From assembly GCF_932294415.1 (NCBI RefSeq), contig NC_065541.1, positions 55,220,290-55,284,289 on the forward strand: a stretch of 64,000 nt of DNA. Direction: 5' to 3'. Made by a program: the position numbers and the translations under genes. Under the pieces are notes generated by a model. It had not been told where the DNA came from. It did no database searches and saw only the letters and a list, made by a program, of their open reading frames with translations. Positions 1-64,000 of this stretch are shown one piece after another. Position 1 is the stretch's first letter. The number at the start of each line of letters is the position of its first letter. Origin of the DNA: Quercus robur. Lineage: Eukaryota > Streptophyta > Magnoliopsida > Fagales > Fagaceae.

Positions 1-238
1 ATATTCTCCAAACTCTAAACCCACCACAACCACATGGACAAATTCCAATAATCCTTTCTTCAACAATTCTAAACCTACCACAAATTCTCCTTAAATCTAA
101 ACCCACCACGACCACGTGGACAAATTCCCCTATTTGTCCTAGGTCAATGAAAAACATTTTCTAGTATGTTACATACTCAGCACACCACCAGAAATAGACT
201 TTACACCACAAAAAACTCTACCAATAGTAACTTCATCA

Positions 239-606
239 ATGTAGAACACATGTAGGAAATAGAGATAAAAGGGGAAAGAGAAAGACTAATCAAAATAAAA
301 CCTAGGCTTCACCACCTAGAATCTGCCTGCAAGCCCTAGGCATCACCACCTAAGAATGTTTGACATCACCACCATAAAAAAAGAGGAAACACATATTCTC
401 AAATCATAATTCTTATTCCAAATCATACTGCCTTCACAAAACTGATGTAGAACATGGGTAGGAAATAGATATAAAAGGGGAAAGAGAAAGATAAAGCAGA
501 ACAAACCCTAAGCTTCACCACCTACAATCTGCCTGCAACCCCTGGGCATCACCACCAAACAAAGAGGAAACACATATTCTCAAATCATAATTCTTGTTCC
601 AGATCA
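239..606. repeat. Two diverged direct copies of a ~170-190 bp segment
   Basis: Copy one (about 239-427) and copy two (about 443-606) share the order 'atgtagaaca', 'ataaaaggggaaagagaaag', 'cttcaccacct', 'atctgcctgcaa' and 'caaatcataattctt', with small indels. A shorter duplication of the same kind, 'tctaaacccaccac', occurs at about 15-47 and 96-128. All this lies downstream of the last recognisable WD40 exon, so it is intron or intergenic DNA. I see no coding exon anywhere in 1-1541. Confidence 0.75.
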
Positions 607-1541
607 TACACAATTACAAGAGCACTAGTTTAATAGGGTTCAAGGATTTTACCAATATGGGAAATAACTCATTAAATCTCTTAAAAGTTAAAACCCTCAA
701 TATTAAAAACCAAATTCAAAATTCAAATCTAAAAATTAAATCTCAGATGATTTTGGTGCTCCTTGCATTATTCACTTTCTTTTCCCCCTTTGACTCTCTC
801 CACATACTCACTATTGACTGACCATTGAAATCTGCCTCATTTTCAAGGTCATAACAAAACATAGGAACACAAGTCATTTTTCCAGAAATAATTTTCATTC
901 AAACAAATGGCGTGTAAAATTGCATAATGAAGGAATCAATAGAAAGCTAGAGAAGCTACTTTTGATTGAAAGGAAGAAAGGAGAAAAGAGTACATAAAAT
1001 AGTCAGTATCACTTTTCACAAACCGATTAAGGAAACATGTGGACTAACCACTAATTGGAGGAAATGTGTTCCTTCAAATCTCATTGTGCACTTCAGTAAA
1101 ATAAGCATCAGAAGAGAGGTCCCTATAAAGTTTTCTAGTTACTAGAAAACATCTTTTCATTCTCTCCACTTTATTCCATCTTTCTTGATAACTACTTTCC
1201 AGCAAGAATTTCTTAACAAATAAATGAAAGAATACTCATATAAACTCAAGCATGCACGTTCCCATGCCATTGACAGTTCATGTCTTTTTTTCTTTGGTAA
1301 AATTTCCATATAGCTGTGTATGAATAATATCAAGCCTGAGTAACTACACTATTCTTGCATAGTGGTAGTGTTAAAGGATTGTAAAAAATGGCAAAATATC
1401 AACATGAAACTTAATAAAACATTTTAAAACCACTACAGTTCATATTCAACAGAAGATTTTTTTTTTTTTTTTAATATAAAAAACCCATATTGGTCACGGA
1501 TTTTCCTAAATTACCCAAGGAAGAAATTAGAGATAACTAAC

Positions 1542-3464
1542 CTTCACGTCTGCAGTAAAAGCTGCAGCAGCAATAAAACGTCCATTTGGTGATATGGCAG
1601 CCATTGTATTTTTCAACTGATTTGTGTCAACATTTCCCAAAATCTTCCCAGTTCTTCCATGCCAAAGCATGATATCAGTCCCTGGAAAGTAACAGATCAT
1701 AAGAAGCAACCAAAAAGAGACAACTCCAGGATAATTGGTATGAAACTACCTTCCGAGCAAGAGACAACAATTGTACTTCCATCAGCTGTTCCATAACTTG
1801 CATTAGTTCCAACAAGGGTCAGAATAGCCTTTTTCTCATGGACTTTTTGATGTACCCATTTAATTTCTGGGAGAGGAAGCTTGGGTTGTTTAGTTTCATC
1901 AGAAGCTTTGGGTTTTTCCTCCCCATACATGTACAAAGAAGAACCATTGAGAGTCTGGGAAGCCACAACTATCGAAGATGCATCATCAGAGAATATGACT
2001 GCTGTAGGATGACCTCCAGCCGGCAAATTAATTCTCAGAAACCTGCAGGAGAGTCAAAGAAACTGAGGAGAGGAAAAAAAAAGCAAGAATAAACTGGAAG
2101 CATCATTATATTTGGGTATAATCTGGTATTGCATTAAGGTTACTTGAGATTCATACTTGAAACTTTTACTTGAAGCGTCATCCAGCTTGAATATCCTGAC
2201 CACTCCATCAGCACAAGCTGTGTGGATATGTAAGAAACTATAAGTATTAAAAATTCCCTCCTTTGTAAGACAGATCAAATATTTTGAATAAAACACATCC
2301 CAGCCCCCCCTCCCTCCACCCCTGCATTCAGACAGCACTCTAAAAAACAAAATTTCCAACTCGATAACTGAAATCTTCCACACTATTAAAATTTCAACCA
2401 TTCCTCTTCCTCCATACCACCCACATTTGACACAAAGGAGACATCTTCCAAGCAAAAGAGTCACCATAAAGTACCAACACAAACTTTCCACCCACAACTC
2501 AAGCTCAAGTAACGCAGAATGTATCGTAAAAATAAGCAGCCACACATATACATAAAGTTGCACAAAGTATGAACTTTTTTTTTCTTTTTTTTTTACCTGT
2601 TGCCAAACTTCGTGCATCAGAGGAAAAACATAACCCTGTGACTGAGTCACCATGACCCTTCAGAGTGTTCAAATCCAACGGATGATGTCGCTTGTTTTGA
2701 TCCTGCATTTCATTTCACATCCAAACCAAGTACGTTAAAATAAAACGCACCATACATTTCAATCCTACAAATACAAGTGTCTGTTCGCGGCAGCTATTTG
2801 AAAATTTGCATTTTTCAGAAAAATAGTTAAAATGTGTGTTTTTTGAAAAAACGATTTTAAAAATCACGAAAAGCTACTAAACTTATAATAAACAGAAACA
2901 CTGTTGTGAAAACTACAAGACGCTAAGAAATTTATATATATATAAAAGTACTCACTCATTTAAATTTTCTCTAATAATTAAAAGCCAGGGTAACCAAATT
3001 TATTTCATCAACTTTCTCGGGAACCAAACAGAGGATAAGATCAAAATCATAACTTCACAGTTATTCCGAATAAAACTTGCTCGAAAAGCTAATCAACCAG
3101 AATTCAAACAAGCCTAAATCATGCATTTTTGGCTAATTTAGCATTAGGAGCACAAGATAGGATTCGACATTTTCTTCTTTTCTCTAATTCCTAATTTTCC
3201 TCCTCTGATTTTTCTCGGGAGCCAAACAGAGAAATAAAGGGATCGAATTTCAACCTTATCAGCATGGGAATGGGAGTGAGCTTTGAGGTGAGACTTCTTG
3301 GACTGAGAAGGCTTGTTTTGCTTCTTCGGATCGGGTTGGAGCTCCGATTTGGCGATGGACTGGACCTCGGATTTCCGCTTGCCGAAGTAGTTGGCGAAGA
3401 AGGCGAAGGCGATTAAACTGCCGAGAAGGATCGAAACGGCCGTAACTGTAAGAACCGGATCCAT
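1542..3464 (-). CDS. Transducin beta-like 2 type WD40 protein, N-terminal five exons (3' end not in window)
   Basis: Exons in transcript order are 3464-3255, 2702-2597, 2217-2157, 2042-1750 and 1681-1542. All introns are GT-AG, the phases join without a break, and they give 270 codons. Residues 1-30 hold a hydrophobic anchor (VSILLGSLIAFAFFANYF) followed by a Lys/Arg cluster, predicting a single-pass membrane anchor. Residues about 40-70 are a Lys/Ser/His-rich linker. WD40 blades follow: LKGHGDSVTGLCFSSDA with ACADGVVRIFKLD, then GGHPTAVIFSDDASSIVVAS, then SCSEGTDIMLWHG, then AAISPNGRFIAAAAFTADVK. The layout (anchor plus WD40 propeller) is that of plant and animal TBL2-like proteins, ER-anchored in animals. 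The last exon ends in phase 0 at a clear donor, so more blades are expected, but none is recognisable in 1-1541. The start is the first ATG before the anchor. Biochemical role not deducible. Confidence 0.88.
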
Positions 3465-6045
3465 TTCGCGAGCGGAGAGAAGAATAGAAGTGAGCTGTTT
3501 GGTGGTGTGGATAACGATCGACGAAGACGATGAGAGAGAGGTGGAAATGGCGGGGGTTTATACTTTATACGTGTGAGAGAGGTGGTGAGGACTGGGGATG
3601 AAGGAGTATGGAATTTCGGGTGAAGGGGATGAAACGACAACGTATCGTAATGAGATTGAGATATGCTTACGCGAAGAATGAGATATTCCCGAGTTTTTGT
3701 AGTGGAAAGTAGTGAAAAGTAGATTTGGCTCAAAATTAGTCTATTTTTAGCAAATTTTACTTTACTCTCCTCCACTCTTTCTCCTTCTTATTCTAACCAA
3801 ACGATCCTTAGGAGTGAAAAAGTGAGAAGATAGAAATGGTGGAATGATGAAAAAGTGAGAAGATACAAAAGATTTTAATTTTCCTTCTTTTTGTTTAGTT
3901 GGGAATAGAAAAGTAGAGGGATAAAAAAATGAGTTTGTATAAATTTACTCATATGCTCCTGTTGAAAAATAATGCCCAATTAAAAAAAGTGATAAAAAAA
4001 GTAATTACCTAAATTTATTAAAAAATAAATATCATGTCAAAAAAAAAAAAGCACATCTAAACAAAAAAAACACACACACACAAAAGAAAGCAAAAGAAAA
4101 AAAAATATATGAGCATCGTACACTGGACAAAGCCTACACAATAATAAAAAAAAAAAAAAAAAAAAAGAGGCTACGTCCAAGGAAAAAAAAATTGAAGAAG
4201 AGCAACATACGGACGAAGCCTATGTGTAGTTGCATATAGGCATTTTTGTCCATTCAGCAGGCCCATTTTCACCCAATTTTTGGGAGAAAACACATGGGCC
4301 TCACTATTTATTTTTCTTCCTCCTCATCCAATCAAACACACTCCAAAAAAAAAATTTCATCCCATTTTCTCTCTAAAGTTTTTCATCTACTCTATTTCAC
4401 CTCCAAACAAACACAACATTAGTAAAATTATTTTAAAAAGAAGGTAGGGAAAAAAAAGATAAAAAGAAGAAGATTTTGACAAGTTTTTTTTTTCTTTTTT
4501 TTTTGGAAAAACTTTTGACCTGCTTTAGAGCTCGATTATCTTGATTTTTAGTGCTTTACAGGACTCGCTCCACCTAGTCAAACGGTTCAACTCGTGCTGG
4601 CCTGATTTGAAACCATTTGATCCGATGAGAACAATGGTCATCGACAAGTGTGTAACTTTAATACTCAATTCCAACAAATTGAGTGACAAGTTTTGCCCTC
4701 CAAGAATCGTTCCGACCAACCTCTTGCCATCTCTGTTTATAATCTTTAGATCTATGTTGTCTAGAATTAGAATCACTACTGTTTATGTTTAGATCTTCGT
4801 TGAAATTGGTGGAGATCTCACTATCTCTGACTAAGATCCGCCACCTCACTTGTTCCGTTAAAATATGACTCAATCTAATTTGATGTTACTCTCTAATCAA
4901 GTGCAAGTCCTTTGTTCTACCACCCAATGAGAGTAGGTTAGGTTTGAGTTGAGCCCAAATCCAACCCGACCCGACCCGACCTATAAACACCCCAAATTGT
5001 AATTTTAAATGACAAGTTATTTATCCCAAAAAAATTTATAACTAAAGTTCTACCTACTGTTAATGCCATTTGAAAAGAAAAAACAAATGGTCATTTGGTA
5101 ACGTTGTATGTATTTTTTTGAAATATATGTGGGTAAAAAAGTATGTGGAAATGCGTGTAATATTGTTTAAAAACTGAAAACATGTTATTAAACTACTATA
5201 ACAGGACCTTCTCACATATCTCTTTTCTATAATAATAATAAAATAAAAAAACTCTTCCCAAAAAAATAAAACAACAAAACTAGTTTTTTCTTTTTCAAAA
5301 TTAAGTTAATTTATTTTTTGGTCTCTTATTTAGCAAATAAAACGAATTGGTGTTTTTAACATGAATGTTTAGATTCAAAACTCTCTCTTTCAACTATCAA
5401 TTAAAAAAAATATACCGTTAATATTCTACAGCTATAGTACCAAACAGTCATGATTCATGAATCAAATAACTTAAAAATAAATAAATAAAAAATAAAAAAC
5501 AAAAAACACTTGAGGGAATCAACTTTTGCAAAAATTAAGAGTAAAGTTGCCTACTAACTCCGAGACCTCATAGAAGTGAGAAGCCTTATGTATTTTTGGT
5601 CTTGCTGTAGAGATTTCAAGGAAAAGCCACGGTGCTTCCTCAGAGGAAACTAGTGAAGAAAAACAAACTCAAGAAGTCAGGGGTTTGGCTTATCTCCAAT
5701 ACTTTTTTAATTGGAGATGTCCTTTTGTTTTAAATACACAATAACAAGTGGTAGTGAGTTTTAATTTCTACATTTTATTTAGTTAATGGGTAATGTGACA
5801 ATTTCTCATTAAAACAAAAGGAAATTTCAATTAAAAATGTACTGGAAGTAAGCTAAACCCAAAAGTCAGCAACTAATCACTGCCCTGTGATGGATGATTT
5901 TTTACTATTATTAGTATATTGGCAGGTATGATGAGGCAAACAATTGGAAAGTGGTGCACTCTTCGCCACACTGAAGCATTATTCTTTCAAGTCCTCTCAG
6001 ATAAATTTTCTACTGTCTATGTGAACTAGCAGTAGCCATATCATA
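3465..6045. other. Intergenic region upstream of the WD40 gene, no gene seen
   Basis: This stretch holds the likely promoter of the WD40 gene (3465-3800, with pyrimidine-rich minus-strand sequence) and then AT-rich DNA with many A tracts. A more GC-rich island at about 4525-4870 is open for short stretches on both strands (about 83 codons each), but I recognise no domain. It is followed by a short 'cccgacccgacccgacc' run near 4962-4981. It looks like a decayed repeat. Nothing convincing is seen in 5000-6045. Confidence 0.5.
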
Positions 6046-7418
6046 TCATATTATATATAATAAAAGTTGGGCTTAGACGTCGTGGTTACGCCATGTGGTT
6101 TCACCAAATTGCAAAAATTTTAATAAATTTTTAGATTTTAAGAATAGATATATACATATTTTTTGGATAAATATGACAAATCAAGTAATGAAAGAAAATA
6201 GTATTTGATTTACAACTATAACAGTTGTATCTATCTAAAACGTTATCAACAAACCCTAAAATCGATAGAATAAAATTACTTAAGGATAGAATTTAAATTA
6301 AAAAAAAAAAGGAGATTCTTTCATCTTGATGCTTTTTTGGTGGTTCTAAGCTTTGCCCATTTCGGAAGAATCACAACACAATCACATGGCATCATCCATG
6401 GGGCTGGATTCTATATCTGAAGCATTTCATCGAGAAGGCCAAACTTGGTAAGCACTTAATATTTTAATCCATTCCATCCCATATTTTCTATTTTGGTTTT
6501 CACTTTTCAGTTAGTATAATCAATCCCCTTTTCCTACGTTTCTTTAAAAAAGGTAAAAATATAAATAAAAAAAATAAAAAAAAAATAAAAAAGAAAGATA
6601 GAACATGCATTTTTTTTCCTACATTTTTTTTTTTTTTTTGGGTGGATAAATTTGCATCTTATATCATCTTTTTCCTAATAATAAAGTAAAAAAAAAAAAA
6701 AAAAGTATTTGAGTTTCACTAAACTATTTCTTTTTGTTCATATCATCTTCTTCACAACTTAAAATTCTCACTATATATACACAGTTTTTTGGTGTTTCAT
6801 TATTTGAGTTTCACTACATACTTTACAATTATTTGTTATATTCTTCATTTCTCCTCTTTGCCCTACCTACAACCTTGCAGGTAATTTTTTTTTTCTTTCA
6901 TCAAATTAAATAGATTTTGTGTATTTGTTGCCTTTTATTATATATAATATGATTTTTATCAATAAGTTTTAAAAATAGGCTGAAATTTTATATTTGATCA
7001 CAACTTTTAGTGTTTTTTTTAGAAGTCAATATGCAAGCAATATATTTGTATTTTTTAATTTCTTATTACTTGATCATTTGTTGTTGACATCAATATTTTA
7101 TAATAGATTTAATTTGTTATGGCTTTTGTTTGGTGCTGTGTTCCATGTAATCTATATTCTTTAATTAAAAGCAAAATTTTCTATCATACATGAAATTGGA
7201 TACGAGAGAATACATTCGTGCAAATTTCTATGTAAGTATATCTTTACTTAACTCCTTTTTATTTATTTTTATTTTTATTTTTTTTAAGTTCAAAAATCTG
7301 GATATTTTTTCATTAATGAATTGAGGTTTTGGCTTAATTTTGTTTTCATCCGTTTCAATTATTGAATTCATTATTTTTTCATGTGTAATATTGATATATG
7401 TGTTTTTTTTTTTTATGA

Positions 7419-7481
<63 letters not shown>

Positions 7482-7861
7482 TCTTAAAGGCTAAAACACA
7501 ATACAATTAACATTACTTTAAGTTAGGGTGTTATATTTATTTATTAGTAAGTTAGAATGTTAAATTAAGTTAGAGTATTATATTTTTATTTATTATTAAT
7601 TTAGAATGTTACATATAGATACATATTCTGGCTTAGGGTTAATATAACTTATAATCATTTGAATAAAATTAACACTAAAACAAATTATTTAAATATCAAA
7701 ATAAGAAATAAAAATTAAATTTCTTTTAAGTGTACAAGTACAATTTATTTTTTAATCTTAAATTTTGAATTAATTCTTTTTTCATTTTATTTGTTTTTAA
7801 ATTTAATTATATTATCAAAATATTTTTTATTAAGCCGTGCATCGCACGGGCATAATACTAG
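6046..7861 (+). mobile_element. Non-autonomous Helitron, 1.8 kb
   Basis: The 5' end reads A|TCATATTATATATAATAAAA, with TC at 6046-6047. The 3' end has a perfect six-base-pair hairpin, CCGTGC-atc-GCACGG (about 7835-7849), followed about ten bases later by the terminal CTAG (7858-7861) and then a host T. Insertion between A and T, a 5' TC, a subterminal hairpin and a 3' CTRR end are the diagnostic Helitron features; no target duplication is expected. No Rep/helicase coding sequence is present, so it must have moved in trans. A (TA)n microsatellite sits inside. The 5' TC could alternatively be 6041-6042, because the sequence there is itself repeated. Confidence 0.83.
7427..7473. repeat. (TA)n microsatellite
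   Basis: About 20 uninterrupted TA units, running into TGTGTGTG at the right edge, inside the Helitron. Confidence 0.95.
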
Positions 7862-8704
7862 TATATATATATATTGTTAACATCAAGTTCTAATCCCCAT
7901 TTATCCAAAAAAAAAACGTTTTTAAAAGATAAAAACATTCGAAAATAAATAGAGCACCAAAAATAGACAAAACAATGCTATTGGCTAGCATTCTTTTGTT
8001 TTTCCTTGTTTGAATTCTCAACCACGTTTCTTGAGAATTTACGATAATACGATTGACTTGCATAATCTCAAATTTAATCTTGAAAATCGTTGTATTCTCA
8101 CTTTTTTTTTAATCACTTGCCTCCATTTTTCAAGCCACTGTAGTCTGTAGACCCTTTCTTTTGTTTCAAGTAATATATGTTGAACATATCATTCTCTTGG
8201 ATTTTTTTTGCAAAATAACATTATTTTGCTAACAATTTTGTTGGTTAGCTACGTTTCCAAACTATCTAAGAAACTAACATTTCGAGTCTCTCATACTCAA
8301 GTTCATTGTAGCAACTCAACTCTTTAAGACTCGAGTTCTCTAAAGAATGAAGCAACCCAGAAAAGCAACAAAAACAAAAACAATGATGCAATAAACCTAG
8401 AGAAGCAACAACGAAGCAACCTCCACGGTTTGAACTGAACCCAAGTGGCGAAGGCTCCAGGTGGCGATGGTGAAGACTCCAAGTGAGGGAAATCGGCTCG
8501 AACTAAACTTCCATTCCCTCTGCTCTCTAAACTTCCATGGCTGAGCCTTCTTGGCTCTTCCTCCGACCATCATCACCACCATAAGTGGTGATCCAATCTC
8601 AAGCTCATCTCTTTGAACCTAAACCAAAACCCTCTTCTCTCAAGCCAACTCTCTCGATCTAATGACAAACCCTAGCCACTACCATCATAAGGATGCAAAG
8701 ATGA

Positions 8705-8708
<4 letters not shown>

Positions 8709-8776
<68 letters not shown>
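8709..8776. repeat. (CT)n microsatellite
   Basis: More than 30 CT units inside the Mutator-like element. Short open frames across it encode only Arg-Glu repeats. Confidence 0.95.
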
Positions 8777-8780
<4 letters not shown>

Positions 8781-8908
8781 CTAGATTTGCAGTAACTCGA
8801 GCCTTTGGGTTTGGGTATTTTTTTTTTTTAATCTTTGATTTGGGTCTTAAGAAAGAAAAAAGAAGGAAGAAAAGGTACTTAGTACAAAAACTGGAACTCG
8901 AGTCTCTA

Positions 8909-10523
8909 GGCTCTGTTTGGGAATTCATAAGGGAATGGAATGAAATGATCATAAGGGAATGGAAATGAATGGAATGGAATGAAATGTATTTAAGTAAGGG
9001 AAAAGAATTTAATAGAATGAAATTAAGTAACCTTGATTAGATGTTTTAAAATAAATGAATAAAAATTAATGAAATATAAGTAATCTTATTTGGGAGTAAC
9101 ATGGAGAGAATGAAATGAAATCATTTTATAACAATATTATTGTTAGACCCCTATTTTAAAATAAATAGTTGAATATATAGGGGCATTTTGGAAGTTTTAG
9201 TAAAAAAATCATTAAATCTAATTTCATTCCCTCCCATTCCTCTCAATTTTGGGGGGAATGAAAATTTAAGATTTTAAGGGAATAGAGAGGAATGAGTGTT
9301 CTCTCCTACCCATTTCATTCCCTTCCACTTAAACTCCCAAACAAGGGAATGATCTTTCCATTCCCTCTATTAAAACTCCCAAATAAGGGAATGAAAGAAT
9401 ATTCTAAAATGATTTTTTTCATTCATTTTCATTTCATTCCATTCTTTCCTCCCAAACGAGGCCTAAGGGAATGAAATGGAATGTACTTAAGTAAGAGAAA
9501 GGAGTGAAAAAGAATGGAATGGAGTTAAGTAACTTTAATTAGATGTTTTAAAATAAAGGAATAGAAAGGAATGACAATAATGGAATGTAAATAATCTTAT
9601 TTGAGAGCAATATGGAGGGAATGGAATAGAATCATTTTATAACAATATTACTATTAGACATTTATTTTAAAATAAAGAGTTAAATATACAAGGGCATTTT
9701 GGGAGTTTTGGTAAATAAATATTAAATCTAATTCCATTCCCTTCCATTTCTCCCAATTTGGAGGGGAATGAAAATTTGAGGTTTGGGAGGAGAGAATAGA
9801 ATGAAATGGAAATGAATGAAAAGAATCATTTTAGATTATTCTTTCATTCCTTTGTTTGAGAGTTTTAATGGAGGGAATGGAAAGTTCATTCTCTTGTCTA
9901 GGAGTTTAAGTGGAAGAGAATGGAATGATTAGGAGGGAATACTCATTCCTCTCTATTCTCTTAAAACCTCAAATTTTCATTCCCTCAAAATTTGGAGGAA
10001 TGAGAGAGAATAGAATTAGATTTAATGATTTTTTTACTAAAACTTCCAAAATACCCCTATATATTCAATTCTTTATTTTAAAATAAGAGGTCTAATAGTA
10101 ATATTGTCATAAAATAATTTCATTTCATTTCATTTCTTCCATGTTGCTCCCAAATAAGATTACTTACATTCCATTCATTTTCATTACTTTTCATTCCTTT
10201 ATTTTAAAACATTCAATTAAGGTTACTTAATTCCATTCCATTCATTTCCCTTACTTAAATACATTTCATTCCATTCCCTTATAATTATTCTATTCTATTC
10301 CATTCCATTCCCTTATGAACTCCCAAACGGAGCCTAAGGGAATAGAGAGGAATGGGTATTCTCTCCTACCCATTTCATTTCCTCCCACTTAAACTCCCAA
10401 ATAAGGGAATGAGTTTTCCATTCTTTCCATTAAAACTCTCAAACAAGAAAAGGAAAGAATATTCTAAATTGATTCTTTTCATTCCTTTTCATTCCATTCC
10501 GTTTCCTCCTCCTAAACGAAGCC
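8909..10523. mobile_element. Cluster of three nested Tourist-like (PIF/Harbinger-type) MITEs
   Basis: Copy M1 (8909-9463) begins GGCTCTGTTTGGGAA and ends CCCAAACGAGGCC, the inverted GGC-TGTTTGGG terminus typical of Tourist-like MITEs. Its body is rich in 'ggaatgg/ccattcc'. A second forward copy, M2, is split (9464 to about 9780 and about 10334-10523, ending CTAAACGAAGCC). It is interrupted by M3 in opposite orientation (about 9781-10333, from GGTTTGGGAGG to CCCAAACGGAGCC). M1 and M2 share the internal order ttaagggaatagagaggaatg, then ctcctacccatttcatt. TA-containing flanks (cta/taa) hint at a degenerate three-base target duplication; I could not establish it firmly. Confidence 0.75.
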
Positions 10524-10587
10524 TAAAACTTGAGTTCCACGTGGATTTTAATTCACCTCAGTCCTGCCAACACATGGAACTCGAGTC

Positions 10588-12188
10588 TGTTAGGAATATG
10601 AAATAATTGTTTTAATATTTTAGTCAGGTAGTTAGCTAATTGGTTAAGATTAGGATTAAGATGAGTTAGTTAGGATTTGAGTACATGTAGCTCATTTAAC
10701 ACATGGCTTAATACATAGAATACATGTTGAATTAATTAGCCAATTATTTGAGCTATGTGGACTAATGACATTAGAGCTAGTATTCTATAAGTATATGATT
10801 GTAATTCAACATTAGAGATCAATGGAAGAATAAACCAATTTCTTAGTGCATTAGTGCATCTCTCTCTCTTAATCTCTTTCTTTCTCCATGGAGGGTGACT
10901 ACCTCGAATTAAGTCAATTTCCCTACAATTCCCTACAATTCCCCTATAATTCCCATCAATCCCCATTAGAAACCACCGGGTTCTTAACAATTGGTATCAG
11001 AGCTGTCGATTTTGATACATACGAATGTGATCGAAGAGAACTTTGGAAAGAATTACAGCAAATTAAATGGTGAACAAAGTTTAAGAGGATGTCAAGACTT
11101 TGTATGAATCTCACAATGTCGTTGTAGAGAAGGTCAAGGTCTAAAAAGTTTATGAAAGAAGAGCTTTCAAAATTGCAAGAGGATCTTGAGAATATGACGG
11201 AAGAGGAGTTACAATCTCTTGATTCAATGGAACTCAAAGAACAAATTAAGTTCCAAGAATCTATTGTTGTTGTTGTAAGTTGGGACGTTGATTTTTGTGT
11301 CAAAGTGGATGATGATATCCATGTACACGTTGCCCTTGAAGTTCAGTCCAAAGAACCAACGAAGAAGGTGATGATGATCTTCCCAGAACCAATTCTTGAT
11401 GCACCAATGGAGGCTTTTATTCAAGAGTCAATGATTCAAGAATTGGCAATCCAAGTGTTGGTGATCTAAGAATCTAAGATGCAGGCGCCAACAATTTTAA
11501 TGGTTCTAGAATCAAATGAGGTCTTGAGGTTACAAGAACATTCTAAGGTTCAAAGAACCAATGAGACCTTGAAAATTAAAGAACCATTGAAGGCTCAAGA
11601 ATTCAAGCAAAGTTTGAAGATCTACAAAGAAGAAACCTTCATGTGCATAGGACCGCTTGTCAGAGAGAAATGCATGAATATGGTGATCAAAATATCACTA
11701 ATGTATTGGTCCATTGGAAGATCTCCTTTAATGAAGGTGTCATTTCACAACAACATCTTTGTGGGCAAGGTGCTTTCAAGGAGAGGGAAATGTTAGGAAT
11801 ATGAAATAATTGTTGTAATCCCTTTAGTTAGGTAGTTAGCTAGTTGGTTGAGATTGAGATTAGGATGAGTTAGTTAAGATTTGAGCACATGTAGCTCATT
11901 TAACACATGGCTTAATTCATAAAACACGTTTTGAATTAATTAGCCAATTATCCTGAGCCATGTGGGCCAATGACATTAGAGCTAGTCTCCTGTAAATACA
12001 TACATGATTGTAATTCAACATTAGAGATCAATGGAAGAATAAACCAATTTCTTAATGCATTAGTGCATCTCTCTCTCTTAATCTCTTTCTTTCTCTATGA
12101 AGGGTAATTATTTCGAATTAAGTCAATTTCCTTACAATTTCCTTATAATTCCCATCAATCCCCATTAGGAACCACCGGGTTCTTAACA
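10588..12188 (+). mobile_element. Short non-autonomous LTR retrotransposon, complete, with target duplication
   Basis: The 5' LTR (10588-10989) and 3' LTR (11791-12188) both start TGTTAGGAATATGAAATAAT and end CACCGGGTTCTTAACA. A primer-binding site TGGTATCAGAGC (10992-11003), complementary to the initiator tRNA-Met 3' end, follows the 5' LTR. A purine tract (aaggagagggaaa) precedes the 3' LTR. The five-base target duplication GAGTC flanks it (10583-10587 and 12189-12193). The 800-bp interior has two short frames (11152-11469, 11479-11796) with no recognisable gag, protease, RT or integrase, so it is a LARD/TRIM-like element needing help in trans. The LTRs differ at roughly one base in ten over their first 100 bases, so the insertion is not recent. 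It is nested in the Mutator-like element. Confidence 0.93.
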
Positions 12189-12331
12189 GAGTCATAGACT
12201 CGAGTTGCTACAGTTAACTTGAGTTTAAAAGATTTGAGATGTTAGTTTTCTAAATAGTTTGAAAACGTTGCTAACTAACGAATTGTTAGCAAAATGATGT
12301 TATTTTGCAAAAAAAAAAATCTCATTCTCTT

Positions 12332-13617
12332 TATACTTCAGTCAACCCATTCATGTTGAGCTCTCCCTAGTCTCTAGTCTCTGTCTCTGTCTCTGTCTCT
12401 CTCTGGGATTACTGATTGGTTTTCAAAGACAAGGCACGTGTGGCACTGGCATCGTGGGTCCTTGCACAAAGTCCTTAATTTCTAAATGTTCCCCCAAATG
12501 TGAACTACCTTCTGCAATCCAAATGCCTATGATCTGATATAGGAGCAGATTGAAAGATAAAAGGAAAAAGGATACAAAATTATGGTTGCGTTTTGCTAAT
12601 CCATAACATTTTCTTTTGCATAGGCTTACGAAATTTCAATCATCTTCCTCTCAAGTCCATACCCTTGATGATATTATCAAGAATGATTCCTACATAACTC
12701 ACTGAATTGAGGGCAAGATACGTATGGATATGACAGCCGTAGTATTAATTTAACTGAGATTTGAGAGCAACCCTCTTAGAGGTAGTGGTGAGTCTAATGC
12801 AATGTTGTAATACTCAATGTAAATTAGCAAAAGTCCATGACCATGAACATGATGCTACTAATATGTTGTTTTTTGGTCAAGCAATCAAACCATCATTGGA
12901 TGAAACCCAATTTAGAAATTTAATGTTTATCATTCTTCCATTTGAAATACTGTGAACCCTTCCATCTACATTCTAAGAAAATGTCATGTTTGATATTTAT
13001 AGAGAAGAAAAAGAAAATGCCATGATCACGGTCAAATTATGGACAATTTTCTGGCACTGCTCTGTCATGGCAAAATTGGCAAGTCGACTTGTGGAAGTTG
13101 GCTTCCATCGCTTCCATCAGTATAGCAATTTCATACCAAATCCACTCTAGAGCATTCAGCCCCTAATCCTGGAAGTGGAAGTCATGCAACAAGTGGTTCT
13201 CTATATATAAAATAAAGTATAATACAGATGTAAGAAAAGTGACTTCAAATGCCGACTGAAACACAATGAAATTCTCTCAATGCTCCGTCAAACATAATGG
13301 GATCCCCACCAGAATCTAATGCCCCTTAAAAAATTGGGGAGCAAAATACTCTTCCAACAACTCTTTTTTACATCACGAGAAGACTGCACAGTTTGACGAA
13401 AAGCACAAGCATCACCGAACTGGTTGTATTTTTCTTTACAAGTCAGGCCTTAATTCTGTAGAAACAAAAGAAGCATTGTGCAATTTTCCCTAATATCAAC
13501 ACAACATTCCATTTCTAATATTGAAGAAATACAGAGGATGTAATCATATCACAATTACGAAAAAAGGGGGCAACATCCAACCTGCTGGCTTTGAGCAAAA
13601 GCATATTTCACAAAATC
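12332..13617. other. Spacer and likely 3' untranslated region of the SEC1-type gene
   Basis: A '(tctctg)n' run at about 12375-12402 is followed by unremarkable AT-rich sequence. The part next to 13618 should contain the SEC1-type 3' UTR on the minus strand. No other gene or element is recognised. Confidence 0.5.
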
Positions 13618-14865
13618 CTATGGCATCCAACTTTGGATCTTGAGATTATCCACTGAGAGTTCTCTTTCTGACACCAGCTTTAGTTTCTGCAAAATTTAAA
13701 AAAAAATATTGACAACTAAATTGGCTGTTCAAATATATCAGAGCTAAATCTTATTCTCATTGAGCAAGCATCCAGTTCAAGGAAAGAAAAAAGGAGCAAA
13801 AAAAGGCATGTTACTTGGTTCCCACTGAAAACTAGAGTGCAAGACTTAAGTGTGATCAATTTTGCAAATCCACTTTTGCTTAAGATGAATGTTCAAAAGC
13901 AAAAAAGCTTGAAATGTTTTTATGAAGTGAGCGTAAACAAAAATGACCATAAAGGAAGTGATTGGAGAGGCTTGGTTTTTCCAAGCAAAAGATTAGAAAC
14001 CAGGAACCAGCTGGTACTTTTGGAGTCAATTCAAACTCTAAAATCATCAATGTTTCATAACTGAATGGAAAAATGTTCAACCTTATGTGCTTAAATGATC
14101 AACTGATTTACAATGTTAACTAGAGAAAAATTCTTTTAACAGAGGACAAGTTAGAGAGTATGCTTCATTCAAGTCATCGATATAGTTTCTCTCTAAATTT
14201 TCTCCGTCTTTGGCTAGATTGTAAATGGCCAATTAGGATTCTACAAATCAAATGATGCCACTCAAGGTGAAAGACCTCTAGGTAAAAGGCCATATGAGGT
14301 AATGAGAAAAAGAATGATGAATAGGCATTTTATTACCGTGATATATAGAAGCGGGTCATCAATACTAGAAGAACCCAGGACTACTTCCCTTCTGAGTTTT
14401 GTTGTGAGCTTGTGACAAACTCGTAGCTATCAGCAGTGTCAGGAAAAAATATCAGGTGAGAACCGAAATTTAACTGGAGCTCTAGAAACAAAGAGAACTT
14501 CTTTAAAAAACTTACCTCAGATCTAGTAGCCCCACCAATGATAAATACAAAAATTCGTTGGCCCATCTTCTTGAATTCGTTAGATGCAATCCTTAAACTT
14601 GAGTCACTACAAAAGGTGGCAGAAGAGTAAGAAGTTGAAATCTCAGCATTATTGAGATGAAAGTTGCAGTTCTAATCAGGGATGGACCCATGCTAGCAGA
14701 GAAGAATAAAGAAAAAAAAAAAACTCCAATAGACATCCATATAGTATTAAAAAATTATAAATACTTAAAACCGTTGTTTCAAAATATATTAAGATGCAAT
14801 TATTTAACAACAAAGACAAAAATAAAAACAAAATAATATATGTTTTTTTAATACTAGGCCGGGCA

Positions 14866-14917
<52 letters not shown>

Positions 14918-17900
14918 CGGTTGAAATAAGAGCATTCATAATGGTGGTGCTAAAATTTTTAGTTTTTAACAACTCAAAAAACTTATTTATCTATTTTACT
15001 ACCTCATTTTATAATACACCCAATATCAAATGTTCTATTTTTTTTATCACTTTATTTAAAATAATATAAACAACTCACTAAAATAATAAAGGAAGCAAGA
15101 AAATTTGAGTTTTTTAATTGAAGAAGAGATATAATTTTAATATATTATATTTTATTTTTAACAACTTGTTACAGTCAATTGGTATTTATATTAGTTTACT
15201 ACTGCAAAAAATTTAGCTTTAGTTTCTCTAATAACACATGATTTTTTGGTTCTTTAGTAGTAAATTTTTTTTTTTTTTTTTTTTTTGCTAAAGTACAATT
15301 ACCATTGTGATCGTCTTTATTGTTTTTGTTAAGTTTTTGAGTTGAGTAGTTGTAATTTAGATGAGGCTAGTTAAATTTATTGAGGAAAATGGGGACTAGG
15401 GTTTTGGAAAGGTGCCAACTAAAAAAAGAAAAAAGAAATATATAATAACTAAAAAATAATTGGAATGGGGCCGGACTCTCTTGGCCCCCACCTGGGTCTG
15501 TCCCTGATTCTAATACGCAGGAGCAACCTCTAAACTGTTATCATCAATCATCAACCAAATGCTTTAACTAGATAAGATGTGACATATTGAACATATAACA
15601 GAAAATAGTAAAGAGCCCATGGGCTAAGATCATGTTAACTGAATGATCATACAGGTTACAGGAAGAACAGATCTAACAGATTGTCTATCTGCACTGTGCA
15701 TGCTAGTCATGGACACAGCAGATTACTCCAAGAACTGGGATATATAATTGTGAAATTACCTTGAGTATCCATCATCAGAATTTCGAGGTCGTGCCCAATT
15801 CGTAGTCCGTCTTGATCTCATTGAATGGGCAGAAATTTGACTTGGCTGCATTGGTGCACTCGGGGTAGATCTCCGGGAGCCTCCTCTCTCAAGTGGACTC
15901 GGTACATTCATACATGAGTATTCATTCTTTGGTAACTCACCTTTGCCAAGATCTTCAATAAGCTCCTGAGACAAAACGATGTTATGTTAGACTGTCAATT
16001 AAAATAGAAGACCATGCAGAACATAGTAACACATGTTTATCTAGATTCCATTGCTTCTGAATCCTAATGAAAGGTAAACACGGCACAATCACAATTGAAT
16101 TCCACTTGTTCAACAAAAAATTCAGTTTTGAACAGGAATAACCATTGAATCCCAATGAAAGGTAACCACCCATGTTTCATACTATATACTCTTTTTATTT
16201 TCTTCTTTTAAAATAAAATGGGTGACAGCTACTTTTATGAAAGTGGACAGTTACACAACTAGTTTATACCTTTCATATCAGCAATGCCAAACTGTCAGGC
16301 AGCAGGCTGATGATGGGTGAGCAGAAATGGTATAGTTATCAGCCAAAACGTCTATTGCCATGGTATATTTACAAAAATGATACAGCTACATGATCATGAT
16401 TAGGCCATAAAAATGTACAAAAGATGTAGGAATAATAAAGTTTTTGGTCTCCCACAATACTAATCAGCATCACCATACTAGGAATACCATAACTAAAATT
16501 TGAACAAACTATATTTATGTAGTTTGATCACCAAGGGCTTAGATAGTGCTCATACAATAAATGTCATCCTGTTTCAAACTAAATAAAAATAAAAAAAGTA
16601 TTGCAATGCAGCAACAGGTTTCATCAATACACTAAAGACATCAAAGAAAGCATAGCTGAACTTTTATTTAACTCTCCGTAAAATTAGGCAATGCTAAACA
16701 TCTGAAGAAATTTATAGGAGAAGAAGGATACAACTCTATAAAGCCATGTAGTAAGCAACAAAAAGTGGAGAGGCTTGCATCATGTGATATGATACCTCTA
16801 GCATGGGATAAAATCGTGATAACTGCCATGTCTCTTCCTCACCAGAGCGATCCTTTCTCACTGCCTGCTTTGTCTGATAATCAAGAAAGTATATTTATCA
16901 ACTGTTAGGTTTTGCATCCTTTCCCCCATCCCCCACCCAAACTTTCGTCTAGTGTACACAGGATCTTCATCAAGCATTCCAATTTTCAAAAATGTGTTTT
17001 ACCTTCTGAGCATTGAACTGGAGTGAGAAGCTACCAGTTTTCTTTTTATCATCTGATGATCCCCCAAGCAATCGCATATTATTTATCACCGTCATGTCCT
17101 CACGTGGTAATCTAGCCAACTAGTTAAATAAAGGGGAAAAAAATTAATATAACTAATTGCAAAATGAAAATTTCTGTCAGCTGTACACAATAATAATAGA
17201 AAGGTGTTAAAGATGATTACTGTACTTGTAAGAAATAGGAAGATTAATGAGGCAGGGAATTTTTGGGTAAGTAAGAAAGTAAATTAAGAAAAACTGCATA
17301 AGTAACTCAAAAAAAAAAAAAAAAAAAAAAAAAACTGCATAAAAAGGAAAAAAATGATAATTGAAGGCCCAGCGAAACCAGTAACAAAAACACTTCAATC
17401 AGAAGCACTAGACTTTTGATGACATTGGAATAGTTCCTTTCACTCTTATACAGTTATACTACTACATTTGGATTAAATTAAGGATACGTTTGGATAGAAC
17501 TTATTTTGCTGAAACTGAAAACTGAAAACATTGTAGCAAAATAATTTTTAAATGTGTGAATAGTGCTGTGGGACCCATTTTTAATGAAAAAGTTGATAAA
17601 AAGTGGAGTTTGTAGGTCCATGAACAGTGCACAAGTGCACTGTTCACAGTTGAAAAGTCAACAAAAATGGCTCTGAAAAAAAAAAAAAAAAAATTCTGAA
17701 AACGCGCAAAGTTGAAAACGTGAACGTGGACGTGCTATCCAAACTGCACCATATTGTCCAAAGCAAATTACCTCTTATGTGAAAATGGATCCACAAACAA
17801 AGGAATTGTACAGTACAAAATAACATTTTAAAAAAGGAATCATTAAAAATATATATGTGACCCATTCAAAAAAAAATAGTGTGTGGAATCAATAGAAGAA

Positions 17901-17978
17901 AATATTTGAATCTGATTAGATTTAGGTGCAGTTTGGATAGCACGTCCACGTACACGTTTTCAACTTTGCGCGTTTTCA

Positions 17979-18016
<38 letters not shown>

Positions 18017-21000
18017 CCAGAGCCGGTTTTGTTAACTTTTCAACTGTGAACCCACAAACTTCACTTTTTATCAACTTTTTCATTAAAAATAAGTCTCACA
18101 GCATTATTCACACATTTAAAAATTATTTTGCTACAGTGTTTTCAGTTTTCAGTTTCAGCAAAATAAGTTCTATCCGAACAGACCCTATATATATATATAT
18201 ATATATATAAAGGATATGATTCAATCTCAAACCCATTTGAATGTAGCAGATAACACTAACAGTGGGGCCTGACAATTGATGTATATTCGAATCATAGGAG
18301 CTAGTACTCGGTGATATGCTCATATTGTTTCATAAGTTGAGCAGTGTTAATCGTGATACACACTCATATCAAAATTGTTTGATATATAACTATATTTTTT
18401 CTTTTTACCTGTTGCAAATCATAGTTATAAAAGAATTGGTAAGTATAACTGTATAAAGTATCTCCTAATAGTATGAAAAGACATTTGGAACATATTTAAA
18501 TTTTAAAGCAACTAATTTATTTTCATTGTGAACTAATGTAGGACAAGGTGAGTATTAATTTTTACCATTTGTATATTTTTTAATTTTTATATAATTTTCT
18601 TAATTTTAGGATATAGGATTTATTTACTTAATTTTAGGTGTTTTTAAGGGTTTGTTGTTCAAAATAGAGTCCTATGATGGCATTGTATCAATTAGGATAT
18701 GTTTAGGAATATTTTTACTTGAAAATAAGTTTTCTAAAGCCTTTAAATAGGATTGCAATATGTAAAACAAAAATAAATTTAGAATATCAATAATATTTTT
18801 AGAGAGGTTTTTCTCCTTTTTTTTGGGTGGATTACAGAGTTTTTCCTTATGGATTCATAGACCCTTTATGGATTTAAGGGTTTTGTTAAGCTAAATGAGA
18901 TCTAGCCCTGTTTCACGTTTCCATCTTGAGTCATGAACAATGAGAAAAAACATGCCATTGAGCCCATATCCTCTCTTGTTTCTTAACAATTAGGAACTTG
19001 GGAAGATGACCTATACTTTATCCTTGCTCAAAAAAATGAAGACTAAAATTTGGGAAAGAATAACATATCTTTTTTACTGCTTCTACTAGTGTTACTTTAG
19101 GTCTTCATCTACCTTTCTTTGTTCTCTTGACTTGAACCAAATCACTTTTCCTCATCAGTTCATTAATTGTTCTTTGCATATAACCAAACTATCTCAAACG
19201 ATTTTCCCTCATATTTTCATTAATAGGAGACACTCGTATCTTTAACAAATTTCTTCATTTTGTAGCTTATCTTTGCATGTGTTTCCACTTATCTATTTTA
19301 ATATTCTCATTTCAGCAATGCTCATTTTATGGACATGTTGCTTCTTGATAGTCAAACATTCAATAACATATATCATAATTGGTCTTATAGCAATTTTTTA
19401 AAAACTTTCCTTTAACTTAAATAGGTATTCTATGATCATACAACACTTTTGATGTAATTTTCCAAATAATCAACCCTATTCTTATCTTACAATTCACATA
19501 TTCCTTGATCTCTCATATTTTTATGAATTATTGATCCAAGATATTGAAATCACTTACTATTTGGAATCTCAAGAACATCAAATTTTACTACCTCTCCATC
19601 TTTGTTTCTCCTTGTATTAGACTTATACTCCATGTACCTAAGACTTTTTTATTCTAATGCATCCCTCTAGATTCCTAAATTGGTGTCAACTCCATGTTTA
19701 GTTTCATCAACTAAAACTATATCATCTACAAAAAAACATATAAAAAGGACTTCATCTTGCATCGGTCTAGTAAGTTCATCCATAACTAGTGCAAAGAGAT
19801 ATGAAATATGAACTCAAAGTTGATTCTTGATGCAAACCTATTGTGATAGGAAATTCACTTGTCCTCCACTCAGCAATAGAGGTAAGCTCATGGAACCTAA
19901 GGTCAAATCAGTGCATTACATTAAAATTATCCTTAATGAGAAGCTTAAAATCAAATTTAAGGATCCTCAAAATGAACTTCCTTTTTTACTATTACATTGC
20001 ATTCAATTGCAACACTACAATCAACTCATGGCAATACTGCAGATCTTAAAAAGAAGTAATTTCAGATCTTTTTATTTTTGATAAGCAGAAGTAATTTCAG
20101 ATCTTAGAATGAAAAGTAACTTCTTCAGGTGAAATGGAGATGCAGATAAAATAATCAACTAAAATCAGCTTCAAAAATCATAACAATCATTGGTCCAGGT
20201 TTACTTCATCAGCTGCATTTTTTTTTTTAATAGATTCTCCTCGACGGAAAAAAAAAAAATTATGTATCTATAAAAATCCAAGAATTGGAATTCTGTGGCT
20301 ACCTGCATTAGCTTTGAAGCTTTATCACCCTCAAACTTCTCAGGATAGACAGATGCATAAATCATCAACAAACGCAACTTATTTTCAGGAGTTGCATCCT
20401 GCATTAAAAAAGTCAACAAGAATAGATATTAGCAAGTATTTAGAACAAAGGAACATCCCTTTTTTCAGCAACATGGGCTTAGTACATTACCTGTTTTGTC
20501 CTCAGAAAATTGATAACATCCTTGGCTCCTGCATCTCCAAAAACTAGATCCTGTTCCAGCTGCCCAAGTTCTCGCAGTCCCATTTCTCTGATAACTCTGT
20601 TAACTTTTCCAGCAATCTATAATGAAATAATCAAGTAAAACAATCAAAATGGAAGAAACATGATCCGATACTCTAACAACTCCTTATAATCCTAACTTTG
20701 ATATTTATCTCTGACCGTACTTTTCAGACCAAACTTTCAGATGACAGTTCTATTCCTAATTCTAAAGTCCAGTTTTGGAGATAAAACTTCAAGAAAATTT
20801 AATAGAATTGCATGTCTGCTCTCACTTATGCATAAGAGCCTTTTGACCCTTTTTTTTTTTGGGGGGGGGGGGGGGGTGGTAAATACTTGAAAATTTACAG
20901 TGTTTAAAATGCCTTGACTCCAAATATACAACAATGAAACAATTAAAGATTTTGCTATAAATCTTTTTCTTTTTTCTCTTGGTTCAAGACTACAGTAGTT

Positions 21001-24000
21001 GTTCTAATAATTTTGCAGCATTGTGAACTTTCTTAAACACCCAAAAGAATTGGAAAAAAAGAAAAGAAAGGGAAAAAAATCACTCAGATTGCATCTGGAT
21101 GAATAAAGTACTCATATTTCTCCTTGAAGTAAATGCCAACATGTTTCATCCAACAAGGAATACAAAATTTGATGAAGGAAGAAAACAAACCTCCACATGG
21201 AGAGAAATCTTCTCAACTTGTTCAGTGTACTGTGGCAAAGCTTGAACCATTTTTTGCAAGTCTCGTGTAGATATTTCGCTTCCATCTCTAGATAAAATCA
21301 AAGAATGTCATAAGTGATTGAAGCTAAGTGCAAAGCTGCATGATGAAATTTTTTTAAAAAACTCTTGACACCAGGTATTTTTCCCTCCTTGGTTTGAATC
21401 CTAATTAATTTCTAATGAACTCAGCAAGTCCCATGTACATAGTCATGAGAAGTAGTAAAATCTGTATAAATTGCATTTCAAATATCATAAATCTAAAGAA
21501 TGGTTAGAAAATCAGAAAAATTCAAGTCATACTTCACAAAGCCCTGGAAAAGAAAATCAGCACCTAAATCATGGCTAAACTCAACCTAGCCTGCTCCACA
21601 TACCATAGACATCTACCCTTCATTTTGTGGGTGCGTGTGTGTTCCATGTTCCTCACTTCTCACATACCTGATAGTGATCAGATGCATTTTGATCACCTCT
21701 TAACTGCATAACCTTTTCCCTAAGTTCTATGCCCTCTTTATAATACTTAAACAATTACCTAAAGGATCCTACCATTAATGAAACTAACACAGCAACTTAT
21801 CTGACGCAGGGCAACCAGAACAAAATTAAACAACATGAAATAAAGATAGGAATCTAGGAGTCAGCACCTAGACTTGCTTGGAGTCGGGAGTCGGCACCAG
21901 ACCAAAGAAACCAAAAGGCAACTTTTCATTCATCTCTAAAAGTTCTCCAAAAGGAGAACAATACTTTGCTTATATAGGAAAACTAAACCCTAGTTCTAAT
22001 TGGCTTAGGAAACCCTAATTGCCTTATTATAAAAATAACCTTGCTTCCAAATATTAAAATACTAATAGCTTAATAAACTACTAGAGCTTAGAACATAAAA
22101 ATACTATTGACTTGAAAAAATAAATAATACTAAACTAAAATAAAAGTCTTCTTGTGTCTTCTGCATCACTATCTCTTACATAAGTCCTCATCAAATTTGT
22201 AAATTATATATTCTATCCTGGGTTTACTTATTTTACAATCCCAAATACCATATCCTTCCACACTTTTCATTATATTCCACAATATATTTAACTCTTGAAA
22301 GAGAACAACCTTTGTAATCAAAACACAACTAGACCCTTATTAATGTTAATTTTTCACTCACAAGCAAGAAGGTTACCAATTTACTAGATAGTGACTTTTG
22401 ACTTAAATGCTTCATTTTTATTTGACAAGTAACTTAAAATGCCACTTTTTTATTATTATTATTGACAATTAGATGCATCCTGTGGCTCTTGAACCACAAC
22501 ATAACCATCGACCTTACTCCTACAAGGGAATGAGGTGCCATTTGAGCTAAATCTCATTGAGAACTTAAATGCATAACTATAACAAGCATCAATTTCATTT
22601 TCTATCCCCAAGATATGTTCTATCATTAATGACTATCTCTTGTCGCCGCGAAGATTTTATTTTCATGGTTCTTTGTTGTCTAGATTGACATATTCAATTT
22701 CACAACACAACGTTGACTCTCAGATGGAGGAGAATTCAGTTCTGAAATAGCAGAAGATCTGTGTCCTATTGGACATCTGCCATGGTATTGCTTAGAGAAA
22801 AAAGAATTTTAAAATAGTGAAATAAACAGTGATAATGTATTAAAACTTTAACATTAACACTAATAAGCTAAAACGTTGTAACATGCAAAGTTCAACATCA
22901 AAAAGCCAAAAAATCAAATAGTACAAATCCAAGCCTGCACCAACCTTCCACTCTGTTGGATTTGTGCAGCTTTGTTCTTCGATACGAAGTTGCTCATCTT
23001 CTCATGCAAACGTTCACTAGCCTGATACGCCAGTTAGTGGAAAAAAGAATTCATGCAATATATCAAAAAGAAAGACTATAAAGTTGACCTTTTATAATTT
23101 ATAATCAAGGTGGATAGAAAAATTAAATTTCTTTATAACTTTAATGAATAAAAGATGATTTTTGGAATTCCGGACAAAACTAGGTTATTTAGATATTTAT
23201 TAGTTAAGAAATTGAACCATAAAAAATTTAAACTGAGTGTTGTACATATCAAAGAAAAGGTAAAGGGGTGATGAAAACAAAAGAGTAAAAAAAAGGTTTA
23301 ATGGTATCTTAAAAGAGGAACCTAGTTGAGACTTTGACTTATATAAACAGAAATAAAAGGAGTAATAGTTTCTGAAAGAAAAAATAATCTTAATATTCTA
23401 GGATTTAAAGGAAAAAAAAAAGGCAATTAAATATAATAATTCATTAAATATTTAAAATAAGCACAGTTTTTTATTCCTATAAATAATAGTCATAAGAAAA
23501 CTTTCTGAAAAAATGTTTATTATAATTATGAGAATTATTAATTAAATGTGGAAAGAAGTCTGCTCCTTAAAAATTATTTATTATAATAATAAATAAATAA
23601 AAATTATAAGGGGTTCAACTGTATATGCATTAGACATACATCTGCTATGTGTGCATGGCGAAGCTCAAGCCAGACTGGATCATGGTCCTCCAAAAGGACC
23701 TCTTTTCTTTCAGTTTGACCATCTTTTTTGCTGGGAACCTAATATGAAATATATGCTATCCATTAAAATAAAAAATAAAAAGACAAAAAGAGGGAAGGGG
23801 GGGGGGGGGGGGGGGGGAATGAAAAGGCAAACATAATGGGGAAAAAAAACAAAAACAACATGAAGACTTACCTCATATGCATATTTATTTCCATCCATAT
23901 CCAATAAATCATGACACATAGCATCATAAGTCCATTCATGTATGACAGGAGCAATCTATACATGTAAGTTCAACACGCTCAATAAAATCAAACTAAAAGA

Positions 24001-27000
24001 GCATACCAAAATAATGTCATAACAAGAGAATTAATATAACCTGATCAACTGATCTATCCAAGATTAGCAGCTCGCATGTTTCAGTCTGTGGAAAGTTGGG
24101 AATGGAAGTTTTATACTTCAAAATACAGTTCCAAACTGCAGTAGCAAGCTTTGTAGGAACTAAATCACGAAATGCTGCTGCTGTAGAGTCATCAGGTGTC
24201 TTGGCAGCTCGATATCGTACAAATGGCAGCTCCTGAGAAAATGCAAAGGTATGTTGAAAATTCCATAGCAAATAAAGAAGAGCACTGAATTGATTATCAA
24301 GGAGTTAATGTTTCCACATATAAAAAATATGATGAATTCAAATATTCAACTGTCAATGCCTACTCCAAAAAATAAGTTTCAGTGCCTAATTTCATGCTAA
24401 AGCTATGCATTAATCCATGTATCTTTAACTTAAAGGTCTAACACAGCCAGACCCAAGCCCATGTAATGAGTGCGGTCCCAGGTTTGCCAACCTGCATAAA
24501 CTCATAATTCAATTCATTCTAAACATGAATCCAAGGTTTCCTCCTGCATAAACCCATTGCTCAATTCCTTAACATGAATCCAAGAGGTAATGACTCCAAC
24601 CACCTAAAAATAGTTTTGCTAAGGCTTTCTTTTGTTCTATTAATCCTAGTTAAACCAAACTGAATTGTTTAACCACCATTGCAGACTTTACACATGGCCA
24701 AAAAGATAGAAACATGGTCATTCTAGTCATCCTCTTCTGGAAAATTCAACCAAAAAGAGAAGACTCTTAACATATGCACTAAACTCCAATAAAACACTGA
24801 GCTCACTGTTATCATTATTTATTAAGAGCTTCTTAAACATATGCATATGAGTGATAAATTCGATGTTGAACATGACTGAATCAGAAGATACAAATTCAAT
24901 AATGAGAAAGAGAGGAGCAGAGAATATAATTCAACTTGCTTGATCAAACCAAGGACAACAAAAATAAAGCAACAAATGGTTGAGTGAAAATCTGTAAGGG
25001 ATATTGAAGACTAATGCAAAAGGATGGTACTAAAGATTAGTTGCATGCAATATCAGTGCATTTGTGGTAACTAAAAACTTAGTACTGGAGTAGATCACAA
25101 GCAGAAATGCAATCAGAAATATAAGAGTATTTTTTTATTGGACAAAGTTTGGCTCCAAACATGTTTGGGGCTATCTTTTCCAACCCATTACATGGCAAAT
25201 TATAAGACTATCCACATGTATTATTTAAACAAACCACATGGCTCGTTAAAAAACCATGTCACTAAAACTACACATGGATGATCTATTCAATTACCACATA
25301 ATAGGTTGGAGCAAGATAGCTCCAAATATGTTTAAAGCCAAACATTTTCCTTTTTTATTTACCACTAAGGAAAAAGTTTGGCTCCAAACATGTTTGAGGC
25401 TATCCTTTTACTATTAGAAATATATGGTTAAATGATTAAATTTACCATATCCCAATAACTTAAACTTTTGGGGCAATCGGTAGTTTAATATGGTATCAGA
25501 GCATGAGATCCTAAGTTTGATTCTTATCTCCTCCACTCTACCTTCCATTTAAAATTCTCATATGTTGGGCCTCACCTATTAAAAGGTAGTTTCAGCCCAC
25601 ACGTGAGGGGGGGAGTGTTAGAAATATGTGGTTAAATGATTAAATTTACCATATCCCACTAGTTTAAACTTTTGGGACAATTGATAGTTTAACATTTACA
25701 ACCCACTATGTGGCAATAGAATGGAGCATTCATGTGTAATTTTAGTTCTTGACTTTGTTAATGAGTCATGTGACTTGTTTAAATAATTCACATGAAGTCT
25801 TATAAGTCAACACGTGATGGGTTGGAAAAGATGGCTCTAAACATGCTTAGAACCAATTTCCTTTTTTACAATTATTGGTGATTTAATAAATGGTGGCCAC
25901 ATGTAATACATAAGCTTACTTTGAATATGAGTAATCACAAGAAAGAACATTTTTAGGATAAGATTCATACCTTCAATGAAGCAAAAACTGTAGAAATTCG
26001 AGTTGCCATCGTATTCAAACAAGCATCAAACTTTCGAGGGTTATCAATATCACCGAAAAGTTCCTCCAATGCTCTTTCATGATCAGTGACAAAAGCCTGC
26101 ATTTAAGGGAAATTGCTTAATTAAGATTTTTTTTTTTTTTAATTTCTTTTAAATAGCTTAAAAAAAAAAAAAGTAAAAATCAATATTGTTGGGATGCTCA
26201 GCAGTAACTATAATCTTAAATGTCATTGCCTACAGAGCACTTAGGGTAGCCAAATGCAGGAGTGTCTGTAGCCAAATGTACCTCACAATTTACATACATA
26301 TTTTGTAAATTTCACTTATATTTAAGCATTTCAAAGCAAAGCCCGGCTCCAATGTCTCAGAATCACCAGCTAATGAGACTTCAGCTTATGCTAATTACAA
26401 TCATGATTAAACATTTTTGACTATTCATTAAAGAAAGTCTTCTAACTTGAGGACCATCTGTCACCATGCCTACACTCTGCAAACCTCAATACATTATATG
26501 CAATGATGTGGTGAGGAGAACATAAACACAACACAAATTATATTATGGAAGTGTTTTAGAAAAAAATTCCAGCAATAACACAAGATTACAGTCAGGAGAA
26601 GAAAATATAACCCAATTTTCTGAAGTATAATCCAGAAAGATAATTCTGGACAAATTCACCAAAGTTGTGCAAATAGGAACTTCTCATATAAATAATATTT
26701 TCTTCATAGTATATTCATAAGTTGAGTACAAGAAGATGGTGTTTGCAACAATGGAGATCTAAAACTAAACAGAATAGTTGATTCCCTAAAATTAATATGA
26801 GGCACATTGATCAAAATAGCATCAGGAGAACTGAAAGAAGGTATTGTCAACAAATACCTGATTGTCTATGGGAAAGTACTCCAAATTCATCTGCATAAAC
26901 AAAGAAAAAAAGATTGCGCACAATATAATTAAAAGGGAAAACTACCAAACTTCTAACAAGAATCAATAAAATAACAATGAAGATCTAGACCTCTCTCAGT

Positions 27001-30000
27001 GCACGTATGCGAGGTAAGACACTTGTATCACTCTTGATGTGATTCACAAATTCCATTGGGACTGGTGAACTGAAAAATACAAATGCCCTGGAACCCAACA
27101 AGCAGGAAAGGAAAGAAAAAACAAAACAATGATCACAACAACGCTGGCTGAAATTCTAAAAAGAAATATAAACTAGAATTTTCAGAAAGCAGTATCCTTT
27201 GCATACTTCTTGTATAAAGGCTCCCTTCCAGACATGTCAGACAAAAACATAACTACACTGCATGCTAGCAAAAAGACAGGGTTAAAATGGATCCATCTTA
27301 TCAATTTTGTGCATTAAATTCCAAAATTCATAAGCAAATGCAAGATAAGCATAAACTGTGGATATATCCATATAAAAAAAAACTAAAAGGGAATTGGTAG
27401 AAAAATCAAACTGACAAGTAGGCATACGAGGTATTAGTAAATTAGTTGAAAATTTACCAAGCCCAGAAATTTTCGTTTCAGTAAATGCATGGAACTACAT
27501 AGCAAAATGCTAGATAGTTTTCAACAAAAAACATATTTGATGAACACCTGATTGGTAACTCTAAAGTTCCAAACATCAAGTGACATTTCTCTTTCTCGAT
27601 CTGAAAGAGAGGATCCCTGCATATTTATCATAGAGCCCCTGCTTGACTTTTCTTAACAATATACATCGAGTATGAGAATTAGATGATTTTAAATCTTTGT
27701 GCTATCTGCTAGTTAATTTTGGTAGTATGATAGTGCAATTATAGCGGCAGCAACATGTAGCTCAAAATGTATGATTAATGTTACAAACAAGGACCAACAT
27801 GAGTGCAACATTAATGATTGTGTATGTTAAAGAATGTATATAAGCATTTTCTCTTGAAGGAAACAAATATGACTCATAACTAACCAAAAGAAACAGAAGA
27901 AGAAGAATTTACTTTTCTTTTGACGGCTGGATGAAATAAATAGCATCCATGGATGGCAGTGGTTGCCTTCTCCGGAAAAGGTCTTCGACCACTACAATGA
28001 AAGAAGATCTCTAGAAGTTACAAAGCCAATAACCAGCATCGATGAACCACATTACGCAGTTGTTTGGTGCAATTGTTGAAGTGGGTTTCAAGATGATGAC
28101 ATGCATAAATTTTTTCAATTACAAAGTTACTCATTCTCCTAATAAGACTTAATCCCATGACCTCACCCTCCACCCAGTAAGTTAACATTATCAATAACCA
28201 GTGTTGAAGAACAAATTATGAAGTTGTTTGGAACCATTGTTGAAGTGAATTTCAAAATGATGCCATGAATAATGATGAATGCATTTTGGAGATGACAAGG
28301 ACCACATTACAAACACACTCAGTGAGACTCAATCCCAAGACCTCAATTTCCACCCCATTTTTATTGATGAGAAAGTGCCATTTAAGTAGAGCCCAATAGC
28401 AAAATGATGACATGCATTATTTTTTTTAATGGTAAGTTACACACGTACCAAGTGGGTCTTGAACCCATAACCTGACATTCAATCCCACTATTATGGAAAA
28501 ATGAAGTACTGAGTTGAGCTAAAGCTCATTGGCGATGACATGCATCAAATCAAAATGAAAAGGACCACAAATTGAAAGCTTATAGGTAAAAATACATTTA
28601 AAGCATCATGATGGAACTCTTTGAGTGTGAAACATGGAATATCAGAGTTTGCATTCAGCCAATGTCGAATGCAACAAGAAACGTGTCAAAAAAAAAAAAG
28701 CTTAATCCACAAATGCAAAAGCAAAAATTTACAAAGAAAAATATATTTTGATACTTACATGAAACTCCTTGGTCTGTGATGTCTGCCATTTTACATGAGT
28801 GAGACATGACTTTCACCGTAACTTTATCCATGATGAGAACCTACAGAAAAATCACTTGTTTGAATAAAATAAACTGTCATGGTCAACTCCACAATCATAA
28901 AAACCACACAAAGTGCTATCCATGTATTCAGAATAAAAAAAATGAGGACAAGTCAAGTACTGGTCTGACATCATAGTATGGATGCTTGTAGTTGTAGGTA
29001 TTAGGTAAAGGCAGCAGCAAATGTCAATGAGATTCCAAAAGAGAAGCAGCTAAGGTCTAAACAGTAAAAACTCTTTACTTTACTTTATCTTTCTTTTTTT
29101 CCTTTCATTTTTATAACTAATTTAGAGCATGTTTGAATATGTTGAGGCGTACTATTAGAATTATAGTTCAATAATTAAAAATTCACCAATTTCTAACAGC
29201 TTAAGTTTTTGGGATGATATAATTTATCACTTTTTATTGCCACAACGCGGATAATCCTAGCTTCATTTAGTGAGACAACATCCATAGAGAACAAATCAAG
29301 TTCTGCTATAGAGTAATTAAAATCATGTGTGAGTATTTTTTTCTCTCTCTCTCTAGCATAACACTATTAGTAAACAACCAAAAAACCAAGCTTCTTCTAC
29401 AATAGCGATTCGTTATTGGCCAGTTTGAATAATGGGGAGGGAGCGAGAGTAGAGTAGAGTTGACCCGGAATTACCCTGACCATCCAAACTGACCCTATTA
29501 GTAACACAGAAAATCTTTAACAAGACAACATAAATGAAAACACACACACACTGAGCGCACCTTCCATGTTGACTTTGAATCCCCAGTTCTAGTTGATCCA
29601 AGCATTTCATTCAACAAACCTGAAAAACCCCCCATAAAAAAAAATTGGTAAACGACTACCGTTTAGCTAAGTTACACAAATGACAGAAATATTTCCGTCG
29701 CTTCATTCAGCTCTTTTTAGCTCTAATCAAAACGACTACAAGTTTCTGCAGTTTTCTATTCCCACTAAACGACTAATATTTCTTCTAAACGACAATAAAA
29801 GAAGTTTTAAAATATTACCATTCTCGTTTCAGTTATTGTCAACTTTTATTGACAAAGCTTCAACGTCGGTTGAACTTGTAATAACGCAATAATAATATAA
29901 TATCCTAAAATTCGGAATTTTTTTTTTTTTTCAAAATTTTCTCGGCAACCAAACGGAGTTTAGGATGAACCTGAATTCCGGAAAGTTTTTAGTTTCATAT

Positions 30001-30249
30001 ATCCTAAACCTCCATTCGGTTGTAAGAAAAAGAAGGAAAAGCTCAAACTATTGACTCAGATTTTACGCTTAAATTTTGATTCCCTTTCTCTTCCTACATT
30101 TCCTCAGGAAACAAACGGAAAACGAACCGGAATCCAAAAACAAAATTCTAAACAGAAAGAGAGAGCTTACGATCACGGCTAATTTGGCGGAAGCCTTTGT
30201 ACTCTGTGGCTCCGCCATGAGAGGACGAATCGGAATCCGAGAATGACAT
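13618..30249 (-). CDS. SEC1: SEC1/KEULE-type Sec1/Munc18 (SM) protein, complete, 21 exons
   Basis: SM proteins bind syntaxins and SNARE complexes; in plants KEULE/SEC1 works with KNOLLE-type syntaxins in cell-plate formation and secretion. Exons in order: 30249-30171, 29619-29561, 28840-28759, 27991-27913, 27257-27207, 27087-26991, 26890-26858, 26096-25971, 24232-24041, 23955-23872, 23738-23640, 23021-22945, 21287-21191, 20616-20491, 20398-20303, 17119-17003, 16873-16796, 15965-15760, 14606-14516, 14426-14337, 13686-13618. All are GT-AG with matching phases, and the total of 2028 nt gives 675 residues plus TAG, close to the family's ~660-670. Family landmarks: [10 protein letters not shown] at the N-terminus, [147 protein letters not shown]. 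Exon 7 is a 33-bp microexon. KEULE and the SEC1A/SEC1B branch cannot be separated safely by eye; several positions look closer to SEC1A/B. Confidence 0.95.
14677..15506. mobile_element. hAT-like non-autonomous element in a SEC1 intron
   Basis: It begins CAGGGATGGACCCA and ends TGGGTCTGTCCCTG, an inverted repeat with two mismatches. Flanking eight bases are gttctaat (14669-14676) and attctaat (15507-15514), seven of eight identical, matching the eight-base duplication of hAT elements. A 46-base T tract lies inside (14872-14917). From about 14929 the interior resembles the MITE at 43868-44275 (agcattca, then aacaactcaaaaa, then cccaatatcaaat), so a second element may be nested. It lies in the intron between exons 18 and 19. 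Confidence 0.8.
17483..17750 (+). mobile_element. MITE, left arm of an inverted pair
   Basis: Starts cgtttggatagaacttattt and ends gctatccaaactgcacc. Internal marks are tgctgaaactgaaaactgaa, gggaccca and acagttgaaaagtcaac. An A17 tract lies near its right end. It lies in the SEC1 intron between exons 15 and 16. See the mirrored copy at 17924-18185. Confidence 0.8.
17924..18185 (-). mobile_element. MITE, right arm of an inverted pair
   Basis: This is the reverse complement of the 17483-17750 copy: it starts ggtgcagtttggatagcacg and ends agttctatccgaacagaccc. It is interrupted by a (TA)n plus T tract at about 17980-18016. With the left arm it forms an inverted repeat of about 260-bp arms around a spacer of roughly 170 bp. 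Confidence 0.8.
18950..19875 (-). pseudogene. LINE (non-LTR) reverse transcriptase relic
   Basis: Minus-strand conceptual translation gives broken but ordered pieces of a plant LINE reverse transcriptase and its downstream region: [25 protein letters not shown], the catalytic-site equivalent [28 protein letters not shown], then IKKQHVHKM and RLRWFGYMQR. Stops and frame changes occur throughout, so it is dead. It lies in the SEC1 intron between exons 15 and 16, in the same orientation as the gene. Confidence 0.85.
20861..20876. repeat. G16 homopolymer tract
   Basis: Ten T followed by 16 G on the plus strand, in a SEC1 intron (C tract in the transcript). Probable G-quadruplex former on the template strand and prone to length error. 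Confidence 0.9.
21841..22200. other. Possible LTR or other repeat fragment in a SEC1 intron
   Basis: Between exons 12 and 13, this stretch (aggagtcagcacctagactt, then tatataggaaaactaaaccc) has a base composition and motif style unlike its surroundings. On the minus strand it reads like an LTR promoter, with TATATAAG about 30 bases before a possible start. No terminal repeats or target duplication were found, so the assignment is weak. Confidence 0.3.
23797..23817. repeat. G21 homopolymer tract
   Basis: Twenty-one G on the plus strand, about 55 bases upstream (in transcript terms, downstream) of a SEC1 splice site, in the intron between exons 10 and 11. A second long G run in the same gene. 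Confidence 0.9.
25140..25350. mobile_element. MITE with imperfect inverted ends
   Basis: Left end aaagtttggctccaaacatg and right end tatgtttaaagccaaacatt are imperfect inverted repeats, with 'ggctatctttt' and 'aagatagctcc' just inside. It lies in the SEC1 intron between exons 8 and 9. Confidence 0.7.
25371..25865. mobile_element. Second copy of the same MITE, split by a TRIM
   Basis: It begins aaaaagtttggctccaaaca and ends with the diverged inverted terminus (ggttggaaaagatggctcta, then aacatgcttagaaccaattt). A TRIM element (25412-25694) interrupts it, and the outer halves rejoin to a MITE of about 210 bp like the neighbouring copy. Confidence 0.7.
25412..25694 (+). mobile_element. Complete 283-bp TRIM retrotransposon
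   Basis: Two 79-bp LTRs (25412-25490 and 25616-25694) share gttaaatgattaaatttacc and ttaaacttttggg. The primer-binding site TGGTATCAGAGC starts at 25491, immediately after the 5' LTR. A G-rich polypurine tract (gtgagggggggag) ends just before the 3' LTR. The target duplication TTTAC flanks it exactly (25407-25411 and 25695-25699). The 3' LTR keeps the TG...CA ends; the 5' LTR has mutated to TA...TA. There is no coding capacity, as expected for TRIMs. Confidence 0.93.
28012..28530. repeat. Three-fold tandem repeat, ~170-bp unit, in SEC1 intron 3
   Basis: Three diverged units in a row carry the same order. 'gttgtttgg' then 'attgttgaagtg' and 'tttcaa-atgatg' appear at about 28055 and 28222. A conserved 'tgagactcaatccca-gacct' type segment appears at about 28145, 28320 and 28455. 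The first two units are clearest, and the third is most diverged and partly deleted. Confidence 0.65.
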
Positions 30250-32897
30250 TGTCGCTGCAGCAGATTTGGATTAAAAAAAAAAAAACACGCAGATTCAAAG
30301 AATGGAATCCCAAATACAGAGAGAGAGAGAGCTGTGCGCGTGTTTGCTAAACGAGAAAAGTTTGTTATATTTGCGTGGGAACGTGTAATTTGGAACGTGA
30401 AGGTCGTTAACGTTTCAGGGACAAGCAAAGATGCCTCCAAATTTTTTTATTTATACATCTCCATACGGCGTCGTTTTAACACTTTAGGGTGTGTTTTATG
30501 ACGAATATGCCCTCCAGAAGTTCTACGTTGATAACATTTTTACAACAAATCATAAGTGGTTAATTGGTTGTTATTGGTTATAATTTGAATCTACCACTGA
30601 AATTATTTTTCTACCTTATCAATAACAACCTGTCACATAAAATTTGTTGTGAAAATATTGTAGATATAATATTTCTCATATGCCCTCTCACCCTTAATAA
30701 CCGTCTATGGACTCTTAACAAAGATGGTAAGAACCTAGCCTCATGCATGTGCCACTTACAATACATGATGCTTGAAAGGGTTTTTGAAATTTTTCGATAG
30801 TAGGATAAGTGGATAACTATGGATCAAAGATAAAATATAGGCTATAAATAGTTAGTTTTGTCGAATATTGAATGTTCAAATTTAGTTAGATAATAACTAT
30901 AAAATGTTCAAATTTGACTCAAGCTTAAACAAAGCCTAAAATATACGTTTGAGCTTTTTAGGTAATCCAAACGCTTGAGTTTGGCTTGGTTTGACTAAAT
31001 TCATTAGTCAAGTTTAGTTTGAGCTCAATATCAAGTTTTTAAGCTTGAAATCCAAAACAAGTACATTAATAAGCTCATATTAAGCATATTATGAACTCAT
31101 TTGGTTAAGATGTGTGGTTTCAATGCTCAATTAATTAAAAAAATTAGTAAGATATGCATTTATTTTTCAATCTCATATTAGGCATATACCAACCTAAACT
31201 CAGCTTATTTTTTATCAAGCCCTAATGTTTTAGGGGCCTGTTCATGAACAATTATTTTATTCTATTTTTTTGCTTGAACTTGGCTTGTTTATTAAATAAG
31301 TTTGAAATTAAGGCTCAAGTTTGGCTCATTTATAAACAAACAAACATGAATATGTTTTTCATCAAGTCAAACTCAAACATGTTTATGAATAGCTTAGTTC
31401 ATTTATTGCCCTATTAAAACATGTGATATGTAGTTAGATATAATTAAAAAAGTTTTGTTTTGTTTTTTTTCAATTTAACTATTTTCTCTTGTCTCTCATT
31501 TTATTCTAATTTGCTTAGAACCATTTGCAATAATATTTTTTAGTTCTCCATTTTTATTTTTAGAAAAATATATTTAAATTAAAGTGTGGTCCAAAACTCC
31601 ATGTAATCGAGGGTTGAATTTGGACTTACCAATTGACATGAGAAGGTTTCAAGTTTTAATTGTGATAACCTCGATTGATATCCCTAGACTTCTCTTTTTT
31701 TTTTTTTCCTTGTTACGCTTTGTTATTCATATGGAGTAAAGAATAATCCTAATTTCTAAATCAAACTTGATTACAAGAGGATTAACATGGTTTTCACAGG
31801 ATGAGGTACCGGTAGAAGTTAACCTGCAAGATTAGGTAGGAGACAGGGGTGATCTGAGATTTTGACACTCATGATTGGTTGAAATTCTAGCCAAGTGCAC
31901 GAGATCAATTGACAAATTCATCTCATGTCAGAATCTTGAATAGATCTAATTTAAAATGAGCGTAAAATAACAGGAATCATTGTTTGGTAACATGTATGGC
32001 TTGCATGAACATTTCAAGAGGCAGTGTTTTTTCTCCCCTTATTAAAACTCTAAATCAATCCAGATCAATCAATTGTTGTAGCCCTAGTATAGAGTGAGGT
32101 CCCTCAAAGAGCGCCCTTGACCAGATCATAAATAAGTTGTCACGAAATACAGGGCGATTGTTAATATTATTATCTAAGCTTTTATGGCTGCATTGGCTTC
32201 TTCAAGATGTATGAGTTTTCTTGTCTTCTGCCACTTTATTTACTAGAATAATTGGAGTAAAATACACATCGTACACAATGACGTCTTTCATGAATAAACC
32301 AAATATATTGAGATTAACTGTCCCTTTGATTGTCACAAATTTTTTTTTATAGTACTTGTTACCAAAAAAAGAACCATTTTCAAAGTACCTTGCAAATTAC
32401 AACTCGATCCATTCCCTCTTATGATAATGCCAACATCTTTGCCAAATCTTATCACTAGGTCGGTTCTATGATCTTGTATTGAAATTTAAGTTGGCAACTT
32501 GTGACCTATCTTGAGTTGAGAGAGGTTGTTAGATTACATTAGACTATAGCCATATTGGTTCATTGTCCTTTTCTAGCTTGTACAACCCTCACTTATATAT
32601 ATTGCACTAGTAAAATATCTCTAAATAGGACTTCCTTATGAAGTTTAACATGAAATTGAATAATACTATAATTATCCTTTCAAAAGTTAACCAAAAACCA
32701 TAAAATCCAGCTTGACAACTTCATTTTTGATTATTAAAAAAAAATTAAAAAAAAAAAAAAAACCCTCCCCGAAGCAAATCTAGCATATATGAGCTTAGCT
32801 TTGCTGATCCATATTCCATAACAGCACAGATTCGATAATCTCACATTTGATAATGTCATGAGCCACACCTTCTACGTCATCAATCTAAATTTATACA
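30250..32897. other. Intergenic region upstream of the SEC1-type gene
   Basis: The SEC1 5' leader (minus strand) carries an A13/T13 tract at about 30273-30286 and a GAGAGAGA run near 30321-30330. About 30510-30690 resembles 61550-61720 (tacaacaaat or acaataaatt, then tgttattggttataatttga, then caacctgtcac), so it is a dispersed MITE-like repeat. 30840-31440 is AT-rich with repeated 'gttcaaatttgactcaagct' type sequence. From about 32815 the DNA resembles the sequence downstream of the second reductase gene (44279 on). No gene seen. Confidence 0.5.
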
Positions 32898-32997
32898 TCT
32901 ATATATATATATATATATATATATCTAAAAGCTAAAATATAGTATTTATTGTTATTACGCTCTTATTAAGTTACATTAATAATTACATCATCACCAC

Positions 32998-33157
32998 AGC
33001 GCACCCTTGGTACAATGGTTACTCCACAAATACAAATGCTTGTGGGGTATTGGGGGTAAGGGTCAGGATTCAAGTTTTCAAGAGAGAGTTTCACATACAT
33101 ATATACTTAGATTAGGTTAGAATAGAAATTTTATCTTGTATAAAAAAAAAAAAAAAA
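32998..33157 (+). mobile_element. tRNA-derived SINE with target duplication
   Basis: Starts agcgcacccttggtacaatg (A-box-like 'tggtacaatggt'), has a B-box-like 'gggtcaggattcaag', and ends ttatcttgtataaaaaa in an A tract. Flanks are aattacatcatcaccac (32981-32997) and aattacgtcatccaccc (33158-33174), a target duplication of about 17 bases with three mismatches or shifts. It is nested in the Helitron. Confidence 0.8.
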
Positions 33158-33748
33158 AATTACGTCATCCACCCATTTTCAACATTGTTTCTCCTATTTT
33201 AACTATTTTTTTCTTATTAATTTTCCAATTTATTGTTATACTTTCTCTAACTTCTCCTCCCTCTTTTTACATTTTCATCTCCCCACTACTATCTACCTTA
33301 ATATCACTTTTCATTTATCCATTTATCTTCCTTTATTTTTGGCTTTTCTTATTCTTCTCTTCTTACTATCAATTTACAATTCTCTTTCCCATTCTATATA
33401 TAGTTTTCCTACAAACAAAAGGTTATTTCTCTCTCTCAAGTTTTTTCTCATTTTTTGTGGATTTTATTTTTCTTGCATCTCTACTTTAGGTTGATGAATT
33501 TTTGTATTATTTGCAACTCTACTACTTGATTTGATGTGATTAAGTTTTATGTTTTTAAGTTTTTATCTTTTTTTTTTATTCTTTTTTATTTCATAGATGT
33601 TATCATCATATTGTATCATAAAGATAGTATATAAAAATATAATGTTATTTTATTACATAACATGACTTGGATAATTTGGTATTTATTACTATATATTTTA
33701 TTTTTACTTTTTTTCTTCTCATATTATTTTCTATAAATTTCTTATTAT

Positions 33749-33751
<3 letters not shown>

Positions 33752-33799
<48 letters not shown>
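33752..33799. repeat. (CT)n microsatellite
   Basis: About 24 TC units in the Helitron interior, in a pyrimidine-rich strand asymmetry that spans about 33180-33800. Confidence 0.95.
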
Positions 33800-33803
<4 letters not shown>

Positions 33804-34014
33804 AATTCTTCATTGCAACTCTACTTTATATTGATGAATCATTGTGATTTTTAAAATTATATTTTGGGTTCATACATTTGGCATTATATTTTTTAGTTCC
33901 TCATTACAAGAAGTCTCTTTCTCTCTACAATAAAATTTTGAGAATAAATTATACATATTTAGAATAAGTTTGATATGGGTTTTGATTGTCATAATAATTT
34001 ATTTTAAAAGAATG

Positions 34015-34799
34015 TGTGGGAGGTTTGAGGACAGCACCAGTACTAGGCCATAATCGAGGAGTGCATAGGCCCATTATGGGGTATCCAAGGACGGTGCCCC
34101 TATTGGGCCACGACCGAGGAGTGTATGGGCCCAACAGGTAGATGGAAAATGCTGGGAGAAAGGAATCAAACAAGGACCTCTCACAACCCCAGGAAGGAGA
34201 GAGGAATGCTACCACTGCTAAGAGGTTCGGATTGAGGCAAGTTGCCTTGGCAAGGGACAGAGAAAAAGGGACAGGATGCATGATGAAGAAACCACCGCCC
34301 ATCACCTTTGCATTAAATACACTGCACCAATTAGGACAATTGCATTTATGAAGTGACGCCTGAATAGTGCTCGAATAACCTGTAGCACACCTTGCATTTC
34401 CTTCAAAGAAGGGATGAGACAAGCATCTAGGGTAAATTTGCCACCTTACAACTAGAGGGTCAGGATCAAGTGCAAACGACTATAAAATGAGGGGAGAACC
34501 CCATTAAGAAGGGGACACAAAGAATTAGGGAGAAAATTACTTAAACACATGTTGTTGTAAGTTGTGTAACACCTTCCTCAGTCAACCAAGGGAACATTAA
34601 TACAAGACTTTAATTTTTCCCACTCAAATCCTTTTTGCTTTCTATCTGATTCATGTTTCCCAGTGTTAGACCATAAGACAAGGAATCCACGTGTTGGTCT
34701 GCTTTTCCCATCTTTAAATAAATTGATTGTAGTGGGCTCACATCCAAAGCCCAACTCCTAGCCTTTGGGCCCTTGGGTGCTACCTTTATGCCCCACATA
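34015..34799 (+). mobile_element. Probable solo LTR, 785 bp, nested in the Helitron
   Basis: Begins TGTGGGAGGTTTGAGGACAG and ends near ATGCCCCACATA, so the ends are inverted (TGTGGG/CCCACA). GAATG occurs on both sides (34010-34014 and 34800-34804). A TATA-like 'ctataaaatga' at about 34479 sits where an LTR promoter would be. With the GAATG duplication the element ends in TA rather than CA, so the right end is not canonical, and a slightly different boundary is possible. No internal region or second LTR was found. Confidence 0.62.
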
Positions 34800-35194
34800 G
34801 AATGAATAAGTTGAATAATTTATTTTAAAAAAATGACACACACACACACACACACACACATATTTATTTATTTATTTTGCTTAAATATATAATCAACCCT
34901 ATGCAATTCATTTAAAAGTAATGTCATTATAACAAATGAATAATTGCTCTAAAGGTTACATTTGCATATTTATAGTCTTTATGTTTAGAAAGACTTTAAT
35001 TTAAATTTACCGAATTGGACTGAAATGCTATGTTAATGTGATATAGTAAAATGGCAACAATACTAAATGCTATACTTAAAGATTTTAGATATTACGAGTT
35101 TAAAATTTATATATTTTTTAATAAATTTGGATATAGAATAGATGCTTTCAACCCAAACATGTTTTTTCCTATTATATATATAAGTGCACAAAAT

Positions 35195-35870
35195 AGATTG
35201 AAGTGGATCAAAATGAAAGTGGTCCAAATGGACCGAATTGGACCAAATACAACAAAGTGGACTGAATGGACAAAATAGGACTGAATAGGAACAATGTGGA
35301 CTGAATAGAAACAAAGTGGACTGAATAAGAACCAATGGACAGATAGGACCAAAGTGGACAGAATGGACCTATCAGGACCAAATTGGACTGAATAGGACTA
35401 AAGTGGACTGAATATAACCCGTGTAGTCTGAATAAAACCGAAGTGGACTAAATGAACCAAATAGAACCAATGTGGACCGAATAGAACTAAAGTGGATAAA
35501 ATGGACTGATTAGGACTAAATTGAACAGAATGGCCCAAATAGAACTAAAGTGGACCAAAGTGGATAGCTTGTACCGAATAGGACCAAATATAACCAAAGT
35601 GGACAAGATGAATGGAATAGGACCAAAATGGACCGAATATGACCAAAGTGGACATAATGGACCGAATAGGACTAATGTGAACCGAATAGAACCGAAGTGG
35701 ACTAGTAGACCGAATAGAGCCAATGTGAACCGAAGTGGACTAAATAAGACCGAATGTCCTGAATAGAACTCTAGTGGACAGAATGGACTAAATAGGACCG
35801 AATAGAACCAAGTTATATCGAAGAGGACATAATGGACCGAATAGAACCAATGTGGACTGAATCAGACTTT
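35195..35870. repeat. Degenerate minisatellite of GGACCGAATAGAACCAAAGT-type units
   Basis: About 680 bp of alternating 'gtggact-gaat' and 'aggacc-aaa' blocks of 11-12 bases (higher-order period about 35 bases), very poor in T on the plus strand. A smaller outlier patch with the same motifs lies at about 36070-36180. Both are inside the Helitron. Short frames here encode only periodic peptide and are not genes. Confidence 0.9.
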
Positions 35871-36428
35871 TGAATATTTATCATTTTTATTGCATTTTCA
35901 GGGATTATATTTCTAATTTCTAATATTTATTTTCTTTGAATTTTTTAACTTAAAATTAAAGAAGTTAGCCCAAATATAATAAATCATACTTTTCAACCCA
36001 AAAATTAAGGAAAAAAAAAGATTTTTTGAGTTGAAATTGAAAAGACAACCTACAAAAAGAATCAACTTATGGTCCAATTAGTCTAAAATGGACTTAAGGG
36101 GACTGAAATTGATTGGATGGACCGAAGTAGACCTAATTGGACCAAATGGGATTGAAGTAGACCTAATTGGACCACATAGAAACAATTTAATTTTAGGGAG
36201 AACAAATTATCTTTAACAAATTTTAGAAAAAGAATTATACATTATATAACGATACAAATTATTATTTATTCTCATACATCGCGCGGTTCTGCGACTAGTA
36301 GCAATAAAAGATGAAACTAGCAACTGTTATACAAATTGCAAAAGAACTTATACATTAGACAACAGAGTGAGAATAAATCAATGCCAGACTACCGCACGCC
36401 TTACCCATAATTTTCATTGAGCATTGAA

Positions 36429-38933
36429 CTAGAGAAACCCCTTTTCTTTGCAGCATTGAATGGCTCCATCAAACATTTCATTGAGCCCATACTTGTACTT
36501 GAAGCCGGCATCTAAGAGCTTCTTTGATGAGAGACCCGCTACTCTATAACCTTTAATTTCCTTCAAGTAACTGCAAAAAGGTGAAAAGAGAAAACATTTT
36601 CTTCATAACTTTGTAATAAAAGGAAGAGAAGATTTAATATTTTAGTTTCTAAACGATCATGGAGAAGAAAAGTTGAACTTACTCTAGTGTTGGTATTTGA
36701 AATTCTGGGTATCTTTCAGTAAGAAATTCAGACATCCTTTGGAGTGTTATGGCCACTGAGGAACAAATGTACCTTCCTTTCACAGTTGGGCATTCAAGGA
36801 GAAAAATATTTGCTCTTGCCAGGTCATCTACGTGGACCATAGAAGTATTCAATAGATGACTGTATTGATCCTTGTCACCTACAAATGATATACGAGTTAA
36901 AAGCAATTTCCTTCCAGGAAAATATTGGAAAAAAAAAAAAAAAAAACCTTGATGTATAAATAAAGGATTTCTTGTTTACATTTTCATATGACAAGCTAGT
37001 GACACCTTCAAATTGACACCAAATCCTTTTTTATTGCAATCACATAATGTACAAACGAGAGCAGAGAAAATTTTGTAATAATTAAGGATTGCAAAAGAGA
37101 TTGTTCAGAAAATTAGAAATATCTATATGAAAAAAAAAAAAAAATTGGTCAAGTACCTTCAAGGCTTCAACATAATTGAATTGGTTCGTTTTTAACACTT
37201 ATCTTTATGCTACCTCTCTTTTTTCTTCTTTCCTAGGCCTCTCATTGATTCTCACAATGCATTAGACCATGCAATAAATTATTCTCTCACTTTTCACCAA
37301 AACTAGTCTCTAAGCCATATGAAAATTTGACAAAATTAGTTAGAATGTATTTAGAGAAAGTCAACCAAGATTTATTCAGTGTTTGGTTGCTTCATTCAAA
37401 AAGGCAAAGTTTTATTAATTTGAACTAACATAGTTTAGCATTAATTATTTACTTGTAACTTTAAAAACCAATTGAATGTAACAGATAAATGTTTTTTTCT
37501 TTTTTTCTTTTGAAGGAGATAATTGATATCATTGAATACAGTTCACATAAAACGCAACTCTATGCAATATAATGTTTTGGTTAAGACATATGAGAGACAA
37601 TACATACCCAAGACCATAGACAATATTGTTCGAACTGAGCCAGGAAACTTGGGACAAATGAAGGGTCCAACAACAAAGGGAGGAATTATGGTTACCACAT
37701 CCAATCCATGTTTTTCTCCAAATTCAAGAACTGTCCTTTCGGTCAATGTCTTGGAAATCATGTAAGAACCTCCAAAGTTCTTTAGGGATTTAATTAGATC
37801 TACATCAGACCAAAAGCTCTCATCCATTTCATCTTCATCCTTGCCATTAAACAGAACTGCTGATGCACTAGAAGTGTACACAACTCGCTTCACAGTCTTG
37901 GAATTCAGGCACGCCTTCAAGATACCTAGTGCTCCATCGATTGTTCTTTTGGTTACTATTTCTTCAGGTTCTTTGTCTTCAAAATCAACAGGAGTGGCAA
38001 CATGAAATACACCTACACATCCTTCAATGGGTGCATTGAAACTCTCTGGATCGCTGAGATCTGCATTGAAGATTTGGAGTTTCTCTGATGCTCCTGGTAG
38101 ACTTGTAAGGAAGCTAATGTCTTTCTTATTCTCTGGTCAAAGTGGTCATGTACGTGAAATTCTATCAATTCTCTTTTGTTACACTATGTATAAAAAAATA
38201 TAATTAACTGAGTTGATGTACTTAAGGACTAATTTATCATTTAAACATAATATAAACATAAAACTGGACCCAAAGAGGCATATAAGCGAATCTGGGCCAT
38301 CCAGCATTTTTATCTGTGATAGAAAAACAGTACTTTATAATTCCTACACAGCCATCAAAGAGGCATATAGTTTATTTAGTAATAAATAGATTTTTTAATA
38401 AGTTTGCGATCTGTATCCAATGAATTCCACTTTATTCCAATTTTAGGTGCTTGTGTGTGTGTGGTTTTATTTATTTATATAATTTTAAATTGAATCTAAT
38501 AACTAATAGGAGTAACTAGAACAAAGGAATTAATTCTTGCTATATTCAGCAAGTTATGAGAAAAAATAAAGATGAAATTTGACATATATGTGGCTGAAAA
38601 TAAATATTATTCTCATGAATCTTCTGAAGAGATGTGGACAAGCTTCGAAAGGGAAAAAAAAAATATTAACAAAATTACGGAACTGAGGCAAGATATATAT
38701 AATATAAAGATACCCTCAAGCTCATTTTGCTCTTATATATGAATACTCCTTGATAATCAGGACTGGCATATTTGAGTTTTATATATATAGCCTTGGCAGA
38801 GATGTGGCTTACCTGGGTCAGACCGAATGGTGGTTCTAACATGGTAACCTTGATCAAGGAGCCTCATGATCATCCATGATCCTATATACCCTGTACCACC
38901 TGTAACACATACTGTACCCTTATCTCCTTCCAT
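36429..38933 (-). CDS. NADPH-dependent SDR reductase, vestitone-reductase/DFR-like, copy 1, complete
   Basis: Exons 38933-38813, 38132-37608, 36878-36683 and 36570-36429 are GT-AG with phases 1, 1, 2. The total of 984 nt gives 327 residues plus TAG. The family (extended SDR; DFR, vestitone, anthocyanidin and cinnamoyl-CoA reductases) reduces carbonyls with NADPH in the cytosol. Visible: Rossmann motif [11 protein letters not shown] (Gly12, Gly15, Gly18), Arg36-Ser-Asp-Pro after beta-2, the catalytic Ser in YTSSASAV (about 127-129), and the active-site Y164-M-I-S-K168. The CCR signature (NWYCYGK type) is absent, which argues against a true cinnamoyl-CoA reductase. The whole-length pattern ([45 protein letters not shown] at the end) is closest to vestitone-reductase-like proteins. 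Substrate unknown. The start is the only ATG ahead of the Rossmann strand, preceded by a GA-rich leader. Confidence 0.95.
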
Positions 38934-38955
38934 CTCTCTCTCTCTCTTTCTCTCT
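38934..38955 (-). promoter_or_regulatory. GA-rich leader abutting the start codon, reductase copy 1
   Basis: Plus-strand tctctctctctctttctctc lies immediately next to the CAT of the start codon, so the transcript leader ends in a (GA)n run. The same arrangement is kept in the other two reductase genes, so it may be functional, for example as a site for GAGA-binding BPC proteins. That role is inferred. Confidence 0.5.
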
Positions 38956-39609
38956 AAAAATGGATCACAAAAATACTTTGTGCCTTAACTTCCTTTATCC
39001 CCTTATCAAGATAGCTTGACTTTTGTGGTATGAATTATGATATGATCACCAACCAATATGAGTACTCTTAATTGCCACATGAAAGCAACACTCTAATAAT
39101 CATTTAGTTAAGAAGGTAAAAAATAATTATCATCACAAAGAGAAGCAAATTAATGGGATCTATCACATTCATCATCTAGTTGTGTATGTACCCTTTTAAC
39201 TTTTTTTCCTTTTTCTAACATCACTTATCCCTTCACACCAAAGTTTGTTTTGGGATCTACATTAAGTCAAATGGTGTACTGTCCGCAACAACTCAAACTT
39301 ATATTAGATTAAAGCTCATTAATTTCGACTGTATGCTGTTAGTACTTAGTATCATGTACCGTGTGGAAAAAGTCAGGTTGATTTTGTAGGATTTATCACC
39401 GACTCTATTAATAGGCCAATGATTTGTTTTGAAGCATTTTGCATGTGTTCGATCAGTTTACAAATCCTTATTACTAGCGTAGGCTGAAGGGTATACTAAA
39501 ACTAAGAAAAAGCCAATTTTCACTTTAGTAGTTGAGTTGTTGTCTTTTGACTACCGAAAAATGAAATAAGTTTGGCCTGAAACTTGTATGTAATCTGTTC
39601 CTTTACTTT

Positions 39610-39942
39610 TTAGGCGTGAACTTTATTGCCTGTTTCCTTTAATTTTTTTTTTTTTTTTTTTTGGTTGCCTGCCACGGTATCCGGGGCTTCGCCCCGACTA
39701 ATCCGTTGGTCGACCCGGGTCGCACACCTGGCTGTGGTGGGTGAGTCTCCCAACAGGGCATTCTGCATACACAAGGTCTCGAACCCGAGACCTTGCTTAA
39801 GCGACACAAGCTGCTTACCACTTGAGCCAACCCATGTTGGTTGTTTCCTTTAATTGTAGTATAGAATATGTACCCTTTTTTTTTTTTTTTAGGCGTGAAC
39901 TTTATTGCCTGTTTCCTTTAATTGTAGTATAGAATATGTACC
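39610..39942. repeat. Tandem duplication with the SINE in one copy
   Basis: The block 'taggcgtgaactttattgcc' then 'tgtttcctttaatt' then 'gtagtatagaatatgtacc' occurs twice: 39610-39874, split by the SINE, and about 39890-39942, uninterrupted. The second block is therefore an intact copy of the SINE target. Confidence 0.9.
39645..39842 (-). mobile_element. tRNA-derived SINE, full length, with 13-bp target duplication
   Basis: On the minus strand it starts CCAACATGGGTTGGCTCAAG, with an A box TGGCTCAAGTGG (39829-39818) and a B box GGTTCGAGACC (39785-39775), and ends in GGCAACC plus an A tract (T17 on the plus strand). The perfect 13-base repeat GTTTCCTTTAATT flanks it (39632-39644 and 39843-39855). 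It is much more GC-rich than its surroundings. Confidence 0.93.
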
Positions 39943-41611
39943 TCCTCTCTCTCTCTCTTTTTTATTTTTTTGTCTTGCTAACCGATGTTCTTTGGATAAT
40001 TGCCAATAAATAATCTTAAGAAAATTTTTGACATAACTTTTAAGGGAAATGTAAAAAGCCATAATTTTTTTTTTTTCCATAAAAAGTTTTTAAAAATATT
40101 TTATAAACTAATACCCTTAGAATATCTATTAACTTTTTTCATTTGTTATATTAGCTTCTCACTTATTGTAGTAGTATGAAAAGTGAAAACTCAAACGCAA
40201 GTGCAAGTGGAATTAGAAGCAAGAGTGGTGCGTGATGCGTAGAAAAATGTGTGTAATATTATAAGTATCAATAAAAATTTCTCTTTTATTGAGATTTGGC
40301 TTGAGTGTAGTAAAGACATATTACAAATTATAAGACACTTTCTTCTTCTGAGTGTAAAAATTATTCCAACAAAATTGCTGCAACGAAATGGTGCTTTGAT
40401 AAGGCACTTTCAACAGATTGTTCTTAAAGGGAAGAGAAATGGTGCTTTCAAAATTTTCTTGACATAGCCAAAATACATTGGATATAGAGTAATATGTTAG
40501 GAACCACAGGAGATAGAGTAAAAAAAAGAAGAGGAGAGTTGCCAACTTCATTTGTGAGATTTGAGAGTATTTTAAATAAATTGAGTCGAGTTGAGTATTA
40601 AAAGTTCAGGATTACATGTTCAAACTTGAACTTGAGTTTAAATTTTTATTTCAAACACAAGTCAAGCCCAAGCTCCCAGTTAGATTACATGATCAAGCTT
40701 GGTTCATCTTCTTATTGAATGGGTTTGAGCTTATCCACAAATTACTTGATTAATTTATTCTCTTCCCAAATATAGTAAATACTACGACTAAATTCCCCTT
40801 TTATGAATATATGCTAATAATAAATGACTAAATATAGTTGAAATTATCATTTGAGTTTGCAATGACAACTTCTGGTGTTTGCAACAAAAACATTTGAGGT
40901 TCAAATATAATAGATCAAAGAATAGCAATAAAAAGTATGAAGTTAAATATGATACGACAGTACAGAAATTGAGTTGAGCTGAGAAACAATAACAAATCTT
41001 ATGAAATTCACAAGTTTAATCAATTAGTATTCGACTTTTACCTAAAAAGGTTCTAAACCAAAACTTAAATTTGCGGTTAAGAGTGGTATAGCCAACGGGC
41101 ACCTCATAATATTTTTCATATCTCTATTGTAATTATCAAATTATAAAAATAAAAAATAAATTTTTTTTTAAAAAAGTTAAATTTGTGTGGTATAATGATT
41201 TAAACTTAAAAAAAAGATAATCACTCAAAAAAAGAAAAGAAAAAGATAATCTAACTCTTGGGCCTCTAGATCTTGACTATGGGCTACACTTATAATTGAA
41301 ATAGTGATTTTTGTTAGCTGAACGCAATAAAATTGGGTTATCGTTGGATCTAGCTGTGTTTCGGGTGAAAAGTAACCATAACGAAGCAGCCTCATGTCAT
41401 TAGTCATGATCAATGGCCCATTATGTTATGTCGCCAATAGCCCATCCATTACACGTGAAAAATCTCTCCCTCTTTCTCAAGGAAGACAATTTTTCTTTTT
41501 CTTTTTCTTTTAAAAAGAATCAAGATCAATTAATTATTGGGGGTGATAATATTTTTTGTTAAATGTACCTTATTTTTCTTAGGTGAAATATATTTATTGT
41601 ACTTAATCATC

Positions 41612-41613
<2 letters not shown>

Positions 41614-41650
<37 letters not shown>

Positions 41651-41651
41651 T
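41614..41651. repeat. (ATT)n microsatellite
   Basis: About 12 uninterrupted ATT units. Confidence 0.9.
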
Positions 41652-43447
41652 TTGATTACTTATACAAAATAAGTAGGCATACCGTAAACATTTAAAACCA
41701 TATACACATGATTTTTTTTTTTTTTTTTCTATTTCTTTCTGGATAAATGATACACATGAAAGTAAAAACTCAAAGCAAAGCAAAAGCAAAGCTCAAATTA
41801 ATATAGATAAAGGAATCCTCTAATTTCTACAAGATTTTCTAGTTTGGGATAGTCATTTCAAATCAATACAAAAAGACATTAAGGCCCAATCAAAATCATG
41901 TCCAATAGTCTAAGTCCAATACTACTTGGTGTGTAAGCTAAAGAAAGCATAATTCTAGCTACCTCTAGTTAGCATAGGATTTAGCTTGGTATAATTACTT
42001 ATCAATGGGTTCATTATAACATACTGTTCTTAATAATAAAAAAATGTAACTATTAAAGGCTTTATGTCGTGGACGTAAGCAGGTAGGTTGTATCATATAA
42101 ATTCCATTTCTTTCTCTTGCTTCCATTTTGTCTTTTAACATTATTTTATTTTTCTCCTTTTATTTTCGCATGACGTTAGGCTTTTTTTTGGCATATATTA
42201 ATTCATATATTTAATCTGTAGATGAAGGTTTTCTATCTCTAACCACTCTGCAAAGATCATCCTAATTTATTTCCTACCATAGACAACATATGGACAATCT
42301 AATATGCGTACTTCGCAAATCTAATATTTTCTCACAAGACTATCTTGGTAATTTTAACTACAATCAATGTGAACATGCATATTTTTTGTGCACCTAATTT
42401 ACCTGATTTCTTTTTGGTCACATGTCTTTATCATCTCCAAGCATATTTTTTTAGACCACGCCTCTAATTAGTGGCCTCCACAAGTATAATATGCATTTTA
42501 CTCATCATTCAAGTCTCAATCATTGGCGCATTGGACTTTTATTCTAGCCTATCATCTACAGTACATCTGGCCTTCATTCTAAACTGAAGTTGTTTTTAAG
42601 CTTCCATCATGGATTGGAGGTGATATTAGTGGTAGCTCTATGCAAAAATAATGTTATACCAATTCAAATTTGTTATCTTAAATGTTATGATATAATTGTG
42701 AAATTTGTCGTGTCTGTAGTATTATTGTTCCAAAAGCTTGTCAATGTAAATCTTGTGTCTTACATATATATTCTTTAATTCTTTGTACTAGAAAAAGATT
42801 AAAATAACTTAGATATGACTATTTTTGGGTACTAGAATAAGAGACTAAGGGCTTTCAAGTAAGATTACTCTTTTATTTCTATTCTAATCTAATTGTTTAC
42901 TTTTATATGTGTGTGTTTGTGCATGCTTCCTTTTTTTTAATCACTATTTTTACAATAGGTTTTTTGTTCTTTTAATGTGTGTATTTGTTCATCTTTCCCT
43001 TTTTTTAATCACTATTTTCACTTTAGTATTTTTGTTCTTTATAAAAAAGAGATATTAGTAGATTTGAAGCGTGCACACAATAATTATTGAGAAATAGATA
43101 TTCAGGGGTTTTATTTTTATTTTTTTTAATGGATACTAGCTCTATGTTTTTTAGTATTCTAGTCCTTAAAAAGAAAAATTATATGGAAAACAATAGAGTA
43201 TATTATATGTTGTCTTGAATCTTATTATATTTCTCATTCTTGAATTCTAAAAAAAAAAAAATAAGTTCACGTTTTAGCCCGAAAATTGAAATTATGATTT
43301 CGTCCCTCTTGGTACATAAAGTCTTTCAAAAAGTAAAACCAAAACTAGAAAACCCAGAAATTGCACAAATAAAATCGAGCTTGACAACATTGTTGAAAAA
43401 AATCAAAAGGCACACCATATCCACAATCTTCGCATAAGCAAATCTAG

Positions 43448-43804
43448 GGCAAAAATGGCCATATAACTTTAATTTTTAAACCATATGGTCAAACAACCCT
43501 ATTTTATACTATTTAGCAAAATATCATTGTTTTAGAGCTCGACATTGTTGATGTCGAGTTCCTGCAGAACTTGATATTAATAATTTCAAATCTATGCATA
43601 TTTTGCCACTTAAATATTTTTGAAAATTTTGTGCAAAATTTGACACTTTAAAATATGCATAGAATTCGATATTGTCGAGTTCTAATCAAAACTCAACATT
43701 AGTGACATTTAGTTCCAAAAGAGTGGTATTTTGCTAGATAATCTGAAAAAAATGGTTGTATGGCTGCATAATTTAAAAATTAAGACTATTTAGCCATTTT
43801 CCCC
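43448..43804. mobile_element. Mutator-type MITE with 9-bp target duplication
   Basis: Left end ggcaaaaatggccatataac and right end agactatttagccattttcccc are imperfect inverted repeats, with 'taatttttaaa' and 'tttaaaaatta' further in. Flanks are caaatctag (43439-43447) and caaaactag (43805-43813), eight of nine identical. A second palindromic pair with 'cgacattgttgatgtcgag' lies inside. Confidence 0.75.
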
Positions 43805-43867
43805 CAAAACTAGCATGTACTTTTTTTTTGGGAGGGCTGAATATGAGCTTTAACTTTGCTTAAGCAT

Positions 43868-44275
43868 TCACAGCAAAATTCTCAAAAAATATAGCTTTTA
43901 ACAACTCAAAAACCTACTTCATTTATTTTAACAACTCACTTTATAATATACCCAATATCAAATATTTTATTTTAATAAACAACACATTAAAATAATATAA
44001 ATAAACAAATAAAATAAATATAAAAAACACTACACATGGATAGACTTGAGAGAGAGAGAGAGAGAGACTAATTTAATAATAAGAGAAGAAAAAGAAAATA
44101 ATTTAATATTTGTAGCAACTTGCTACAGTGAGCTGCTACTACTAATAGCTCACTATAGCAAGTTGGTAAAATATTTTAAATTTAACAACATTGCTATTGG
44201 GTGTTTTTGTGTGTTTAGAGCTCTAAAATAACTAAAAACTATTTTAAAAGCATTAAAGTGAATGCTATCCAATAC
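43868..44275. mobile_element. MITE, same family as part of the hAT-like element at 14.9 kb
   Basis: Left end agcattcacagcaaaattct and right end gcattaaagtgaatgctatcc are inverted. The segment 'aacaactcaaaaacctactt' then 'cccaatatcaaatattttat' is shared with 14945-15045. A short (GA)n run is at 44048-44067. Confidence 0.65.
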
Positions 44276-44629
44276 AGCACGGATTCGAGAATCTCACATT
44301 TGATAAGCATTTGATAAGGTCATGAGTCATGAGCCATCTTCCACGCCACCAATCTGTATAGCCACTTAATGAAGCTAGCAATGGTTATGCAAAATACTAC
44401 TTATGCATGACAGAAAGAGAGAGACAAAATAAATCAATGCCGTAGTAAGGCACACCTTACATATTTTTCACTTAGTCACTTATTCATTTTACTATAAAAA
44501 GTTTCTTAAAATAATTTATCAACATAATCCTTTAATCCTTTTATAAATACTGAAAATAGTAAAATACAGTACTTCTTCTTCTAGGCACATACATTTGGCA
44601 GAATCCAAAATTCATTGAGCATTCATGAA

Positions 44630-47600
44630 CTAGAGAAAACCCTTTTCTTTGCAGCATTGAATAGCTTCATCATACATTTCATTGAGCCCATACTTGTACT
44701 TGAAGCCAGAATCTAAGAGCTTCTTTGATGACAGACCCGCTGTTTTATAACCTTTAATTTCCTTTAAATAACTGCATAAAAAGGAAAAATATAATAATAA
44801 TAATGGAACTTCTTTTTCTTAACTTTAAGTTTTTAAGATTAAAAAGGAAGAGAATAATTAAACTTACTCTAGTGTTGGTATTTGAAATTCTGGGTATCTT
44901 TCAGAAAGAAATTCAGACATCCTTTCAAGTGTCATGATCTCTGATGAACAAATGTACCTTCCTTCCGCTGTAGAACATTCAAGGAGAAAAATATGTGCTC
45001 TTGCCACGTCATCAACGTGGACCATAGCTGTATTCATAAGATATTTATATTGACCATTGTCACCTGCAATGATCGATATTTGAATTAAAAGTAGTTTTCT
45101 TCCAGAAAATTATAGAGAAAAAAATATATATTCATATATAAATTAAAGATTTGGTTGTTTGCATTTCCATATGACAACTAATTAAGGTCTTCAATTAACA
45201 CCAAAGTTCATTTTATTTTTCAATCACATCATTTACCGTATGAGAAACTTCAAGGTAAAATGTTATAGCATATTTTTTTTTTAATTTTCTTTTTTCTTGA
45301 TATACCTTTTTCCATGAAATTCCAATTAAATTTCATGTTGCAATTATCTAACCACATGCATAGGTTTGATACGAATTTTTTTCAAGTACTTTCAACTAAT
45401 TACTTAGTTGTAATTTTTCTAATATTTATCACTTTCACAATACGTCAGGCAGTATAATAATGAACTAACATACTATTTATACCCTTTGAATTTGAGGTTG
45501 CTTCTAAATTGATCTATCAATTAACTCTTCAGTATTAGAAAAATATATATGTATTCCTTCTATAAACATCCGAAAGAATCTTATCATCAACTCATGCAAA
45601 ATTGACATTGTTTTAAGAGAAAAAAAATGAGGTTGTTTTTAGGCAGGTTAATGGAAAAAATATGATGAGCCATAATAAAAGGAGCACATTAACATCATTA
45701 AGGGTGCAAATTATAAGTTTTAAAAGTTGAGAAATTGATTTAGAAGTAACCCCTAATTTGAAAGGTGTAAAATGCATTTTAGCCTAAATCATTATTTCAC
45801 TTTTCGCTAAAATAAATAGACAATTATATCATTGAAAACAATTCACATCAGATGCAACTATTTGCAACATAAATGTCAAACAAGTGAACAAAAACATACC
45901 CAAAATCATAGCCAATGTTGTGCGAACTGAGCTAGGGAACTTGGGACAAATGAAGGGTCCAACAACAAAGGAAGGAATTATTGTCACCACATCCAATCCA
46001 TGTTTTTCTCCAAATTCAACTACTGCCCTTTCTGTTAATGTCTTGGAATATACGTAGGAACCTCCAAGTGGCTTTATAGCTTTAATGAAATCTACTTCAC
46101 TCCAAAAGCTCTCATCCATTTCATCTTCATCATTGCCATTATACAAAACTGTTGATGAACTAGAAGTGTACACAACTCGCTTCACAGTCTTGGAATTCAA
46201 GCATGCCTTTAAGATGCCTAGTGCTCCATTGATTGATCTTTTGGTTACTATTTCTTCAGGTTCTTTGTCTTCAAAATCAACAGAAGCGGCAACATGAAGT
46301 ACGCCAATACATCCTTCAATGGGAGCATTGAAACTCTCTGGATCGCTGAGATCTGCATTGAAGATTTGGAGTTTCTCTGATGCTCCTGGTAGACTTGTAA
46401 GGAAGCCAGTGTCTTTCTTGTGCTCTGGTCATATATGTGAAATTCTATCATTTCTTTTTTGTTTTATTTTTTTGAGAAGCGTAAACTGGACCCAAAAAAC
46501 TGAACTCAAAACTCAAGATGAGATTTCTATTAAGCTAAAGTCGGTCATCCGGCATTCCTCAGGAAATATTATTTATTTTTATTCCCTTGAATGTCATAGA
46601 ATAACTGTCTTTAAATAACAAATTCATTTAAAGAATCTTGTAGTTTAATCAATATTTCTTTATATTTCCAAAGAAGATGTTCAGGTTCGAATCACTCCAC
46701 CTCAATTATCGAATTATCAATAAAATAAGGGGAAATTACATTTTGCTCATCTATGATTTGTCCGAAAAACATTTTGTCTATATGTGGTTTAAAAATTAGC
46801 ACTTTACCTATTTGAGGTGAGTTTTGTTTGTCTTCTATTACTCACATTTGTTAAAAATAAGGATAAATTTGTATTTTTGCTACTCTTTTATATATATATA
46901 TATATCTTTGTCATTCCAAAACATTAAAAAAAAAAATCTAAAAAAATTAAGAGAAAAAAGTTCTAAAAGAAGTTTTATAAATTAAATTAAAAAATTTCCA
47001 AAGAAATTTTCTGAAGAAATTGGTCGACTCAATAACGGTCTTGAGCTTCTTGAGATATGCATAAAGGTATGTCGCATTGAGCTAAGGGAAGAGACAAACT
47101 TGGTAGTAGGCTTGGAAGAAGACACACATAAAGTGATCTCACAACTAACTGACCAAGGTGAGAATTGCTCTACTCTTTGCATTGTGGGGATGAAGGAAAT
47201 AGGTAAGCTGGAATGCACGGATGCGGAAAAACTCACGCCGCACCCATGTCCAATGTGGCAACGCATGAGGGACGTCATTGCTCATGCGTAGGTGCTGCGT
47301 CTAGTTTTTTTTTTTTTTTTTTTCAACGACTCGCGCCGACGCGACTCAGACTTGGGCTGAATCGTGCTAAATTGGGCTTATTCGCGTTGACTCGGGCCGT
47401 ATCGGCTGTATTGGGCAAAACCGCCGAAACAGCCAATTCAGGTTGAAATTCAAAAAAAAAAAAAAAAAAAAAAAAAGAAGAAGAGTGCAAAACGAATCAT
47501 TTGAACTTAATAACAAACCTTAAAGGCCTAAACTCTCTCACGCACCATTTGTATATGTGCAAATCAGCTCTCTCTCATTCGTCTCTCTATGTTGTGTGGC

Positions 47601-49635
47601 TATGCCTATGTGCTCTACTGCTCTCTGCTTCTTTGTGCTGTGTGCTTTGCTCTCTGCCTTTCTGTCTCTAAGACATTCAGCCATTGAGTCACGCCTAAAC
47701 TCTCACTCTCAACTCACATAATCTCACTCAACTCACTCACTTAGTAGTGCTATGTGCTCTTAAATTTGGTATATGTTTATATATTGTGAAAAAGTATGTT
47801 TAGCAATATATTAAAAATATAAATAAAAATATTTTTAATAATTTTTTAATCGCTGAGTCCCGCCACACCTACACCCACACCCACACCCACACCCACACCC
47901 ACCCTTACCTTCATCAAAATTTGCCGAGTCCCACAGTTATATTTGCACCCGAGTCTCGAAACGCACCCGTGCTTCATAGTAGTTAAGACAACTCTAGCAA
48001 AGACAGTTCATAACCATAGAGCTATTCATCGCCACTTTGAATTCCGAGCCTGGGTGTCTCTACCTGATGAAGTGGCAGATGACAATGAACTCGAGAATAT
48101 TTTTGGAAGGCAGATCATGTCCACTACAGTGGAGCCGAATGTAAAAGTATCTTGTAGTTCTGGACAACATCTCGACAAAGGAAGAATGGGATACTCTAAA
48201 ATCAGCATTCCCGGAGAGCACAAATGGGAGCAGAATTGTGCTTAGCACACGATATAAGGATGTAGCTTCACATGTCGACCAATATAGCGTCTCACACCAA
48301 CTTCGACTACAAACCAAAGATGAGAGGTGAGATTTGTTTACACAAGTGGTGCGCCTTCCGCCTGAAACATCTCAACCTGAAATCTCTCCAGACGTTGAAA
48401 TACAAAAATTAAAAAAAATTGCAGAAGAAGTATTAGGAAGATGTGGGGGCTTTGCCACTTTCCATCTTACGTCTTGGGTATCTATTGTCAGGGACCAAAA
48501 GGGTACGTAAATTGTGAGGAGCTGTCCAGGGTATTAGAGCATATGGATCATAACCAAACACCATGGTTAGAAACCTTGGAATTAAATGAAAAAGACTTAC
48601 CTCTTAACTCTCTCTTTACTCTGACTTAATTGACCGAACTATTGAAAGAGATCTCATCTTGCTTCTTGCATTTTCACACACACAGCAAAGAAATATCATT
48701 TGGTTGGATTATTTTTATTGTGCTAATGATGAGAAGAATACGGAGTTATCAAGATTGGTTGAATGTTCTTAATTTTGGTTGGATGACTGTTTTGGTTGAA
48801 TGTTTTTCATTTTTACAAAACTTTTCATACCTTTTTTTTTTTTTTTTCCTATTTTTATGTTTTAAAAGGAGAGAAACGTAAAAAAATAACAATAATACAA
48901 ATTTATCTATATTTTTATTTTTTAACGAAGGTAGGTAATTGGAGACAAAGTGTAATTTGCCCATAAAATAAATAAAGAATACAATTCCTAATAGCCATCA
49001 AAGAGGCCTATAATTATTAGTTTCAGTAAATACATTTTTTTTTTAGGGTTCGGTTAATGTGTGCCAAGAGCACACATTAAGCTTTCTATTTTTAAAATTA
49101 TTTTCTTGAAAATTGAAAAAGCTGTCATTACTTTTTTAATTTTCAAAAAAAAAAATTTTCAAAAATGAAAATTAATATAAGGCACACATTAGTAAAATCT
49201 TTTTTTTTTTTTTAATATGTTGGTCTTTAATTGATATCAACTAAGGACCTGTAATAACTAATGACCAGAACACAGAAATTCTTTCTATATTCATTATTCA
49301 GCGACTTATAATAAGAAGAAGAAAGAAAGAAAGATGATATATTTGACCTGTAGCTTGTCTGAAGAGATACAGACAAGTTCCAAAACCAAAGGCTAATAAA
49401 ATTACAGAAATTAAACAAGATACCCTCCAAGATCATCTTGATCTTATGACTATTCCGTTAAGACATTGAAAGAGCAAGAGCTAGCTAGATAGCCTTGGCA
49501 GAGATGTGGCTTACCTGGGTCGGACCTAACGGTGGTTCGAACATGGTAACCTTGATCAAGGAGCCTCATGATTAGCCATGATCCTATGTACCCAGTACCA
49601 CCTGTAACACATACTGCACCCTTATGTCCCTCCAT
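44630..49635 (-). CDS. NADPH-dependent SDR reductase, vestitone-reductase/DFR-like, copy 2, complete
   Basis: Exons 49635-49515, 46424-45900, 45063-44868 and 44771-44630 have lengths (121, 525, 196, 142) identical to copy 1 and the same phases, giving 327 residues plus TAG. Rossmann motif [11 protein letters not shown], catalytic YTSSSSTV and Y164-V-Y-S-K168 are intact, and the end [11 protein letters not shown] is the same as in copy 1. Differences concentrate in residues likely near the substrate (VATPVD becomes VAASVD, LFNGKDE becomes LYNGNDE, IKSLKNF becomes IKAIKPL), so substrate preference could differ. Intron 1 is about 3.1 kb against about 0.7 kb in copy 1, because an NLR fragment and transposons entered it. 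Whether such an intron is spliced efficiently needs transcript data; the coding parts themselves show no damage. Confidence 0.94.
46985..48640 (+). pseudogene. CC-NLR (NB-ARC) resistance-gene fragment, dead, antisense in intron 1 of reductase copy 2
   Basis: The plus strand reads [15 protein letters not shown], then [14 protein letters not shown] up to 47207. It resumes at 47988 with [21 protein letters not shown], then after a frame change [18 protein letters not shown] (RNBS-B/kinase-3 region) and further broken sequence to about 48640. These are the pre-P-loop region, P-loop, RNBS-A and RNBS-B of a CNL of the RPP8/RPP13-like class. GMGGIGKTT has decayed to GMKEIGKTT. The coiled-coil start and all of the LRR are missing, and there are frameshifts and stops. 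A hAT element sits in the P-loop codons. Not a functional receptor. Confidence 0.88.
47208..47979. mobile_element. hAT-like element inserted in the NLR P-loop codons
   Basis: Starts CTGGAATGCACGG and ends CCGTGCTTCATAG, imperfect inverted ends. Flanks taggtaag (47200-47207) and tagttaag (47980-47987) match at seven of eight bases, the hAT duplication size. Deleting the element plus one flank restores the frame across Gly-Lys|Thr-Thr of the P-loop. The interior has a GC-rich patch (47325-47440), an A tract and a (CACACC)n run (47866-47905). No transposase is recognisable. Confidence 0.78.
49045..49200. mobile_element. Short MITE
   Basis: Begins ggttcggttaatgtgtgcc and ends ggcacacattagtaaaatc: inverted ends around a stem of 'gaaaattgaaaaagctgtca' and 'tttttcaattttc'-like halves. 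A second member is at about 61362-61545. It lies in intron 1 of reductase copy 2. Confidence 0.65.
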
Positions 49636-49654
49636 CTCTCTCTCTCTCTCTCTC
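49636..49654 (-). promoter_or_regulatory. GA-rich leader abutting the start codon, reductase copy 2
   Basis: Plus-strand (TC)n directly next to the start codon, as in copies 1 and 3. Confidence 0.5.
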
Positions 49655-49720
49655 GAGAAAAATCACGAAAAATACTCGGTGGCTTGACTGTTCAAGATAA
49701 CTTCGCTTTTGTGATATGAT

Positions 49721-49820
49721 ATGAACCTAATCCAATGACTTTATCAACATAAATTTGACAATAAAAAAATATGAACCTAATCCAATGACTTTATCAACAT
49801 AAATTTGACAATAAAAAAAG
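49721..49820. repeat. Exact 50-bp tandem duplication in the copy 2 promoter
   Basis: Two consecutive copies of a 50-base unit starting 'atgaacctaatccaatgact' and containing 'ttatcaacataaatttgaca' lie about 85-185 bases upstream of the start codon. They appear identical, so the duplication is recent. The equivalent region upstream of copy 1 (from 38934) has no such repeat. Confidence 0.93.
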
Positions 49821-51084
49821 AAGTATTTTTTTCAAGTACTTTGAGATAAATCTAAAAGAAAAGTATTTTTTCAAATACGAGATAAATTATTAAATTTTAC
49901 CACACTCAAATAGAATATGCAAAAGAGTTATCAATAAAATAAAATTTTTATTGATGCTTAATATATTAAACTCATTTTGCTAAACACACCATTCTTTACT
50001 ATTTTACTCACTATTTATTTCATATCACTTATTTGCTATCTCACTACACTTCTTATGATAGCTTATATCATTTCTTGGATATTGGATTGGATAAATATAA
50101 TCAGAGTTGAAGCTATATCTAGAACTTACAAAGCAAACAAGAAAACAGGCATTAGGGATTTGTTAGTAAACTATTTTAGAATTTTTTTTTTTATTTATAA
50201 AGAAAAAAAACAAATAATGTTTTAAGAGCTTTTTTTTATTTTTATTTCCCATAAAAGTTGTTTCAATTTTTTAAAAAAAAATAATTTGTTCACAATTACC
50301 CTAAAGTTATCAGTTAACAGTGCCATAAAATTATTCTACAAAATTGTGATTATTGAAATCATGGAGTAGAAAAGTAAAAAAAAAGGAGACCTTTCCTCAG
50401 TCTCCTACGTTATTGGCATTCTTCACAATTTCTGCACACCTTGTTTGTAGTCAAACATGCGAAATAGTCGAAGAGACTCTCACCAGCCTAGTGCTAGAGT
50501 AGGTAATGACTCTTACACACATGAAAGCAATACTCTAAACAATACATTAGGAAGGTCATACATTTATCATGGGACATTACGATCTTAACAAAATGCTCAT
50601 ATATGACCATATCACAATTCTTTCTCCATTTCAATATTCCTCCTTGAAAAAGCCATTTTGATTTCTCTTTTATCTAAAAGCCAAAAACAATTTCATTTAG
50701 TATTAATTGAAAATAAAAAAGGAACAAAAATAGTGCTTTGAAAAATTTCTTAGAAAAATGAAAATTTAACGAATGCCCTAAAGACATTAGTGTATGAAAT
50801 ATTTTTAAAATTCTTTAATTAAAAAAAAAACTCATTTTTGATCACATTTTATATTTCCCATAAAAGTGGTATAATTATTGTCTATTAACAAATACTCTAA
50901 CAATACCCATTAACCAAACCCTTTGAAAAAAGAAGAAACAAAATCTTATTTATCTCCCCCCTCCCCCCCCCCCCCCCAAAAAAAATAATGAACGTAAATT
51001 CAATTTAATGAAAGTACAATTTTTATTAAGTTCTCTCAAGTCCCTTCAACTTCTCTCACAATTAAAATTTATACTAAATTACAA
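49821..51084. other. Intergenic, AT-rich, no gene seen
   Basis: Upstream flank of reductase copy 2. Apart from a C-rich tract at 50956-50977 and many A/T runs, nothing is recognised. One open frame of about 80 codons (49977-50225) is hydrophobic low-complexity sequence without a domain. Confidence 0.5.
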
Positions 51085-51665
51085 ATTACACTAGTTGTAG
51101 TTAAAATTCACCCCAAATTAACCAATTTTGTGATTAAAATTTATCCCAAATTCCACCATTTGCGGTAAAAATACACCCCCATTACACTTTTGCAATTCAG
51201 CCTGAATTACACTTTTTTGGTTATAATTCATCCTGAATTATATATTGGTGACTAAATTCATCCTGAATTATATATTGGTGACTAAATTCATCCTAATTAA
51301 TTACACTTTTTATGATTAAAATTCATCTGAATTACACATTTATTGTTAAAATTCTTCTCTCATAATTACACCACTTGTGGTTAATAATATTCACCATGAA
51401 TTACAACTGTTTGACTAACGTTCACCTCAAATTACATCTTTGTGGTTAAAATTCACCTCCAATTACAATCTTGTTGTAAAAATTCACCCAAAATTACTCA
51501 TGTGTGATTAAAATTCACCCTCAAATTACACCTGTGCGGTTGAAAGTCATCTTGAATTCCACATGTATGATTGAAATTCACCATGAATTATACCCTTTGC
51601 CGTTAAAATTCACCATGAATTACACAGTAATTTGTGGTTAGAATTTACCTTGAATTACACCGTAA
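51085..51665. repeat. Degenerate minisatellite, ~30-bp unit, about 20 copies
   Basis: The unit is approximately 'tgtggttaaaattcaccctg' plus 'aattacacc'. Spacing varies by a few bases and most copies differ. Two adjacent copies at about 51225-51290 (ctgaattatatattggtgac) are nearly identical, which suggests continuing unequal exchange or slippage. It lies between reductase copies 2 and 3. Confidence 0.88.
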
Positions 51666-51993
51666 ATAGTTCCAGACTTCCATGTCACAGAAAACATTAT
51701 TCCACAACTTGTTTTTGGCTGATGGTAAAATACTCTCCAATCACAAAATGTGCTATCTTTTCTTAGCAGTGTTCTCTCACTTTTGTAAGCTCCACCAATG
51801 ACGATCATTTATAGACACCTTATTTTGCAAATATTCTCTTTCTTTTGAGCAAATTGGTCTCAAGAGGCCAAATGACCATTCCACATGTTTAACAAATTCT
51901 GTAAGTGATCCGAAGCTAAAATCCACAATACACTAGAAACGTGATGCCATAGTGGTATTATATAAATTAAAATCAAGGTTTAGACCAACATGA

Positions 51994-53007
51994 TGTTGGG
52001 TGCACTGCACCATGGGTCCAGCCCACATGCTTTTTCAAGAGCTCATTTAATGAGCATGTCATTCCATGACTTGTGAGAAGTCTGCTTCTCTTAATGAGTT
52101 ATGAGAAGTGAGCCAAAGTGTGTTGGACACGCTGAAGACAAAAGAAAAGAAACAAGCAAGGCCATTCGGCCAGTGAGAGCTGAAGAAAGAGATTTTGGTT
52201 GAAGCAAAGTTGGAGTAAGTGGCTTCCATTTCTTGTGATTTGATGTAAAGAGTACTGTGGAAGGAAGAAAAGAAAGAAAACGTGAAAGAAATAAAAGGGA
52301 AAGGCCATTCGGCCATTTGAAGATGTAGAAAAAAGAGGAGTCCCAGCAAGTGAGACTGAGGGCTAATTGCAGTTTGGCAGAACTGCGTCAGTGAGTGAGC
52401 AAGTAAAAAGAAAGAAAAGGTGAAATAAATAAAAGGGAAAGGCCATTCGGCCATTTGAAGACGTAGAAAAAAGAGGAGTCCCAGCAAGTGAGACTGAGGG
52501 CTAATTGCAGTTTGGCAGAACTGCGTCAGTGAGTGAGCAAGTAAAAAGAAAGAAAAGGTGAAAGAAATAAAAGGGAAAGACCATTCGGCCATTTGAAGAT
52601 GTAGAAAAAAGAGGAGTCCCAGCAAGTGAGACTGAGGGCTAATTGCAGTTTGGCAGAACTGCGTCAGTGAGTGAGCAATCAGTGAGTGAGCAAGTAAAAA
52701 GAGCAATCAGTGAGTCAGCAAGTAAAAGAGAAGAGAAAAATAGAGAGAGTAAGAGAAAATTGTAAGAGATATATATAGTGAGAAAGAGAATAGTGAGTGA
52801 AAAAAAAAAGAGAGTATTTTTTTGCTCAAGTTGTATTTTTAAGTGTTGTAATCTCTATTTAATATAGAGAAATTATTCAGAGTTTGTCCCGTGATTTTTT
52901 CCTTCAAGGAGAAAGGATTTCCACGTAAATATTTGTGTTCTTATGTGGTTGTGCTTCCGTTGTGCTTGCTAAAATTTATTCACGGTAATAGAGAATTTTT
53001 CCTAACA
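51994..53007 (+). mobile_element. Solo LTR, 1014 bp, with CATGA target duplication
   Basis: Begins TGTTGGGTGCACTGCACC and ends GAGAATTTTTCCTAACA, with TG...CA and inverted TGTT/AACA ends. CATGA flanks it on both sides (51989-51993 and 53008-53012). A TATA-like 'gagatatatatagtgag' near 52765 precedes a T-rich stretch and 'ttgtaatctctatttaata', which resembles an LTR promoter and poly-A region. It contains three 138-bp tandem units. No internal retrotransposon sequence or second LTR remains. It ends about 300 bases beyond the stop codon of reductase copy 3 and points toward it. Confidence 0.92.
52270..52690. repeat. 138-bp tandem repeat, three copies, inside the solo LTR
   Basis: Units are marked by 'ccattcggccatttgaagat' at about 52305, 52443 and 52581 and by 'cagtttggcagaactgcgtc'. 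The spacing is 138 bases both times. A diverged fourth 'ggccattcggcc' occurs at about 52159. Because 138 is divisible by three, the minus strand stays open across the array as 46-residue repeats; I regard that frame as accidental. Confidence 0.92.
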
Positions 53008-53303
53008 CATGATACAAAAATATATATATGATTTTTTTTTTTTTTTTGAAGATTATATGATTTCCATTAGACAAAGAATGGTCTTACAATAGTCATACAT
53101 GATACATGCATGGAATTAAATTTAATTAATTTTGATTGATCCTAAAAATTTTTTTTATTAAAAGTCAACTAAAAGCTTAATTTACATTGGATTAAATGGC
53201 AAGCAATTGTGAACATGCAATCATTGGATAGTCCTGTTAACATTTGTCCTTTCACTGTAATTATGATGGTTTTCTCGAGAACTTTTTGCCAAAGATGTAT
53301 GGA

Positions 53304-54852
53304 TTAAAGAAAACCCTTTTCTTTGCAGCACCGGATAGCTCCATCAAACATTTCTTGGACGCCATACTTAAACCTGAACCCAGTACTTAAGAGCTTCATC
53401 GACGAGAGACTTGAATGTCCATAACTTGTAGACTTTTTAAAGTGACTGTCAAGAGAGAGAGAGAGAAGGAAAAGAAGCTAAAAAGAGTTCTCTCATATGG
53501 AAATTGTGTTTTGAGTCAATGTGGAAACTGAAATTATGAAGAAAATAAATAAGAGAAACACTCACTCTTCCATATTTGGTAATTGAAATTCCGGGTATCT
53601 TGCCAAAAGAAATTCATACATCTGATGCATTGTCATTTCGGCCGAGGAACAAATATATCTCCCTTGTGCATTAGGATATTCAAGAAGGAAGATCTGTGCA
53701 CTAGCCACATCATCTATGTGCACCATATATGAGTGCATAAGATATTCATAATGGTCCTCTTCACCTGCATTCAAATGCTCTTTAATTAGTTACCGATCTC
53801 CTCGTGAAATAGTCTGGCCAAAAAATGGGGAAAAAAATGTTAATCTCCTAAGGCTCTAACAACTCAAAGAACTAAGGTGAAATTGAAGAATGTATAACAT
53901 GAGAAATGAAACAAACCCAAGATCATTGCAAGTGCCAAAGACACCGAGGAGGGAGTAGTAGGACATATGAAGGATCCAACAACTAGGGGAAGAACCAATG
54001 TTATAAGATCCAATCCATTTTTTGCCGCAAACTCTAGCGCTGCCCTCTCGGTTATGGTCTTGGAAAGCAGGTAAGAAGGATTTACAAGCTTGCTACTTCT
54101 ACAAATATCAAGGTCACTCCATGTACTTTCATCTGTCACACTTAGACCTTTGTTGTTGTACAATATTGTGGCTGCACTGGAGATGTATATCACTCTTTTC
54201 ACTGATCTCTTCGAATTCAGGCATGCCCTCAAGATTCCTAGAGTTCCTTCCACAGCCCGTTTGGTCACAGCTTCCTCCGGCTCTTTGCCATCAACATCCA
54301 TGGGATGGGCAAGATGAAAGACTCCAATGCATCCTCCGATGGCTGTGTTGAAACTGTCTGGTTTGTTGAGATCAGCATGGAAAAATTGGAGCTTTTTTGA
54401 GGCTTCTGGTAAATTTGTGAGGTAGCTGATGTCTTTCTTGCAATCTGATCATAGTTTTAAAAGTCATCACCAAGTGCTAGATAACATATTTACGTGGTCA
54501 AAATTTTGCTTACAGAAATAGTTTCTTGTCCACATGAAGTAAACATCATGACTAAAACTTTCTAACCATGCACAAATTTAATTTAATAATTAATAACTAA
54601 TTTACAATTGAAATTATATTATTAGAGTTAACAAGATATAATCATTTTCATTTATTAACTTATAAAAGTTAAATTCACAAACCTTGTTTGGTAAGAAATC
54701 ATACATAATCTTTTCTAAGAAATAGAACATTTATATTAATTAGTGAATTATAAATTAATAAGTTGACATCTTATGAACTTGTCTTAAAATTTTGATGATT
54801 CAATCTCACATCTATGTAAGAATTTATATGTTACACATTTAAACTTATAAAG

Positions 54853-54896
<44 letters not shown>

Positions 54897-55848
54897 AAAT
54901 TAAAACTCATACTCACAAGTTTATTTTTGAACACATTATTATATTTGAATTTACTTCATTTAATTGTCAAATTTAAATTTAAGTTTGAGTTTGATTTATT
55001 TGTTATATAAATAAACATAAACAAGTTTTTCTGAATCAGGCCGAAATATTTAATAAATAGCATGGAACCATAGAGATTGTATATTCCTTTTTTATATATT
55101 TTCCATCATGTACAATATACATCTATCATTCTTGTATGAAACAATTTTGATGAATCACTAGTGGCTGTAGGTTCAATAAAGCACTACTCGTCAAGTTTGA
55201 GGCACCCCTTGTCAATTTATGCATAGCTTGTGTTTATAATTATGTTGCAAGGTGAAGTACTGGAAAATAATATGACAACACCCCTTCCCCATTCTCCCAA
55301 CAAAACAAAAAACCAAGGTGAAAGTATTATAATTAGAGTAATAATTCAGTATTCCAAGAGTAAAGTGACATGATTTTCTCTTTTCTCACATAAATGATAG
55401 GTTTTACTCCAACTAGTAGATTAAATTCAAATGTACCTAACATTTTTAATAATTGTTATAATATCCAACTTCAAAGTTCAAATAATTATAAAGATGGTTG
55501 ACTAGCTAAAACATGTGGATTGGATACTCTTTAACATATATATTATAAGAGCATAGTGTATTTGTTTTTGTTAAATTAGAAAAGAAGAACATAAAAATGA
55601 TGTCAAGAGAGAAACCGCAAGTAAGAAAATTAATGTATTTTGACTTAACAGCCATTGTCCACAATGGAAAGTCCCTACACTTTTTTACTATTCTAAATCT
55701 GTGTGTTACAATAAACAAATCGAATGCAGAGTATATATAAAAATATATTAAACTTAGGGTACGTTTAGTGTGCAAGAATGGAATGGTTTTTTTCTTTGTG
55801 ATTGTCATTTAATTGTTTAGTTTGCATTTTCATTATACGGAAGAAACA

Positions 55849-55880
<32 letters not shown>

Positions 55881-57111
55881 AAATGAGGACAAGTATAAGT
55901 CTAATCAATTTAAATTATGAAATTAAATATAACAAATCAAACAAAAAAATTATAAGCTCATTTTTTACATTTTATTTAAAAGTATGTATTACCATTTTTA
56001 TGAAGCATATATATATTTAAAATATATATCAAGCTTGTTTTTTTTACTTATCATCATTTTATTAAAACAAGTGAATTTTCATTTCCTAGAATTTAATTTT
56101 TAGGGGTGATGTTGTTTGAATTTTTTTTTTTTTTTAAATTGAGGTAGATAGCAGTTTTTGAACAAAAAATAATAACAAATAATAATTATCAATATAATTA
56201 TTTAAGGGTATTTTAGAAACTTAATTGAAATTATATGACTCAATTTTATAATCACATCATATTATACCAAATTGTAAAATAAATATTCAAAATTTATTCA
56301 TGTGTCATCATCAAACATATAAATAATTATTTAGTTATATTTTCTTGTAATTCCGATAATACTTATCCCTATTTCCCAGAAGTCACAATTACCAAACATG
56401 CTCATATATGTTTGTGTATTTGTTTGTTACAAATTTGGATCCAAATAATGAAATAAATAAATAAAAGAAGAATTTCTCCAGGCAAATCTTGACTCCACCA
56501 TAGCCGACTGATTTCGGCTTTCAAGCTCTCAGATACTAGACTGTTGGCTGAGTTATTGACTCTACAACATGATTTTCCTCTTAATACAAGTCATCAAATA
56601 TTAATTCATTGATAATTTTCTTCTATCTAAAAAGACTAATTCACCAAAACCTAGAACTTGATACAGTTGAACTAACTCTATCACATGCATTTACAGTACG
56701 ATACTTATTAAGGAGGGCAAAGCACATTTTGACTCTTATATACTTCATATCCTGAAATCAAGTGAGATCGACCATGTTCCTCTTCTGTTTTTTTTTTTTT
56801 TTTTTTTTTTTTTTTCCTTTTATAATAATCATCAACATGTAAAAAGTAAAAACCATTCTTCCAAGTATAATATTTTGATGCTCAAGGTGTTCATCAATTT
56901 TCTGTGTATCACCTTGAACTCAAGGGAAACCCCATATAGATATCACAGAAAGCAAAGTTCATTAGGTATAAGAGAAAAGAATCTTACTTGCTGGGTCGGA
57001 TCTAACTGTGGCTCGGACGGAATAACCATGCTGAAGAAGCCTCATGATCAGCCACGATGCTACATACCCCGTTCCTCCTGTTACACAAACTGTACCTTTA
57101 TCTTCTTCCAT
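53304..57111 (-). CDS. NADPH-dependent SDR reductase, vestitone-reductase/DFR-like, copy 3, complete and diverged
   Basis: Exons 57111-56988, 54444-53917, 53764-53566 and 53445-53304 are GT-AG with phases 1, 1, 2. The 993 nt give 330 residues plus TAA. It has the same architecture as copies 1 and 2 but is clearly older. The Rossmann motif reads [11 protein letters not shown], so the third glycine of GxxGxxG is Ala18. The catalytic IYISSAATI and Y166-L-L-S-K170 are present. There is one extra residue at the exon 1/2 border, one in KRSVKR and one at the exon 3 end. The C-terminus has lost the ELKEIKGY-type stretch ([13 protein letters not shown] instead) but keeps [11 protein letters not shown]. 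Most likely active; Ala at the third position is tolerated in several SDRs and may shift cofactor binding. Substrate unknown. The first intron (about 2.5 kb) holds only AT-rich sequence and a (TA)n run. Confidence 0.93.
54857..54890. repeat. (AT)n microsatellite in intron 1 of reductase copy 3
   Basis: About 16 AT units. Confidence 0.9.
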
Positions 57112-57133
57112 CTCTCTCTCTCTTTCTCTCTCT
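57112..57133 (-). promoter_or_regulatory. GA-rich leader abutting the start codon, reductase copy 3
   Basis: Plus-strand tctctctctctctttctctc next to the start codon, matching copy 1 almost base for base even though the coding sequences are far apart. Confidence 0.5.
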
Positions 57134-57199
57134 GTGTTAATTTATCTTCATGTCATCCTCCCAGCACTCAAATAAGGCCAATTCTGCAGCCTATTGAGG

Positions 57200-57222
57200 G
57201 GTCACGTGGTTCTTATACGTGT
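57200..57222 (-). promoter_or_regulatory. G-box and ACGT elements in the copy 3 promoter
   Basis: CACGTG at 57203-57208 and a second ACGT core at about 57217-57220 lie about 95-110 bases upstream of the start codon, with TATAAGAA (minus strand, about 57217-57210) between them. G-boxes bind bZIP and bHLH factors. The close overlap with the TATA-like motif makes the arrangement uncertain. Confidence 0.35.
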
Positions 57223-57313
57223 ATTATTACATTTAAAAAAAAAAAATTAAAATGACACATTTTCATCATTACTTTGTAAATTTCTTTACTATGCAATTAT
57301 ATCAGTACGTGAC

Positions 57314-57314
<1 letters not shown>

Positions 57315-57376
<62 letters not shown>

Positions 57377-57472
57377 GGTCTATGTGAAGAATCTTGTAGT
57401 TCAAGAAACATCTCTCTCTCTCTCTCTCTCTCATGGTCTTTGTGAAGAATCTTGTAGTTCAAAACACATCTC
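57315..57472. repeat. (CT)n array with a duplicated 40-bp unique tail
   Basis: (CT)30 (57315-57374), then atggtctatgtgaagaatct and tgtagttcaagaaacat, then (CT)11, then the same tail again (atggtctttgtgaagaatct, tgtagttcaaaacacat). A third diverged tail (atggtttatgtga) is near 57508. Confidence 0.9.
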
Positions 57473-57509
57473 TTGATGTTTCTAATTGAGATATCAAAGG
57501 TTATGTCAT

Positions 57510-59682
57510 GGTTTATGTGAATCAAGACACATTTCTTTGGAAAATTTTTGGGAACTTCCGGAGTATGGATAAATAGTATTTTCTTCTCTCTCATTCATAA
57601 TAGATCTTATTATAAATGTAAGAGGAAGGAGTATCATTCTTTATGCTTGGAAGTACATAAAAATTACTCCGTTTCTTGATGTTTCTAATTGAGATATTAA
57701 AGGTACAAACTCCTAATAATTATAAGTATTAAATTATTTCTAAAAAAAAACCTGTCATAATCTACGACTAGGTGTCATCTAGCTTTAAAAAAAAATATAC
57801 ACCAACATGTGCACATTGTTTATTAAACCCTTTTTTTTTTTGTTTTTTCGTATATGGCATAGCGTTTACGTTTCTATAATGTGAATTTATTCGTGTTAAT
57901 CTGTTACAATACTTACCTTGCTAAAATCCACGTTAAGCTGAGTGATGCCGCTTTCTAGCATAATTGTGTTTATACTTTATATATATACCTATAGGCTCTA
58001 TAATATATTAATATGCCTCATTGTTTGAATTCTTGTTTATTATGGACTAATGCAAAATGATGAACCAGAAAATATATCATCCAAACAGAGATAAAATGAG
58101 CATTAATTCTGATGTACATGCATTAATTAGAAGTGGAAGAACGTTACAATAGGTTATGTAACTGTTGATCATTAAAGATGATTAGTCCAAATAACCGATA
58201 CGTTACAAAATGCAGTAGAGCCTGGTTAATGACATAATAACAGCAGCCTATATGATCCAACCCCTATAAAAGGAAATCAGACAAATCAAGGAAAGGTACA
58301 CAAAAAAACTCTAGAAACCTAAAGAAGCATTGATTACTTAATTATTGTGTGTTGGAGTTATAATTCTAACTTGATCATCATAGCCGGGTTTCTAGGGAAA
58401 ACCCCATGGGGTTTCTCTATCAAAATCTCTCTTTCCCTTTATGCAGGTAGTGGAAGAAGATGTTGGCTCCGTTTGCCGAATAACAAACCGAAGATTTTAG
58501 ACATCATCTCACAAAAATTTTCTAAAAAAAATAAATCTACTAATGCAAAACTATCAAAAGGTAATAATATAATTTAAAAAAGGGTAAAATATCACCGAGT
58601 GTTCGTTTCAAGTTTCAACATTCATTAATTACAAAGTAAACGAGTTGAAAATAATACAATATGACATCTAGCTAGCATGCTTTCTTTAAAACCTATCCTT
58701 TTATTTTATTTAATTAAATATGATGTAGCTCGCGTAAATTAATCATAGGATTTAACTCTATAACCTTCCTGCAACGCCCGTTGCGCCGTTAGAGTTGGAC
58801 GCCACTGGTTTTGCATATGTATGAGTTTTTTTTTTTTTTTTTTTTTTTTTGAAATGTGCATATGTATGAATTTAATTCATATATTCATTCTACATCTATT
58901 ATTTACTAAATCTAAAAGCAAAGCAAATAATTAATAGTTTAAGAGTTTTGTATTTAATGACATACAAATTTGCTAATCTTTTTTTCAAAAAAAAAAAAAA
59001 AAATCAAATCATTCCTTCACCATTATTGTAATTATCAATTTAATTAAAAAAGAAAAAAATAAATAAAAACTCAATCTAAAATGTAGTCAACTCAGCCAAA
59101 AAATAAAATAAAAAGAATGAAAAGAACTCAATCTAACCGTAATTGCTTGATGATAAATCAATCCAAATGGCAAAATTATTCGCTAACCTTTATTGAAAGA
59201 AATTACATAACTTTTTTAATTTCCCCAAAGATTACAATTATTGAAAGCTAGATTTGTTTTCATTTGTTCTCAAAAGACAAAAGTGTCGTTTTCATCATTA
59301 TAATTTCATGGTGGCCTTGGGCGTAGGGGACCCCAAATTATTAGTCATTTTCATACTGGTAGCTAGAGGGCTATATGATCAACATTGATGAGGCATTTTC
59401 CTCATAATTAAAAAAAAAAAAGAAAAGAAAAAAAGAAAAAAAAAGAAAGAGTCAGCGCTCATTTACATGAACTTTCATGAGTCTATTTTTATATGGTATA
59501 AAAATTCTGCTTATTGTCGTTTGCTTCTCTATTCTATTCGAAATGAGCTGGCCCAGCTGTGTGCCAATCTGTCTGATAAAATAATAAAAACCTTGGAAAG
59601 CTACTAGGTTTTATTTTTGGTTTTGCAAACATAATATAATTTTGCTTCAGAATTTGAACATTGTAGATGCATGGCTGGTTTT

Positions 59683-59720
<38 letters not shown>

Positions 59721-59786
59721 GCTATTGTTTTATTTGACAATTAAAAACTTTACCAATTGAATTAGCTAAAATTTATTATATACAAT
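57510..59786. other. Intergenic, AT-rich, no gene seen
   Basis: About 58200-58560 has a TATA-like 'cccctataaaaggaaatcag', followed by gccgggtttctagggaaaac and aaccgaagattttagac. It could be a retrotransposon LTR fragment, but no terminal repeat was found. A T24 tract is at about 58827 and an (AT)n run at 59683-59717. No coding exon recognised. Confidence 0.45.
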
Positions 59787-60431
59787 TGTGGGGCCCAGCA
59801 ATTTATGGGCCGAGCCCATTTATTCATGGGGAGCCCTAAGGCCCAAGCCGAAGAGGGTTACAATCCAAACTCAATAACGTGAAGCACACATTGGCCCGGA
59901 GAAGCAGCCGAGGACAGTACAGTCCTCGGCTGGCCCAGAGCTCCATCAAGAAGAGGGACAAAAACAGTATAGGGACAAACTTGAAAGAAAATCTAAAATA
60001 TCTAGGAAAGGCTGCCCTTACTACCTTCCCCATACCTAGCTCTGCACCTAACAGAGCTGTATGCTTTAGCTTTATCAACCACTCCCAACGACTTTGGTCT
60101 TGGACTGACAGGACAAGTATCAGCGTTGGAAAGGTTGGCCCTACACGTGGACGAAGGAAAATGAACGCAAGCTAGTATAAAAGAAAAAATAAGTAATATG
60201 GAAAGGGGGGCTTGGAGACTGGCAAAAAAGAGGAAGGGCTTCCAGTCCACCTCCAGGAGAAAAACTCCAAGGGTGAAGACACTTTAATCACATATGAACA
60301 CCACCAAAACCCACCGCTGGGTAACCAAGGCCTAGCCTTTCAAACCCACTCTCTACAAATGATATTGTATGGGCCCATTCACGCACGAACCCAATACCAC
60401 TGCGGTTCGTTGTGGAATTTATGACCCTACA
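59787..60431 (+). mobile_element. Solo LTR, 645 bp, with ACAAT target duplication
   Basis: Begins TGTGGGGCCCAGCAATTTA and ends TTATGACCCTACA; the ends are inverted (TGTGGGG against CCCTACA). ACAAT flanks it exactly (59782-59786 and 60432-60436). It is markedly more GC-rich than its surroundings. A short palindrome, 'gccgaggac' against 'gtcctcggc' (59908-59931), and a TATA-like 'agtataaaagaa' (about 60173) lie inside. No second LTR or internal domain is present. Open frames across it are accidental. Confidence 0.92.
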
Positions 60432-60436
60432 ACAAT

Positions 60437-62914
60437 CATTTTAAGTATGATTTTATAAATTATATACATTATTTATATCATCTTTTTTATTGTTAGTTGT
60501 AGTTGAAGTTTGCAACATAACTTTGTACCATTCGTCCTTACATTAAAAAAATCGTGCAATATTCCCCTAAAACTATATTAAAAAAAAAAATCACCCTACT
60601 CTGTGAACAAGTTCATGACGAGAAATCTTATTAGAAAGCCAACGCATTACATATCTAAAAGATTACATTCCTTGATAAGGCTAATTCGTCAAACGTCAAA
60701 CGTCAATCAAGCACGTATTCAGCGGAATATTGGGCCATTAGTGTTGATATTGAAACAGAAGTCAATTCATGCATAATGACAACAACAAAAAAAATTATCT
60801 ACACATGCCCTGAATGTTCATGGCCCCAAATCAGTACAAAAACCAGTCCAGTCCAACGGGCTTAAGTTTTGGGCCAATAAAGAGGCGTTTGGTAATGGTA
60901 TTTAAACAATAATTTTCGTTGTTTAAACAATATAATACGTATTTTTACAATACTATTTTACCTATATGTATTTTTAAAAATTTAAACAACATTATTAGGA
61001 CAACATTACTAAAGAACAACATTAGCCTGAATTTGCATCTTTTAACTTAAAAAGGAGCAAAAAAAAAAAAAAAAAAAAACATAAAACCTAACTAGAGTCG
61101 GCAGAAAGCTCTACAATACGTCTCTATTCGACAGAGACAATGGGAAAAGTAGGAAAATACACTAATACTAATACTTCTATTTTTGGCCCAATCTTTGGAT
61201 GGGCTTTGTCACATGATATTGGCAATAAGAGTGACTCGGGCTGGGGTTTAACTTCACATCAAAATCTCTGATTATTGTTCCTTTTTTGCTTTTTTTTTAT
61301 TTGGGCCAGACAAGACAAGACAATATAATCATCCTTATCCAAATCTAACATGTCATAGTAGTATAGTGCAGTTAATATGTGCCCGGCACACATCAACTAT
61401 CTATTTTAAGAAAGTTTTTATGGAGAATTAAAAAAACTGTCAAAATAATTAAGTATTTTTTTGTTTTTTCAAAAAAAAAAATTTTAAAATAGTTTATTAA
61501 TGTATGCCCTAAGGGCACACATTTGTAAATCCCTAATTGTATTTAACAAAGTGTAAACCTAATATTTTTACAATAAATTATAGATAGTCGTTATTGATTT
61601 TAATTTGAACTCACCATTAAAAATTATTTTTTGCCTAATAGTAATGGTTAGTAACAATCTGTCACTTAAGATTTATTATAAAAGTGCTTATAAAAATGTG
61701 TTGTGAATATAATATTTTCTTAGTTATTTGCTATCAAATAATAGTGAATCATGTGATTGTCGTCATGGTGAGAGATGCCTTAGTAATTAATAATTGGGAC
61801 ATTCATTCAACACATTTTGAGTTGTATGTATAATTCATTCTAATAATGGAACATGTCTTGTTTTTTCAACATTTATAATTTTATCAAATATTAGATTTCT
61901 CATTAATTCTCATCATTTTACAAGCTATAATTATTCGTATGATAGTATACTTATAGTTATATCATTTGCTTCCAGGAAAACTTTTATTATTTTCACTTTT
62001 CTTAAATGTATTCTTTTCTAAACAATAATTAGTGATGATAAATATTAGTCATAGAAGTAATTATATCATTTGTTCTTATGATACTAGGCATAGATCTATA
62101 AAAGAAACCATCTTACAACAAGTAACACGATTTGCATGGTATGGATTCTATGGAAGTTGATTGAAAATTCAAAACTCTTTTGTCAAAGCAATACCCCGTA
62201 CTTCAAGTTAATAAGGATGGAACTTGGAAGTACCATTTTTTGGGCCAAAGGTTATTGACTTAAATATTGTATATTTTCTCTAGAAGAATCATCTATGAAT
62301 GACAAATAAAACTTTGAATTTCGTTGATATACCTAATAAAAATTTATGTTCATGGATTTCAGTTAACATAACTCGTAAAATCTCTGATGGTTAAATAAGA
62401 AATATGGGGTCCAATTCTCGTTTATACCAAAATCTAATTGATGTCTTGGTTTGATGATAGCCTTTTATCACTAGGAGTTGACTTTATAAGTTGAAACTTT
62501 TTCAAAAAAAAAAATTATGTCCATTTGGTTATCTAATAATTTTCTATAGCTTTTTAGTTAAATATGATAAAAAAATAAATTTTAATAGCTTTTATACTAA
62601 ATATGTGACAAAAAATTAAAATTAAGAAAAAAAAAAACCCAAAATGCTAAAATTTGTTGCCAAAGAAAGACATTGATTGTGGAATGTCAACCATCCCGAA
62701 GTTTTGACCAGAAGCTAAAATGGTTTAAAACCACACATTAGCATTTTGATTTTTATCATAGTATACCAAAAAAAAAAAAAAATTTCAAACAAGAAAACTA
62801 ACCTCATCTATCATGTGTTTCTATTTATTATTATTATTTATTTTTGACTTGCCAGATAATGACTACCTTCTTTTTTTTGAGACTACCTTCTAGATTGCTA
62901 TTAAGTAATACCAA

Positions 62915-62953
<39 letters not shown>

Positions 62954-63545
62954 TTTCCCTTGAAACGACAAAGGATGCCTATTTCCATAGTTTATTCAAA
63001 CAATGATACATTGATACTATTCCCAATCCCATAGTTGGAAATTTTGGAATACTGACACTTTCTATTTCCAACTTTATCTATGTATGATCTCAATTAAAAT
63101 AAAACCCAGATGGCCAAATCCAATATCTTATTCCCACAACATTTCAATTCCAAAACAAAAAAATAATACATAAAATAAATAAATAAATAAAAACTTAATT
63201 TTCGTTCTCTCTCTCTCTCTCTTTTATAATACTCATGGATTCCAATTTTCAAACTCACCTAACAACCTCCATAAACCCTTAGATTCATTCACCCAAAAAA
63301 AAAAAAAAAAACAGGTAGAGTTAAGGTTGAGACAACCTTAAATTTTTTTTTTTTTTTCTACCTTAAAATTTGCTGTTCTGTTTTTCTGGAAAATGCACAT
63401 ATCGAATTTCCAGCTCAGTGATTGCGTGTAGATCGCGGCCTTTTGCTTTTGGAAATCACAGAAAAAAGGAAAAAAAAATCACGGAAAGCTAAAAAAGAAA
63501 GTACTATTTGTGTTTCGAATTGTACTTTTTGTTTTTGGTTCGAGT
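60437..63545. other. Intergenic region upstream of the acyltransferase gene
   Basis: AT-rich. It holds a MITE at about 61362-61545, a MITE-like stretch at about 61550-61720 shared with 30510-30690, an (AT)n run near 62917-62945, and (CT)n at about 63209-63222, then the likely 5' leader of the acyltransferase (roughly 63360-63545). No other gene seen. Confidence 0.5.
61362..61545. mobile_element. Short MITE, second member of the 49045-49200 family
   Basis: Begins agtgcagttaatatgtgccc and ends gggcacacatttgtaaatcc; inverted ends around 'gagaattaaaaaaactgtca'. It shares the ends and interior order with the copy in intron 1 of reductase copy 2. Confidence 0.65.
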
Positions 63546-63755
63546 ATGCATAGATCTGGAGCTACGATGGCTTGGAACGTGTTCAAGTTCTGTACGGCTC
63601 TGCGTGGACTGGGCTCGATCATGATCCTTTTGGTTCTTGGGGTGGTGGGTGTCACCTACTACGCTGTCGTTTTGACTACTTATGGCCCTGCTTTGTATGA
63701 TGGTGGCCTCGATTCTCTCATTTCTGTTTCCATTTTGATCTTGTTCCATTGCTTG
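63546..63755 (+). CDS. DHHC-type protein S-acyltransferase, first exon only (PAT13/PAT14-like)
   Basis: Protein S-acyltransferases attach palmitate to cysteines of membrane-associated proteins at the endomembranes. The first exon reads MHRSGATMAWNVFKFC, then a first membrane span (GSIMILLVLGVVGVTYYAVV), a short loop (LTTYGPALYDGGLDS), and the start of a second span (LISVSILILFHCL). It ends at TTG|GTGAGT (donor at 63756). This N-terminus is characteristic of the plant PAT13/PAT14 group. The DHHC-CRD and remaining spans must lie beyond the right edge. A second in-frame ATG at 63567 (MAWNVFKFC) could be used instead; related proteins start at either point. Reading through the donor gives only intron translation. 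Confidence 0.9.
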
Positions 63756-64000
63756 GTGAGTCGTCAATTACTGATCACTATTGAGCTTCCAATTTTTGTA
63801 AATTTTGAATCTTTTTGTTTTTTAGTTGATGGGTTTTGTAACATTTGTGCTTTCAAAATTGTTTCTTGATTGAACATTTGTTTTGACAAAAATGAAATAT
63901 TTTGTATGGAATTTAGCTTTCTAGGAAGTTACATAGTATTTGCTAATTGAATGTCATTAAATCTGAAGGCATTTTTTTTTTTTAGTGCATTTATGGTTAG

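Follow-up and report, generated by a model that had tools for sequence, protein, structure and literature searches.

Two neighbouring reductase genes in the 64,000-nucleotide stretch of Quercus robur DNA analysed here (the window; A+T-rich, with 32% G+C, and plant-like in its genes and repeats) differ in the sequence behind them. Beside reductase copy 1 lies an insert of ~3.4 kb, at about 32898-36298, that copy 2 lacks, and this raises the question of what the insert is and whether it arrived before or after the genes were duplicated. We consider it very likely to be a non-autonomous plant Helitron that inserted at an AT dinucleotide after the copy 1/copy 2 duplication.

The reductase neighbourhood

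Copies 1 and 2 are minus-strand tandem paralogues that share 86% identity over 37517-38180 and 78% over 36413-37052 (self-BLAST of the window). All three reductase ORFs tested matched NAD-dependent epimerase/reductase families, the best matches of the copy 3 ORF being vestitone reductase and dihydroflavonol 4-reductase chains, and copies 1 and 2 are classed as a tandem pair of vestitone/dihydroflavonol-reductase-like genes. The insert ends ~130 nt downstream of the copy 1 stop codon, while the corresponding empty site lies ~270 nt downstream of the copy 2 stop codon. Self-BLAST of the window also returned a cluster of direct and inverted repeats at 8907-12188 (80-88% identity) and a ~138-nt tandem repeat at 52268-52678, with copies 98% identical.

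Table 1 Coordinates of the insert, its contents, its flanks and the paralogous empty site (positions within the window; slashes within sequences mark a junction).
Feature	Position	Strand	Description
Probable non-autonomous Helitron	32898..36298	+	5' TC to 3' CTAG, between A and T; based on the empty-site alignment, with no target duplication above chance, no TIR and no Pfam match
Left flank	32815..32897	.	Homologous to DNA downstream of copy 2, starting at 44268
Nested tRNA-type SINE	32982..33169	+	Body 32993-33158, poly-A tail
Probable nested solo LTR	34015..34797	+	TGTGGG...CCCACA, 0.78 kb; class judged by eye
Degenerate minisatellite	35216..35862	+	GGAC-type units, with periods such as 20, 29, 39 and 49
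3' terminal motif	36277..36299	+	CATCGCGCGG-N7-ACTAGT (the final T belongs to the flank); CTAG is preceded at 0-1 nt by a weak hairpin of 4 bp
Right flank	36299..36416	.	Homologous to DNA downstream of copy 2, ending at 44470
Reductase copy 1 stop codon	36429..36431	-	Last exon read as ...CCKEKGFL-stop
Paralogous empty site	44268..44470	.	Break near 44354-44370; for the TC...CTAG pair at 44358/44359, CTGTA/TAGCC
Reductase copy 2 stop codon	44630..44632	-	

An empty site beside reductase copy 2

The original prediction held that the two flanks of the insert align collinearly with a single uninterrupted segment behind copy 2, and this was borne out by self-BLAST of the window and by shuffling. 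Identity was 89.7% for the left flank (32815-32853 versus 44268-44306; E = 3e-7) and 71.8% for the right (36311-36416 versus 44369-44470; E = 1e-6), and the joined flanks gave a local alignment score of 97 against 44268-44470. When the copy-2 stretch was subjected to dinucleotide shuffling, the observed score was matched by 0 of 1000 shuffles for each of four queries (left, right, longer right and joined flank), with a largest shuffle score of 32. Homology to the copy-2 side was also looked for to the left of 32815, and none was found there. Between the homologous flank and the stop-codon homology, copy 2 has ~140 nt (44471-44610) that copy 1 lacks. Downstream of reductase copy 3 (51800-53400) a third empty site was not found, the best local scores being 24 and 24, as judged against the copy-2 shuffle maxima of 29-32 and not against shuffles of their own.

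How precisely the break can be placed is a separate matter. Split alignment reached its optimum of 114 at four left/right pairs (32887/36294, 32888/36295, 32890/36298 and 32891/36299), and single ends within 10 points of this optimum, with the other end left free, spanned 32884-32909 on the left and 36287-36312 on the right. Homology confines each end to a range of some 25 bases without by itself singling out A/TC...CTAG/T, so that choice draws on the known termini of Helitrons. No combination of TC and CTRR ends fell within 14 points of the optimum. Among the 12 such pairs scored, the best were 32898/36298 and 32884/36298, which tied at 97; the pair 32898/36298 is thus 17 below the optimum, and by eye it requires the copy-1 flank to carry ~8 additional bases (AAATTTAT). 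On the 3' side, one of the top-scoring right ends is the CTAG at 36295-36298. On the 5' side, the junction is a (TA)n run in which the alignment is ambiguous, and the TC at 32898 and that at 32884 agree with the empty site to the same degree. We tentatively prefer the TC at 32898, since TCTATATATA resembles a usual plant Helitron start. The flank alignment proposed earlier therefore confirmed the homology to copy 2 but not the exact break point, and two accompanying claims, that the break falls exactly at A/TC...CTAG/T and that the empty site is unusually direct proof of both ends, were too strong: near-optimal breaks extend over both ranges given above, the alignment leaves both ends without base-level precision, two TC starts score alike and the hairpin at the 3' end (see below) is not significant.

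The termini are compatible with those of a Helitron. Both A/TC and CTAG/T lie within the breakpoint tolerance, as they did in 1.0% of 20,000 random placements and, with the site itself left out, in 0.8% of 19,953; when the ending was widened to CTRR/T, a compatible pair was present in 3.9% of the 19,953 placements. The assigned ends are flanked by A and T, having been assigned with the help of the motif because alignment alone is inexact.

The 3' end and a second Helitron-like end

The insert's 3' end reads CATCGCGCGGTTCTGCGACTAG/T, and the CGCGCGG that precedes its CTAG/T is the sole occurrence of this sequence on either strand of the window. The hairpin at this end is weak: folded at three lengths it gave -3.2, -3.2 and -3.4 kcal/mol (z from -0.73 to -0.44), no better than shuffles. 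In place of the canonical hairpin 10-15 nt before the 3' end there is a 4-bp stem 0-1 nt before CTAG, and the insert's end ranks 11th among the 16 sites listed in a scan of both strands of the window for hairpins followed by CTRRT. By eye, the differences between the hairpin's lost 5' arm and the expected pairing arm are all transitions, a pattern that CpG decay would give. In the available text of a survey of maize Helitrons, a canonical GC-rich hairpin of 16-20 nt located 10-15 nt before the 3' end is not required of every element, and 16 of 35 Helitrons are without an obviously strong one (PMC2575219), so the weak hairpin is not taken to exclude a Helitron. It is rather doubtful that the insert belongs to an uncatalogued family of plant Helitrons in which a degenerate hairpin abutting CTAG functions as the 3' end, replacing the spaced one. 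Scanning 32000-37500 against Rfam with a limit of E = 1 gave a single match, of 17.9 bits against a gathering score of 60 bits, which is taken as chance. The top site in the hairpin-CTRRT scan was at 39668-39703 (+), where a perfect CGGGGC-TTC-GCCCCG stands one base before the CTAAT at 39698.

Another 3' end in the window bears on the reading of this one. At 7835-7861, a perfect 6-bp hairpin (CCGTGC-ATC-GCACGG) is followed by 8 nt and then by CTAG/T (CTAG at 7858-7861), and this sequence has the appearance of a textbook Helitron-like 3' end. The pattern CATCGCRCGG-N7-ACTAGT is common to both ends, on the same strand and with the same spacing (second copy at 7840-7862); two or more matches to it arose in 1 of 100 shuffles, a post hoc count, since the pattern was composed after viewing both ends. 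In unguided scans of the window with 30-mers and 24-mers, each end's partner was the other end, as the best match in two of four scans and tied-best in two of four (18/30 and 16/24, with one direction tied with an unrelated site). As a signal of kinship this pairing is suggestive, not strong, and the shared 3' motif lends moderate support to a Helitron reading of the insert. At an E of 1e-5, self-BLAST found neither a match between the interiors of the two Helitron-like elements nor a second copy of the insert within the window. A plausible TC start near 6046, picked by eye, would delimit the second Helitron-like element at 6046-7861 (+); with the first 31 bases from 6047 as the query, the 5' end at 32898 was absent among the best six sites shown. 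When the N7 3' motif was searched for elsewhere, it was present in 1 viral stretch and 20 prokaryote stretches, which are taken as chance matches in collections that large.

Contents of the insert

The insert is a composite that contains a SINE, a probable solo LTR and a minisatellite. The SINE, in which we recognise by eye what are presumably an A-box and a B-box, is flanked by an 11-bp target duplication (ATTACATCATC and ATTACGTCATC, 10/11 identical) that lies wholly inside the insert. The probable solo LTR has GAATG on either side (34010-34014 and 34800-34804), the right-hand one preceded by two additional bases (TA), and a 22-nt near-copy (33993-34014 and 34814-34835) flanks it as well. 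A shorter minisatellite stretch is found at 36086-36196. The stop-to-stop ORFs that overlap the element reach at most 176 aa, and none of the 14 with at least 60 aa matched a Rep/helicase or any other Pfam domain at E 0.01; we therefore regard the element as non-autonomous.

Its composite nature would also be expected if the insert had been built up stepwise, a TA-rich spot behind copy 1 having collected the SINE, LTR element and minisatellite with no Helitron around them, and the CTAG and GC-rich end being coincidental or belonging to a fragment. The position of the left junction in a (TA)n run, where the alignment is ambiguous, agrees with such a history. However, over 1 kb of the insert lies outside the SINE, solo LTR and minisatellite and is left unexplained by them, and a best-scoring right boundary coincides with CTAG/T directly after the window's only CGCGCGG. 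The SINE's target duplication, being inside the insert, also indicates that the SINE entered DNA that was already there, and on these grounds stepwise build-up appears unlikely. The best reading of the insert is a Helitron without recognised coding capacity. The earlier identification as a Helitron thus stands as the best reading, given the empty site, the lack of a target duplication or TIR (see below), the compatible ends and the second 3' end, but it is not proven to the base.

Timing and mode of insertion

The absence of the insert from copy 2 fits an insertion after the duplication, and it is likely, assuming no loss from copy 2, that the insertion postdates it. If instead the insert predated the duplication, copy 2 would have lost it by deletion. 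The DNA downstream of copies 1 and 2 does differ by several other indels, and in maize a putative somatic Helitron excision is described as having left a vacant site, with contamination a possible explanation (PMC2267711, as far as the available text goes). However, on both sides copy-2 sequence remains alignable up to some 10-25 nt from the junction, self-BLAST gave no match of the element interior to the surroundings of 44358, and a deletion that matched the element's ends so closely is less likely than an insertion; we regard this alternative as highly improbable.

Target duplications and terminal inverted repeats were looked for within the breakpoint tolerance. The longest exact repeat was 4 bp (equalled or bettered in 284 of 300 random placements; random mean 4.9), the longest repeat with one mismatch was 6 bp (185 of 200; random mean 7.3) and the best inverted match was 8/15 (298 of 300; random mean 9.5). 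Because these repeats and inverted matches are no better than those of random placements, a TSD-forming or TIR element was rejected. That a cut-and-paste or LTR-type element with a target duplication made the insert is extremely unlikely: no support for it was found beyond the fact that a duplication of 2-4 bp would be indistinguishable from chance in the repeat test, while the exact, one-mismatch and TIR values are all below their random means.

For a Helitron, the Rep/helicase of an autonomous element nicks the TC end and peels off or circularises one strand up to CTAG, and that strand inserts between A and T, leaving no target duplication. We infer that the insert arose by this rolling-circle mechanism: after the reductase gene was duplicated, with the Rep/helicase of an autonomous element acting in trans, a Helitron would have landed at an AT dinucleotide ~130 nt downstream of the copy 1 stop codon. 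A SINE would later have inserted into the Helitron, as probably did an LTR element since reduced to a solo LTR. The insert is most likely a new but ordinary Helitron, apparently non-coding, downstream of one member of the duplicated reductase pair.

Comparison with known Helitrons

Empty sites are a usual means of validating Helitron insertions, and it is convenient to have one so close by, within a single window; paralogous or vacant sites have already been documented for Helitrons (PMC6544945; in maize, PMC2267711; both as excerpted). For the reductase duplication the Helitron could provide a relative time marker, and an influence on the 3' region of reductase copy 1 is conceivable.

Plant Helitrons, as characterised in the available portions of three sources, run from TC to CTRR at an A/T target, with a strong 3' palindrome that is frequent but not universal (PMC2575219, PMC6591975, PMC13286980). 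The insert resembles non-autonomous members of this group in its compatible TC and CTAG ends flanked by A and T, its GC-rich 3' end and its lack of a target duplication above chance, a TIR or a recognised protein domain. Unlike typical plant Helitrons, its 3' hairpin is weak and lies 0-1 nt from CTAG, and its 5' end is not unique. Within the window it is most readily set beside the 7835-7861 end, with which it shares the 3' motif described above, whereas the hairpin of that end is perfect and the interiors gave no match to each other in the self-BLAST at E 1e-5. The Xuan/Feng Helitrons of wheat offer a further comparison, by description and as far as the excerpted account extends (PMC13286980). 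They differ from the insert in that de novo insertions have been observed and the hairpin is located 11 nt upstream of the end, but the eccDNA-producing element is likewise without transposase coding capability, and these Helitrons share with the insert a TC start, a CTAG end and an AT target.
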